The notes beneath the pieces were generated by a model. That model ran no database searches and was not told the origin of the DNA. It saw only the letters and a program-made list of their open reading frames with translations. Of a DNA stretch of 64,000 bases, positions 1-64,000 are shown piece by piece. Source of the stretch: Mortierella sp. BCC40632 (lineage: Eukaryota; Mortierellomycota; Mortierellomycetes; Mortierellales; Mortierellaceae). The translations under genes were made by a program, and so were the position numbers. The stretch spans positions 951,001-1,015,000 of the forward strand of contig WAEK01000002.1 of assembly GCA_011634665.1 (NCBI GenBank). The letters run 5' to 3'. Each line of letters starts with the position of its first letter. The stretch's first letter is position 1.

Positions 1-345
1 TTGTTCTGAAGGGTACCCTCAAGGTTAGAGAACTTTAGTGGCGCTTCTGCCCATGTCTTGACTCCCAAACCATATAGAAATAGGAGAGATATAGAAAAAA
101 GGCAGGAGAGACAAAGGAGAAGGTAAAAGAGTGAGAGGAGTAAAAGAACTTGTCCTTTTTTTTCTTGCGAGCCTGTTCATGGCTAGCCTTAGCCGCTGGA
201 GGGGGGGTCTAGAGAGGAGAGGCGTGGATAAAAAAAAAAAAGGTCACGAGACTCTGGAGGGCAGATGCACGAAGGGAATCCTGGTCTAACAATGTCCATT
301 CTAAAGTCTTCCGTTTGAGAAGATATCCGCTGCTGCCTCATTTAG

Positions 346-387
<42 letters not shown>

Positions 388-2500
388 TTAGTGGGAGGGA
401 CGACCTAGAAAGGATATAGCAAAGAGTAAAAGTACAAGCAGATGGGAGGGAGGCGGGCCAAGGGCAAATCTATAGCTAGGGCTGCACTGGAGCGACTCTC
501 GAAAACTCGAAATGATGATGGAATGTTGTCCAGAGTTGATACAGAACACTCCTTTGCTTGGACGATATCTTGGTCGTTTGACTAGACTACCAAGGCGGCA
601 GAGTCAACCCACTACTCTTCTTTTTGGAATAGGAGTAGAGGAAGAAGGGGATCAAAGACAAGGTAAGAACAAGGCAAAGCTTTTTTAAAAGACAGGGGGA
701 GGAAACCATAGAGAGGTGCATTGGACGCGTCTCTTTCATGATGGGCATCCACCACTCAACAAACTCGAGCTTTTCGGATGCATGAATTTTTTGGAAAAGC
801 ACGAACCTGTCCACTCCTCTACTGACCAAATGTAAAGACCTGATCTAGAAAGAGCTGATTACAATCTGCCTTACTAGCATGAATGCCAGCTGTGCACAAC
901 ATGACGCACAAGTAAACATCAGGAAAAGCAGAGCACGAATATCTTCCACAGGCCTGAATGACTCTAATACAGGATGCAAGCTCTGACTCTAAATAACATC
1001 GATGGTTGGGCTATGCTATTTAACTAGGTGTGTCTCTACCGTATTCTGGGGGCTGTAGTCTCTCCCCAGACATGGACGTTGTAGAAGGGTCTACCTGCAA
1101 GGGTTATAATGGAACCAACTAGATAATCGCCTTTGGTAACATTGTGAGGGACGAGCCATTGCGACATCATAGGTTGCTCAGAGTGTCGTTACGGAATATC
1201 TACTGTCGACCGAGGTGTAGAGCATTACCCCCCAGTCTCACCTTTTCAACCTCCCACTGAGAAAGTCACTGCATTGGTTAGCGTGTTTGGTTAACAGACT
1301 CTCTGGTCGTGGCGTGCGCAAACTGCCCGGGAAGCGCTGGTTGCTATCAGCAGTTGTTATCACAAATGACCGCTTGACGCGATGGCTATTCTGCCTCCGC
1401 TGTACGGTACAACATCCGAAGTAAGGCCAAGGTCGTAACCCACTATTAGTATAAAAAAAAAGTATCAGCCAAGGTAATTCATTCCTGTGTCGCCTCACAA
1501 TCAAACTAAAAAAAGGATTCAAGTCTGGACCCCGAAGAGCGCGGAGGGTGAGTGCTGGGCCCATTCTCCCAACAAGAACAAGAGTAGTCATGTCATCATC
1601 GTTTGGGTAACCCAGCTATCAAAAAAAAAAAAAAAAAAAAAAAAACGCTTCGCAGTTCCTCCCTTTCCCTTTCCCGCCTCTTCTCCCCCCTTTTTTTTCT
1701 TTCCACGGTTCATCTAGCTGGGGTTCAGAATAGGAAAACCGGACAGAAAAGTGAAGAGTCGATTGAGCTTGACGGTCCTTGGGGTTTTTTCCGGGCTAGG
1801 GGAGCAGTTCCCGGTCTGCGGCGCAAAAAATATTAATGGGTTGTGTCTATGCATCCTTTCGGCATAAATGGCGCTGAGATCGGGTTTCGATCGGTTCCCA
1901 AGCAGTCATATATTATCCGCGGTGTGTATGTGTGTGGGAGTGAGAAAAATAGGAATGGCCAAGAGTAGAAGATGTGTGATGCCCAATCATTTTCTAGTTT
2001 GACATGCGCCTCGTCCTTTGAAATGTGTCACGATACTCCAAGCCAGAGATGCTCAGGGTTCAAAAATCCAATTCACAGCCAGACGTGGATAAGGTTACTC
2101 ATGGAGAAAGAGAGAGAGGATAGGGAAGTGTCTCTGCTACGATTACAGAATCTCCAGAGTCTTTGAAACAGCCAACTCTTCTTTCAGTTGATAGGAGCAT
2201 GGACAATGGCCAATCCTGAGGGATCTGGTGGTGTGACAGTAGGAAAGTCTTGGTATTGTAGCAACAAGTAACACAAGTCGTCGATCCAGGCGAGGTCACT
2301 GGTTTTGACCGCTCAGTTCCAAAAAAAAAAAAAAGTCAATTGAAAAGTGCAAGGTTATCTATTGGATCGCACTTGTGGATAATGTTCTTAAAAGAAAGAG
2401 AGACGCCGACCAGGGAAAAGTATGGACAGATAGGCTAAAAGGACAGTAACTGGGGGACGTGCGCCTCTAACACCTTTAGTGTGCGTCATGGGAATTAAAC
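1..2500. other. No gene recognised
   Basis: I find no convincing coding region on either strand. The stretch holds several A-runs (around 229-240, 344-383 and 1620-1646) and AG-rich tracts. The short open frames are low in complexity and match no family I know. Confidence 0.5.
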
Positions 2501-2521
2501 CAGGTTCGGAATGGTTGAAGC

Positions 2522-2774
2522 GAGTCATATGCAGAGAGCGGAAAGGAGCAAGGGGAGAGGTGAGAGGTGAGAGGAGAGAACAAAGATACGACAGGTCATG
2601 ATGTATCCAAGAGGCTCAGAGTGAGTCACGGAAGCGTCGTCGTGGATTCTCTCGTGTCTGGGTAACACACACTCTCTCTACACACCCTCGGAGGCCTCGT
2701 CTGATTGCTCCGCCCTGAACAATCCTGTACTTCGGAGCACGGACGCCTGCGCTGTTCATTGTTCGTTGTATAAG
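2522..2774 (+). promoter_or_regulatory. Putative promoter of the bZIP gene with GCN4/AP-1 sites and TATA box
   Basis: TGAGTCA, the full palindromic AP-1/GCN4 core, is at 2622-2628. A second GAGTCAT (ATGACTC on the other strand) is at 2522-2528. TATAAG is at 2769-2774, about 690 bases before the main start codon, which would leave a long leader. GCN4-type sites upstream of a GCN4-type gene suggest autoregulation. The motifs are seen in the sequence; their use is inferred. Confidence 0.45.
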
Positions 2775-2924
2775 AGGCAACTGACGGCCCTGGTTTTCTT
2801 GCTAATCACTCGTCTTTTCGTATTTTTTCTCCACACATATCCTTTTTTTGTCATTCATCATACCTTTGCCATCTCTTGGGCTAAACTATACACTACCTAC
2901 TAAACATACACCTTATTATTCAAC

Positions 2925-2948
2925 ATGGCCTCCTGGTCTTCCCTATAA
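2925..2948 (+). CDS. uORF1 of the bZIP gene, 7 codons
   Basis: This is the first ATG downstream of the TATA box. It opens a seven-codon frame (MASWSSL, then TAA). Only one other upstream ATG exists before the main start. Two uORFs, a short one and then a longer one, is the arrangement known for CPC1/CpcA in ascomycetes and comparable to GCN4 and ATF4 leaders. Whether this segment stays in the mature leader depends on unmapped 5' splicing. Confidence 0.45.
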   Translation: MASWSSL

Positions 2949-3215
2949 AGCAATCCAGTGACAACGCAAACATCAATCGACTCAGCTCAAGCATCCAAGA
3001 CGACAACCGCCTCCAACTCTAGCCTTTATTCTACTTTGACTTTTCTTTAGCAATTGACATCCGCGCACACCCTTTTATCCGACAAAGTCGTTTTCCTTTT
3101 CTTTTTTTGTTATTTTTATCAAGTGTTGAATCACTCCAAGCACCATATTCTGCTCAGCATCAAGCATAGCGAAAAAAAAGCACACTCCACCCGATTTTCT
3201 TTTGACAAACACGCC

Positions 3216-3434
3216 ATGGCCTATCAGCTTTATAGAGAAACCAGAGATATTACCACCACCACCACCACCACCACCACCACCTCCAGAGCTGCACATCAGT
3301 ATCGCTGTCCTTCTATTTGTCTGAATACCAACAGTTTGATCAATAGACGACAAACACCCGTCGCCGTACCCACCGTCGTTATTTTAGAACCTTTACCGAC
3401 CTTTGTACCGTTCCTCGAATCAATTATCCAGTGA
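3216..3434 (+). CDS. uORF2 of the bZIP gene, 72 aa
   Basis: This frame starts at the second and last upstream ATG and ends at TGA, 28 bases before the main start codon. It includes a run of Thr codons from an ACC repeat at about 3252-3281. Its placement matches the inhibitory second uORF of CPC1-type leaders, where reinitiation after uORF1 depends on amino-acid supply. The peptide resembles nothing I know, so the frame probably acts by position and not through its product. Confidence 0.45.
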   Translation: MAYQLYRETRDITTTTTTTTTTSRAAHQYRCPSICLNTNSLINRRQTPVAVPTVVILEPLPTFVPFLESIIQ

Positions 3435-3462
3435 ACATTCTTGAACGAGTAGTTTCTCTACC

Positions 3463-4484
3463 ATGTCCACTCCACCGACGGGGAACCATCTTGACAGTGC
3501 GCTCACTCAATGTAAGGGATCTTGCCTTTTCATTTCATTTCCAAAGGCGAAGGTCTCATGGCTCCCTTTGATCTGTATTCCTGACGCCCTGCTGATACTA
3601 TTTTGTTTGTCATTTTTATTTTAATAGTTTTGAAATTAGCAGCTTCTGTCGAAGGTCGGTCCACGTCCACAACGACTGCTTCAGGCTCGCAGCCTGAATC
3701 TTGTCTCTCGAGTTTTGATCCATTGTCCATCCTGAACTTGCAACTGCAACAGCAGCAACAACAGCAACAACAACAGCTGCAGCATCAACAACAGCTCCAA
3801 CTGCAACAACCGCTCCAGTCGCACACACCAGGAATCTATATTCCAATGAATCCTCAGACGACAGAAAACACTTCATCTCTCGAGTCCTTACGGATCCTTT
3901 TCTCTCTCCAGGGTGCGGCTGCTGCTCTAAACCTTCCTTGGACTCCAGAACTAGAGAGTGCTGCCATGGCCATGTCTCCAGCTGTTCAAACGTTGACTCA
4001 ACAGAATCCAAGCGTTTCCGTGCCACCACCACCTCCAACAACAACTGCAACAACAACACCGCCATTGAGCGCCAGGAGCACCAGCCCCATGAAGCGTCCA
4101 CGCAGTCAGTTTTCAAAGGCCTCTTCCTCATCCCCTAGCCTCCATGCTGAGAGCGAGTACGAGGAAGAGAACCCAAATGGGGCTGTTAAGCAAGAGTCTG
4201 TCGAACGGGATGAGGATGCGGACATGTTGGCCAGACGAGCAAAGAATACAGACGCGGCACGTCGATCGCGTCTCAAGAAAATGATGCGACTTGAATCACT
4301 CGAGATAAAAGTGAAGGAACTCGAGGCGACGAACCATCGTTTGAACATGAGGATTGCAGTACTTGAGACTGAAAAGAGTGGTTATGTAGTACGAGAGGCC
4401 GAACAAGGAGCTAGGATTGCTCAATTGGAGGCCAAGATTGTCGAGGCACATCTTGCACTTACCAACCGAAATCTTCACTTGTGA
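3463..4484 (+). CDS. GCN4/CPC1-type bZIP transcription factor
   Basis: Two exons (3463-3511 and 3628-4484) join in frame across a 116-bp GT-AG intron to give 301 residues. The C-terminus is a bZIP: the basic region contains NTDAARRSRLKKM, which matches the GCN4 signature NTEAARRSR. It is followed by heptads with Leu/Ile/Met at d positions and a long coiled coil. The N-terminal half is low in complexity, with a Gln-rich tract near residues 40-65, Ser/Pro/Thr-rich stretches and an acidic segment just before the basic region. The family activates amino-acid biosynthesis genes under starvation. Two uORFs and GCN4-type promoter sites upstream support that assignment. The start at 3463 is the first ATG after uORF2. 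Orthology to GCN4 over other bZIPs rests on the basic region and leader layout. Confidence 0.8.
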
Positions 4485-4840
4485 AAGGTGCTTGTTGTGA
4501 AAGAGCACACCCCTCCCCCCAGTAGTGCTAGTGAAGCCTCCCATGGGAATAAAACAAGTATATTTATTGTGTGAAAAATGCAGGTTGGGATGCTTAGAAA
4601 AAAAAAAAAAATGCAAGGTGAGCGTGTCGATGATAGGGTTGATTACCCTGCCCAACTCTTATTTTTTTACAGGTGTTGGGAGAAACGCCGAGAGAAACAA
4701 CAAAAAAATGCTCCGCACTTTATCGTGAGAGAAAGAGCAGAGAGCAAGAACTTTGAAGATCCGGGCGAGTGTCCGTTTTTGGTCAAGAAGTTCCTTTCGA
4801 AAAGTTCCGGTTTTTTTTTTTTTTTTTTTTTTAGCCTCCA

Positions 4841-5373
4841 TCACAATGTCGAGATGAAAACAATCTCGTCATTGTTCTGCAATTCATAATCGAGTTCACC
4901 CTCCAGTTCCCAGTCGGCATCGTTGATCAGCACCAAGATTCCAGATCGTCTATTGCAAAAAAGAAAAAAAAGAAAAAGAAGAGACGAGATCTGTCAGCAG
5001 ACAAACAACAGATGACAATACTAGTCTTAAAAAAAAAAAAAATGGTGAATCAGAAGCGTACACTGAGCCATTGGGTCCGACAAAGAGCTCTGGTCGTTCC
5101 TTGAGCAAGGTGGATGCGACCCAGGGGATCAAGTCTCTGATGGTGGCGGCGTGGCGATTGTCTGAGCTAGAGTCAGCTGGGAAAGTGGCGGGAACGGCGG
5201 CCTGGATAGACTTTTGGTTGTCGAAGAGAAGCTCTGTTCCTCCACTGAAGGGGTGGTGGAAGAAGGAAAGTCAGCTAGTCTGTAGGATGAACAGAGATGC
5301 GAGCAGTGAGCAGCGAGCAGTGAGGAATGGAAGAGGATTACCTGAACTGGAGGTTGATGCGCAGGGTGTCCAT
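4841..5373 (-). CDS. URM1: Urm1, ubiquitin-related modifier; terminal Gly-Gly displaced to the +1 frame
   Basis: Three exons (5342-5373, 5062-5244, 4841-4949) give a 107-residue frame. Hallmarks are FSGGTELLF near the N-terminus, [18 protein letters not shown] and [21 protein letters not shown] near the C-terminus. Urm1 is the sulfur carrier for tRNA thiolation (activated by Uba4) and also a protein modifier; both roles need a C-terminal Gly-Gly. Family members end in STLHGG. Here the frame reads STL and then TGA at 4841-4843. Skipping one base gives GAT GGA GGC TAA, ending in Gly-Gly at 4834-4839. This is either a one-base frameshift or error, or +1 recoding at UGA (see findings). The donor of exon 2 is GTACGC. 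URM1 is divergent from the DHHC gene and convergent with the bZIP gene. Confidence 0.88.
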
Positions 5374-5405
5374 GGTGCGAGACTGGTGGTGAGTGGAGAA
5401 GGGAA

Positions 5406-5436
<31 letters not shown>

Positions 5437-5756
5437 AGTCAGAGAAAGGGACACAAGACAGAGACAATAATCAGTGAGTGAGAGCAAAAAAAAAAAGTCA
5501 AAAAAGCACGGCCACATGGACGACCCTACATTCTCACTCACTCACTCTTTTCTTCTTCTGCAGTACAGCAGCACTTGCAAGCAACAACAACACCAGCAGC
5601 AAGCAAACAGGAGCAACAGGAGCTACAGAGTGAGTCCTTCCTCTTCTCCCAATCTCCGTCATTGCTCACTCATTCTCTATCACCCACTACCCTGCGCCAT
5701 TTGATTCAGCTCATTCGCGCCATTCGATTTCGATTTACTTGCTCGCGCCTGACCTT

Positions 5757-5835
5757 TTTTTTTTTTTTTTTTTCTTTCTCTTTCTCTCTTTCTCTCTTTC
5801 TCTCTTTCTCTCTTTCTCTCTTCTTTTCTTCTCCT
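5757..5835. repeat. T-run and CTTT/CT-rich microsatellite
   Basis: A T homopolymer is followed by repeated TTTCTCTC units in the 576-bp region between the divergent URM1 and DHHC genes, about 120 bases before the DHHC start codon. Long pyrimidine tracts just before start codons are common in fungal promoters and leaders. Confidence 0.7.
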
Positions 5836-5949
5836 CTGATTCTTTTTCTTTTTTTTTCCCCCACACTCCCCCCCTCCTCTCCTCTCTTCCCCATGCCTCT
5901 TCCTCGACCTCTCTAACACTCTTCCCCTCTACACAACTCTGTTCCGGTC

Positions 5950-8832
5950 ATGGCCACTCCTCCACCGCAGGGCTCCGCCAGGGCCAGCAGCCATCCCCCT
6001 AACACCTCCCTTGCTACAGACACTGCGAGCAACCCCATTTTTGCTGGCCCTTCCAACAACCTCTCATCCGCTGCCCCGTCTTCCACCGCGGCGACCTCCC
6101 TGGACATGGGCATGGCTTCTGGTTCGACTGCTACCATCGGTACCACCACCGCTCTCTCATTGAATGGCATCAAGGTGCATCCCTCTGCACTGGCCTACAC
6201 AAGTGCAGCTCAACCCAATCCCAACCGCAGCCAGTCAGCGATCGCAGCTGCTCAACATGTCGCAGCCATTGCAGCAGAGGATCTAGCCAGTAGCAGCATC
6301 AACCCATATGGCTCTACTCCGAACGAACGCAATCAGAACAGCAACAACAATAACAACGATGGTCCAAGCGATACGTGCATAGAGCGCTGCATCCTCGGAT
6401 CATTAGGCCTGATACCCAAGATACTTCCTTTGCTCCTGATCGTAGCCATCGGCTATGTGTTTTATATCTACAATTTTAAAGTCTGTGGTAGGTGTTGGGT
6501 GGAGATGAGGATGAACACTTGAGTGGGCGACAAACTTTTTTTTTATTTGTTTCCTTTTTCTTGTTCTTTTGACATCCTAACATGGATATCGCCATTTCTG
6601 GTTTATAGTTGATTATATCCTCCATACACTGGACCGACCCATCCAAGCAGGTAAAAAAAAAAAAAAAACCAGCTTGCCCGAAAATGAAAAAAATAGCAGA
6701 GACACACTCCTCCCCAAGAAAGTGAACATTCGAACAATCAACACACTGGGCGCATCGGATACGATCAAATCATACACATATACATTTATATACATGGCAC
6801 GAGCACTGAAAAGCAATAACAAAAGAAAGAGAGCTCAAAATCGCCCATCTCGTGGATTCAAACAGGACTCCGCAGGAAACAGAAAAAAAAAAGACACTCG
6901 ACAGTAGTAGATCTTTCTTTTTTTTTGCTGACACCAAGTTACACCAACACCACTCATCCCTTGAAATAGGCCTCTATCTCGGTATCTTCAACACGTTGTT
7001 GTTGCTCTTTTCAATCTCGTATGGTCGCATCATCTTGCGCACCCCTGGCTCGCCAATGAAGGTAACCATGATACTTGCATGCATCTCAAGACCACACCTG
7101 CATCCGCTCATGTGTCCTCACTTTTTCTACTCTGGCCAGCTTTTTTTCTTTTTTCTTTTTTGTTTCTTTTGCTGGATGCGTGACATTTAACCCCCTTCCC
7201 TCTCTGTTCCATTTTGTCATAGCCACCTCGCCGAACTCCTTCTCCTCCTGTGCCCTCCACAACCACGCCATATCAACCCCAACGAACACGCACATCGCTT
7301 CCACAACCTATCACGGATACAACGCCACTCCTCGGCACCTCCTCCACTGTACAGTCCGCCACCTATCAATCAACCGATCTCCATGGATCCCCACAACCAC
7401 CAGCAGCAATAGCTACTCTCAGTATTTCTAAACGCGATGGACGTCCAAGATGGTGCGACATCTGCAATATTGTCAAACCCGATCGATGTCACCACTGTTC
7501 GGAATGTGATCAGTGTGTGCTTCGGATGGACCACCATTGTCCCTGGGTCAAGGGCTGTGTGGGTTACAACAACCACAAATTCTTTTATCTCTTTATTCTC
7601 TACGCGTCTATCCTGGCCATCTGGGTCGTCGCATCCATGGTCCCTTTATTGTTTTCCATGGTTCGACAATGCGACTATGGACTCTCTACCTTTTCCTACA
7701 GTCTCTCCACCCCAACAAGGATATTTCAAAGTGATCTTAATTTGGAAAAGAAACATGGAGAGACTCAATGTCGGGTGGAAGTGCACTGGATCATTATGAC
7801 AATTATTGCAGCACTCTTGGCATTGATGATTGTATCTTTTACGGCTGCGCATACGGTTTATATCCTGAATAACCGGACCACCATCGAATCTCTTCAACAT
7901 ATCCGAGCTACTTATCTTCGAGTTCAGTTCAAACGACCAGGATTTGAGATGGCCTCGACAGAGTCTGCGGGTTCTTCTTCGTCATTGCCATCACAGCTTC
8001 CACCTCATATCCTTTCTGGACCAGGATTCAGTGTTGTCACCATGGAGCCTGGTGAGCAGTTATGGGATCGAGGTTCGTGGTTGGCTAATTGGAAGAGTAT
8101 CATGGGTCCTTCCTGGTGGCTCTGGTTCGGTAAGTTTAAATCAGGAAACCATGGATGGGGGATGTGATCAAATTGGGTGTTGGGATGGTTAAGGAGGTAA
8201 TTGAAGAAAAAAAAAATATATCGCCTATCCGAGACTGATCACCAGCCATTTTGATTGGACTATTAGTTCCGTACGACAATACCCCGGGTGATGGGATCCA
8301 TGAGGTCTATAATGAGCAGGCCTACAAACGCATAGTGACCGAAGCCATTTCTCAAGGGACTCGACGTCAGAGACATGGCAATGGTAATGCAGCTACAACA
8401 ACCACAACGACAGCAAGAGAGTTTGTCATTCAAGTACCGACCGTGACCGAGGGAGCTTATGCTTCATCAACACATACCTCTGTTCGAAATGAGGATCTTG
8501 CGGCAGCCGCGACAGGAACCTCTTCGAGTCAATCCACCTTGGTCTCGGGATCCATGATGACGGCGGCTAAAAAATACAAGAACGGATACCAACAAGCACA
8601 ACATGCGCCATCCACCACTAGTATAAGTGCATTTCAACAGTACCAACAGCGGCCAGGAGCCCCACAGCAAGGTGCTTTTACTTTAGTGCTACAGGAAGAT
8701 GATGACGATGAGGACGATAGCAGCAGTAGTGATGCAGAGTCTAGTGTAGGTAGTATGAACCGGTCACTACCAACGCCACACTCGTCGCCTCGTCTTGGTC
8801 CAGTGGATCGTGATCCAGGTGTGGACAGTTAG
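5950..8832 (+). CDS. DHHC-type protein S-palmitoyltransferase
   Basis: Five exons (5950-6487, 6609-6650, 6970-7061, 7223-8129, 8267-8832) splice in phase to 714 residues. About 150 N-terminal residues are Ser/Ala/Asn-rich and probably disordered. Two membrane segments follow (LLLIVAIGYVFYIY, then the one beginning GIFNTLLLLF). Next comes the cysteine-rich domain with CDIC, CHHCSECDQCV and the catalytic DHHC motif (MDHHCPWVKGCVGYNNHKFF), then two more hydrophobic segments. This is the usual four-helix DHHC enzyme, which transfers palmitate from its own DHHC cysteine to membrane-protein cysteines at Golgi, vacuole or plasma membrane. The short motif WLWFVPYDNTPGDG follows the last membrane segment. 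The C-terminal 190 residues are low in complexity and end in an acidic Asp/Ser stretch. The paralogue (Pfa3-, Pfa4- or Swf1-like) cannot be settled here. Confidence 0.9.
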
Positions 8833-9274
8833 AACATGTGTATATGTATAAATTTGTAGAAAGAAAGAAAAAAGTGCTATCCCCCCCAGAACTGGAAAAA
8901 AAAAAAAAAAAAAAAAAAGCTGTTGCATGATTGAGTAAGGAGGGGAATAGTTTGATTGTGGTTGGACAAACCATCTGGCGGAGCTACCTTGCCCGTTTTC
9001 CGTCCCTGAAAAAAAAAAAAAAAAAAAAAAGGGAGTCTGCGCCTTGGTCTGGAAGGCTGGAAAGAGAGTCATCCAAACCAAATCTGGAGCACAAAGTGCT
9101 CGGTCCTATCCTTCAAACTGACTGGACAAGAATTCCCACAAAAAAACGTTTCCTTTTTTTTCTTTCCCGTACTCTCTTTTTCTCTTTTTCTTTTTTTCTT
9201 TTCCTTTGCCCACCTTTATTCGCGCCACTCTCCACCTTCTTGACCCCTTATCCACTCTCTTCATCTCCGTGACC

Positions 9275-9798
9275 ATGAGTGGCTACCAACAACTACCACA
9301 AAATGAACCAGGGCATGATAATGACCTAGATTACGAGCCCACAAGACCATCCTCTTGGCGCCTGTCACGAAACCAAAAGATTGCTCTCGGTGCAGCTGCA
9401 GTCGTTCTCTTGACCACGTCCGTCTATCTTATCGGGGCTACAAACGAGTTTGCACATCATCCAGTCGATTTCGAACAAGCTGGCATCTCGCTTGAACGAT
9501 ACCAAGCCGGAGTTGAAAAGTGTAAGGCCATCCGTCGAAAACACAAGCATGTCTATGTGGCAGCAGAGGAACGACATATCAATGAACGATTTGTCAATGG
9601 CACGGCTCCAACCTTGTTCAAGAATGGATATCTTTTGGATGGAGTATCAGCAGAGCTTCAACGGAAAGATGTGTTGGTCGACCGAGGACTGATTGTTGAA
9701 ATTGGTTCTGACATCCATCTGCCCAAGCATACGGACGTGGTTGACCTCAAAGGACATATTCTCACACCTGGTATAGTTGATATGCACAGGTAAGGGAA

Positions 9799-9832
<34 letters not shown>

Positions 9833-12414
9833 GTGCCTCGTAAGCAACTGAGAGGCTCTCTTGTTTGTGCGTTTGTATTTGTCGCGCGTGGGAGTAAAGC
9901 TCATTTCGAGGCATTAACACCCCTCCTCCCCCCCCTCCTCTTCTTTCTCCTCCTCATGTGTATCCATTGCATTGTAGTCATGCCGGTGTATGGGGTTGGC
10001 CATCCCTCAAGGCCACAAAAGACTTGACCGAAACCACCAACCCAGTGACACCCTTTACCCGGTCCATTGATGGCTTCAACCCAAGTGACATTGCTCTCGA
10101 ACGTATCGTCTCGGGAGGCATCACCAGTTCCTTAATCCTTCCAGGTTCCGCTAACTTGATCGGTGGTGAAGCCTATGCCTTCAAGTTGCGCCCCGTCAGC
10201 ACGCTGAGCAGCGAAGACATGATGATCGAGACTGGTGTCCAAGACCGATGGAGATACATGAAAATGGCCTGTGGAGAAAACGCAAAGAGCGCCTATGGAT
10301 CTCAGGGCAAGGTACCCTTGACCCGTCTGGGCGAAGGCTGGCTTTTCCGAGAGCAATTCGAAAAGGCAACTTTGCTCCGTCAAGCTCAGGATGACTGGTG
10401 TGATGCCGCCGAGGATCAACCCATTTTTGGTCGTCATCGTCTCAACACTCCCTTCCCAGAAGATTTGAAGTATGAGAGTTTGGTCAGTCTCCTTCGAGAC
10501 GATGTCCGATTGAATGTGCATTGTTATGAAACCTATGATCTCGAGGCCATGGTTCGACATTCGAACGAATTCAAATTTAAGATTCGTGCTTTCCATCATG
10601 GTCTTGATACGTATCGCGTCCCCGAAATCTTGAAGAGAGCCTACAAGCACGTCCCAACCGTCGCTACATTTGCTACCATGTATGGTTACAAGAAGGAAGC
10701 CTTCCAGGCCTCTGTCAATGGCCCAAAGATCCTTGCCGAAAATGGTATCCAAGTTGCTCTCAAGAGTGACCACCCTGTCCTCAATTCACAACACCTCGCT
10801 TTCGAAGCTCAAAAGGCTCGTCATCATGGGTTGGCCGAGGACCTTGCCTTTGCTGCCATCACCTCTGTACCAGCCAAGGCACTCGGTCTTGATCATCGTA
10901 TCGGCAAGATTGCTCTTGGTATGGATGCTGATCTAGTTATCTGGGAACGACATCCCTTGGCCCTTGGAGCCCGTCCTCTCCAGGTTTACATTGATGGCAT
11001 TGCTCAGATCAAGGGAGTTGACGCGTCCCAGTGGAAGCAAGTGGACAAACCCCCCAAGTTTGTTGAATATGCAGATCTTCGTGTTGAATCATCCAGTCCC
11101 TTGGATGCCTGTGGTCCAAAGGCGCACACGGGTATCTTTAGGGGTATTCAAAAGATTGTTTCCAAGAAGGAGGAAAAGCACGACAACTCGGGCAATCTTA
11201 CGGTCGTCTACAAGAACGGAAAGATCATTTGTGAGGGAGTGTGTGATCGAGAGATCCAGATGCTTCATGCAGAGTCGTGTCGACATGGTGAGGAAGTGCC
11301 CGTGTATGACCTTGGAGGAAAAGGTGTTGTCTTGCCGGCCTTGATTTCAATCAGTGGACCCAGCTTGGGTCTTGATGAGATTCCGACAGAGGATTCAACG
11401 GGCAATGGTAGAAGTGGCCTGGAGACCCCTATTAACTATGCGGCCGATGGTCTCAAGTTTGGTGGATTGCACATGGATGAGGCTTTTAAGGGTGGTGTTC
11501 TCATTGGAGTGACTGCACCCACTTCTGAGCATATTGTTCAAGGTGTAAGCGTTGCATTTGCCACGGGCGCTGAGGATGGTAAGTTGATCTGTGTATTTTA
11601 TCCCAGTGACCAAGATCTGAACACGTTTTGTTTGGGATATTCACGCTCCTTCTCCCCCCTCTTTCCTACCTCCTGTCTTTGGCTAGCATTGTCCCTGAAT
11701 GAATCGGGAATTCTGCAGGAGCAGGCTGCACTCCATGTTCGGATTGGTCATCTTGCCAAGTCAAAAAAGTTCCCCACGGTTTCGTCCCAGATTGCGTTCT
11801 TGCGAGAAACGTTGAAGGAAGCCCTCAGTAGAGTATTCGATCATGATGAGCCATTCGTTAAGGCTGCTAGGGGCAAATTGCCACTTGTGATTCAAGTCTA
11901 TAATCGGGATGAGATGATTCGACTTGTCCAGATGAAGCGTGATCTCGAGTATATCGGGTGTCAGATTCATCTCGTCTTCCTGGGTGCCACTGAAGCTTGG
12001 ACCATTGCTGACTATCTCGCAGAAAACAATGTGGGCGTGATCTTGCAACCATACCGCTGTCGACCAGACCAATGGACAGCTCAGCAGTGCCTTGCTGGCC
12101 CACCCCTTACCAAGGAGACAGGGTTGACTGCGTTGATCCGAGCTGGAGTCAAGGTTGGCCTAACAGTGGTAGAGCCTGAGCAGGTGAGAGAGTTGTCATG
12201 GGATGCTGCAGAAGCACGATCTGATTTGGGATTGACGACTCAAGAAGCGACAGGATTGCTGAGCTGGAACCTTGCCGAGTTGATGGGTCTCGAGAATACC
12301 GAGGATGCTGGTCTTGTGTTGTATAGCGGCGATCCATTCGAGTTTGGAGCCAAAGTCAGTGCCATTATCGGAGGAGGACGCTCAGGCATAGCATGTAATC
12401 CGCGTGCCCAGTAA
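9275..12414 (+). CDS. Membrane-anchored double-domain amidohydrolase
   Basis: Exons 9275-9789, 9978-11578 and 11687-12414 join in phase to 947 residues. A cytosolic tail of about 35 residues and one membrane helix (IALGAAAVVLLTTSVYLIG) precede the enzyme, suggesting a type II membrane protein. The first amidohydrolase unit shows an N-terminal beta strand and TPGIVDMHSHAG, whose HxH binds metal. Later candidates are NVHCYE, FHHGLD and SDHPVLNSQH, followed by GKIALGMDADLVIW, the typical composite-domain return. The second half (about residues 545-947) repeats the fold without the HxH: QVYNRDEM, LVFLGATEAW, GVILQPYRCRP, and it ends with LVLYSGDPFEFG. It resembles imidazolonepropionase-like hydrolases; the substrate is unknown. 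The 108-bp second intron is a multiple of three and stop-free, so a retained form would be translatable. Confidence 0.85.
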
Positions 12415-12509
12415 ATGACCGTCAGTAAGGAATGGCGAAAACTCCTTTTGCCCAGAAGAAGACGAAATAAAATGGATAAGCTTGTTTATTTGTGTGTGTG
12501 TGTTGAATC

Positions 12510-13127
12510 TCAGGCTCTATACATGTTCTGAAGGTGTTCCTGTTGGCGCTGGTACTCTGCCTGGAACTTGGTTTGGAATTGGCTAAAGGAGTGAGTTATT
12601 GGGTCCCTACGATGACGACCGCTACCTCCAAAACCCGCTTCCGAGTCTTCAGAGGTGATTTGAAGGATCACCCAGAGGATCGTCACCAGAGCCGAGATCA
12701 TAATGGTCATCTTGACCAGACTAATAACCGATCGAACAACACTCGCAACAATAGAATAGATAATCAAGAAAGCGAGATAGGACAGGAGTGCCATGATGAT
12801 ATACGTCATCAATGTGGAAGAGCCCAAACCTCCCGAGGATAGGAACTCCCATGCAGAATCAATAGTCTGGATGGCAAAAGCAAGAATAGAGAGAATGCCG
12901 GAGAAGAAAAGAATGTTACCGGATTGAAGATGCTGTAAATATCGTTCAAAATAGTAATGCAGGTCGAATGCATTGACGCCACTAAAGTATTGCTGTAGTA
13001 CCTTGATAAAGTCAGCACGAGTTTGTTGCCGGAGGGCGGTGTGGATGGTGTTGACAGTTAACGAGTAGATGGTCATGAGACCAGCGACGGTGTTTTCACC
13101 AAGGACATCGGAAATCAACTGAATCAT
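12510..13127 (-). CDS. Small multipass membrane protein, possibly APQ12-like
   Basis: A single exon of 205 residues starts at the ATG followed by IQLISDVLGEN; the frame stays open upstream to about 13412, so a longer N-terminus is possible. Several hydrophobic segments are visible: around NILFFSGILSILAFAI, then LMTYIIMALLSYLAFLIIYSI, and MTIMISALVTILWVILQI. A short basic, Gln-rich tail with FSQFQTKFQAEYQRQQEHL follows. Paired C-terminal helices separated by a short basic loop are reminiscent of APQ12, an ER/nuclear-envelope protein for nuclear pore assembly and lipid homeostasis. That match is by overall pattern only, so the assignment is tentative. Confidence 0.5.
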   Translation of the reverse strand: MIQLISDVLGENTVAGLMTIYSLTVNTIHTALRQQTRADFIKVLQQYFSGVNAFDLHYYFERYLQHLQSGNILFFSGILSILAFAIQTIDSAWEFLSSGGLGSSTLMTYIIMALLSYLAFLIIYSIVASVVRSVISLVKMTIMISALVTILWVILQITSEDSEAGFGGSGRHRRDPITHSFSQFQTKFQAEYQRQQEHLQNMYRA

Positions 13128-13489
13128 GGTAGATGCTCCTGTGGGTCTCTTGAAGTTGAGGCGATAAAGAAAGAGTAACGCGTGAAAGAGATGGGGTGAA
13201 GGTTGAAGAATGAGAGCTAGCAGGATTTGAGAATCAATAAATGCTGCGCTTCTTCCAATGACGCCGATGATGATCCTGGATGACTGCCAGAGAAAAGTTC
13301 TCTCCTCGGGGCCGATGGGAGAAAAGGTACAAGGGGGAGAAGGGGAAGCAAGGGTCGACGGGAAGAACGCACGTCGTTTTTCCCCTTTCCAGCTCCCGTC
13401 GGGTTGGAACACGTGGGCCTCATTTCAGAGGTTTTTTTTTTTTTTAAGCTGTGTTGTTGTATGTTCTCACTATCTGACCAAGTTTGCTC

Positions 13490-15839
13490 TTACTGGGTGT
13501 AGTTTGCAGGGAATGACCCTTCACGACCATTACACCGCCCCGTCCACCAATCATTCTTGCTCTCTGTCTTCTTCACTACCGTAATAATATCTCCCTTCTT
13601 AAACGCCAAGTCTGTGGCCTGTTCTCCTGCAAAGTCATATAGTGCTGTCACCGTCTCGGGCTTGGCACCGATCCTTGGAGGTACCTTGGGTCCTGTGGAG
13701 CCGAATCCACTGTCTAATGAAGCTCGTCCTGCTGCTCCAAAGGGTCGCTTCACATCTCCTGTTGCTGCTGTTACTGCCGAGGTTGAGTAACGGGGAGTAG
13801 GTTCATCATAGTCTTCTCCACCGTATTTATATGGGCTTGAGTTGGAAAAGCTTCGATTAGCACCAGTGTTTCCGCCATAACGTCCAGCTCCAGAGACACT
13901 GACACTACGATTAACGCCTCCTACTGATGATGATGTGGGCGATGAGTGGTTGCTGTCAAAGTCACTGTCTGAACGACGGTGGGAGCCGTATGAGCCGTTG
14001 TCTGAAGCTCTTGAGTTTAGTGCTCTATAAAGGATGTCGGCCTGAGGAGGTGGCGTGATAGCACCTGAGAGTAGTTCAGCTGCTGATACTCTTTGGCGAT
14101 AAAAGGCTTCGTTCGCATCCTTTCGTTCAGCGATGACTGAGCCTTCGATAGATACGCCTGTGATGTCAGGAGAAGGAAAAAAAAAAGGCTTTGGTCAATG
14201 TACAATGATCTAAGCATCTCTTTTGGCTGTCTTTTGTTTGAATCTGACTGCATGATAACTTGCCTGCAAAGAGTCCTTTCGACTTGCTGTAGGAATAGAT
14301 TGCGGCGACAGACTTGGTGCTGGCTGAAGCACCAGCCTCGGCTGTGCGTCCAATAGGTCCAGCGGCGACTAGAACAGGAGTAGAGTGAACAAGACAAAAA
14401 AAGTCGAAAAACAAATGTACAGTACGAGCGTGTGAGAAAAATGAGGGGTGAGGATAAAGAGTCGAAGATAGTCTGTCTTGGCTCTGGCTCTCAAGAAAAA
14501 AAGAAATACGCTCTGCTACTGCAGGACAACAAAGACCACAACTCCAAAAGAATCCAGAGAACGTCTGTTATTCCCATCAAAAATGAAAAAGAGAAAAAAA
14601 AAAAACTTACCAGAGAGACTGCCTCCAAGAGTCACGTTTCCTCCAGTTGCAAATGACTTGACAGCCGTCGCGTTATTCAACACGACAACAAAGTCTGTGA
14701 TCTCTGCACCGATCTGTCCTCCAAAGCCCATGCCAGCAGTGCCAATAGCCGACGGTGCAGACCAAGAACCATCTTCGAGTCGAGCCACGACCAACCCTGA
14801 GCCTGCACGACCAGAAAAGAGGAATCCTGCCTTGACGACAGTAAAAATAGCGAGTCCTTGAGCCTTTGACAGAATATCAGCAGGAATAATGTTGTCGACA
14901 CCCTTGGCAGCAATAGGATCTGGTATGTTCAATGATGATCCAGCGACAAAAGAAAAGGTAGAGAGCGGTAATAGAGAAACAAAGGTCAGATACAAGATGT
15001 TACTAGAAAACAGGTTCGAGCACCCTTTTTTTCTTTTTCTTAAAAAAAAAAGGTCAAGAGCCATGATGACACCCTCTGTTCACGCTACACAAGCATTCGA
15101 GTTACTCCCTTTTTCCCGCATCTGGAAAAAGGATAGTCAGCTCGGATTCCAGGAACAAATGCTGGAACGAAAAATACACATTCCAGTGAGTTGGCTCACT
15201 TGTTACAGTGTTGCTCTCTCTCTCTCTCTCTTTTTTTTTTTCCTCTGGTATTTCTTGGCGGGTAGATTGCGCCATACTCCAACAGCTGTCTTGTGTTGTT
15301 TGTCCTGTTGCTGGCATGAACGATCGTCTCTACTGAGCTTCACTTGAAGGTTCATCAACATATTCTCTCGCTCTTTGGGAGTTTTTTTTTTTAAAAAAAA
15401 AAAGAAAGTGTGGGAAACATTCCTGCCAGTCGGGTGCTGATGTCTGAGGGTGCTCCTTTGTGAATCCACGCGTCTCGATTTCTTTTTCCATGACTCCAAT
15501 AAAAAAAAAAAAAAAAAAAGGGAAAGAAAGAATACGCAGGGAGAGAGAAAAAGAAAGAGCTAAAAACATTCAAGCATGACTTGCCTACGAAAGAATTGAG
15601 GATCTTGGCTGCTCGTTTGCATTCGCCTGGAGTGTTTGGTGGATATTCGTTGAGAATAGGTTAGTCTGTCTGTCAGATAAACAGGTCCAAGGTCCCCCCC
15701 CCCAAAAAAAAGGCGAAAAGGTAAAATAAGGCTGTGGTTGTTAGGCGTTGGAGAACGTGCAGCGGGAAGGGGGTAACTGACCTGCAAGGTCCTTGGGCAA
15801 TGGGCTGTTAACCTTCATGCTTCCTTTGACTGAATTCAT
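13490..15839 (-). CDS. YSC84: SYLF-SH3 actin-patch protein, Ysc84/Lsb3 type
   Basis: Five exons (15782-15839, 15585-15626, 14611-14919, 14264-14368, 13490-14157) join to 393 residues. The N-terminus PLPKDLAGECKRAAKILNSF opens the SYLF domain, which continues through DNIIPADILSKAQGLAIFTV, AGFLFSGRAGSG, GAEITDFVVVLNN and AAIYSYSKSKGLFAG. A Ser/Pro-rich linker follows, and a C-terminal SH3 domain (TVTALYDFAGEQ through NDWWTGRCNGREG to FPANYTQ). Family members bind PI lipids and F-actin through SYLF and Las17/Sla1 proline motifs through SH3 in endocytic patches. Two introns (14920-15584 and 14158-14263) use GC donors (GCAAGT): only those joins keep the SYLF frame. A long GA microsatellite lies upstream of the start codon. 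Confidence 0.92.
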
Positions 15840-16067
15840 TACGATGATGTTCTATGTGCGATGTGTGTTGATGACTGGATGTAGGCGATGTGTGCGTGAT
15901 TAAATGATGTTGTAGGCGACAAAAACAGAGTGTAGGAGATGGAACGACCCCGGCGGGCAACGGGGGGAGGAAGGGTGGGAGGCAGAAGAGGAGATGAAAG
16001 AAATAGAGAAGAAAGAGCGAAGAATTGAATAAAAAAGGATGAAAAAGAAAAAGAGGAAGAGAGGAAA

Positions 16068-16070
<3 letters not shown>

Positions 16071-16105
<35 letters not shown>

Positions 16106-16124
16106 TATATATATAGAGAGAGAT

Positions 16125-16210
<86 letters not shown>
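16071..16210. repeat. (GA)n microsatellite with internal AT block
   Basis: About 140 bases of almost pure AG dinucleotide are interrupted once by ATATATATATATA (about 16104-16115) and GATTAGAG. It lies 230-370 bases upstream of the SYLF-SH3 start on that gene's 5' side. A GAGA/CT tract of this length is likely polymorphic and may affect nucleosome placement at the promoter. Confidence 0.9.
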
Positions 16211-16216
<6 letters not shown>

Positions 16217-17070
16217 AGAATGACGATGCAATGCCTCTTCTCGACGCAGACAAAGGGGAGAGAGTGAGAGAGAAAGAGAAAAAAGGAGAATGGCGGACTT
16301 AATCTGGTCACCGCCACTCACCCCCTTTTGCTTTTATATCAGTCGATGCACCGGCCATCGCAAATCCGTTTGTCCTACTGACGAGTACCAAGCCTGGTCA
16401 CAGCCCATCGAGAAATATATATTTTTGTATAAAAAGAAAAAAGAATAAAAAGAACAACGTCGTGCCAAGCAAACGCGATTTTGGACTTCAGGCTACTTTG
16501 CCTGTCTGCCTGTCTGCCTGACAGGTAAATTTAGACAGCGTATCCTGTTCTAGAGGCCATGACGACCGATAGAAAGAAAGAAAGAAAGAGAGTGTGTGTG
16601 TGAGTGAAAAAGAGTGAGCCAAAGAGAAACGATCCAGTTGGCTGACTGGCCAAAGATGATACAGGGTAGGGCTACTCCCGAGGGGCTTCCCTTCTTGGCC
16701 ATCCACACACACACGCACACTCGGCTACTGCACTGCGCAGGGCCGTGCATACAGGACAGGACAGAGACGCGCCCGGAGCGGCTAAAGTAGACAAGTGTGT
16801 CCCAGGCACCAAGCTGTCATGGAGAGAGAGAGAGTGAAAGAGGAAAAAAAAAAAAAAAGTTTGTAGGGCAGGGGGTTCGCTCGGGAAAAAGGAATGGCCG
16901 CAAGAGACTGCAGACTGAGCGGACTTGTAGACCGGAGACTTGACCGGTGATGACGGAGAGACGAATGTCTCTGTCCGCTCGTTCCCCATTGATCCTTAAA
17001 GGCATTCCGTCTCTTCTTCTCTTCTTGCTTCTTTCTTTCTTTCTTTTTTTTTCTCCTATCTTCTCTTTTC

Positions 17071-17110
17071 CTCCTCCTCCTCCTCCTCCTCCTCCTCCTC
17101 CTCCTCCTCC
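17071..17110 (+). repeat. (TCC)n microsatellite in the leader of the fatty acid hydroxylase
   Basis: About 13 CCT/TCC units followed by C-rich sequence end roughly 145 bases before the start codon. It forms part of a pyrimidine-rich leader or promoter. Confidence 0.8.
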
Positions 17111-17255
17111 CCTCCCCCCCTCCTCCTCCAGAATCGATCCCGCTCATTCTTGTCCAGCGACTGCTACCATTACACTTTGCTCCATCCTCTCCTGCACGTT
17201 GGCTGATTACTAACCACGCCGGACCAAGCTCTCAAATCCAAGGACTGCTCGCCCA

Positions 17256-18815
17256 ATGCCCGTCAGCAACAAGACATACACACCGGACGAGGTCCAGGCC
17301 CACAGGAAACAGGAGTCATGCTGGGTGATCCACGATGGCAAAGTCTACGATGTCTCTTCCTTTGTCGAGGACCATCCTGGCGGTGAAGAGTATATCCTCG
17401 ACCACGCAGGTCAAGACATCACCGCGCTCATGAAGGACGAGCTCTCGCACTCACACTCTGAAGGCGCCTTTGAGATGCTAGATGACTTTTTGATCGGCAC
17501 TCTCGACCGCCCTGCCGCCACCACTGCAGAGTCGGGGCTTCAGAAACGACTCACGGCAAAGAATGCAACCACAAAGTCAGCTTCGAGCGACGAAAAGTCT
17601 CAGTCGATTGTGGACGAGACAGAGATGTATGACTTTGGACCAACAGACCTTGCTGCGGACAAGAAGAATAACAAGTTCCTGGATCTGAATGAGCCTTTGC
17701 TCTGGCAGCTCTGGAATAGCACCTTCTCTAGGTCCTTCTACCTTGAGCAGGTCCACATCCCTCGTCATCTCTCTGGCTCAGCTCGTATCTTTGGGTCACC
17801 TTACCTGGAGGTCTTTACCAAGACCCCTTGGTATGTCATCCCCATCTTCTGGCTCCCCATCATCAGCTACAACGTCTACCAGAGTCTCGAAACGGGCATT
17901 AGCCAAGAGCAATGTGCAGCATACTTTTTCTTTGGCGTGGGACTCTGGTCCTTGGTCGAGTATGTGATCCATCGGTTCCTGTTCCATCTCGACGAGCTCT
18001 TGCCAGACACCACCTTTTGGCTCGTCGGTCACTTTTTACTTCATGGTATCCACCATTATCTTCCAATGGACAGGTTAGTTGACTGATCTCCCACTCACTC
18101 TCACCCCTTCCCGCCCTTTTTCTTCTTCTTCTTCTTCTTATCTTACCTTATGCCTCTCTCTGACCAAACCTACTGCAACCACATTCGCCAGTCCAAAACA
18201 AAAACTTGACCACTAACTACTATTCTTTCGTCATTGGACTTTCCCACATAGACTTCGACTGGTAATGCCTCCTGTCCTTGCAGTAGTAATCGCAACTCCT
18301 CTCAACAAGCTGGCCCATACCCTCTTCCTAGCTCCACAAGCATATGCCATCATGGGAGGTGCTCTCCTAGGTTATGTTCTGTATGACTTGACCCATTACT
18401 ACTTGCATCACGCCAAGGTCTTCAAGATCCACTTTAAGGAGATGAAGACCTATCATCTTGCTCATCACTACAAGAACTTTGAAGGAGGCTATGGCATCAC
18501 TTCCAAGTTCTGGGATCGGTAAGTCTTTTTTTTTTCTTTTTTTTCTCTTCCCTCTTCCCCTGACCTCCTTCAAGTCGTTCTGTGACTTCAAACTGGGAAT
18601 GTATGTGTTGACACCAATGATTCAATTGTCCCTAACCCTCCTTTCCTCTCTTGTTCCTTTTACTACATCTGATATTTCTATGCGTCTTTCTTCCTCCTCT
18701 TTTTCCTTCTCTTACGCCCTCCCCCCCTCTTTCCCCTGACTCTTTCTTTTTTTTTTTTTCTTTTTTTTTTTTGCATTCTTTCCATAGGGTCTTCAACACG
18801 GAACTCCAGCTGTAA
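17256..18815 (+). CDS. SCS7: Fatty acid 2-hydroxylase with cytochrome b5 domain
   Basis: Three exons (17256-18073, 18252-18518, 18788-18815) join in phase to 370 residues. The N-terminal cytochrome b5 domain shows the heme signature HPGGEEYILDHAGQD, with its second axial His in the SHSHSEGAF region. The C-terminal hydroxylase domain has membrane helices and the di-iron histidine motifs HRFLFH, HGIHHYLPMDRLRLV, HYYLHH and TYHLAHHYKNFE. It ends with the family's typical C-terminus, DRVFNTEL plus two residues. The enzyme adds the alpha-hydroxyl group to the very-long-chain acyl group of ceramides in the ER. All expected histidine boxes are present. The third exon is only 28 bases long. Confidence 0.95.
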
Positions 18816-19238
18816 AGAAAAAAAGAAGAGAACACGACATCATACTATGAATTTGTCTATACATACTACTACCATTACTATCCACTGCTACATATTATAA
18901 TTCAACACAACACACCATTACCACCACCAATAGTCTCTCCTCAATTGAGCAGATACCTTTTCCAATACATTAAAAAAAACTTTTTTTTTTTTTCTTCTTC
19001 TATTCTCATTCACTCGTAACGCGTTGACAATGACGGGCTGGGATCACTCTTCTCTGAGTCTCTCTTTCACTTTTTCTCTCTTTCTAGCTCAAATCAACAA
19101 GAGGTCTCATTGTAAAAAAAAAAAAATCGTACGATATTGAGACTTTTGCGCGCATTGACAAAAAAAAAAAAAAAACAGACTGGAGTGACACAGAGATTGG
19201 TCTTTTTTTTTTTTATGGGCCCCGTTAGGGGTTTTATT
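18816..19238. other. Intergenic, A/T homopolymers
   Basis: No gene is visible. The 3' flank of the hydroxylase is followed by A- and T-runs at about 18971-18992, 19115-19127, 19159-19175 and 19203-19214. Confidence 0.5.
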
Positions 19239-19608
19239 CGTCGGCGCGCACTCATACCACGGTCTGCGGACGTGGCCAGCTAGTTCACAAAACTACACTA
19301 TCCTACAACAGAAGAGTAGAGAGAAGAAGGAAAAGGTGGAGGGTGACCCAGAAACGATATAGCTACTAGAAATACAAATGCAGAGAAAGGGAAAAAGACC
19401 AGGTACAAAGAGCACCCGCAGAGGGTCTTTAGGGCTTTTCACCACCAACTGTATTCAGTCCTCTCTCCCTCCCTTCCCCCCAATTGTCTTTGCTACACAG
19501 AGAGTAGTAAAAAAAAAAGAAAAAGAAAAGTCGCCCTCCGCCTTTGTTTTAGGGTAGTGTAGTTTTGAGAACTAGCTGGCCACGTTCGCGGGACGGGTGC
19601 GCACCGAC
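19239..19608. repeat. Inverted-repeat pair, MITE-like
   Basis: The 34 bases at 19271-19304 and the reverse complement of 19551-19584 differ at only two positions. Weaker pairing extends outward to about 19239 and 19608, ending in GTCGGCGCGCAC against GTGCGCACCGAC. The arms enclose about 245 bases of non-coding, purine-rich sequence. This is the form of a small non-autonomous TIR element or of a large hairpin. I cannot define a target-site duplication. It lies about 50 bases from a tRNA gene. Confidence 0.6.
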
Positions 19609-19661
19609 CGACCGACGAACAGAGTCACCTGACCCGTCCAGAAGTCCAAAAAAAAAAGATG

Positions 19662-19734
19662 AGGTCTCGCCGAGACTCGAACTCGGATTGCAAGATTCAG
19701 AGTCTTGATTGCTAACCAATTACAACACGAAACC
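19662..19734 (-). tRNA. tRNA-Gln (anticodon CUG)
   Basis: On the minus strand the 73 bases fold as a tRNA. The acceptor stem is GGTTTCG with CGAGACC (one G-U), the anticodon arm is CAAGA-CTCTGAA-TCTTG and the T arm is CCGAG-TTCGAGT-CTCGG. The loop places CTG at positions 34-36, hence Gln. A run of ten T on the minus strand just downstream is a Pol III terminator. There is no intron. Confidence 0.93.
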
Positions 19735-20073
19735 GGATCTTAAGATGGGCTCGGACTGGGGCCTTGAGCTCTCTGGGGCCTGCAATATTACTGGAAATAA
19801 AGCCCTCGGATAGGCGTTATTTCCTGGTTCTACCCCTAGGCGGGGTGTATTTTGCCGCGCTCACCGAATGGGGCGGATCCCGTTCTGGTGCCTAACTTTT
19901 TTTTTGTTTTTTTTTTAAAAAAAAAAAAAAAAAAAAAGACCACTTGAGTTGTAATGGTCATAGGAGGATTGTCACCACCCTGTGGTGGCCTTAGATTAGT
20001 TCTTTGCCTACGTAGTTATCTTGACAGAAACAGGTTGTTATATATAAAATTAAAAAAAAAAAAAAAAAAAAAA
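19735..20073 (+). mobile_element. Two probable poly(A)-tailed retroelement 3' ends
   Basis: Two stretches each end in an A-run. The first (19735-19938) contains ATCCCGTTCTGGTGCC, close to ATCCCGTTTTGGTACC in the tail of the LINE copy at 20142-21271. The second (19939-20073) contains the short palindrome CCACCCTGTGGTGG followed by TTAGATTAGTTCT and poly(A), which is similar in layout to the same LINE tail. Neither has coding capacity. They look like heavily 5'-truncated LINE or SINE insertions stacked on the 5' side of the tRNA gene. Confidence 0.4.
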
Positions 20074-20122
20074 ATCCTAGGGGAGGAGGGCGGGAGATTC
20101 TGGATATTTCCACATGAATTAA

Positions 20123-20141
20123 GGGATCAAACCTCAGGAGG
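20123..20141 (+). repeat. Target-site duplication, 5' copy
   Basis: GGGATCAAACCTCAGGAGG here is identical to 21272-21290, right after the poly(A) of the LINE copy. Two more A residues may belong to the duplication. Confidence 0.85.
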
Positions 20142-21236
20142 ACCCACCGAGAAGTCTGTATACCAGCGAGGGGGACTGCAAGAGGAGGGCGCACAGGATC
20201 AAGAAACTCCATGGGATGCTTCCAACTCTGACGGAAATGAAGAGGCGCCACCCAGAACTCTACGAGGATGACAAGTGCAGGGTCTGTAGAGAAGAAACAG
20301 AGACGACGAGGCACGTTTGGGAATGCAAGGCAACAGTGAAGGAACAAGGAGAGCATTGGAAAGGAGAAGTAGAGAAGGTCGAGGAGTATGGACGTACGCA
20401 GTACAGGAGGGAGTTGAAGGCATGGGTAGAGCAAGGAAGGAGGAAAGCAGGAAGATCGGGCCATCCGAAGAAGCCGGGATTCAGAGAGAGGAATGAAGAA
20501 GACTTGTGGGACTCATTGGAGGGTATCTTTGAAGGCATCAAGGACATTCGTCCGGGGGAGCGCGAGAGAGAACAGGAGGAGGAAGAGGTGATCAGGCCAC
20601 ACACGATTAGGGAAGCATATCAGGGATTGGTATTAGACGTGGTGGTCCAAAAGTGGAAGCAGATGCACAGGACGTCAACCAAGACAGCAAAGTATATGGC
20701 GACACGGTTCTTTGAGGCCATTGAGGAGTATGGTAGAAAGCAGATCTGGGGTCAAAGGTGTGAGACCACAGTGGAATGGGAAAAGTCTATAGGAATCACC
20801 GCGGTGAGCAAACGCGCTGAGAGACGCAACGGTGACGGAGGACACCAACGTAGCCACGGTGATTTCTCGGATTTGAACAATCCACTTCGGTTGAAGCCAG
20901 ACCTCAGAGAGGCATATGGGGAAGCAGACGAGACGGTGTTGGCGTATGTCTTGGGAAAGAAAAAGTTGGACGTAATGGAGAGGTTAGGGAGCTGGAAAAA
21001 AGTGTTAGCGATGGACTCAGGCTCATAGACGACGAATGAGCGCAACGGGGCCACGTAGGGAGCTGGCAATACGACCACTCATGCGTACGTGGGTGATGGC
21101 TGTTGAGTGTCTGGAGGCTGTTTAGATAGTTTTCATTCGCGGGTGTAATCCCGTTTTGGTACCAAGTGGCAACAGGGCGGCCGGTGCCGCCCTGGTCTTC
21201 TATAAACTCTACATGCCCACGTGGGGTCTTTGTTAA

Positions 21237-21271
<35 letters not shown>
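20142..21271 (+). mobile_element. 5'-truncated LINE (non-LTR) insertion
   Basis: The element is bounded by a perfect 19-bp direct repeat and ends in a poly(A) of about 33 residues, the signature of target-primed reverse transcription. The open frame to 21028 (at least 270 residues) is the C-terminus of a LINE ORF2. It begins with RRAHRIKKLHG and a zinc-binding CRVCREETETTRHVWEC, the usual cysteine-histidine motif after the reverse transcriptase. A basic and acidic tail of unknown function follows. The 3' UTR (21029-21238) holds a GC-rich palindrome, GGCGGCCGGTGCCGCC, then TTCTATAAACTC before poly(A). The endonuclease and RT domains are missing, so the copy is dead on arrival. Confidence 0.85.
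20216..21028 (+). CDS. LINE ORF2 C-terminal fragment
   Basis: This is the 270-residue remainder of the reverse-transcriptase polyprotein within the truncated LINE. The CxxC...H...C motif lies near its start. The frame is intact to its natural stop, which implies a recent insertion. The ATG is an internal Met of the parent protein. Confidence 0.6.
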   Translation: MLPTLTEMKRRHPELYEDDKCRVCREETETTRHVWECKATVKEQGEHWKGEVEKVEEYGRTQYRRELKAWVEQGRRKAGRSGHPKKPGFRERNEEDLWDSLEGIFEGIKDIRPGEREREQEEEEVIRPHTIREAYQGLVLDVVVQKWKQMHRTSTKTAKYMATRFFEAIEEYGRKQIWGQRCETTVEWEKSIGITAVSKRAERRNGDGGHQRSHGDFSDLNNPLRLKPDLREAYGEADETVLAYVLGKKKLDVMERLGSWKKVLAMDSGS

Positions 21272-21274
<3 letters not shown>

Positions 21275-21290
21275 ATCAAACCTCAGGAGG
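21272..21290 (+). repeat. Target-site duplication, 3' copy
   Basis: This is the exact partner of 20123-20141; it directly follows the poly(A) tail. Confidence 0.85.
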
Positions 21291-21492
21291 GTGTCAAAGG
21301 AAGCGGACGAAATATTAATGATGAAAATTCTATGGGAAAAGTCAGAAATCCCTAAATGTAATAATGGTCAAATGAAAGGGGTTGAAAAGAAAAATATAAA
21401 TGTAGTCTTTGGCAAAAAAAAAAAAAAAAAAAAAAAAAAAAGTGGGAACAATTTACAATAGTTTAATGGTGAACTCCTCCTTCCTTTATCCT

Positions 21493-22785
21493 TTAATCAT
21501 CCTCATCATCACTACTCGAGTCATATGCTGCTAGGGCAGCCAATCCATTCTTCTTCGCTGGCGCAGGACTGGGCTTTGAAGAGCTGTCATTGTCTGTCTT
21601 GATCTTTTTTGGATCTGGGCTACCATTTCCTTTATCCGGGCTTGAGCCCTTCTCAGTGTCCGCCTCGTCCACCTCTTTCCGTTTTCCGGTCGTGGTGGTT
21701 CCATCTGGGGTTTTTGTTGTTGTGGTCGTAGAGTCGGATGAGTTGTCCTTCTTTTTGACAAGTCCTGAGAAGACGGACGATTTCTTTTTGGAAGATCCAG
21801 ATGCTATTGGAGTAGGTGCAAAGGTTCCAGCAAGTCGTTCCGCTGGATCTGCTGGGGGCACAGCAGCCGTCTTGAGTTGTACATTCCTGTTGTGAATATC
21901 GAAGGGATAGATTGTATGGAGTCCAGGAAAAAAAAAAAAAAAAAAAAAGATCGGCCGTCAGTATTTCGTTCAGAAAAAAAATGTAGGCACTAGATATAGT
22001 GTGTGCCCTGCATATGGTGATATGGGTATAAAGTCCATACATGCGGAACTTTTTAAGCTCTTCCTCCTCTTGCTCGGCAAGGGCCTTTTTCTTGCTAGAT
22101 TCCTCGCTCTCAAGTGAATTCAAAAAATCGAACTCATCGTTGTCGATCTTGTGAATCAAATTGCCTACAGAGGGCGATAGACGCGAGAAAACAAAACAAA
22201 AGGTCAGCGAAGGTGATCCAAGAGAGTGCGCGAGAGAGAGAATTCTACAGGTCATCCCAATAGGTACACCCGGGTATTACCAAACTTGGTAGCTTCCAGA
22301 AAGGCATCCTGTTTTTTTTGCTTTTGTTCCTGGAGTCTCTCGTAAAGGGTCCTTGGGTCGTAGGGTTCTTCTTCTAACAGTGGCGGTGGATCTGGTGTGG
22401 AGGCGGAATAAAATAAATAAACAGGCTGATTAGTCCTAGAACTCTTTCCTTTCCTTTCCTTTCCTTTCTTTTTAGGAGCCGGGTCCGATCAGAACAAGTT
22501 CTCCAGTTGTATGTCGACCTTTGCTTTTTTCCCCCCTTAGTGTGCTTACTCTCTTTGTTTTGGTATGCCTTTTCCCACTCTTCCTGGCGCACTTTTTTAG
22601 CCTCTTCAATTGCATCTGTTTTTGAGTAGTTGGTGAGTGAAGAAAAAAAAAGAAGGGAAAGGTATTTCCTCCTGTTAGCTAATGTCGAGGGATGCAGTCA
22701 TGCGCAACAGCAATCATTATTCTCTCCTTGTCCGTGACATCAAGCAGATCCTCTTGCCTTGACTGATGAAGTTGATGGAAGACAT
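21493..22785 (-). CDS. NIP30/FAM192A N-terminal-domain protein
   Basis: Five exons (22758-22785, 22550-22615, 22281-22391, 22041-22164, 21493-21886) join to 240 residues. INFISQDAIEEAKKVRQEEW aligns without gaps to human NIP30 (PSME3IP1) from its FVSE to QEEW segment. EEPYDPRTLYERLQEQK matches the family core, and NDEFDFLNSLESEE matches the following DEDE.FLDEV stretch. The C-terminus is Lys/Ser/Thr-rich and ends in an acidic cluster (DSSSDDEDD), a feature the human protein shares in weaker form. The animal protein binds the nuclear proteasome activator PA28gamma; the yeast relative Fyv6 acts in the second step of splicing. The first intron appears to have a GC donor (GCAAGA). A GTCAAG donor nearby also keeps the frame but loses two aligned residues. 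Confidence 0.8.
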
Positions 22786-23034
22786 GGGTGGCAAATCTTT
22801 GTTGTAGAGGGTTCAACTTCCTGCAGGACTGGTTCCCAAAAAAAAAAAAAAAAAAAAGGTGTGAACACACGAATTCAGGCAAAGCTGCAAGTAAGGTGGC
22901 TCAGCGGAACCATTGAGTGTAGAAAGTGAGAGGAATTTTGTTCATTTCAGTAAGCTTTTTCGCCCCTTCTACTGCTAACTGCTAGGTATAACTGGCCCAC
23001 ATCCAAGAGTTGTAGTGGCCTTTTGATTCGCGCT

Positions 23035-24380
23035 TTAATGTGCACCTCGCTCAAGATCCCCCTTATCCCTTGCTTCCGAGTACTTTGGTGCGGACGGGTC
23101 GTGGCCAAGTAGACTCTGTTGCTCTTCCAACTGCGACAAGTTCTCACTTGATCTAGACTTGGAGTTGTCAGTGGGGATACCAGAGTAAAAATCGGTTCGG
23201 TCTCGATAGAGTATATAGTGCTGGGTCATAAACACCAAGTCAAATGCTATGCTAACAAAGCCCAACCCAAACTTGACAGGGTCGCCTGAAATACCGGACC
23301 AGTCGCCTGAAAGATAGGCATCCAAAATCAACTGAGAAATGCTAAGTGTGCCACCCGTAAAGTCTAACAGGATGTTGTGGATGCTCCACCCAACCGTCGA
23401 TTTTGCTTTCCAGTTGATAAAAACCTGAGGGCAATATTTGATGATGCTGATAGACAGTTTGACGTAGCTAAGGTAATAGAGAACGTCGATCCACTCGCAC
23501 CAACGCACTCCCGGCTCATCGTTCCACAGGATTTGACCCGAGATGGCTACCGTTCCTACGATAGCACCCACGATAAAGAGCTTTGTAGGAGTAGAGACTT
23601 GCTGACTTCTATCACGCTATAGGGTTGGAAGAACTTATATTACTAACCATGCGCTCGTGATCCAGGAAGGTACTGCTCGCGTCCCTTTCCATGCTTTGTT
23701 TCGCACTCTTGTAAAAAAAAAAAAAAAAAAAATGCTTTCGACTCCTTGGCTCCCCAAGCCGCATCATTGAACACTAAACAGCCTATTATCATGGGGATGG
23801 CGTGCTTTCCGAGGATTCTGTCGATTCAATAGAGCCACCAACCTACCCCCCGTCTCCTTTCTTTCCGTCCTCATGAATCGCCAAACAGTAACACAACTAG
23901 ACCTCAAAGGGTGCGTCTCTTACCTTGTAGACAAAAGTCTGGGCAAAGGTAAAGGTAGAGAGAGCGAGAGCATGAACTGCAAAGAATACATCATTTGCTC
24001 GGACCAAGTTTTCCTGTCCATCGTTACGGCGTTTGTATTCTTCTTGAATCTCGGAGCTGAAGTAAAAGGCGAGATTGAACAGCTAGGTGAAAGGAAACAC
24101 GCAGAGAAAATAAAAAAGAACGTATCTGTTATTCACCAAACTCATTCTCCATCTCTTCAGTTCAAATTTGATAGAGAACAATATTTACCGAGTAGCACAG
24201 GAAGCCAAGGACGTTTAGATAAATGAAATCAATGGAGAGACCCTGGACAGATTTTCGTCTCCAGTTGAGGATTGCTTGTGGATAGAAGCTTGCTGACCAG
24301 GCGAGAAAGTATGCCCAACCGATCACGTATGAAAGCAAGGCTCCAAATCCTTGCGACTGATTTAGCGTGTCGCCACTCAT
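23035..24380 (-). CDS. Cystinosin homologue, lysosomal/vacuolar PQ-loop transporter
   Basis: Four exons (24189-24380, 23924-24082, 23648-23707, 23035-23616) join in phase to 330 residues. The first PQ loop reads [21 protein letters not shown] and the second [36 protein letters not shown] and [14 protein letters not shown] match cystinosin loops. [19 protein letters not shown] and QHYILYR close the seventh helix. The protein exports cystine from the vacuole by proton symport. The C-terminal tail of about 45 residues is polar and lacks an obvious GYDQL-type sorting signal. The intron between exons 3 and 2 has the acceptor TTACAAG, which is weak but the only one that keeps the frame. Confidence 0.92.
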
Positions 24381-25358
24381 GATGGGGTCGTTCACTTCCT
24401 TGCAATGTCTTTGACTGGTGACTATTTGCCGAAAAGTTGAGGGAGAGTATGAATGGTATTGTTTTTTTTAGACACGACAATTGGAAAGAAAAAAAATGAA
24501 CGGGAACTGGACGCAAAAGAGTTCTGTGGAAAGAGAAGAAATAGATGTATAGAAAGAGAAAGAGAGGAGAACGAAAAAGAGAGAGAAAAGAAGAACAAAA
24601 AGGGCACAAGGAAAATGTGAATGATTGGGCTTGCCCCACACCCCTGCGCTTGGATCCAGTGATCACTTTTTTTTTACTGTCTCTTGAGTGAAAGTGTGGT
24701 AACGCAGGTTTACGAAGACTCAAGGATAAGGTAGCACAACCCTTCTTGCACTCGCACGGTTACCCAATAGGACCTTTCGCGAATTCTCATTCACAGGACT
24801 GGCTTCGTCTTTTCGTCCGGATGTTGCGCAATTTCTCCTACCTTCGATGACCCTCTTCTATCAATGCTGAGCCACTGAGCTCTGCTCCACCAAAAACTCG
24901 GCGAGTTGTCTTGGTTCATTGTAGCTATCGAGGCTGTGAAATTTCTGCAAATGGTAAGGTGGACTCGGAGGTTATGGAGTAATAAAGATATCAGGGGATC
25001 CCTGCTGTTAGGTCTCGCGACGGTCTAGCTAGATGGGTGATATCAAGGCTAAAAAAAGAAGATTGTATATTCATAGTTTTAAAGTCGACTGTCTACAACA
25101 ACCTGTGGACCCTGCTTAGGAGGACAAGAAGGACGGATCACAAGCTGTCGTTCAAAGGCCGACTCAAGTTCAGGCTAGGACAAGCGTGCGAGAGAGCAAG
25201 AATGAGAGGGGGGGAGAGAGGAGAGGAGAGGAGAGGAGAGGAGGCCCATATCCATATCTCTCTCTCTCTCGTACATACTTTCTTCCTCTGGATTCAATGG
25301 GTCTTGGCATCGCTATTTTTTTTTTTTTTTTTTTTTTTCCATAGCGAACCCTTCTGTA
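24381..25358. other. Intergenic, no gene recognised
   Basis: This holds the 5' flank of the cystinosin gene and then sequence without convincing coding content. An AGGAG/GAGA repeat is at about 25208-25275 and a T-run at about 25316-25338. The 3' border of the Fanzor region begins here. Confidence 0.5.
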
Positions 25359-26656
25359 TCACTAATGAAGAAAAATGAGAAATGTCCATATTAGAGCCAT
25401 CACGTGTGTTCATTTGACCAATCAAAAAAGAAGAAGAAAGAAAAAAAAAGAGAGAACTTACAAGTACGCCTCGATCTGCGAGGGGCTCTCCTGGAATCCG
25501 CCTGGATGAGGAAGAGCTTGAAAGTGGTTCCAGTGTCTGACTGGTGTTTTTGGTGGTGGGATTGACTCCCAAGGGTCTCAGTTGCCAGCTGAATGGTTTT
25601 AAGGTGGCACGCTCTGGAGAGAGGAGGTTGGATGCCCCGGCGATCGCAATTGCTACCGCCGAGTGAGTATCTCGGGGCCGGATTGAGTATCCACACTTGA
25701 GAGACGGGCACTTGGGATTCACGCACTCTACAGCGCCATGCACCTTCACCGTCTTTACCTCGCCTCGGATAACTCGTCGAGCACAGGCTAACCTGACTTC
25801 TTGGAAGCAAAAAATGCATGTTTTCGATGTTCGGTGCTCACTGGTAATGCCGACAGTGCAGTGCTGTCGATGCTCCTTTCTCATCTTTCCACCTCCTCGT
25901 CGGGCGTGGCCTTTAATGCGGCTGCCTACTCCAGTTCCTGCATCTCCGATGAGCATGACTTTGAAATACTTCTTTTCTTCCTTGGGGCACTGCAAAATGT
26001 GTCTAAAACGTCCGCCCGAGTTTCGAGGAATATGGTGGGCTAAGCATGAAGAGCACCAGCCGTCTCCGTAAGCTACTGTACCTACGACTAGAACGTAAAA
26101 AGGAAAAGATTTGAGCCCCATGTTTTTTCCATACATAGGCAAGGCAATATGCTCATTTTCATGGTACTTACGTGCTCCATCATTCTTCACATCGTGTTGT
26201 CTGACATGCTCTCGGACATGTGTGCGTTCTGCTGCACCGAGTTTTGCCCATGCCTTAGCTGTCCTGAGGCGCTGATTCCGTAAATCTCGCTGCCGCACGG
26301 TAGAACTTCGAATGCCTTCAAGTCATCCTCAACGGATCGATGGAAGCAACGGGCAGAGTCTATGGCTCCCAAACTGTTGGCTGTCTTTAGGACGTTTTGC
26401 TTATCAGACAGCTGTTCGATAGCCTCGCGTGTGCTATTATTTTCAGGACGTCTGAGTCGACGATTTCGCTTTCTGGTCGACCTTTCGGAATGCGAAATGT
26501 CGTTAATCTGTTTCGCAGTGATTCTGTGGGACCGTGGCAACCGGAGTTTCTCCAACTCCATCTGCTGAGTGAGCGACCGTTTTGTGGCAGTTGCAACAAC
26601 AGAAGAGCCTGTTTGGGTTGGCGACTCTGTGGAGGGCACGTCAGTATCGACTTGAT
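25359..26656 (-). pseudogene. Fanzor copy B, C-terminal half (RuvC and zinc finger), decayed
   Basis: The frame starts at a splice acceptor (TTGATTAG before 26656) with no start codon of its own, so it is the 3' part of a split gene. A basic helical linker (RRPENNSTREAIEQLSDKQN) leads to WCSSCLAHHI and a later Cys, then VMLIGDAGTGVGSRIKGHARR. Next comes SEHRTSKTCIFCF, a CVNPKC pair and RPRDTHSAVAIAIAG. This is the order of RuvC and zinc-finger motifs at the C-terminus of TnpB/Fanzor nucleases. In the final motif the usual D-x-N-x-A has His in place of Asn. A one-base frameshift lies near 26298 (AFEVLP to RQRDLRNQ). The last intron seems to end at 25362 with an immediate TGA. Confidence 0.65.
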
Positions 26657-26685
26657 CTAATCAAAGAATTTTAATGGTGATTAAA

Positions 26686-29600
26686 CTAGCCTAGTTTGCC
26701 CTGCGTACCGCAGGGATCCCCCATTGCATCTCTAACTGATGTTGGAGGCATAGTAAGTTGAGCTATCTCCTGTGAATATGAACAGGTATGTTTGGTGGGA
26801 CGGATTGTCCTTGTAAATGGCTCCAACGTTCTCCTCTCTGCCGAGAGTAGAGTCGACCCTCCTGCTATCGCAATACAAACAGCTGCGTTCACATCCCGGG
26901 ACTTGATCGTATGTCCTCGCTGGACTGACCCGCACTGGCTGTTCGTACACTCCATTGCTCCATTCACCTGAACCATCTTCTCCTTGCCATCCACAATCCG
27001 ACGCGACCGTGCCTTCCTCAATTGACCAAAACACTCGGCACACGTCTGGCTCGTCCTGAATTCATCAGTAAGTCCAACCACTCCGTACCGCATATGCTGC
27101 TCTCTCATCTTTCCTCCTCCCCGTCTAGCGTGCCCTCCAATTCTGCTTCCTACTCCCGTTCCTCCCGACCCCACCAGCATCACTGGGATGAGTGATGGAC
27201 CATTCTTGCGACACCGAGCCAGGTGCTGGTAGTTACCCCAGGTACACGCTATATGGTGCCGTTGGCAACCACCACACCATCCATCTGACGGGGATACCTC
27301 TAGAACATTAAAAGAAGAAGACTCAGTAAAAAATAAAAAATAAAAAAAAAAAAGGACATTTTGTTCTGCTCAACTGTACCTGATGGGCTCTCTGACCCAA
27401 ACGTTTCCAATGCGTGATTCTTCACATACTCCCTCTCTGCTGCCGCCACCTTCCCCCACACCCTTCTTGTGCGAAGTCGCTGGTTGTGCAGATCCTTCAA
27501 CCTTGCCTTGGATTTCTCAAATCCCTTCAATGCTTTGCGTGACTCTCGATGCAGCTCATGCGCCCTGTCAATCTCCTCCATCGTCTGTGCTGTCTTCAAA
27601 ACTTGTTCCTTGTCTGAGAGCTTCTCCAGTGCTTCGCGTACATCACTATTCTCCGGTCTCTTAAGTCGCATCTCTCGCCTCTTGGCTACCCGTCGCATCC
27701 CTGAAGCTTCATTGAGCTGAGGTGCCGTGATCTTGAATGGACGACTCTGGGGTGTCCATTGTTCTCTAGAGGCAGTTGCCTCTCCTGATGACTCCTCATC
27801 CGGAGGTGGTGGCCATGGCTCAGGATTAGAGCTCCCAAAGGTTTCCTCCGCATCCTCTTCTGTGCCTATTCATCATTAAAAAAAGCTATTAGATGCGCTG
27901 AGCTTGACAGATGACCGACATTATTCCTTACATCTTGCCCATTCAACTTACCATAAAAGTACAGCATATCGGTTGATATGCGTCTTGATCTCGCCCAGGG
28001 TCTGTGCACATGTTACACTCATCGTTCGAATCCCTGGATCTGTCCCTGCAAAGACAATTCTGTCCTCTGGCAACTTGGAAATATCGAGGCGCCTCGTTGA
28101 ATCCTCGACTGTAAAATCCTTCACAGTAGGTGTGGTGTACTCCACCGCCTTTGAGCCATCCTTGCTCTTTGGGGTCTTTGCTGTAACTACCCTGCGGAGC
28201 CCATTCCAGTAACTCCTCTCTTTCCGCAGGCGTCGCAACTGACTCTCCTGTGGCTGTACAGTTGCTCGAAGAGCTCGCACCTTTCTCCTTGCTTCTTGAA
28301 GAACGCGATATGTCTTTTTTTGCTCACTCCCTCTTCCGTCCTCTACACTCTGAATATTGCCCTCATTCGTGTCTACGCCCCCGATGCCTTCCTTGTTTGC
28401 CTTCTCATTCTCTTTTCTGACTGCTGTGCGGTGGTTCTTGGCTGTCAGGCTTTGATCCGTCTCGAGCACCTTGAGTTCCTTTCGGCCTCGCTTGATTCTA
28501 CTCTCAAGGTCTTTGATATTGCTCTCTACTCTCTTGATCTCTTCAGCAATTGTTTCCACTTCCATCTTTTGATACTCTATCTCTTTGGTCCAGTCCATAG
28601 TATCAGTCCTGACCTTGGCCTTGACCCGCCTCTCGTAGTGGCTGAACAACGGGCGACCTCCACGCTCGGCTCCCTGTGGAATCACTTCACCCAAAATCCG
28701 GACTGTGTACCTATCGACGAACATCATTCTGTCCGCAAATCTGAGGCCATGCTTGCGACACAGCCTTTGAACTTTCTCCAAGTCGAAGAATGCCCCAAAG
28801 ACTGCGTCCTTGTGATGTGGGACTCTTTCTCCGGCTATTAGAGGAGTGCCTTCAGAGTTCTTGATATCAAAGTGGCCTGGCGTCTTGGCACACAACACCT
28901 CGTATAACCCCTTCGCTCCAAGAATCAATGCATGACTGGAAGAAGGTGATATCTGCGGTGACAAAAGCCGAGTGTGCTGAGGATACCCAGCCGCTCTTTG
29001 AATTGCGTTGGCAATGATGGCCATAGGTGCAAGCAAAGTAGCGTGGGCCAAGGGCGCCCTCGTTCCACTTTTTGGGGTCTCGTCTCTCGGCTAACTCGAC
29101 GTTTTGCAACATAGGGTCGAAGTGCGTTGCCAGCTTGGCTTGGCTACAACACTGCATTGCTCCTCGGTGATATCCATTCCGCCGTGTGCTGACTTTCTGA
29201 CCCAGTTGTTGTCGATTTCCTTCTCGATTCGGGGTGACTCTAGGAGCATACGAAGAAGTCTCCTCAAAGACAATATGATCGCTCTTGTTGGCTCTTTAGC
29301 GAGAGAATCCCCTAATTCGTTTTCTAGTTCTTCCTCCATCTCATCGAGATCCCAGTCGTCGAAATCAGACCCTTCGAGATTGTCAGAGTCCTGATCTTTG
29401 ACAGTTCTCCTTTGGGTCACACCATTGTCCTTGTTGTTCACCTCAACCACCGGCTCTTTGACAAAATCTTCCTCCGGTTCTTTAATGTCCCAATCGTCAA
29501 AATCAATCCCTTCAAGGTCGTCCGTATTCAGGTCTTCGACGGCTCTCCTTAGGGCTTGAATACTGGATTCACCGCCCGCCTCGACTGTCGGCTCTTTGAC

Positions 29601-31874
29601 AGGGTCACCCTCCAGTTGGCTAAAATCCCAGTCATCAAAATTGACCCCTCCGAAATTGTCCGTATCCAGATGTTCGAGTCGGACATCCAGTGGTTCAAAA
29701 CATTCCGCCCCAGCGGTTTGGGCTGTGTACTTGTGAGCCAGGATGTATTCAATCCTGTGCAGGACCGATTGAATCCGTTGCCCATCTCCGGTTGGGTCTT
29801 TGTCAAGAGCACGGTTGAGATCATCGCAGAGCACCAGGATTGTCCGTTTCCATCTACTCTTGCCTACAGTTGCATTCTTGGGATGACTTTTCTTTCTCGT
29901 GGCCTGACGACTTGAGTTTTTTCTCTCTGCTTTCGCTCTCTCTCTGGAGCCAGATGGAGCCGCAATAGAAGCAAGAGAGTGTGATCGAGAAGCTTGTCAT
30001 ACATCTGGCCTCCCCAAAGGTTCTCGATGTTTGTAGCCATTTGCTTCAAGTGCTCACTAACAGTACTTGAACGGCCTCCAACATCTACTGAAAACTTGCT
30101 TTTGCCCGATGCGAGGTTACCGACCACACTGCTCCAGACCTGTCGCCTGGCTTTGTTCGCTGCGTTAACTCCTTGAGCTCCGAAGAACCAAGAATACATG
30201 AACAGGAGAAAGCTATACGACATTAGAGTTGTCGTGTCGCTCTTTCTCTCGGCTTCCAGGTGCTCTGGCAAAAGGTCAGGAAGGGCCGCAACTGGGAGCA
30301 AGGACAGGACAGTCTTGTCCCGAAACTCGAATCCTGCCGGAAAGACCGACTGGATGTCAAAGGCCATCTTGGTAGATGGATTGATGTAGTGAGTCCCTGA
30401 TGCGAGCTAAAAAAAAGAAAAAAAGAGGTGATATTCATTTGTCAGTAATAGAAAAAAAATAATAAAATAAAATAAAATAAAAATGCAGAGCCATTACCTC
30501 ATGAACCGCCTTCGTAGCCAGCACCGAGATTTCCTCACAAACCACCGTCATAGCCTCTTGACTTTTCTCTAGGAGAATTCGGATTCTCTCTTTGTCCTCT
30601 GTACAAAGATCAGGCCGAAGAACTTGCTGAAGTGTGGCTGTGCAGGATCGGAGCTGTCTCTGATCGGGTCCAGTCTCTTCCTCCATCTCGTAATCACCAT
30701 CGCTGCTGCCACCATCATCGCCATCACCGTTTCTTCCGCTTCCTCTCCTACTACTACTACCTCTTCCTCCTCCTCCACTTGTTCTAGCTGCCGCATCGAC
30801 TTTATCGTTCGAGTCGGCGCGACCCTTCCCTTTAGACAGCTTTTTGGTCTTGGCCTCTTCTTCTGCCTCCCATAGTGACTGAAAGTTTGCTTCGAGGTAG
30901 CTGTTCCATTGGTTGACGGTGCCGTCCTTCCCCAATTTTTGTCCATAGTAGTCCTAGAAAGATCTCGGGCGGCCACGTTGGAGGCTCTTATGGTATCGAA
31001 GGCGGACTTTTGATGCATAGAGGAAGTCTCTTTTGTTGCAATAAGAGACTGGTAGGCTTCCCCTTTGTCTTTTGCCCTTTAAGATGCTTCCTTTAATGCG
31101 GTTTTTGTTATGTAGTCATGCCTGCACAGTATCAAGTGGAGAAGCCATTAGATACACCATGCTTTATGAGGCTATTTCTGCTATCGAGTACTTGAAAAGT
31201 ACATGTTTAAACATTTACCTTGCTTTTTTGAAGGCTTCCTGGATATCAGCGTCCGCAGGATCGTCTAACTTCCGTTTTTAAAACCGCTATAGGTTCTTGG
31301 GCTGTGCGGTAGACCGCCGGGGAGTAGCGGCTATGGTATGGCTGGGCTGGAGGTTCTCCTGGGGTATGTTGTTGGACCGAGTAGTTCTTGGATGGCACCA
31401 ATGCCAAACACTCCCTCGTCCCAAGGTAGGAGTCAACGTGTTGAAGAATACCGATTGACATTGTCGAGTCTTCGCTCCTGAAGACCTTTGTCTTTTTTCG
31501 GGTGGAGAAGACAAAAATGTCAACGTGTAGCTCTGATGACAATAGTCGGAAATGCAGGTTGCTGTGGGGTGGGATGTCAACTGATGTGTCTCCAATGGTA
31601 AGAGTGAATAGAGGGTTTCGAGATGCAGTGTTATTGAGAAGACTTTGCACGATCGATGTTGTCGCTGGTACCCGAGATGTTTCAAGTGGAGCCATGTCGA
31701 CGACGATGCCCTGTCGGCAGAGTGTCTCCATCGTACTTGCCCTGTTTTCCAATTGACAGTGGTCAAGGGACAGAGTACTCTCCAGTCTGGGTGCAAGAGC
31801 AGGGTCATGCCTCTCTAGCATGCTCCTCCAGACTCTCAAGAGTCCTGCGCTGTGATCTCTTTGCAAAAGAATAA
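26686..31874 (-). pseudogene. Fanzor-type RuvC nuclease gene, copy A, near-complete but with lesions
   Basis: Exon blocks in order are about 31874-31205, 31110-30510, 30410-29052 (read on into 27948), 27867-27325 and 27262-26686. The N-terminal two thirds match no family I know. RuvC-I is FAGTDPGIRTMSVT (about 28030-28060). A charged coiled linker precedes it. The C-terminus has WCGGCQRHH, VMLVGSGGTGVGSRIGGHARR, DEFRTSQTCAECF with the acidic residue (about 27035-27070), CTNSQC and SRDVNAAVCIAIAGG (about 26880-26910). These are the RuvC and zinc-finger motifs of TnpB/Fanzor, RNA-guided DNA nucleases of mobile elements. Lesions: TAG at 29091 behind a 5-bp tandem duplication (29135-29144), an apparent frameshift near 31270, and a GTAAGT donor at 27947 whose phase does not fit the next exon. 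Unrecognised introns could remove some of these. Confidence 0.65.
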
Positions 31875-32492
31875 TTCAGTGTTGACTCCTAAAGAGCAAA
31901 ACGATGTAGTAAATATTTAGCAAGGTGTCAAGTTGAACTGTTGGGGGTCCTTTTTGTGCTTTCTTTATTCTTTGCCCTACCATGATAAAAAGAGGAAGAG
32001 AGAGCGTGTATGTGTGTAGTAGTGTATGTGTATAGTGTGTAGTGTGTAGTGTGGATTGTGGATTGTGGATTGTGGATTGTGGAGTGTGGAGTGTGTGTGT
32101 GCAAGGAAAGAAAAAGGTCAAGTTCAAGCAGAGCTCTCTTCTCTCTCTTCTCTCATTGTTGAATCCTCTAGTGCGCTGCACTTTGCATCTTCTCACTTTT
32201 AATTTGTCGGTGCCAGAATGGCGCTGGGAAAATATGAATCATTCTTTTTTCCTCACGCTTCAGGGGACCATGCGCAGTGCACGGTCTTCAAACTGACATA
32301 ATCATGAACTGTATGGAGAGAGAGAAAGAGAAGAGGAGAGAGAGAGAGAGAGCTTTTGAACACACATTCCTCAGACTTAAGCTGTTCGTTACGTAGTAGC
32401 TCTATTTTTGCATAGCTGTGGCACGCAGGACCAAGCACTTGTATTCAAACTCCTGCCCTTGCTGAATTGAATATTTCTCAAATTGACCTCTT

Positions 32493-32909
32493 TTCTAAAT
32501 GGTCCTTTTTTCAAATCCTACTTTTTCCTCGAAATAGTCCTTTTTTTCAAATCCTACTTTTTCCTCGAAATAGTCCTTTTTTTCAAATCCTATTTTTTTC
32601 CTCGAAATAGTCCTTTTTTTCAAATCCCTACTTTTTCGAAATAGTCCTTTTTCTAAATAGTCCTTTTTTCAAATCCTACTTTTTTCTAAATAGTCCTTTT
32701 TCAAATCCTACTTTTTCTAAATAGTCCTTTTTCAAATCCTACTTTTTTCGATATAGTCTTTTTTTTCAAATACTACTTTTTCTAAATAGTCCTTTTTCAA
32801 ATCCTATTTTTTCGAAATAGTCCTTTTTCAAATCCTACTTTTTCGATATAGTCCTTTTTTCAAATACTTTTTTTCTAAATAGTCCTTTTTTCTGAAATAG
32901 TTTTTTTTT
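32493..32909. repeat. Minisatellite, about 28-31 bp unit, about 14 copies
   Basis: The unit is close to TAGTCCTTTTTCAAATCC followed by TACTTTTTCGAAA, with variable T-run length. It is AT-rich and non-coding. Copies differ mainly by T-run length and by CTCGAAA, TCTAAA or CGATAT variants. Confidence 0.85.
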
Positions 32910-33245
32910 GGGTCTGTCCGACCAAAGTGGATGAAATGAAGAGAGAGAGAGAGAGAGAGAGAGAATAGGGATGGACACCGTTTTTCAGAAACCTACTTTT
33001 TTTTTTATTTTTTTTTTTTTTCAAACACCAAGTGTTTATTGATTAGCTTTTGCATCGACCCATTAGGGCCACCAATGTCTCAAGTTGCTTGTTGCAATGG
33101 GAAGGAGTGAGGAGAAAGACTGCTGCCAAAAAGGGTCAATAGGAAGAGGTGACCAGGTGTCTCAACATGTGCCCTTTTGAGTCTGTGTTTCACCAATTGG
33201 ATTAGGTACTTTTCTTGAATCGCCTTCACCCCAGTACCTTGATTG

Positions 33246-33557
33246 CTAGCTCCTCTTTTTATTCATGGCACTCTTGAAGTTCCATCTCAGGTTTTTCATG
33301 TTTCGGCTTAGTGAGTGTCGCTGGTCGTCCTGGTCCGAGTGGCAGTCGCTAATGGCTTTGAATCGGCCTTGATCGTTCGCCCTGCTAGAGTCGTACCACC
33401 ACACCAGTGCCCGAGCAGACGCCTCTACTGCCTGCTTTCTTGCCTGAGGGTCATTGATATCAATTCCATGAAAGACACTGTACCTGTCATGTCCTACTAC
33501 TGTACATAGTCGAGAAAGCATGCCGACGCATAGAGAAACAGTGCGAAGCGAGGGCAT
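33246..33557 (-). CDS. Small open frame of unknown function within the Fanzor insert
   Basis: This is a 103-residue frame of mixed composition, with ARALVWWYDSSRANDQGRF and a basic end (MKNLRWNFKSAMNKKRS). The upstream TTACTCAG could be a splice acceptor, so it may be a last exon. It resembles neither the start of Fanzor copy B nor any family I know. It could be cargo, an extra exon of copy A or chance. Confidence 0.25.
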   Translation of the reverse strand: MPSLRTVSLCVGMLSRLCTVVGHDRYSVFHGIDINDPQARKQAVEASARALVWWYDSSRANDQGRFKAISDCHSDQDDQRHSLSRNMKNLRWNFKSAMNKKRS

Positions 33558-33869
33558 GGGATCCTCAAGTTGGTTCTGAGTAATCGATTAGAGATGTCTG
33601 AGAGAACCCGACTACTCGGTGAAAGGAGCCCCTCTCGGGTCTGCGATACCTTTTTGGGATGTATAAAGATTAAAAAGGTCTACCCCACATGGAGTGAGAA
33701 AATGATTACGATTGCAGCCGCTATTACAAATGTTCAGTCACCACCACCACCACCACCACTATTCACATTGCAATTGCAAGGTTTGCTAAAGTACCCTTCA
33801 GGATGGAAAAGAATAGAAGAAAGTTTCTTATTCCGGTTAATGGCCAATGACCGGTGCTCCGATCTTATA

Positions 33870-33970
33870 CCTTCTCACAGCACTCCGATCTTATGCCTTC
33901 TCATAGCGCCTTCTCATAGCGCCTTCTCATAGCGCCTTCTCATAGCACTCCGATCGTATGCCTTCTCGTA
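33870..33970. repeat. Short tandem repeat, GCCTTCTCATA units
   Basis: Imperfect units of CCTTCTCATAGC are followed in alternation by ACTCCGATC or GCCTTCTCATAGC, about seven copies. It is non-coding and lies between the minisatellite and the copy B intron start. Confidence 0.7.
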
Positions 33971-34195
33971 GCACGCACGTAGCACATTACACGCAGGACA
34001 CCTACGGCCGAATAAAGAAGGGCATGTTGTAGCAGACAGCAGAACAGGTAGCAAAGAAGGGCAGGTAACAGCAGAGCAAACCAGAAAAGGAAAAGGGGGA
34101 TTTTCTATCAGGTGACGCGAAACTCAGATATTTTTTTAGTATTTGTTAAATATTTCTTTTTCCTCCAAAAAAAAAAAAAAAAAAAAAAAAAACGT

Positions 34196-37100
34196 ACCAA
34201 AAAGCAAGCTGAATCTGTTCAAATGGACTTGGATTTCGCTCAGTGTCTGAGGAACCGTTTCAGACATCGTGACAATTCCATAGTCTGTTCCTGCAAAGAC
34301 AATTTGATCGCTCGGCAATTGCTCGATAGTTAATCTCTCAGTGGAGTCCTCAACAGCGAATCTATTCGGTGTTAGAACTGTGTCTGCCGCGAACTCGTCT
34401 CCCCCCCGGTGCTCTTGGAGGCTACCTGGCTGACAGCAAGGACTTTGTTCCAGTAGTACAGCTCCTGTCGTAATCGTCGAACCTCAGCCTCTTTTTCCAT
34501 GACAGTAGACCTTAGGCGCCTGACAGATTTTTTATATGTTCGGAGTGCATGGTACCATCGCCCCTCTTCCATAAGGTGGCGCTTCTTTTCGCCGTTCGTG
34601 AACCGATTGACCAAGTCCTGATTTATTTTTCTCTTTGACTGCCAGTTCATCCCTGAGTTGTCGTACAGTTAACTCAAGTTGGTGGAGCTGCTGAGACACC
34701 TCTGTGCGTTGGCTTTCGGCCCGATCCTTGGTCCATTGGGTTCGATCCAGCTCTTCATTCCAGTTGATCTGGCCTGTAGGTTTTTTTTTTGCTTTCGCCT
34801 TTCTTCATACTTGCTCCGGCGACGATATCCTGAGTGATCCTGAGTGTACTCTTTTTCTTTGCCTAGGATACGGACACAATGGGGATCGACAAACACCAGC
34901 CTGTTCGAAAAATCATTCGAGTTAGTCTAATGGCTCCGAGGATACAATGGTAACAATAGAACAAGATGTACTCACCTGTCTGTGAAATTCAGGCCATGTC
35001 TATCGCAAATCTGAGCGATCTTGGGAAGATCAAAGAACGCTTCAAAGATTGCTCGCTTGTTCTCTGGGGGCATAGTTGCTTGAGCAGTACTAGTCAACGG
35101 GCGTCCTCTAGCATCGTTGACGTCGAAACGTCCCTCTTCATTCGTGCAGAATACCTCATACAACTCTGCTGGACCGATGTGAAGCGCCTGGAGTGACGAG
35201 GGGGACACCTCCGGGCAGATCAGTCGAGCAAAGTGAGAATATCCCGTTGCTCTCAGTACAGAGTTTACGATACACATCAAGGGTGCCCCCTAACTGTAGG
35301 ATGAGCTAGAGGCGGTGCAGTTCCGCCACGGTCAAGTGGACGCCTCTTGGGAACGTATGGTCTGAGAACTTCAGCCAAGACAGCCACCACAATGCACTCT
35401 TTGTCCGTTAATGGAGAGCCGTGGAATGCCATTCTCTTGACATAGTTCGGGTTGATCCTCTCCTGAATAAAAGGTGACTCGAGGAGCGTCTTCAACATGG
35501 CCTGCAGTGCACGTAGACGTGCTCTTGTAGCCTCTTGCCCAATCACTTTTCTCAACTTCATTTTCGTCATCCATCATATCCTCCAGGTCAGCAACGTCCA
35601 AATTGGGATTCTTGGATAGAAGAATGTCCAGCGATGTGTCGGGTGGATCGCTCTGCAGGGTATCAAATGACACATTAATGAATGCATTCGTCAGTGCATC
35701 TAGTGGTGGGTCCAGTGAAACACCCGTGTGCATGCTTGGCCCACCAACGTTTGTTGAGGCAGAGGCTTGTACAGGTGGATCTGGCACGTTGCTGGATGAA
35801 GACGGGCCTGGGACACCACCAGAAGATGGAGGTATTGGAGGTGTATTACTCGGACCAGGTATCGGTTTCCTCTTGTAGAGCTCATACAGTTTTTTAATGA
35901 GCACCATCGTACGGATAGGCTTGTTTTTGTCTTCCGAATCGGCAATCTCGTCCATGATCCTTGAGACAGTCGTTCTCCAGAGAGACTTTGACAGTCTTGG
36001 TTCGACAGTATTCGAATGTAGTTCTGCTTTTTGCTCTCTTTCTCTCAAAAATGCTTCGGCTCGATCCTTGTTCCGTTTCTCTCGCATAGGAGCAAGGTGT
36101 AGACGTAGCAAGACGCGAAGGAGATAATCCAGCACCTTGTTGTAGGCGCCTCCGTTCCAAAGATTTTCGATTGCGGTCGCATACTGACCAAGGTGGGCCA
36201 GAATGGTCCTTGACATGTTTCCAGGTGCTTTTGGTACTTGATCCGTGTCGATGATCCTTACAGCTCTTTGCCAGAGCGGATGATTTGCGCTCCCACGAGC
36301 CGATACTTTCTGGCTGGCCGAGATCAGTCGTGCGTAAGCAAACTGGAGATATTCCTTGGACAGTAGTGTCGAAAGGTCATCGCGCTGGTTCATGGGCTCC
36401 TCGATATGCTGTTGTAGAAGTTTCGGTATTGGCGCAACGTTAAGAGTCTGTGGCACGTCATTTCGAATTTGGAAACCGCCTGGGAGCACACGCTGGATGT
36501 CGAAGCCATCCGATTCGATGGGTCCGAGAGAATCATCAAAGAGGTTCCCACTAGCCATCTACGGCAGCAAAGTAGATCGTGGATCTGGTGTTAGTTTGCT
36601 GTAGATTTAACCTGTTGTTCGCTCTCAAATATTTTCAGTACAATGGATTACTTACGACGTGGGTTGTCTTCAGTGCAAGGATCGATATCTCTTCCATAAC
36701 CTTGGTGAGATCCGTTTGCTGCTCCATTAAAAGGTTGCAAAGGTACTCGTACTGGTCCTGGAGCTCGGGGCGCAAAATTTGGCGAAAAGTGGCTGTACAG
36801 GTACGCCATTCGTCTTGTGATGAATTTTCTTGATTGGCACTAGTTTGGCTCCGCTGGCTACTGCTGGGACTTCCGGAGTCGACTGTGCAGAGCTCCCAGG
36901 CTCCTTCAAAGTTTTGATTAACAACATCCCTCCACACCTCTAAAGTATTGCAGTCGCCTAGCGATGCCTTAGCCTTGGCTGATGAGATGTTGACATTGTA
37001 TTCTTGGCAAATTGCTTCGGTGGTCTTGGAGAGTGTGTTTGGCGGAAGCCTGGTCCATCTTAGCATCCGTTCCTTGATTGTTGTAGGGGCTTTGTTGACA

Positions 37101-37966
37101 CGGCTCAAATGCTCCTTTGCCTTTTTGGAGTTCTTGCGAGCCACGATCTTGAGGTACTCGTCCTTTACCTGTTCATTTAGCGTCTCGAGGCTAGTCAAGC
37201 AAAAAAAAAATAAAGATAAAAATAAAAAAAAAAATCAGTATCCTGCGGATGGCTGATAGATGGTTGCAATATCGATCAAATCAACTCTTGGCTGTACTCA
37301 CCATGCCTGCATGAACAAAGCCTGACAAGTGTCCGAATCAAGGTCGGGAATGCTGTGCGAAACTGCCCGTTTTCGTTTGCCAATTCGGAACGCTGCTGGT
37401 CTTGTCGACATAGGAGTTCTTGGAGACGTCTGAATAGGGCCCAAAGGCGTCGGAACGATCGAGCGGGTGGATGGAGTAATCACAACATATTCACCACAAC
37501 CCAAGAATGAGTCCTTGATATGGAACAGTGCGATGGTTGCTTTTGGATTGTCGACTGTGAACCGTTTGGGCCGCGCGCGAGAAGAGAAGAGAAAAATATC
37601 AATGCTCAACTATGTAGAAACCAGTCTGAGGAGTAATCTCCCTGTAAGGAAGAATACTGCCTCGACATCGTCTCCGTCCTTGGTAATACTGATCTTGATC
37701 GGTCCTTTCGTTGCGCCATTGAGACTTCGCGCAATATAGTTAGCCAAGAAATGAGAGGAGCCTTTTGTGACAACAAGCCCAAACTCTGACAAGGTGCTTA
37801 GAGCTAGTCGGGCATCCTCTCTTCCAGTGGCCTGTTGCAAGTCCAGATGGCCAAATGCTGCAGAGGCGCGCTGTAGCAGCAGACCACCATCATCGGCAGG
37901 CATCTTTTCTGATGCTAGCTCCTCCATTAGGCCAGGAGGGACCACGTACTTTAGTGAGTGTGCCAT
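34196..37966 (-). pseudogene. Fanzor copy B, N-terminal half with RuvC-I, decayed
   Basis: Exons 37302-37966, 36656-37190 and 36558-35571 join in phase; later exon blocks reach RuvC-I, FAGTDYGIVTM (about 34265-34300), and a donor GTACG at about 34195. Each block aligns to copy A in the same order: the LSIDIFLFSSRARPK region, TCTATFRQILRPEL, GFDIQRVLPGGFQIR, ATAIENLWNGGAYNKVLDYLL, and ELYEVFCTNEEGRFDV. Lesions are an in-frame TAG at 37610 where copy A has GAG, a frameshift near 35550, another near 35285, and frameshifts near 34790 (in an A-run) and 34650. It has one intron (about 34905-34975) that copy A lacks. The C-terminal nuclease half lies 7.5 kb downstream, beyond copy A. Confidence 0.65.
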
Positions 37967-38479
37967 GGGGGTAGGAAGGAAAAGGAAGGGAATAGTGCGT
38001 CAACGAAGAGGGAGTGTCAGAAAGAACGATAACTCGTAAAAAAAAAAAAAAAGGAAAGAAAAGGAAAGAAAAAGAAAAAAGAAATCTGCCTTAAATGCTT
38101 TGAAAAAGAAAGCCTTGAAATATCGGCAGCCAACATTTATCAAAAACCACACACAAACAAAAAGAGAGAAAAAAACAGACATGGACGGCTTTGGCATTGC
38201 AGGAGATCCGAGATGCCTTTGACAGTGACAATGAAACGGATAACGAAGCAAAAGGATCCTAGGTCCGAGAGCAAAAGACTATGTTGAGAACTGCCTTTCC
38301 ATCAATGACAAGAATGACAAGCAGGCTGGCTCATATGGCTAGGAAGAGTGGATCCAGTCTCTGTTCATCGAGTTATATCATAACACAATGTGCTGGATAA
38401 TCTGGCAGGCTAGTCTTGGACCCCAACAGTCATCTATGACAGCAACGACGAACAGCCCGACCCAACCAGAGAGATGGTG

Positions 38480-39306
38480 GAGTGAATAGTGGATGTTGTC
38501 CAAGTTCAGTCGGTTACTCTCTCAGAGGAGTCTCTTATAGAATCGGCATGGCAGGCTTCAAGAACAAACCCCTTCGAAATAGCCAGAAACAGGGTATCTC
38601 CACCATTGGAGTTGCAACGTCAAACATTTCCTTGGGTCGAGACGGCATTTGGAAGACCAGGGAAGATTGTATTCCATCAATGGAATGAAGAGTGTACCAA
38701 CCAAATGCTGGAGAAAGATGAAAACGAACTTATCGAGTCTGATCGACACACTCCTTTTACATCGAGCTCATCATCCGCGCAAGCTGACGCAGGTGTGGAT
38801 CCTCCTTCGGATTCATCTGACGCGCTCTTTTCAGACGAAGATGTGGCAAAGAAGGTATTCTTGAACTTCTTGTGAGGTTTAGAAGGATTATCCTTCAAGA
38901 TGCCGCAATACGGCTCCAGCTTAACGAGACAAACACAGTCCTTCGGCAGAATGATATCTTTCAATCGCCAGCGTTCCTGAGGTTCAAAGAGGGAGTGATC
39001 GCTAGCCTGGACAGACCAGAGTCGGATCCATGGGATCAGTACCAGCAACTCACTCCGTGTTTAGTCGAGTCAATCAAAGATCTCAAGGGCACGGTGTCAG
39101 TTGTTGTGGTGAAAATCGACCGACTTGAACGCACACAGGAGAATGTGTATCAACAAATCCAGTACTTGGCTGAAGAACAGCGCCATCCTCATCCCCAATT
39201 TCAACAGATCGCTCCCCCAACAGCAAGTATTCGGCAGCAGCAGTTGTTGTTGCAATTGCAGTACATGCAACACGTTGCACCAAGCACAAATGCAACAACA
39301 ACATAA
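38480..39306 (+). pseudogene. Crypton-like ORF remnant
   Basis: Two overlapping frames (38489-38875, then 38872-39306) read as one protein with a frame change. The block RFRRIILQDAAIRLQL, then DIFQSPAFLRFKEGVIASL, then PCLVESIKDLKGTV and a coiled segment, resembles by memory the region after the tyrosine recombinase (Ndc10-like) in fungal Crypton elements. A Gln-rich stretch follows. The upstream frame has an acidic Ser/Asp-rich patch. No catalytic Arg-His-Arg-Tyr set is visible, so the identity is tentative. Confidence 0.35.
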
Positions 39307-42300
39307 CATGTTCAACATGTTGTTGCAGACGATGCAAACGCCCACTTCACCGCAGCATGTAGCGCCTCTGCCGCAAGCGGAGCGCGTACCAATACCACCT
39401 CTCTCTCAGTGGCGTCATCAACACCAACAGCAGTCCCCCGGCGCAGTCCCAGAAACAACCCCAAGGTCTCCAGGCACTTCAATCTTCCTCTGCTCCTGCA
39501 AAGCCGGGACACCATCGCAAAGAAATGAAATTCATACTTTACGATGGGACAAAGAAGTAACAAATGAAATAAAACAAAAGGCTCAAGGACCACCTGGGCC
39601 TGCACCCAGCACGAAGCTATTGATCCAACCTCCATCCTGGCGTTCCGGCCTCTCGTTAGGCTGTCGATGGAATGGGTCATCACCCTCGTCCTCGTACCTG
39701 ACTCGATTTTTTTTTTTCGTCGCAATTCAATGGCATCTTCTGCTCACCTCAGACCAATTCAGCTTCTATACCTTTTCCCTCCATTGGTCCCTCTACTACC
39801 TCCCTCATGTAGCCCATTTCAATGAGTGGGAATTTACAGGTATCCAAGTAAAAAAAAAAGTTGGTGTCTCCTTCCTATTTTGTTAACTGAGAGAGGATTG
39901 GCCATCTCACTGGTAAGGTGTCTGGTCGAATTTTCCAGTTAGCGATACAATTACTGTACACTTTATGTTCGCGTCTTACTCCAAACACGCACAAGGATTT
40001 CTACCCATCTCGTCTCATTTCTTCCTCCGACCCCTTGGATTTTATACTACGATTTCATTGTCTGTTGGACCAACTCCCGAGCCACAGGGTAATAGGATGT
40101 CCAGCATGTGCAGTGGACTTTGGAGGGTCTATCCATCGTCAAAGCAAAGCATCGTCAACTGAGACTACTTGGGTGAGTGTTGTCCAGATCCGCTTCCATC
40201 CTAAGAGGCCTATGAGTTGAGCCTGATTACGAAAAAACCTCAGAGCAGACCCTTCTCTCCTGTTTATCCTCGGACGGCACTATCACCACTGTCTCCTCAA
40301 ACTTGGTCTATGCTATGCTCCTCAATATATCTATCTCTTTAGAAATAGCATCGTCAAAGATTATTCCAAGAAGTACCCCGGGTTTAGAACTATCTGCCAG
40401 TAGAATATCGGTTCCTTGAAGAGTCTACTGCCAAGAAACACTCTGTTACCGAGAGCTTTTGAAGCAAGGAATCCATCACTGATACAAAAAGGATAGTACG
40501 TCTGTGACAGCCTTACTTCACGGGAACCCTCTATACCCGCTCTAGCAGAGGGTTTATTATGACATGGCGACAAAGACCAAGATTTTAATTGGCCGTGATA
40601 GTCAGACTACCAGATGTATGGAGCATGGCCATGCCCAAGGAAAGGTGGGCAAAAAATGTCCGATATGCTCCTCCTCAACACCTCCTTTCTTCCTGCAATA
40701 TCTCCTGCGATACCATTTCGTTCGCCTCGTACAAGGTGGTTATTTTGTCCGCTCATATACCAACGGTACCATGTGCGATAGCGATGCCGACGGCCATAAA
40801 AGCATGACAGTTTTATTCTCTCCTTTCGGCCTGATTGCCGTTGGGAATCTCAAGAGAAATGAAAGGAGGCCAAGAAGTGAATATGTCATGGATTCGGCAC
40901 GAGCCGAATGGCCAATGATATTCAGAATGTTGAACTTGGTATGAAAACCAGAGGTAGATTTTATGTATTCGATTAAATCGCCCGACTCGACAAAGTGTAT
41001 CCGCAAACTCTCCTATGCGATTCCGAACAGAGTGCTTGTCGGTCAAACGGGGTAAAGATGTTTGTAGGAGAGGTTAGTGAAGTGTGCAGTGAAATAAGAT
41101 GGGAACCTGTCCCCGGATCACGGTTCTGGAGTCACAGTCAAGTAAAGAATTCTCTCAGCCTATCGACTTTCCCCCGGTCTGTGCTAGGTGGACTTTGATA
41201 CTTAGTGGTCTTGGTAGTATTGAATCCAAGCCCATGCTTCTAGCAAAACGTTGCTGTAGGTGTAACAGCAAGAACCCATAGGGAAAAAAATGAGCTTGCC
41301 ACTGCTAAAGTCGAACCTCACAGAGAAGAACTTTGTCCAAGTTAAAGTTGTTCTTTTACAAAGTGATTTGAGTGTCTGGACTCTTTTCACAAAAGAATTC
41401 ATGCTCGGCTCATGAAGCCCTTCCCTGAATTCTGCAAAAAGGGCACGCCTCTTTACAGCACCTCCTTGCTGATAAACAGGATCGTGCAGATAAATTGGAC
41501 AATAATCCAGGTAACGGTACCTTCCTCTCCAGAGCCTGGTTCACTTTTTTGTCCACGCAAAATATGTGAATCGTTTGCTGACGTGATTGACCAATGGCGA
41601 GTTCCACAGAGAGGAGTCTTTCTTCCTACTTGCCTATACCCGTTTGACCAGTTTGGTATCTAGTAAGGTCGCAGAATAGACCACGTTCCGTGAAATCCGT
41701 ATCGTTGATCCAGTATTGAAGGCAGACGCGCGGACGCCTTTTGCGAAGTAGCGCCCAATCGCTCAATCCAGGTGTTTCGATAGCTCAGTACCAAGGGATC
41801 TGCATTGACTAAAGCAAGAACCACATTACTGGGTTTGGCGATGCTCCTGGAAGTGTCTCGCTGTCTACCCTGAGGACATGATAGCGATAGAGTCACCAAG
41901 ATGATTCTAAAGACTGTGGTTCCCCTAAGTTGTCATGTCTTTTGAGACAAGATGACAGCCGTTGTGATCTTAGTGGTCATCTATCCAGACGGAGAGTGCT
42001 GTCCCCTTCAGAAGTAAAGAAAGAATATTTCTTTAGCTTCTGCGGTAGAGGTCTTATGGTGACGAACTGGCTCCTCGCTCCTTACTTAAAGAGCCTGTTG
42101 GACTCGACTGAAAGGAAAAAAAGAGTAGGCACAGGAGGCTTTTGCTGAGCATGTTATGCAAGTCGAGGGGAGGAGGGTGAGGGACTGGGCATACTAGGAC
42201 AGGTCTGCAGGTGTCTATGCATAGTTCTCTCAATAGCCATCGTGCTTAAGGCAACATGTCCCCCCACATCCCCCCCTGCCTGCGCCTTTGGCAACTTCGA

Positions 42301-43607
42301 GATTTTCCTGCAAAAATAAAAAAAAAAAAAGAGAAAAATTATACCACACTGTTCACTCTTTGACAAAAAGAAAAAGGAACTGCCGATGTAAACCAGGCTA
42401 GCTGAGCAATAAAACTATCCGCAAGCTGCACAGTATGTCGCCTTCGGGGACAAATGCTGCCCGGAAAGACGCAATGCAATCAATTCTTCAGTAAATTGTA
42501 GAGAGGTAGAGAGAGGTGGGCGCCCACACGTTCGTCCACCTGCACGCACCTTCCCTTAAATCTCTTGATACCTAGGAGGTGAAGGAGGCGGAAAAAAGGA
42601 GAGTAGGCATCGAAAGTGACGGGAGGAACAAACAGACCAAGGCAAAAGGATGGACACGATGGGCCTTTTTTGTTGAGCTTCTCATCCAGGACAGAGAAAG
42701 AGATGCATCGCCTCCTACTTATCTCAGCTGCCGCAAAGAGAAGGCAAAAGGCGGAAAGGGTCTTTCGTTTCTACCTCTCTCGCACAAGAGTTACTTTAAC
42801 TTGGATGCACTTCAGCTGCACTGGCCACGCCGTCTTTGGGGAGCCTGCTGTTCCATGGACTAGACGCGGCCATGAAATAAAAACGAAGCTCTAGTCTCTG
42901 GATGCCACCCTCTGGATGCTGTTTCCCTTCTCTCTCTATCCTTTCTCGACCATTGTGCTCTCTCTTTCGCATTAACATACCTTCATTCGTCCGCTCTCTT
43001 GTTTCTCTTTTCAATTTTCTCTCTCTCTCCTCTTATGAACCAGTCTTAGCTGCCCGTTACTCCACATCTCCTTCCCGGCCGCTTTCAACTTCTTTTTGAC
43101 CGTGTTCCTTTTTTTATTTTATTTTATTTTTTGTTTTTTTTTTTCTATATTTTTTTTTCTCCATTGCTTTTTTTTCTTTTTCTTTTTCTTTTTCTTTTTT
43201 GTTTTGTTTTTGCTTTTCTTTTTCCTCAACACCATCCAGGTACCTTTATCAATTTGCCCGTTCAGCATCTCTCCTCTCGCCCTCGAAAGGTTCCTACAGC
43301 TTTTCAGGAACGACATCAGCACAGGGAGCGCGTTGGTTACGGAAACGCCCACCCCGTGTCTCAGGAGCCCATTCACCCCTAGACGAACGTCGCTGTTCAA
43401 GTGTTCGCGAAAAAAAAGAACACTGAAGACAATTGCACCATAGTTTTTAAAGCCCCCTTCCTCGACATTTCTCTTTGGTTTCCTTTTTAAACCCTGTCAT
43501 ATTCCATCCCGTCCTTGTCATTTTTCCTATCACGCTCATTCAAGTTCGTTTATCACTTGTTGTTTTTGTTCTCTCTACACACCATCTTGTTTCCCTCGCC
43601 TCAAAAG
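39307..43607. other. Gene-poor stretch, fragmentary open frames
   Basis: No intact gene was found. The plus strand continues the Gln/Pro-rich frame to about 39700. On the minus strand, short hydrophobic and Cys-containing frames (about 41899-41660, 41607-41410, 41402-41202, 41006-40740) might be pieces of one decayed gene, but I recognise no family. T-rich and GA-rich tracts precede the next gene (43110-43220). Confidence 0.4.
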
Positions 43608-45113
43608 ATGATGACCGACCCAGTTCTACCGCCTATCTCTGCACCCATTCTTGTCCCAGGTACCCAGCAGGAGCCGACCATGCCCCCATCTCGGCCTTCG
43701 GGCTTAGAGACTCGTCGAATTAGTAGCCCTGGTGTGCTCTCGTCCCCAGCAAGTCCTTTGACTATTTCAACCAGTTGCGGCAGTGCCGGAGGCAGCCAGA
43801 TGAACGGGAACATGACAGGAGCCGGATTGGGCGCCACAGGAGGAGCTCTGATTTCACCCGGCAGCATCAGTCATCCACACCACGTCATTCAATCCATGGA
43901 CGGTTCACAGCAACGACGGTTCCCCAGTATTGGGGGAACCAAGAAGCTTTCAGCCGAGAATCAGACGCTCAAGGCCAAGATTGCAGAGTTGGAACGGTAT
44001 CTGACGGGGTTGAAGGAGGAGCTCATCTTGGCTCACCGTCAGATCCATACCAAGAACCAAGAGGCCAAAATCTCACAGGAACGTAAGGCAGTCGAGATCC
44101 ATGAGCTTGGTCAGCACATTCAACGATGTGAGGTGGATCTGGTTGCCAAGGCAACCGAATGTGAGGCTCTTCAACAACGACTCCAGTATCAGGCCAAGGA
44201 GCAAATGACAAAGCTGAAGCAAATCGACATGCTGGAAACCGAGATACGAGACTACAAGCGCCTGTCGGCTGGAAGTACTGGGATTGGGAGCATCAACAAC
44301 ATCAGGAGCAGTAGCAGTAGTATGAACACGACGGAAAGTGTTCGGTCTTCGACTAACCTGAGTGAAGCAGCCTTGTCGGCACAAGAGGAGATCAAGACCC
44401 TAAGGAGAGAAAATTCCAAGAAGGATAAGCAGATCCAGGAGCTCCTCAATAAGGTAGCTCGTCTAGAGTCCCTGTCCCTGCAAAGAGCCTCCACGGCCTC
44501 ATTCTTAGCTGCAGCCACCAACCGGGGCAATGGCAACAAGTCCTGGGTCACTCACCAGTCCCAGGGCAATTCGGCATCTGGGATTAACAGCGTTGGTTAC
44601 GACGTCTCGAATGAACATCAAAAGTTGCTGATCAAGTACCAGGCCTTGCGCCTTACCCAGGCCCTAGCATCCGAGTGTATTGACGCTCTCGAGACAGAGA
44701 ACGGTGAACTCAGGGCCCAATTATCGGGTGTGGACGGTCTTAGTCCAGACACCAACGTGAGTACAGCGCCTGCCACCCCACTCATCGGATTGTCCCCAAT
44801 GCCCGTCAAGGCCCGCTACTACCCTGCGGCAGCGCGCTTGACACCATTGGATACTTCTGATGCCACCTGCTCAACCCCTCTTATATCTTCATCTTCGATC
44901 TTCTCGTCCTCTCGCTCGGTTCAATCGAATTCCAGTTCCATTTCCTCTCCTAGTAGTACCCCTAATACAGCTACATCGCCTACCTCTGGTTCTGCTCCGG
45001 CCTTGACCCGCAAGTCTTCTCTCCGTTACTCAAAGGATGTCTCTTCTCTCCCACTCTCGCCTACAACAATGGCTGCCGTCATGGCGACGGGCCCTCCAAT
45101 CCCGTCTGCATGA
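43608..45113 (+). CDS. Coiled-coil protein of unknown function
   Basis: This is a single exon of 501 residues starting at ATG 43608 in an ACACC...AAAAGATG context; a second ATG follows directly. The N-terminal 100 residues are Ser/Pro/Gly-rich. Residues about 115-230 form a long coiled coil (LSAENQTLKAKIAELERYL and on), with a second from about 260 to 300 and a third short one near 390 (ALETENGELRAQL). The last 110 residues are a Ser/Thr/Pro-rich tail with many SP and TP sites. The composition suggests a phosphorylated scaffold. I do not recognise a family, and no catalytic motif is visible. Confidence 0.8.
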   Translation: MMTDPVLPPISAPILVPGTQQEPTMPPSRPSGLETRRISSPGVLSSPASPLTISTSCGSAGGSQMNGNMTGAGLGATGGALISPGSISHPHHVIQSMDGSQQRRFPSIGGTKKLSAENQTLKAKIAELERYLTGLKEELILAHRQIHTKNQEAKISQERKAVEIHELGQHIQRCEVDLVAKATECEALQQRLQYQAKEQMTKLKQIDMLETEIRDYKRLSAGSTGIGSINNIRSSSSSMNTTESVRSSTNLSEAALSAQEEIKTLRRENSKKDKQIQELLNKVARLESLSLQRASTASFLAAATNRGNGNKSWVTHQSQGNSASGINSVGYDVSNEHQKLLIKYQALRLTQALASECIDALETENGELRAQLSGVDGLSPDTNVSTAPATPLIGLSPMPVKARYYPAAARLTPLDTSDATCSTPLISSSSIFSSSRSVQSNSSSISSPSSTPNTATSPTSGSAPALTRKSSLRYSKDVSSLPLSPTTMAAVMATGPPIPSA

Positions 45114-45568
45114 GGATGCGAGTCGGGTATGGGACAAGAGTCCTCGCTCCTACTGGCGCTTTATCTCCAGGGACCATTCGTCACCATATCGCTCATCGCT
45201 TTTTTGCAGTACCTTGCGCTTTTGTGAACTGGCAATCCGGTCTCCTTTTTCATCTTTCTTTTTCTTTTTTTTAAACTTTTTAAACTATTTTTTTGTCATC
45301 AGATCATCTCTCTCCTCCAGTCTTTTTTTTTTTTTGGGAACTTTTTTTCCGTGCCCCCTTATTTTTTCCTTCCTTCCTTTTTTTTTTTTTTTTTCTTTCA
45401 AAGATACCACTGCACCATCTCTAGTAACCAGTATTTATTTATTTATTTTCATCTTTCTTTCCTCTTTCCTCTCCTCCTCCTATAATGAAGTAAAATACCA
45501 ACTATAATTCCTATTTTATATAATTTATAAAAAAGAAAAAAAAAAGTCGTTTCTCTCTTTCACGTTTC

Positions 45569-46934
45569 TTATTGCATACAGGTTCTCACAGCCCGCTCCA
45601 AAACGTTCTGTGTCCGGTGTCTCAAAGCATCGGCCTCACAATGCACCTGGAAGGTCGCACAGTCAACCGTGGCGGCCACTCCATCCATCGTGATCTCAAT
45701 CGTCTTGGTACTGTAATCCTCTTTCAAGTTCTCGGGTCCAAACTGACTACTAAAGAACATGACCAAATCTTGAAACTCATCTTCCTCTGTCCGATCGATC
45801 AACAAAAGTCCCTGACGGGGGTTCATCGATTCCGAATCAGATCCAACTCCTGACGATAACTCTGCCAACGTGGAAGAAGTAGCCTCCAAGGGATTGGCCT
45901 CGGATTTGGAACTCGAAGACTCTTTTTTCTTTTCTTCATCTTTTTGGTCTTGAGAAATGGGTTGACCATGCGAGTGAGAGTGTTTGTGGTCAGACTTTGT
46001 CAATTTGACAGAGGCTGGACTGGATTCAATGTTGAGGATCACGGCAAGCACAGAGTCGGCAACCATATCATTCGTAGCATTTCCTGTCCATTCCAACAAG
46101 ACGTGATTCGCGTTGTATTCTTTGACATCTACCGTCTCGAAAACCTATTAGTTTCAAAAGGAAGAGAGAGAGAGAGAGAGAAAATAGTCAGATATAAGCA
46201 TTCAAAGAAGAAAGTAGGTTATGGAAGACTCTCTTTGGGAAGTTCAATTTTTTTTTTTTTTTTTTTTGAGGAATGGGATGGGATATCACATACTCTGACA
46301 GTTTTTCTCGCTTGTCAAGATCTCGTTCAAGTTCGTCAATCTTGCCAAACATTTGACGGAGATGATATTTTAGCAGAGTGAAAGAAGCATGGTAAGGTAC
46401 CATCTGTCGCTGAACCACTGCAGTTGTTTGAAGTCCATAGTCCTTGAGATCGTCCGTGTCCATGATCGTGTATTGAAAGTCCTTGACAACGACTACACCA
46501 GATACCAGAGAGTTATTTTCAGGAAAGGTAGAGGCCATTCGTCCGATTGTCTATAGTGAGTGGAAGAAACAATTAGCATTTGATACTCGTTCTATTTTTT
46601 TTTGGTCCGCGCAGGAAAGCAACTCCCTTTGTTCTCTGCTCAAATTTGGGTTAAGAGACAGAGAAAGAGAGAAAGAAAGAGAGAGGAAATCCTCTCCATG
46701 ATCCAGTGCATACCCGGGCGAGCTTCTCTCCTCTAAAGTATAGCTTGACAGTCTCAGTATTTCTTGGAGTAAAGATATGAATGACTTCGTCTCTTTCGTG
46801 GTATTTGCTGAGCAACGCACTCTTCAGACGACCCATCGCGTTGGTCTCACCATGGACCAAAATCTAAACACCCGAACACAAAAAAAGGTTATCGTTAGCC
46901 AGAGTCTATATAATCGCAGCAAAAACACAGTAGG

Positions 46935-46968
<34 letters not shown>

Positions 46969-48749
46969 AAATCTTACCACATAAGGTGCCTTGACCTCAT
47001 CGATAAAGGCGCTGTTTTGAGTATAGTCCACATGAGCCGAGAACGAGATATAGTCAACAGACATTCGAAGTTTGAGCTTTTGACCGTTCATTGTTTGAAT
47101 CTCATCAGGTTCATTCATCACATCCTTGGCGAGCGTGTTCTCTACACAGTATCCCGTAATCAACAATCCATTCTTCTTGTCCGTACACCAGCGCTCAAAC
47201 AGTTCACGCGACAGACCATTCTGAAGCATTCCAGGACTGGCCATCATCACACAGGGACCCGTATCGTCAAACATGTCCATGTTCTTGAGATGAGAGATAT
47301 GTTTGAAAACAAAAGGATTGGAGACTGCAAACTGTTTTCGGATCCTGGCGTTCATCATGTTGATGTAGGTTTGGTAAACTGTCATGCACTTTTTGGCAAG
47401 TGAGGAGGCATAGTACACAGGAATGGATTCGAGTTCGGGATGAGCAGCCCAGTATTCGTCCAACATCAAAAGCAATTCTTGAGCTTGACCCAGGGCAAAG
47501 ACGGGCAAGAGACATCGACCACCTCGTTGCACAATGTCATGGACCGTACTGGTGAATCGTCTCTCGCGGTCGATACGAGGTTCGTGACTCTGGACTCCAT
47601 AGGTGGACTCGCAGATGAGGACATCTGGTTGTACGTTGCTAGGCTTTTCGGCCGCCATCAAATGGCGATCTTCCTCGCGCGAGTAGTCTCCAGTGTAGAG
47701 GATCTAGAAAAGTATTTCGTCGGGGTAGCGGATAAAAAAAAGAAAAAAAGAAAAAAGGAAATGAAAGATAAACAGCCCTTAGTCTACTCTTCTCGAGTGA
47801 TACTAGATGAATGGTAGGTATTATTCGGGTTACCAAGACTCTCCTTTCTTCTTCTTCTTACCTTGACACCAGCAATCTCGATTAGGAACATGGCTGCTCC
47901 AAGCACATGTCCAGCGTTGTATCCAGTGAATTTGATTCCGTCCACATTCATCTCTTGATGATAATCCACCGTCTCGATCTTGTCATAACAGGCCGCAAGC
48001 TGTGCCTCATCGTAAAGCATTTCATTTGCTCCAACGTTGCTAGAAAAAAAAAATTCATCAAGTGTGATGTGATCGTCCGAAATGAGAAAAAAAAAATGTC
48101 GACTTAGTGACCAATGTTCCTGAGAACAAGAACTGGAGGAGGATCCACGTCGTTCCCAAAGATTTTTTTACCTGACTTTGACATAATCCGACAAGAGCCA
48201 CTTGAAAATGGCCTTGGTAGGATGGGTCATGAAAATCCTTCCTTTGAAAGACGTCTAACATTTAGACCACAAGAGACGAGGTCAAGTCAATCCCCAATAA
48301 CTTTGCAGAGCCGAAGCACTTATAATTTTTTGTTCACATACCCGCTCTGTGAAATAGGGCAATCCAGCAGCATGGTCCAAATGGAAACTAGTATTAAGTA
48401 GAGGGGAAGGAAAGAAAGAAGGAAAGAAAAGAGAAAGAAAAAAAAAAAAAAAAAAAAAGAAAAGAGTCAGGCCTATGCAAGCATATTTCTGTCGAATCGA
48501 ACTTTTGCCCAAAGGTGACTTTTTCAAGTTGAGCCTTACTGTGTGATCAAGAGGACATCAATCGAGGCAGGATCGATCTCATCAAAGAAAGGTAATCCAG
48601 AGATACCGCCCTGTCCTGGATGAATACCACAGTCCAACTAAATATGATAGGCAATGATGGTTGACATTGTCCATTGAACAATATGGCGGGGAAAAAGAGA
48701 GAGAGAGAGAGAAGGAAAGATATGTTATCACAAAGGCTCTCCTGGAAGG

Positions 48750-48788
<39 letters not shown>

Positions 48789-49010
48789 AAAAAAAAAGGG
48801 TCCGAAAGAAAGTTTGGGAGAAAACGCGTGTGCTTTATTCCTCTTGTTCATAGTCTGAGATGAAACAGGTAGTAGTACCAATACTGTCTTGCCCTTGTAC
48901 TTGAGGACGTGGCACGAACGGCCGACCTCACTTCCAGCGCCAAGAGGGGTTACTTCCATGAGATCACTCTCATCCCCGACGGGGAGTTCTGCTTTTCTCT
49001 TGTAAGACAT
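45569..49010 (-). CDS. YSH1: CPSF73/Ysh1 pre-mRNA 3'-end processing endonuclease
   Basis: Nine exons can be traced, starting 48879-49010, 48540-48637 and 48342-48387. [13 protein letters not shown] opens the metallo-beta-lactamase fold. The metal site [13 protein letters not shown] is built across two introns. [33 protein letters not shown] and [12 protein letters not shown] follow. The beta-CASP part has [29 protein letters not shown] and [10 protein letters not shown]; then [15 protein letters not shown] and [18 protein letters not shown]. The C-terminal domain has a His/Ser/Lys insert ([13 protein letters not shown]), long for the family. Ysh1 cleaves pre-mRNA before polyadenylation within CPF. 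The last intron join needs a GTGATA donor; the stronger GTATGT three bases upstream of it gives the wrong phase. Adjacent PRP28 is divergent. Confidence 0.95.
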
Positions 49011-49401
49011 GCTGTTGCTAGCCTTTTTCTTTTTCTTTTTCTTTTTCTTTTTGTTTGATTAAGCGAGAAAGAAGTCAAGTATCTCCCCTGTAGGTTGTTG
49101 CCTCTGACTTGATTCCAGTGTCCTGATATCCTAGCAATGTTCTTATTCCTCTGAATCGACTCTGTTTGTGAAAAGGGCTGCGCGGTGAATGGGGAGGGGG
49201 AGGGAGGGGGGAAGGAAGAGGAAGAGACAGATGAATGAAATGGGCTTTCGGTCTGCGATCTACCAGAACAGACGAGAGGAGTCCTGCTGTGGCTTGGCTA
49301 TCTCCGACCTGGTAGAGAGTACTTCCCAGTAGGCGAGGCGAAGCACATCTGATGCACTCTTTTCTAGTTCAGACATACACTTTTTCTCACCATCCCAACA
49401 A

Positions 49402-51929
49402 ATGTCCAACAGACAGAACGACTATAGACGCAGTGGAGGCGGAGCATACAGAGGCAGGAGCAGGAGTCCCGACCGGAACCGTACTCGAGACCTAGATGGT
49501 GGAGATCGCTACTCGGGTCGTGCAGGAGGTGGACGGGATCATCGTGACGGCCGTGATTTCCGAGATTCGCGAGAAAGTCGAGACTACCGAGACAACAGGG
49601 ATCGAGACTATCGCGATGGAAGAGATGGTAGAGACGGCCGATTTGGTGGCGGGCGATCCGATTTAAGGGATAGTCGAGACTACAGAGGATCTAGAGATAC
49701 CAGGGACAATCGGGATAATCGCGATAATTATCGGGATCCAAGGTCTTCCAGGGACGACAGACCAAAGGATTCTCCTCTTTCTACTCTAACCCACCAATCC
49801 GAGACTCCTGGCGGCAGTCCAATGGATACTGACCAGACTTCTACAGCTCAAAGGAAGGTGCCCATTTCCCTTGACGAGTTGATCAAGAAAAAGGAAGAGG
49901 AGAAGCAGGCACTTGAGAAGGTAGCTTTCTCGATTTTATTTTTTGTTTTATTAATGGTGGCACCGCATTTTTGTATCACTCTTTTTATATTCCTGGCTCA
50001 GTCTATTAACAGATAGTTCCCTCTTGTTACCATCTCATAATTCAATAGCCAAAGTTCCTGAGTAAGGAAGAGCGAGCACAGTTGGCCCTGGAGAAGCGCG
50101 CCAAGGAGGTAGAGGAAAAAAGGAAGCAGCAGGATCTTGATCGACAAAGGCGGCTTGAGTTCGACTCGAAGGCACGGAGTGAAGTCATTGACAATAACCG
50201 TTATGGATACGATAGCAGGATCAACGCGCGTGACAAGGCTGAACGTGATCGTGCTGCTGGAAAAACGAGCGGTCAAGAGGCGACTGAAGATCGCTCCTCT
50301 ATCTTTCTTGGTGATAAAGAAGTCGAGTCTGTGAAGGTAATGGCCAGTGTTTGTGATCTCGTACTTGATCTGGTCATCTTCAGGAATGACGCCTCTCCAT
50401 GGACGAAAACTAACTTTTTATCTCGTCCCTCCTCCCCTTTCCATCCTCGAACTATAGAAACGATATATGGGCATTGAAGAGAAGGAGAGAAAGGTTCGCA
50501 AACGCAACGACAAAAAGTTCGTGTTTGACTGGAACGCTGACGACGACACTTCGCGAGATCTAAACCCCATCTACACTCACAGGCACAGTGCCCAGCTCTT
50601 TGGCCGTGGACATTTCGCAGGTATTGAACTAAAGGACTCGAAGTCCCGCGATCAGTTCTACGACAAGTTAATGGCTGCTCGACGTACTGATTCAGAGATT
50701 GCTCGTGCAAGGTATGACAGTCATTCAGACACCTTTTATTATTATTACAAGGGAAATGGAGTACTTGATTCTATCAGACTAGCTTTTGTATACTTATAGA
50801 TTCTCTTTCTCCCCCTCCCCCCTCAATAGTGAGTTGGATGATCTCGCTGCACAAAAGGAACGCAAGGTCAACTACGCGGACCGTCACTGGTCTGACAAAC
50901 CTCTAGACCAGATGAAGGAGAGAGACTGGCGTATTTTCAAGGAAGATTTCAACATCTCTTGCAAAGGTACACTATCATTGATCCTATATAGCAGGAGCAA
51001 GGTAATGTCTCGTCATCGTTACCACGGTGTCATTATTTTAACCATGCCCCTTTATTTCTTGACCATTCTCCTGTTACATAGGTGGAAGTATTCCTAATCC
51101 CATCCGTCGCTGGGGCGAATCAACAATCGATAAACGAATTCTTACAGTCATTGAGAAGGTTGGATACAAGGAGCCCACACCCATTCAGCGTCAGGCTATT
51201 CCGATCGGACTCCAGAACCGTGATATTATCGGTATTGCAGAGACGGGAAGTGGTAAAACAGCCTCGTTCCTTATTCCAATGCTTCAGTTTATCTTTGATC
51301 TTCCAAAGCTCAACGAAGAAAACATGGTCCATGGTCCATACGCGCTTATTTTGGCGCCCACGCGTGAGTTGGCTCAGCAGATCGAGCAAGAGTCGCTCAA
51401 GTTCGCGACTCATCTTGGATTCAATTGTGTCTCCATTGTCGGAGGTCACGCAGTCGAGGACCAAGCTTTTAATCTTCGAAACGGAGCAGAGATCATTATT
51501 GCCACTCCAGGTCGTTTGAAGGATTGTTTGGAACGTCGTATTTTAGTTTTGAACCAGTGTACCTATGTGGTCATGGATGAGGCTGACAGGATGATTGACA
51601 TGGGTTTTGAAGCCGACGTCAACTTTATTTTGGATGCTCTCCCAGTCTCCAACTCGAAGCCAGATACGGATGAGGCAGAGGATGCATCCAAGATGACTAT
51701 GGCGATCGATGATGACTCTCGACAAAAGTACCGGCAGACAACCATGTTTTCAGCTACTATGCCTCCCGCTGTTGAGCGTCTCGCGAAAAAGTATCTGAGA
51801 AGACCAGCCGTTGTCACGATCGGTACAGCTGGTCAGGCTGTCGAGACGGTTGAGCAGCGCGTTGAGATGATTTCGGACGAGAACAGGAAGAAGTATGTCC
51901 TATCTATAAGTCGATGGATCCATGCATTG

Positions 51930-52008
<79 letters not shown>

Positions 52009-52601
52009 GTTGGAAGAGAGACTCAGGTGAACGATTGACTAACACTACCATGTTTAATCCCCCTTTTTGCTCTTTCTACTACCCTTCTAGGAACCGCTTG
52101 ATGGAGCTTTTGAGAGGACAGTTTGCTCCGCCAATGATCGTGTTTGTGAACCAAAAGAAGAGCTGTGATATGCTAGCCAAGATGATCAACGGCTCAGGAC
52201 TCCGGGCAACGACCCTCCATGGAAGCAAATCTCAAGAACAACGTGAGCTTGCCTTGGCACAACTCAAGAATGGCAAGAGTGATGTCCTAGTGGCGACTGA
52301 TGTTGCAGGTCGTGGTATTGATATCCAGAATGTGTCCTTGGTCCTCAATTATGACATGGCCAAGAACATTGAGGATTATACACATCGTATTGGTCGTACA
52401 GGTCGTGCTGGACGTTCTGGTGTGGCTATTACGTTTTTGGCGAATGACGATACAGATGTCATGTATGATCTCAAGCAAATGTTGATGAAGTCGACTCTCG
52501 CAACCATTCCTGCTGAACTCCGGAATCATGAGGCAGCCATGACTAGAGGAGGCGGTGGAGGACGCAGGAGAGGAGGAGGCGGTGGTGGAGATAAATTTTA
52601 A
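49402..52601 (+). CDS. PRP28: DEAD-box splicing helicase Prp28/DDX23
   Basis: Six exons (49402-49920, 50049-50336, 50458-50711, 50830-50966, 51082-51892, 52091-52601) join in phase to 839 residues. The N-terminus is an RD/RS-like tract rich in RDYRD and RDNRD, as in human DDX23. [19 protein letters not shown] and [20 protein letters not shown] blocks are typical of Prp28. Helicase motifs are present: [10 protein letters not shown] (I), PTRELAQQ (Ia), TPGRL (Ib), DEAD in [10 protein letters not shown] (II), SAT (III), VFVNQKK (IV), [12 protein letters not shown] (V) and [11 protein letters not shown] (VI). It displaces U1 from the 5' splice site. The C-terminus is Gly/Arg-rich. The last intron (198 bp) is stop-free and a multiple of three, with a (TTA)n run and a long T-run. 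Confidence 0.96.
51933..52009 (+). repeat. (TTA)n microsatellite and poly(T) in PRP28 intron 5
   Basis: About 16 TTA units run directly into about 29 T residues inside the last intron. In the retained form they would read as poly-Tyr and poly-Phe. Confidence 0.9.
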
Positions 52602-52821
52602 ATAAAGAAACGGTGGTTAACTCCACTTTTTTTTTTTTTTTTTTTTTTGTAAAGTACTTTGTCGAATACACTTTTACTCAAGAAGGCAAGTCAGATGTCA
52701 ACTATCACATTTGACCGATATTTAGTCGTTTCTCCAGGAGGGGAAAAATAAATAAATTGAAAAAGCAATTTCATTTGGAAAGTATCTATGCCCTACAGAG
52801 AGGGACATCTTCTAGCTTCTT

Positions 52822-53714
52822 TTATCCGCGACGACCTCCCTTAAGCGAAGCCTGACCAGGCGCCTTCATGCGACGGCGTCTTCGAGCAGCAGCAAGCTCC
52901 TCCTCCTTTGCACGGGCAGCCAATTGAGCCTCATCCTCAACATCTGATCCATATTGCTCGTCATCACTTGCCGAAGGTGTGCTCTTTTGTTGAGCCTTCT
53001 TGGCAGCCTTCTTCTTGGCCATCTCAGCACGACGTGCACGTCTAGCCTCCATCTCTGCCAACTCGTCATTGGGTCGAATGCTCTCAAAGATATCCATCGC
53101 CAACACCTTTTCCTGCACCGCCTTGGGGCACCCTTTCAGAGTAAGCTTGACGATCCAGAAGGGGATACGGAAAACAAACAAGTCTTTGATCTTGGGCGAG
53201 TGAATGTTGTCCAAGGTGAGCTCAATCTCCTCGCCATACTGATTGACGGCATACATGGGACCAGTTGTCTCGGGAGGAGGTGTGGCAGTCTCGGGAGTTT
53301 GACCTGCACGGCGTTGTCGTCCTGTCAAGGGCCCTTCAAGGCTCTTTTGATATTTCTCTCGAGTCATTTCCTTGTATTGCTCAATCATGTTCGACATACG
53401 ACGGCGTTCTTGCATGTACCCAACATAACGTCCCAAATATTGGAAGGCAGAGGCGATGAAAAACAAAAAGATGGTCACTGCCTTGAGACCCGGACGATGA
53501 CGACGGTAAAGATAGGCCGACCCACGCCAGCGGGGGACGCCATTCTTGAGGAAAAAGTCGTAACGTTCCCGCTTGCGATCGTCGCGAAGGATAGCAATGA
53601 TGCTGGAGAGACGAGCATATCTTTCCTGAGCTCCCTGGGCCTTGCTCTTGTCAGGACTGGATGTGAAGAGAGAAAGAAAAAAAAAAAAAGCGTAATTTTA
53701 GAACCTGCTGTCGG

Positions 53715-53753
<39 letters not shown>

Positions 53754-54181
53754 GATCTGTATAATGAACGGTTCTCCTCCTTCAGGTTCAGGGGGTGAGG
53801 TTAAGTGGGATGGATCGAGATACGACAAAAGAAACCTACTGCAAGGTGCGAGACTTTTTACGGAAGGCACGCTCGATGTCAGCCTTGGGGGTATCCTTTG
53901 AAACACCCATCCATGAGTAAAAGTTGGTCTCTGAGCCTTGGTCCTTCTCGAGTGCATCCACGAGGTCAAAGATCTCAAAGTCACCTAAGGATTGAGTTTG
54001 TGGAGAAGGAACACGGCAGCTGATCAGAAAAGACTGAAATGAAAAAAAAAATGGGCGCCTTCCTTCAGGGCAATGGCAACCGAGTATTAAGAAGCTTACC
54101 TTCTTCCCACGCAGCAACGCATTGGGCAAGGGCCAGCAAGGCCAGGGCCATCAACAATGCCAGGTTAAAGCTCCACCGCAT
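52822..54181 (-). CDS. ER J-domain membrane protein, Erj5/DNAJC1-like
   Basis: Exons 54100-54181, 53840-53984 and 52822-53656 join to 353 residues. The first exon is a clean signal peptide (hydrophobic run ending AQCVAA). The J domain reads NFYSWMGVSKDTPKADIERAF. Its HPDK motif is formed across the second intron. LSSIIAILRDDRKRERYDFF follows. A membrane helix (AVTIFLFFIASAFQYLG) comes next, then a cytosolic region with FWIVKLTLKGCPKAVQEKVL and a Lys/Ala/Arg-rich acidic-basic tail. The layout fits an ER-resident Hsp40 that partners the lumenal Hsp70 Kar2/BiP. The family's usual single membrane helix after the J domain is present. Confidence 0.88.
53718..53753. repeat. (TG)n microsatellite in intron 2 of the J-protein gene
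   Basis: About 17 GT dinucleotides lie within the intron between 53657 and 53839. Confidence 0.9.
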
Positions 54182-54745
54182 TGTGTGATGATAAAAAAAA
54201 AAAAAAGGATTGATGGAGAGATGAAAGAGATGATGAACAAGAGTGCTCAGACAGCGCGCTGAATAGACTTGCTGCAGCCTGCAGGAGAGTTGCACGTAGA
54301 ACCCCTTAAATGTGAAGGATGGATGGAGATTGCTGCCGTGCTCAGAACCCGTGGAGCCGTTTGAAAAGGAAGAGAGAGGTAATAAGAAGACCTACCCGAT
54401 GGACAATACCAGATCGGCTCTAGACAATCAAAAGTGTATGGCGTACAAGGGATGAAGAGCTCTCAACGCACATTATCTTTCCAAGACCCGCGTGCGTTTG
54501 TTTGTATGAACGAGGAAAGAGGGAAAGAGAGGAGTGTAAATCTGGCGCCAAACTTCCTTTGAACACCCCCCCCCCCTATATTCATAGCAAGTCTAGGATA
54601 GCATCCAAACCCTGTTGCGGACAGAATTGGTGACGAAATTACTCTTTTATAAAAACGATAAATAAGACTCTAAGCAATTGTTGTTGTTGTTTTTTTGTTT
54701 CTTTCTTTCATTTTTTGTTGTTCTCTCTGCTAACACAATGACTTG

Positions 54746-58647
<3,902 letters not shown>

Positions 58648-59097
58648 CTTGTAGAATTCAGCTGTGGACTGATTTGATGCAGACCGTTGTTGTACCCATC
58701 CGGTTTCAGTAACGAGCACAAGGGTTCAAGGGTCAGGGAGCAAGAAATAGAATCCGAGCCATAAAAAAAAAAAAAAAAAAAAAAAATGAATAGAAATAAA
58801 AATAATAACGATAAAAAATAAGAGTTAGATGAATGTAGGCTGTCATGTCGTGCCATGAAGCGGGAAGGGGGAAGGGAGGAGGAGTCGACTTTCTACCTGA
58901 TGTTGCTACTTGGTCGTGTCGAGATGTTCCTCTTTGTAGGAGATCAGAAATGCCTTCGGATGGATGGTCAGGTACACTCACACACACTACTCACTCACGC
59001 ACACACAACACAATCAGTTTAGAGATGGTGAGGGGTGAAATGCAGGCGAAGCCGGTGGATGAACTGGAAGGGAGGTGATGTCGGCGTGGAGAGAAAG

Positions 59098-59230
59098 AAA
59101 GAGAAAAAAAAAAAGAAGAAAGAAAAAGAGAGGGAGAGAAAACGGGCAAGCCCGAAGTGATAGAGAGTGAGTGAGAGTGAGTGAGAGTGAGTGAGTGAGA
59201 GAGTGAGTGAGAGAGTGAGAGCGAGAATGG
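59098..59230. repeat. GA-rich and (GAGT)n repeats
   Basis: A-rich and GA-rich sequence is followed by GAGTGAGT units (about 59165-59224) between the divergent ends of the SERCA and PH-domain genes. Confidence 0.75.
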
Positions 59231-59658
59231 AGAGAGTGAAAGGGAAACGGCGTCCTCGAGTCTTTTCGTACATGTTGCGCACGTTTGTACATATGGTTGG
59301 GCTCCTCTCAACATCGTTGTTCCTGACAAACTCCCGCCCCTGTCCTGTCCCCAGCCGTGTCCAGCTGTCCTCGAGTCAACGGTCGCCAGCCCAGCCCAGC
59401 CTAACGGTCTGCGCTGTTCATTCCCTCTCTTTCTCTCTCTCTCCTCAGACAGCGCCCCCCTCGTCGCACCATTTGATTGGTCCAGGTGGCAACAGCGCTA
59501 TTGTCTGTCTCCCACCACCCACAGGCCCATACTTGTACATAATCCACGCACACACACACACAACACGGACAAACAACACACAAAACACACATCCACGCTG
59601 GCTGTCTTCTCTTCATAAATTGCTCTATTCAAACAGTGCAGGGTCTCAAGAAATAGCT

Positions 59659-60107
59659 CTACCACACAAGTCTAAAGTCGACCAGCTCTGTTCCCAAGCC
59701 GCCGCCACCGCCACCGCCGCCCCCTACCTTCTCGAGAGGGGTTGGCAGCACGCTACTCTCAAATGAACGCCGCGACTGACTCTGGTTTGCACGACGGATC
59801 GCCCGCGCATGGTCAATCTCTTGTCGACGCATCATGTTGTCCCTATACTGATCGAGTGCCTCCTCAAGGTGCGCTGTCCATACCTCCAACAGATGTGCAG
59901 AATCCGTGAACGCATAGAGACTAAAGTCGAGCTCGGATGTGTCCACCTTTGCCGCTAACGGATGTCCCATGTTCACTCCATTCTGGCTCACAGCCAACGA
60001 GAGTGCATTCGCACCAACATCCACCTTTTCGTAATCCGGTGGCTGCACCCTTATTATATGAGCCAATGGAACTATCGCAATGACATCTCGTCTCTGTCGC
60101 GTTAACA

Positions 60108-60139
<32 letters not shown>

Positions 60140-61927
60140 AAGAAAAGGGAGCACGTATTAGATGGCGACATTACTAATCATCAACTTTAGCTTCAAGACA
60201 ATATTTCTTTACCTGTTGGTATTCTACGTCAAAGAGCTTCACTGCTCTTCCTTCTAGGACTGCCCAGTACCTCCTCCAAGACTAGAAGAATAATGGTCAA
60301 GGAACTGGATGGTTAGTATTGCAGCTCCAAATCATTTGACAACTCTACATAGTGCCACAAACATAAAGACAATCGAGCAAACAAGAACAAAATATCCACC
60401 TACAGCCATCCCTCCACTGCGAGTCATGAATGTAAGATTGCCCTGGTACAAGATTTCTGTCTCCCAGGACAGGTCCTCAACTGGTTCCTCAAGTACATGA
60501 AGTCCGATCATAATCACGATTTCACAGTCGGATTTGACGTTCGACTTGTTCGAATCATCCATGGTCGGGCGACGAAGCTTGTATGTCCTCACTGTCTTTT
60601 CCATTGATTCAAGACAAAAGTTGAGATCGAGATAACCAAGGACCACTGTTTGGTTGTTCGATAATCCCGCCATGGTTCCCAGTTTCGTGGCAATTGGACT
60701 TCCCAGGACTGTCATCTCTAGTTGGAAAGGCTCATTCACATCGCTGCAGTACCATAGACAAACCAATATGTCAGTCATCAATCATCCAATAACCCTTGTT
60801 GTTTGATAGGCGTATGCTAGCAACAAAAAAAAAAAAAAAAAAAAAAAAAAGCCGGCTTACAATAGAAATATCTCATTCATTGTTGCAATGGTTCCTGGAT
60901 TGTCCTTGAAGGACCTGGATGGATGAGATGTGCGTTCGACATTGCCCACTCGAAGATTCCACTCGATATCGAAAATTTTTGAGGTCGCCTTGTTAGTGAC
61001 CTGCATTGCTATTGAAGGTAATACAATACGCCAGGTTATTAGAACCGAACCACAAGACAGCAAGAGTTGACTTGATGCTAAATAGCCTTACGTTTGACAA
61101 GGAGTAGACCTGTAGGTTCATTGGTGTTGTTGTATGCAGAACTAATGCGCCTACCAAGAGTTCAAAGTCCATAAGTTACAGAATGCATGTTAGAGTCATC
61201 GTCTAATATCCTTCCTTCACCCCCCTCCCCTTCTCTCCCTCTTTTTTCTTTGAGTATTGAAGCAGCCATTCAGTTGTGGGGTTATTGACGGTAAGCCTTA
61301 CTCTTTACTGGATTGGAACTGGTTGTCATCAAAGGTATCCCACATGTGCTCCGATTTGAGAACATTGCTGATCGGCGATAGTGTATGATGTTCAACACAT
61401 CCCCGGATCCAAGCACGTCTCTGTGGCGAAAATTGTTCCAACGAGGAAACGGACAGAGGACAATGAACAAGTGCAGGTTGATATTCCTTTGCAAAGCCTT
61501 TGGCGGATCCAGGACTTAGAGGACTCTTCAATCCATGCCAAAGACTTCCGCCTCCACTGCTTCCAACCATCGATCCGCTTTTCCCGTTCTTGCCATACCA
61601 ACTGGATCTGTTGCTCGTTGATTTGCTGTTTACGCTCAAAAACTGACTGCCTGGGTCATCGACAGGAGAAGTTGAGGATCCGGATTTGATCACTTCGCTT
61701 AACGAAAAATTATGACAAGAGGCCGAATCGGATCCGACTCCAATCCGGGAATCGATTGTTACTGAAGATGAAGTCTTTTCGATCTTGGGGTATGCGCTGG
61801 CTGTTGATCGCCTCTTCTTGTCTCCAGGGAGAGGTATCTTCTTTGCCTGTTTGTTCAGGTAGTTGGCGGGGATAGACAGTGCATCCTGTAGATCCTTGCT
61901 GAACCGTCTGAATGCGTCGTGCTGCAT
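59659..61927 (-). CDS. Anillin/Bud4-like protein with C-terminal PH domain
   Basis: About six exons can be traced from ATG 61927. The first exon (to about 61300) gives 200 residues of Ser-rich sequence with basic patches. Short exons follow, with RISSAYNNTNEPTGLLLVK, then FDIEWNLRVGNVERTSHPSR and the PFQLEMTVLGSP region. These form a C2-like anillin-homology segment. Next comes LSWETEILYQGNLTFMTRSG, then a PH domain: SWRRYWAVLEGRAVKLFDVEYQQ, RRDVIAIVPLAHIIRV, and a closing helix AHLLEVWTAHLEEALDQY. This order, an anillin-homology region running into a PH domain, is that of Bud4/Mid2/anillin proteins, which scaffold septins and the contractile ring. The tail ends in a poly-Gly run. The exact family is inferred. 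Confidence 0.65.
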
Positions 61928-64000
61928 TGTTGTTTGCTGAAGAGCGGAGCCCTTTTTGTAGAGGTGGAATGAGTACAAGAAAAAGAGGAGAGAGAAGAGG
62001 AGGCGAGGAGAGAAGGAAGGAAGGGGAGGGAGGGAAGGAGTGAAAGAGTGAGATGGGAGAGAGCGGAGTGGGTAGCAGTCGAGTGTTTGACAACAGCGAG
62101 TGGAGAGGTAAAAGAAAACAGGCGGGTGAGGTAGCAGTGGTATAGGTAACGAAGGAGTGGAAGTGAGTGCCGTAATGGTCGCTAGAGCACAGATGCAGGC
62201 AAACGAAATGAAATGGCCACTGGAGCACTAGAGCCGGAAGAAAAAATATCGCTGCAGCAATCTCCTCTCACATGTGCCTGGTCTTTTTTTTTTTTTCTTC
62301 TTCTTTTTTTGCTCAACTGCTTTGCCCCTCTCTTGAGTCTCTCTCTCCCTCTCTCTCTTTCCCTTTCTCTCTCTTTCCTTTTGTTCGCTCGCTCGCTTTC
62401 TTCGTTTCTTACAGGCCACATTTTCTCTCTCGCTCACGTCCTTTGTCTTTCGTAAGTCCCCGCTCTAACTATACTTCCTTGTACGTTGGATGCTGCGAAA
62501 AGTGTTCCGCCCTAAACTAAACTGTAGGCCAAAAGCAGAGTTCGTGCAGGAGTGGCTTTCTTCGGAAGCAATCGTTCTTTTTTTTTTTTTTTTTTTTTTT
62601 CGCCTCTGCGTCATGATAGTTTCGAGAGGACGTTGTGGCGAATCCCATTGACGTCGATGCTCACCCCTTACCCGTCACACCGACCAAAGCCAGCCAGCCA
62701 ATCACTACCACCAGGGGGTCACATCGCACTATGACTTTCTATCTGTGTGTTCACGGTGAGCCGCGTAGATTTGCTACAGCCGTCACACAACCGTCCTAGA
62801 AAACCAATAGTGCACGCGTCTGTCGGTGGTCCAGTGGCTAAGACAAAGGAATAGGGGAGAGAGGAAGTAGGAGGGGGTCTCCAGAAAAGAGAAAAAGGGA
62901 AAGAGTGAGAGAGCGGGAGAGAGAGAGAGGACCTAAAAGCTGGATCCATTTCTCGGGCATGATAGTGCGCACCAGGCCTGCACGGGTTCTCCTATCGACC
63001 TATATTTTTTTTTTTTTTTTTTTTTTGTTTTTGTTTTTTTTTGTTTTTTCGGTTAGCGGTGATGCATACCAAAAGTAGCGGTAAATACAGATGACATGAA
63101 AATGCTATACAACCACCTCAACCGCTTCTCAGTAACAGGAGAAAAACTGTTCGAGGACAGCGAATAAAGAAGAAAAAAGTGAGGTAGTTCCATTCTGCGC
63201 ATTTACCCATTTTCACAGGTTCCCAGACGAGTTCCTATAGAAGGTATGTGTGCTCCTGATCGATAAGATTCCATTCTCTTTGACATTGGTTCTCTGCGGC
63301 AGACGGGCGGTATGCTAATACATTCTGCGCCAGTGCCTGTTAGGCTGCAATGAAACCGCTCTCAGAACGTCTCTTCATTCCATTGCGTGGAGAGTGTGTA
63401 ATTGCCTCCCGCCTCCTTTTCCAAACAGCTTGAGGTGAAGGGGGAGAGAACGAGAGAAGATATGCGAGAGAAAGAAGGAAAAGAGCTGGCCTGCCCAAGT
63501 GAAGAAAGGGATAATGGCCTCCTTGGCCCTGGCACAAGGATGCCGATCCGCGGATAGCTACTGACTTTTTGACTTTCCCCCCCTCCTTTCCCCCTTTAGC
63601 AAAAAGTCTCTTTCCCCTTCTCTTGCCAGCCCACCTGGGGTCAAGGGATCTGGTCGGGTCAAAGGAACCTGTCAGGTCGAAGGATCGGGTCAAGTTGAGG
63701 GACGTTGGGAGGCTGACCCAAGGACCAGTCGGCTTCCTTCGATTTTGAAAGGCTCTGAGAGCACGCCTCAAAATAGCCCATGTTGAATGGGTCTGTATGG
63801 TGCATGCAAGTCAACACTCTAATTTCACATTGTGAGGGTATCAACAACATCCGTCGTAACAAAGTGCCCAGGAAAGAAACGACGGAAAAGAGTGAGGCGA
63901 TTGATAAAGGCATGCATACCGGATGCAGGATATGTCGGTGACAAGGGTCATTTCCGTAAACCTTCTTTCGTACAACGATGTCCCTCCTTTGTTTCCTCTG
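61928..64000. other. No gene recognised
   Basis: This is the 5' flank of the PH-domain gene (GA/GGA-rich 61978-62060; T- and CT-rich around 62283-62400) and sequence without convincing coding content. T-runs are at about 62579-62600 and 63006-63046. Imperfect repeats of GGGTCAAAGGATC lie at about 63638-63705. Confidence 0.5.

Follow-up and report, generated by a model that had tools for sequence, protein, structure and literature searches.

A Helitron carrying a Fanzor-like gene (element A) has inserted within a small (76-nt) phase-1 intron of a second Fanzor-like gene (element B), and the resulting nest occurs at six loci in one fungal genome. The window analysed here, a stretch of 64,000 nt, comes from Mortierella sp. 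BCC40632 (assembly GCA_011634665.1, contig WAEK01000002.1, positions 951,001-1,015,000 of the forward strand). Nest copies were compared within this one genome; C-labels denote its contigs, and C2 stands for the window's nest. All features described below lie on the minus strand.

An earlier note on this DNA had placed copy A in an intron of copy B, in the same orientation. This is indeed the arrangement: A (34150-26686) lies between B exons at 37966-34198 and at 26656-25359. The note was also right to see a whole inserted copy, but its bounds of 31874-26686 are too small, the inserted unit being 34150-26686. The six nests (C2, C9, C1, C6, C12 and C18, the last cut by a contig end) have the same order, and A and B each have sharp ends common to copies elsewhere.

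Element B is a single gene split by the insertion

In the window, B ends at 39958 and 25354. Its left end (39935..39958) reads TACAGTAATTGTATCGCTAACTGG, with TGTATCGCTAA matching the right end (25354..25369, TTCATTAGTGATACAG) imperfectly and in inverted orientation. DNA matches to the left end finish between 39957 and 39966 at eight other loci (C6, C1, C5, C9, C14, C7, C4 and C8), with flanks beyond it that are unlike among loci; B matches at C18, C28 and C2:2595k stop before reaching this end. The same right end, with unlike flanks, is present at C9, C6, C12 and C1 (final base A in C1). The two termini share an 11-bp asymmetric inverted match, TGTATCRCTAA, and their flanking bases and hairpins, read by eye, fit Helitron2 unclearly.

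The coding region of B starts with an ATG at 37966 in exon 1 (37298..37966), which is interrupted by a single in-frame stop in the window's B and is open in C6. It is followed by exon 2 (36650..37180, bounds approximate), exon 3 (34972..36558; open over 527 aa in C9 and 523 aa in C6, with frame breaks in the window) and exon 4 (34198..34905, 5′ bound approximate), which carries RuvC-I as FAGTDYG. Exon 4 ends at 34198 with a GT next to it, and exon 5 starts at 26656 with an AG just before it, both in phase 1. The host intron survives as a 47-nt 5′ remnant (34151..34197, GTACG and a T run) and a 29-nt 3′ remnant (26657..26685, TTTAATC...TTGATTAG). The outer C-half (25462..26656) bears the zinc finger and RuvC-III as PRDTHSAV; a last small intron, read by eye as GTAAGT...TTAG, leads to the TGA stop codon (25359..25361), which lies past this intron and within the right terminal sequence of B.

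The proposal that the two outer parts belong to one gene is borne out by their phase, 1 on each side of the break, and by a B orthologue, P0018 of Lunasporangiospora selenospora, which both of them match. In the best blocks, P0018 is 88-92% identical to B in the N part and 81-95% in the C part, vs. only 36 and 47% to A. P0018 reads directly through the insertion site and is uninterrupted; C7 holds a distant B relative that is likewise uninterrupted. The N-half of B was assigned from its identity to P0018, while the C-half was placed by a tree of 13 rows, in which B groups with P0018 (support 100/99) and A groups with its own copies, with caution due for long branches elsewhere in the tree. The outer C-half is joined to P0018 and is not nearer to the C-half of A, a placement that the earlier note had named as refuting its reading.

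The outer halves are decayed, as had been recognised from the window. Compared to the copies in C6 and C9, the window B has one in-frame stop and six frame-breaking indels in its five exon blocks, and frame breaks are present in 6/6 B copies. The pN/pS ratio of B is 0.28-0.49 in the N half (11 pairs) and 0.16-0.43 in the C half (10 pairs). All seven exon blocks of the window A are in open frames, as judged from open-frame lengths.

Element A has the ends of a Helitron

Element A (26686..34150) is a 7,465-bp Helitron-type unit, beginning with TT(C)TAACAAATAC and ending in CTAGGCTAG, with a hairpin, CCCTGCG-GTA-CGCAGGG, 13 nt upstream of the 3′ end. Its Fanzor-like gene (26686..31980) has several exons and an uncertain start, and contains RuvC-I (FAGTDPG), the zinc finger (DEFRTSQTC) and SRDVNAAV. 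The earlier note took the C-terminus of A to be a natural end. A has its own stop codon, a TAG at 26688-26686 that is part of the Helitron 3′ CTAG, and P0018 also finishes in GEPLADRGVL like the outer C-half.

Free copies of A have the same two ends, and both sides are visible in five separate contexts. The left junction reads A|TC in 13 of 14 free left ends (many in one shared context; five contexts distinct). In the nests, TT is found instead of TC (6/6), a tip present in 0/13 readable free copies. At the right, CTAG occurs in 11 of 14 free ends, CCAG in one and CTAC in two. CTAG|T was read at 11 of the 14 sampled ends (C12:1429k among them, by eye), and the base A follows at 2 of the 14. 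In the nest, the B intron immediately 3′ of CTAG continues as TTTAATCACCATTAAAATTC... In the five free contexts and in the nest, A has an A on its left and a T on its right, without target duplication; no constant motif longer than the single left base A was found among the free left ends. By its ends, hairpin and A^T sites, A would be classed as Helitron1-type. The Helitron Rep domain PF14214 has 23 matches across the genome and none within the nest, so that A would lack autonomy and may have helpers at other places.

The earlier note had suggested that nesting of this kind would bear on the target choice of RNA-guided nuclease elements. This hint is unsupported as stated, since the ends and A^T sites of A are those of a Helitron and 0/14 right flanks, sampled from 35 free right ends, contain Fanzor sequence. 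A general preference of A for Fanzor genes was rejected on this same count. C10:388954, one further of the 35, adjoins another Fanzor gene. At three places (C17:222670, C10:388954 and C5:2529953), 5′-truncated A copies have their 3′ ends next to other Fanzor C-halves, with two kinds of junction, all three having been found through the adjacency itself.

Joined-flank searches gave no intact pre-insertion site in this genome. At the best joined-intron site (C6:733296-733463), both intron parts are joined, but GGCTAG, the six bases with which A ends, is present; the B copy there is more diverged (92% aa over 89 residues).

Relationship of the A and B proteins to Fanzor1

The Fanzor1 motif is D-X(125,275)-[TS][TS]-X-X-C4 zinc finger-X(5,50)-RD (PMC3627910). 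The distance from D to [TS][TS] is 267 residues in P0017, a full-length relative, and 276 in P0018, one beyond the limit; in both, C4 and RD then follow. The window copies of A and B retain RTS, the four Cys and RD, the D-to-[TS][TS] distances given above being those of P0017 and P0018, and the E and D of two RuvC motifs are invariant in 15/15 aligned copies. The PF07282 zinc ribbon scored 14.7 bits on A (cut-off 26.3) and matched at E below 1 in 5/15 family members; across the genome it was found at 48 places at E 0.001, 42 of them over the cut-off and none in this nest.

A C-terminal profile searched against the PDB up to E 1 had SpuFz1 (8gkh) as its sole match, a weak one (E 0.29), and a single-sequence PDB search with P0017 returned no Fanzor, only two unrelated chance matches. 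LDEYKTS and the zinc finger of SpuFz1 (Spizellomyces punctatus; Saito et al. 2023, PMC10432273; PDB 8gkh) align with TDEYRTS of the A/B family; sequence similarity is very weak, and full-length P0017 alone does not find SpuFz1. The predicted structure of P0018 has a mean pLDDT of 54.8, with a low-confidence C-half, and Foldseek gave no match to this low-confidence model at E 0.001, the ones listed being largely coiled coils. Rfam at its gathering score found nothing in 25000-40000, and an NCBIfam search gave nothing useful.

Nested copies of A are younger than the B copies around them

We compared six pairs drawn from four nests (C2, C9, C1 and C12), the A interior being readable in 4/6 nests and in C12 in part only. 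Synonymous differences amounted to 2.2-4.6% in B vs. 0.3-0.8% in A, a 4.3- to 13.5-fold ratio (p 7e-4 to 3e-9). Counting clean columns only, without those near gaps or in the tandem repeat at 32460-33060, there were 49 sites that split the B lineages in 3,113 columns left of 35,100 vs. 2 in 5,737 in A (p 3e-20). The window's B changes lineage near 35.1 kb (p 6e-10), the left flank of A (35100-34151) being lineage 2 at 8/8 informative sites and the body lineage 1 (0/49). The right flank of A is a mosaic of two lineage sites and six sites of the C2-with-C9 kind, in which no tract has a clean edge, and the first 19 nt of the intron to the right of A are identical in all five nests reaching that far.

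As A differs far less than B and a lineage switch lies beside it in the window copy, the copying or homogenising of A among B copies came after B had diverged. The far greater likeness of the inner than the outer copies suggests that the inner element was copied from site to site. It is this later copying or homogenising of A over B copies, beyond the view of the earlier note, that bears on Fanzor biology.

Nested and free A have no fixed difference where compared, the 5′ tip excepted; near 33,950, 5/6 nests have a C, whereas the window's nest has a T, as do three free copies. A also varies between nests: 10 SNPs form a block of 17 bp close to its 3′ end, some changes are private to C1, and C12 and C18 have deletions close to the left end. 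This variation counts against the explanation preferred below.

Origin and spread of the nest

The best explanation as a whole, to which we assign a probability of about 0.7, is one insertion of A into the B intron, spread of the nest by B, and later overwriting or copying of A by conversion. A would be a non-autonomous Helitron with a Fanzor-like nuclease gene as cargo, inserted between an A and a T of the B intron; the shared 5′ tip of the nested copies suggests a single event. B, the second Fanzor-like gene in a transposable element of its own, would then have carried A to at least six loci via the B ends. After B diverged, the interior of A would have been overwritten or copied repeatedly between loci, probably through ectopic gene conversion, which would explain why A is young everywhere and B is not. 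The Fanzor of A, with a guide RNA extending beyond its right end into the B intron, might make the breaks that initiate conversion. Because free copies of A are as young as nested ones, a burst of A followed by late transfer would account for the data no less well than an old insertion that was homogenised afterwards. The joined-flank searches, which found no clean pre-insertion site in this genome, and the mosaic right flank of A also count against the preferred history.

It is conceivable, although we are doubtful, that the B lineages split free of A and that A later moved from one nest into the matching intron site of the other B copies, through a break in the empty intron that was repaired on an A-bearing template; the omega RNA of A itself may have served as guide. 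The 4- to 13-fold younger age of A relative to B would fit this; co-conversion would leave a lineage-2 left flank on a lineage-1 body, as in the window copy; one guide would fit all five nests with the identical 19 nt right of A; and purifying selection on the B halves is most readily explained while B is uninterrupted. However, the apparent scar at C6:733k suggests an earlier presence of A there, the searches of this genome turned up no close B copy that lacks A, and only the A base before the left end is constant, with no longer motif. In its strongest form, which we hold to be unlikely, A would be a eukaryotic RNA-guided homing element, taking its guide from the B intron, cutting A-free copies and being copied in with its flanks. 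If so, one Fanzor would spread through a rival Fanzor family and at last ruin it.

We consider it rather unlikely that A was already in place when the B lineages split, was spliced out as a 7.5-kb intron of a working B and was homogenised with free copies. The TT tip in 6/6 nests and the scar at C6:733k would agree with such a history, as would N-half pN/pS values of 0.28-0.33 between B lineages and the C-half singletons (12 nonsynonymous vs. 20 synonymous). However, the GT donor is lost in C6, all six B copies now have frame breaks, and N-half singletons (31 nonsynonymous/20 synonymous) are less constrained than shared sites (27/32). A 7.5-kb intron is, moreover, very large for such a fungus, which also counts against this history.

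An assembly artefact, with A repeats collapsed or polished to one sequence, is improbable: many 1-nt indels between copies do suggest repeat sequencing error, but indels and two distinct 3′ haplotypes persist between A copies, and the flanks differ at each locus. Tandem or chimeric arrays exist in this genome (the three junctions above), but that the outer C-half is a separate 5′-truncated Fanzor lying behind A by chance can hardly be reconciled with the match of both outer halves to P0018, the exact intron breakpoint, the consistent phase and the same order at six loci.

Comparison with known systems

Nested transposable elements and homing introns are familiar cases of a mobile element within another, of an intron position and of co-conversion of flanks, and the preferred history of a conversion-copied A has the same ingredients. 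Unlike these in general, both partners here carry Fanzor-like genes, and the nest multiplied with the ends of the outer element.

Capture of Fanzor1 genes by Helitrons is already known from CRe-1, 2 and 3 of Chlamydomonas (Bao and Jurka 2013, PMC3627910). Like A, these are non-autonomous rolling-circle elements whose Fanzor gene has several exons, and many copies are 5′-truncated with intact 3′ ends. They are of Helitron2 type, whereas A has Helitron1-type ends (TC, 3′ hairpin, CTAG) and a stop codon in the terminal CTAG; the word 'nested' is absent from the main text of that paper. In the TnpB gene drive of IS200/605 in plasmids (Mears et al. 2025, preprint, PMC11870625), a site-recording guide is combined with cutting of the empty site, and a like combination would spread A into empty B introns. 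That system is bacterial and was shown by experiment, whereas here we see a pattern alone. In the literature searched (mostly titles and the starts of abstracts, with few subscription papers, and including PMC10711439), we found no report of a Fanzor nested in a Fanzor, of Fanzor homing by gene conversion or of a Helitron-borne Fanzor in Mortierella.

Dispersed nests like these, with a measurable age gap between inner and outer element, offer a natural setting in which to study what Fanzor nucleases do for their eukaryotic carrier elements. A pattern such as this would be expected if cutting by Fanzor drives copying into empty sites, and the locus itself contains a candidate guide, target and donor.

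Position and structure of the nest

The outer Fanzor-like gene, B, lies on the minus strand and starts at 37966. Its RuvC-I exon extends to 34198, where GTACG follows, and the next exon starts at 26656, preceded by TTGATTAG. The interval between these exons is occupied by A, the inner Helitron-type element (34150-26686). Both borders are phase 1, in agreement with the earlier note, which had placed A in an intron of B with outer parts sharing one break phase. The intron measures 7,541 nt, of which A accounts for 7,465 nt, leaving 76 nt of host intron.

The earlier proposal that the outer parts form one gene is borne out by P0018, a predicted 802-aa B orthologue from Lunasporangiospora selenospora, which is uninterrupted across the junction (...NRFALLF/DQVDTD...), matches both halves and ends in GEPLADRGVL. 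Identities in the best blocks were 88-92% for the N part (copies on contigs C1, C9, C6) and 81-95% for the C part (five copies), vs. 36 and 47% for A; blocks in the more broken N parts (C2, the window's copy, C12 and C18) gave 62-90%. The outer C-half also joins P0018 (support 100/99) in a 13-row tree, for which the program warns of long branches (the relative P0017, and P0021) and two other groups drawn together.

The order B N-half, A, B C-half occurs at C2, C9, C1, C6 and C12, the C12 nest starting at a contig end so that its left end lies outside view. On C18, the N-half and A are followed by the contig end, and the left end is slightly shorter than in other nests. Truncated A 3′ ends (0.45-0.78 kb, lacking the 5′ part) also immediately precede the C-half of another Fanzor gene, in the same orientation, at C17:222670, C10:388954 and C5:2529953; C17 and C10 have the junction in common. 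Fanzor-like sequence is abundant in this 49.9-Mb genome (48 PF07282 matches; 150 scored matches to the outer C-half, some being pieces of one copy).

Both components have the ends of mobile units

Similarity of other genomic A copies to the window ends at about 26685 (right) and 34151 (left). The left tip reads A/TCTAACAAATAC in 13 of 14 free copies (outside nests); the fourteenth has two A left ends head to head (C17:5001-5560), separated by short tandem repeats of the tip. The right end is hairpin-CTAG/T in 11 of 14 (one by eye), CCAG/T in one and CTAC/A in two; one flanking repeat is common to many free copies, and distinct contexts with both sides seen number five. These features are those of Helitron1, as described in PMC3627910. 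The terminal CTAG is the stop codon of A's gene, whose closest named proteins are from Lunasporangiospora, Modicella, Actinomortierella and Mortierella.

Six copies of A (C44, C12, C1, C3, C19, C35; e.g. C44:30741-38179) have a flanking repeat in common on both sides, and both halves of this flank lie ~1.4 kb apart at ten other places; at the one read, on C11, the intervening sequence is not A. Upstream of A's gene, a tandem repeat (32474-32909) of alternating CAAATCCTACTTTTT and CTAAATAGTCCTTTTT units is apparently variable in length between copies.

B is likewise a mobile unit, its left (39958) and right (25354) ends recurring elsewhere with unlike flanks. Shortened B elements at C8:1008k, C2:2594k, C14:976k and C4:443k keep the left-end sequence and the Fanzor 3′ C-half, as if the 3′ end (perhaps a guide RNA) were needed for spread.

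A is younger than B

Synonymous differences amounted to 2.2-4.6% for B, compared with 0.3-0.8% for A (six pairs from the four nests with readable A: C2, C9, C1 and C12, the last partly missing), the final 214 nt of A being excluded because of a two-haplotype block. There, 10 of 165 columns separate C2 and C1 from C6, C9 and C12; 10 SNPs fall within 17 bp (26826-26842), which looks like a small conversion patch. With this block included, synonymous differences in A rise from 2.5 to 9 (C2/C9) and from 4.5 to 11 (C1/C9), still below those of B (47 and 46.5, respectively). A is the younger of the two components.

Left of 35,100, 49 of 3,113 clean columns separate C2, C1 and C6 from C9 and C12, vs. 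2 of 5,737 within A. The window's copy sides with C9 at none of these 49 sites, but at 8/8 lineage sites between 35,100 and A, against C1 and C6. Right of A the signal is mixed (2 lineage sites, 6 C2-with-C9 sites); inside A, the 21 C2-with-C9 columns are mostly C1 changes where C6 was not read.

History of the nest

A TT tip is present in 6/6 nested A copies and 0/13 readable free tips, and a C near 33,950 in five of six nests (the window's nest and three free copies have T). These shared states suggest that the nest arose once. Apart from the tip, no fixed difference between nested and free A was seen in the two parts compared.

A may have been copied into the second B lineage afterwards, which is favored by the flank switch of the window's copy and by selection on B. 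Between nests, pN/pS was 0.28-0.49 across 11 pairs of N halves and 0.16-0.43 across 10 pairs of C halves, indicating that B still encoded protein for much of the time over which its copies diverged. All six nests nonetheless have at least one B exon block with a frame-breaking indel or in-frame stop, counted against the C6 or C9 frames (two each in the C1 and C9 copies). All seven blocks of the window's A are open; eight of nine other copies have at least one block below 70% of the window's length (three to seven blocks read each), and the ninth, on C25, shows no such shortening, although one motif is missing. Some of the indels in B and A may be sequencing errors.

Alternatively, A was already in place when the B lineages separated, and homogenization followed later. 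Searching this genome for an uninterrupted B gave only diverged copies: C7, a more distant copy, has just ~110 bp at A's position, and a more diverged copy (C6:733286-733395) has an intron without A, in which the joint itself carries GGCTAG, the final six bases of A. This motif, apparently a remnant of a lost A, favors the older insertion. Both histories need gene conversion between dispersed copies.

In the usual TnpB/Fanzor scheme, the guide is taken from DNA immediately beyond the right end, which would direct nested A to B's intron. The first 19 nt of that intron to the right of A do not differ among the five nests reaching this part. A preprint (PMC11870625) reports such a drive for bacterial TnpB. 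A similar drive may act in the A/B nest; ordinary ectopic conversion would produce the same pattern.
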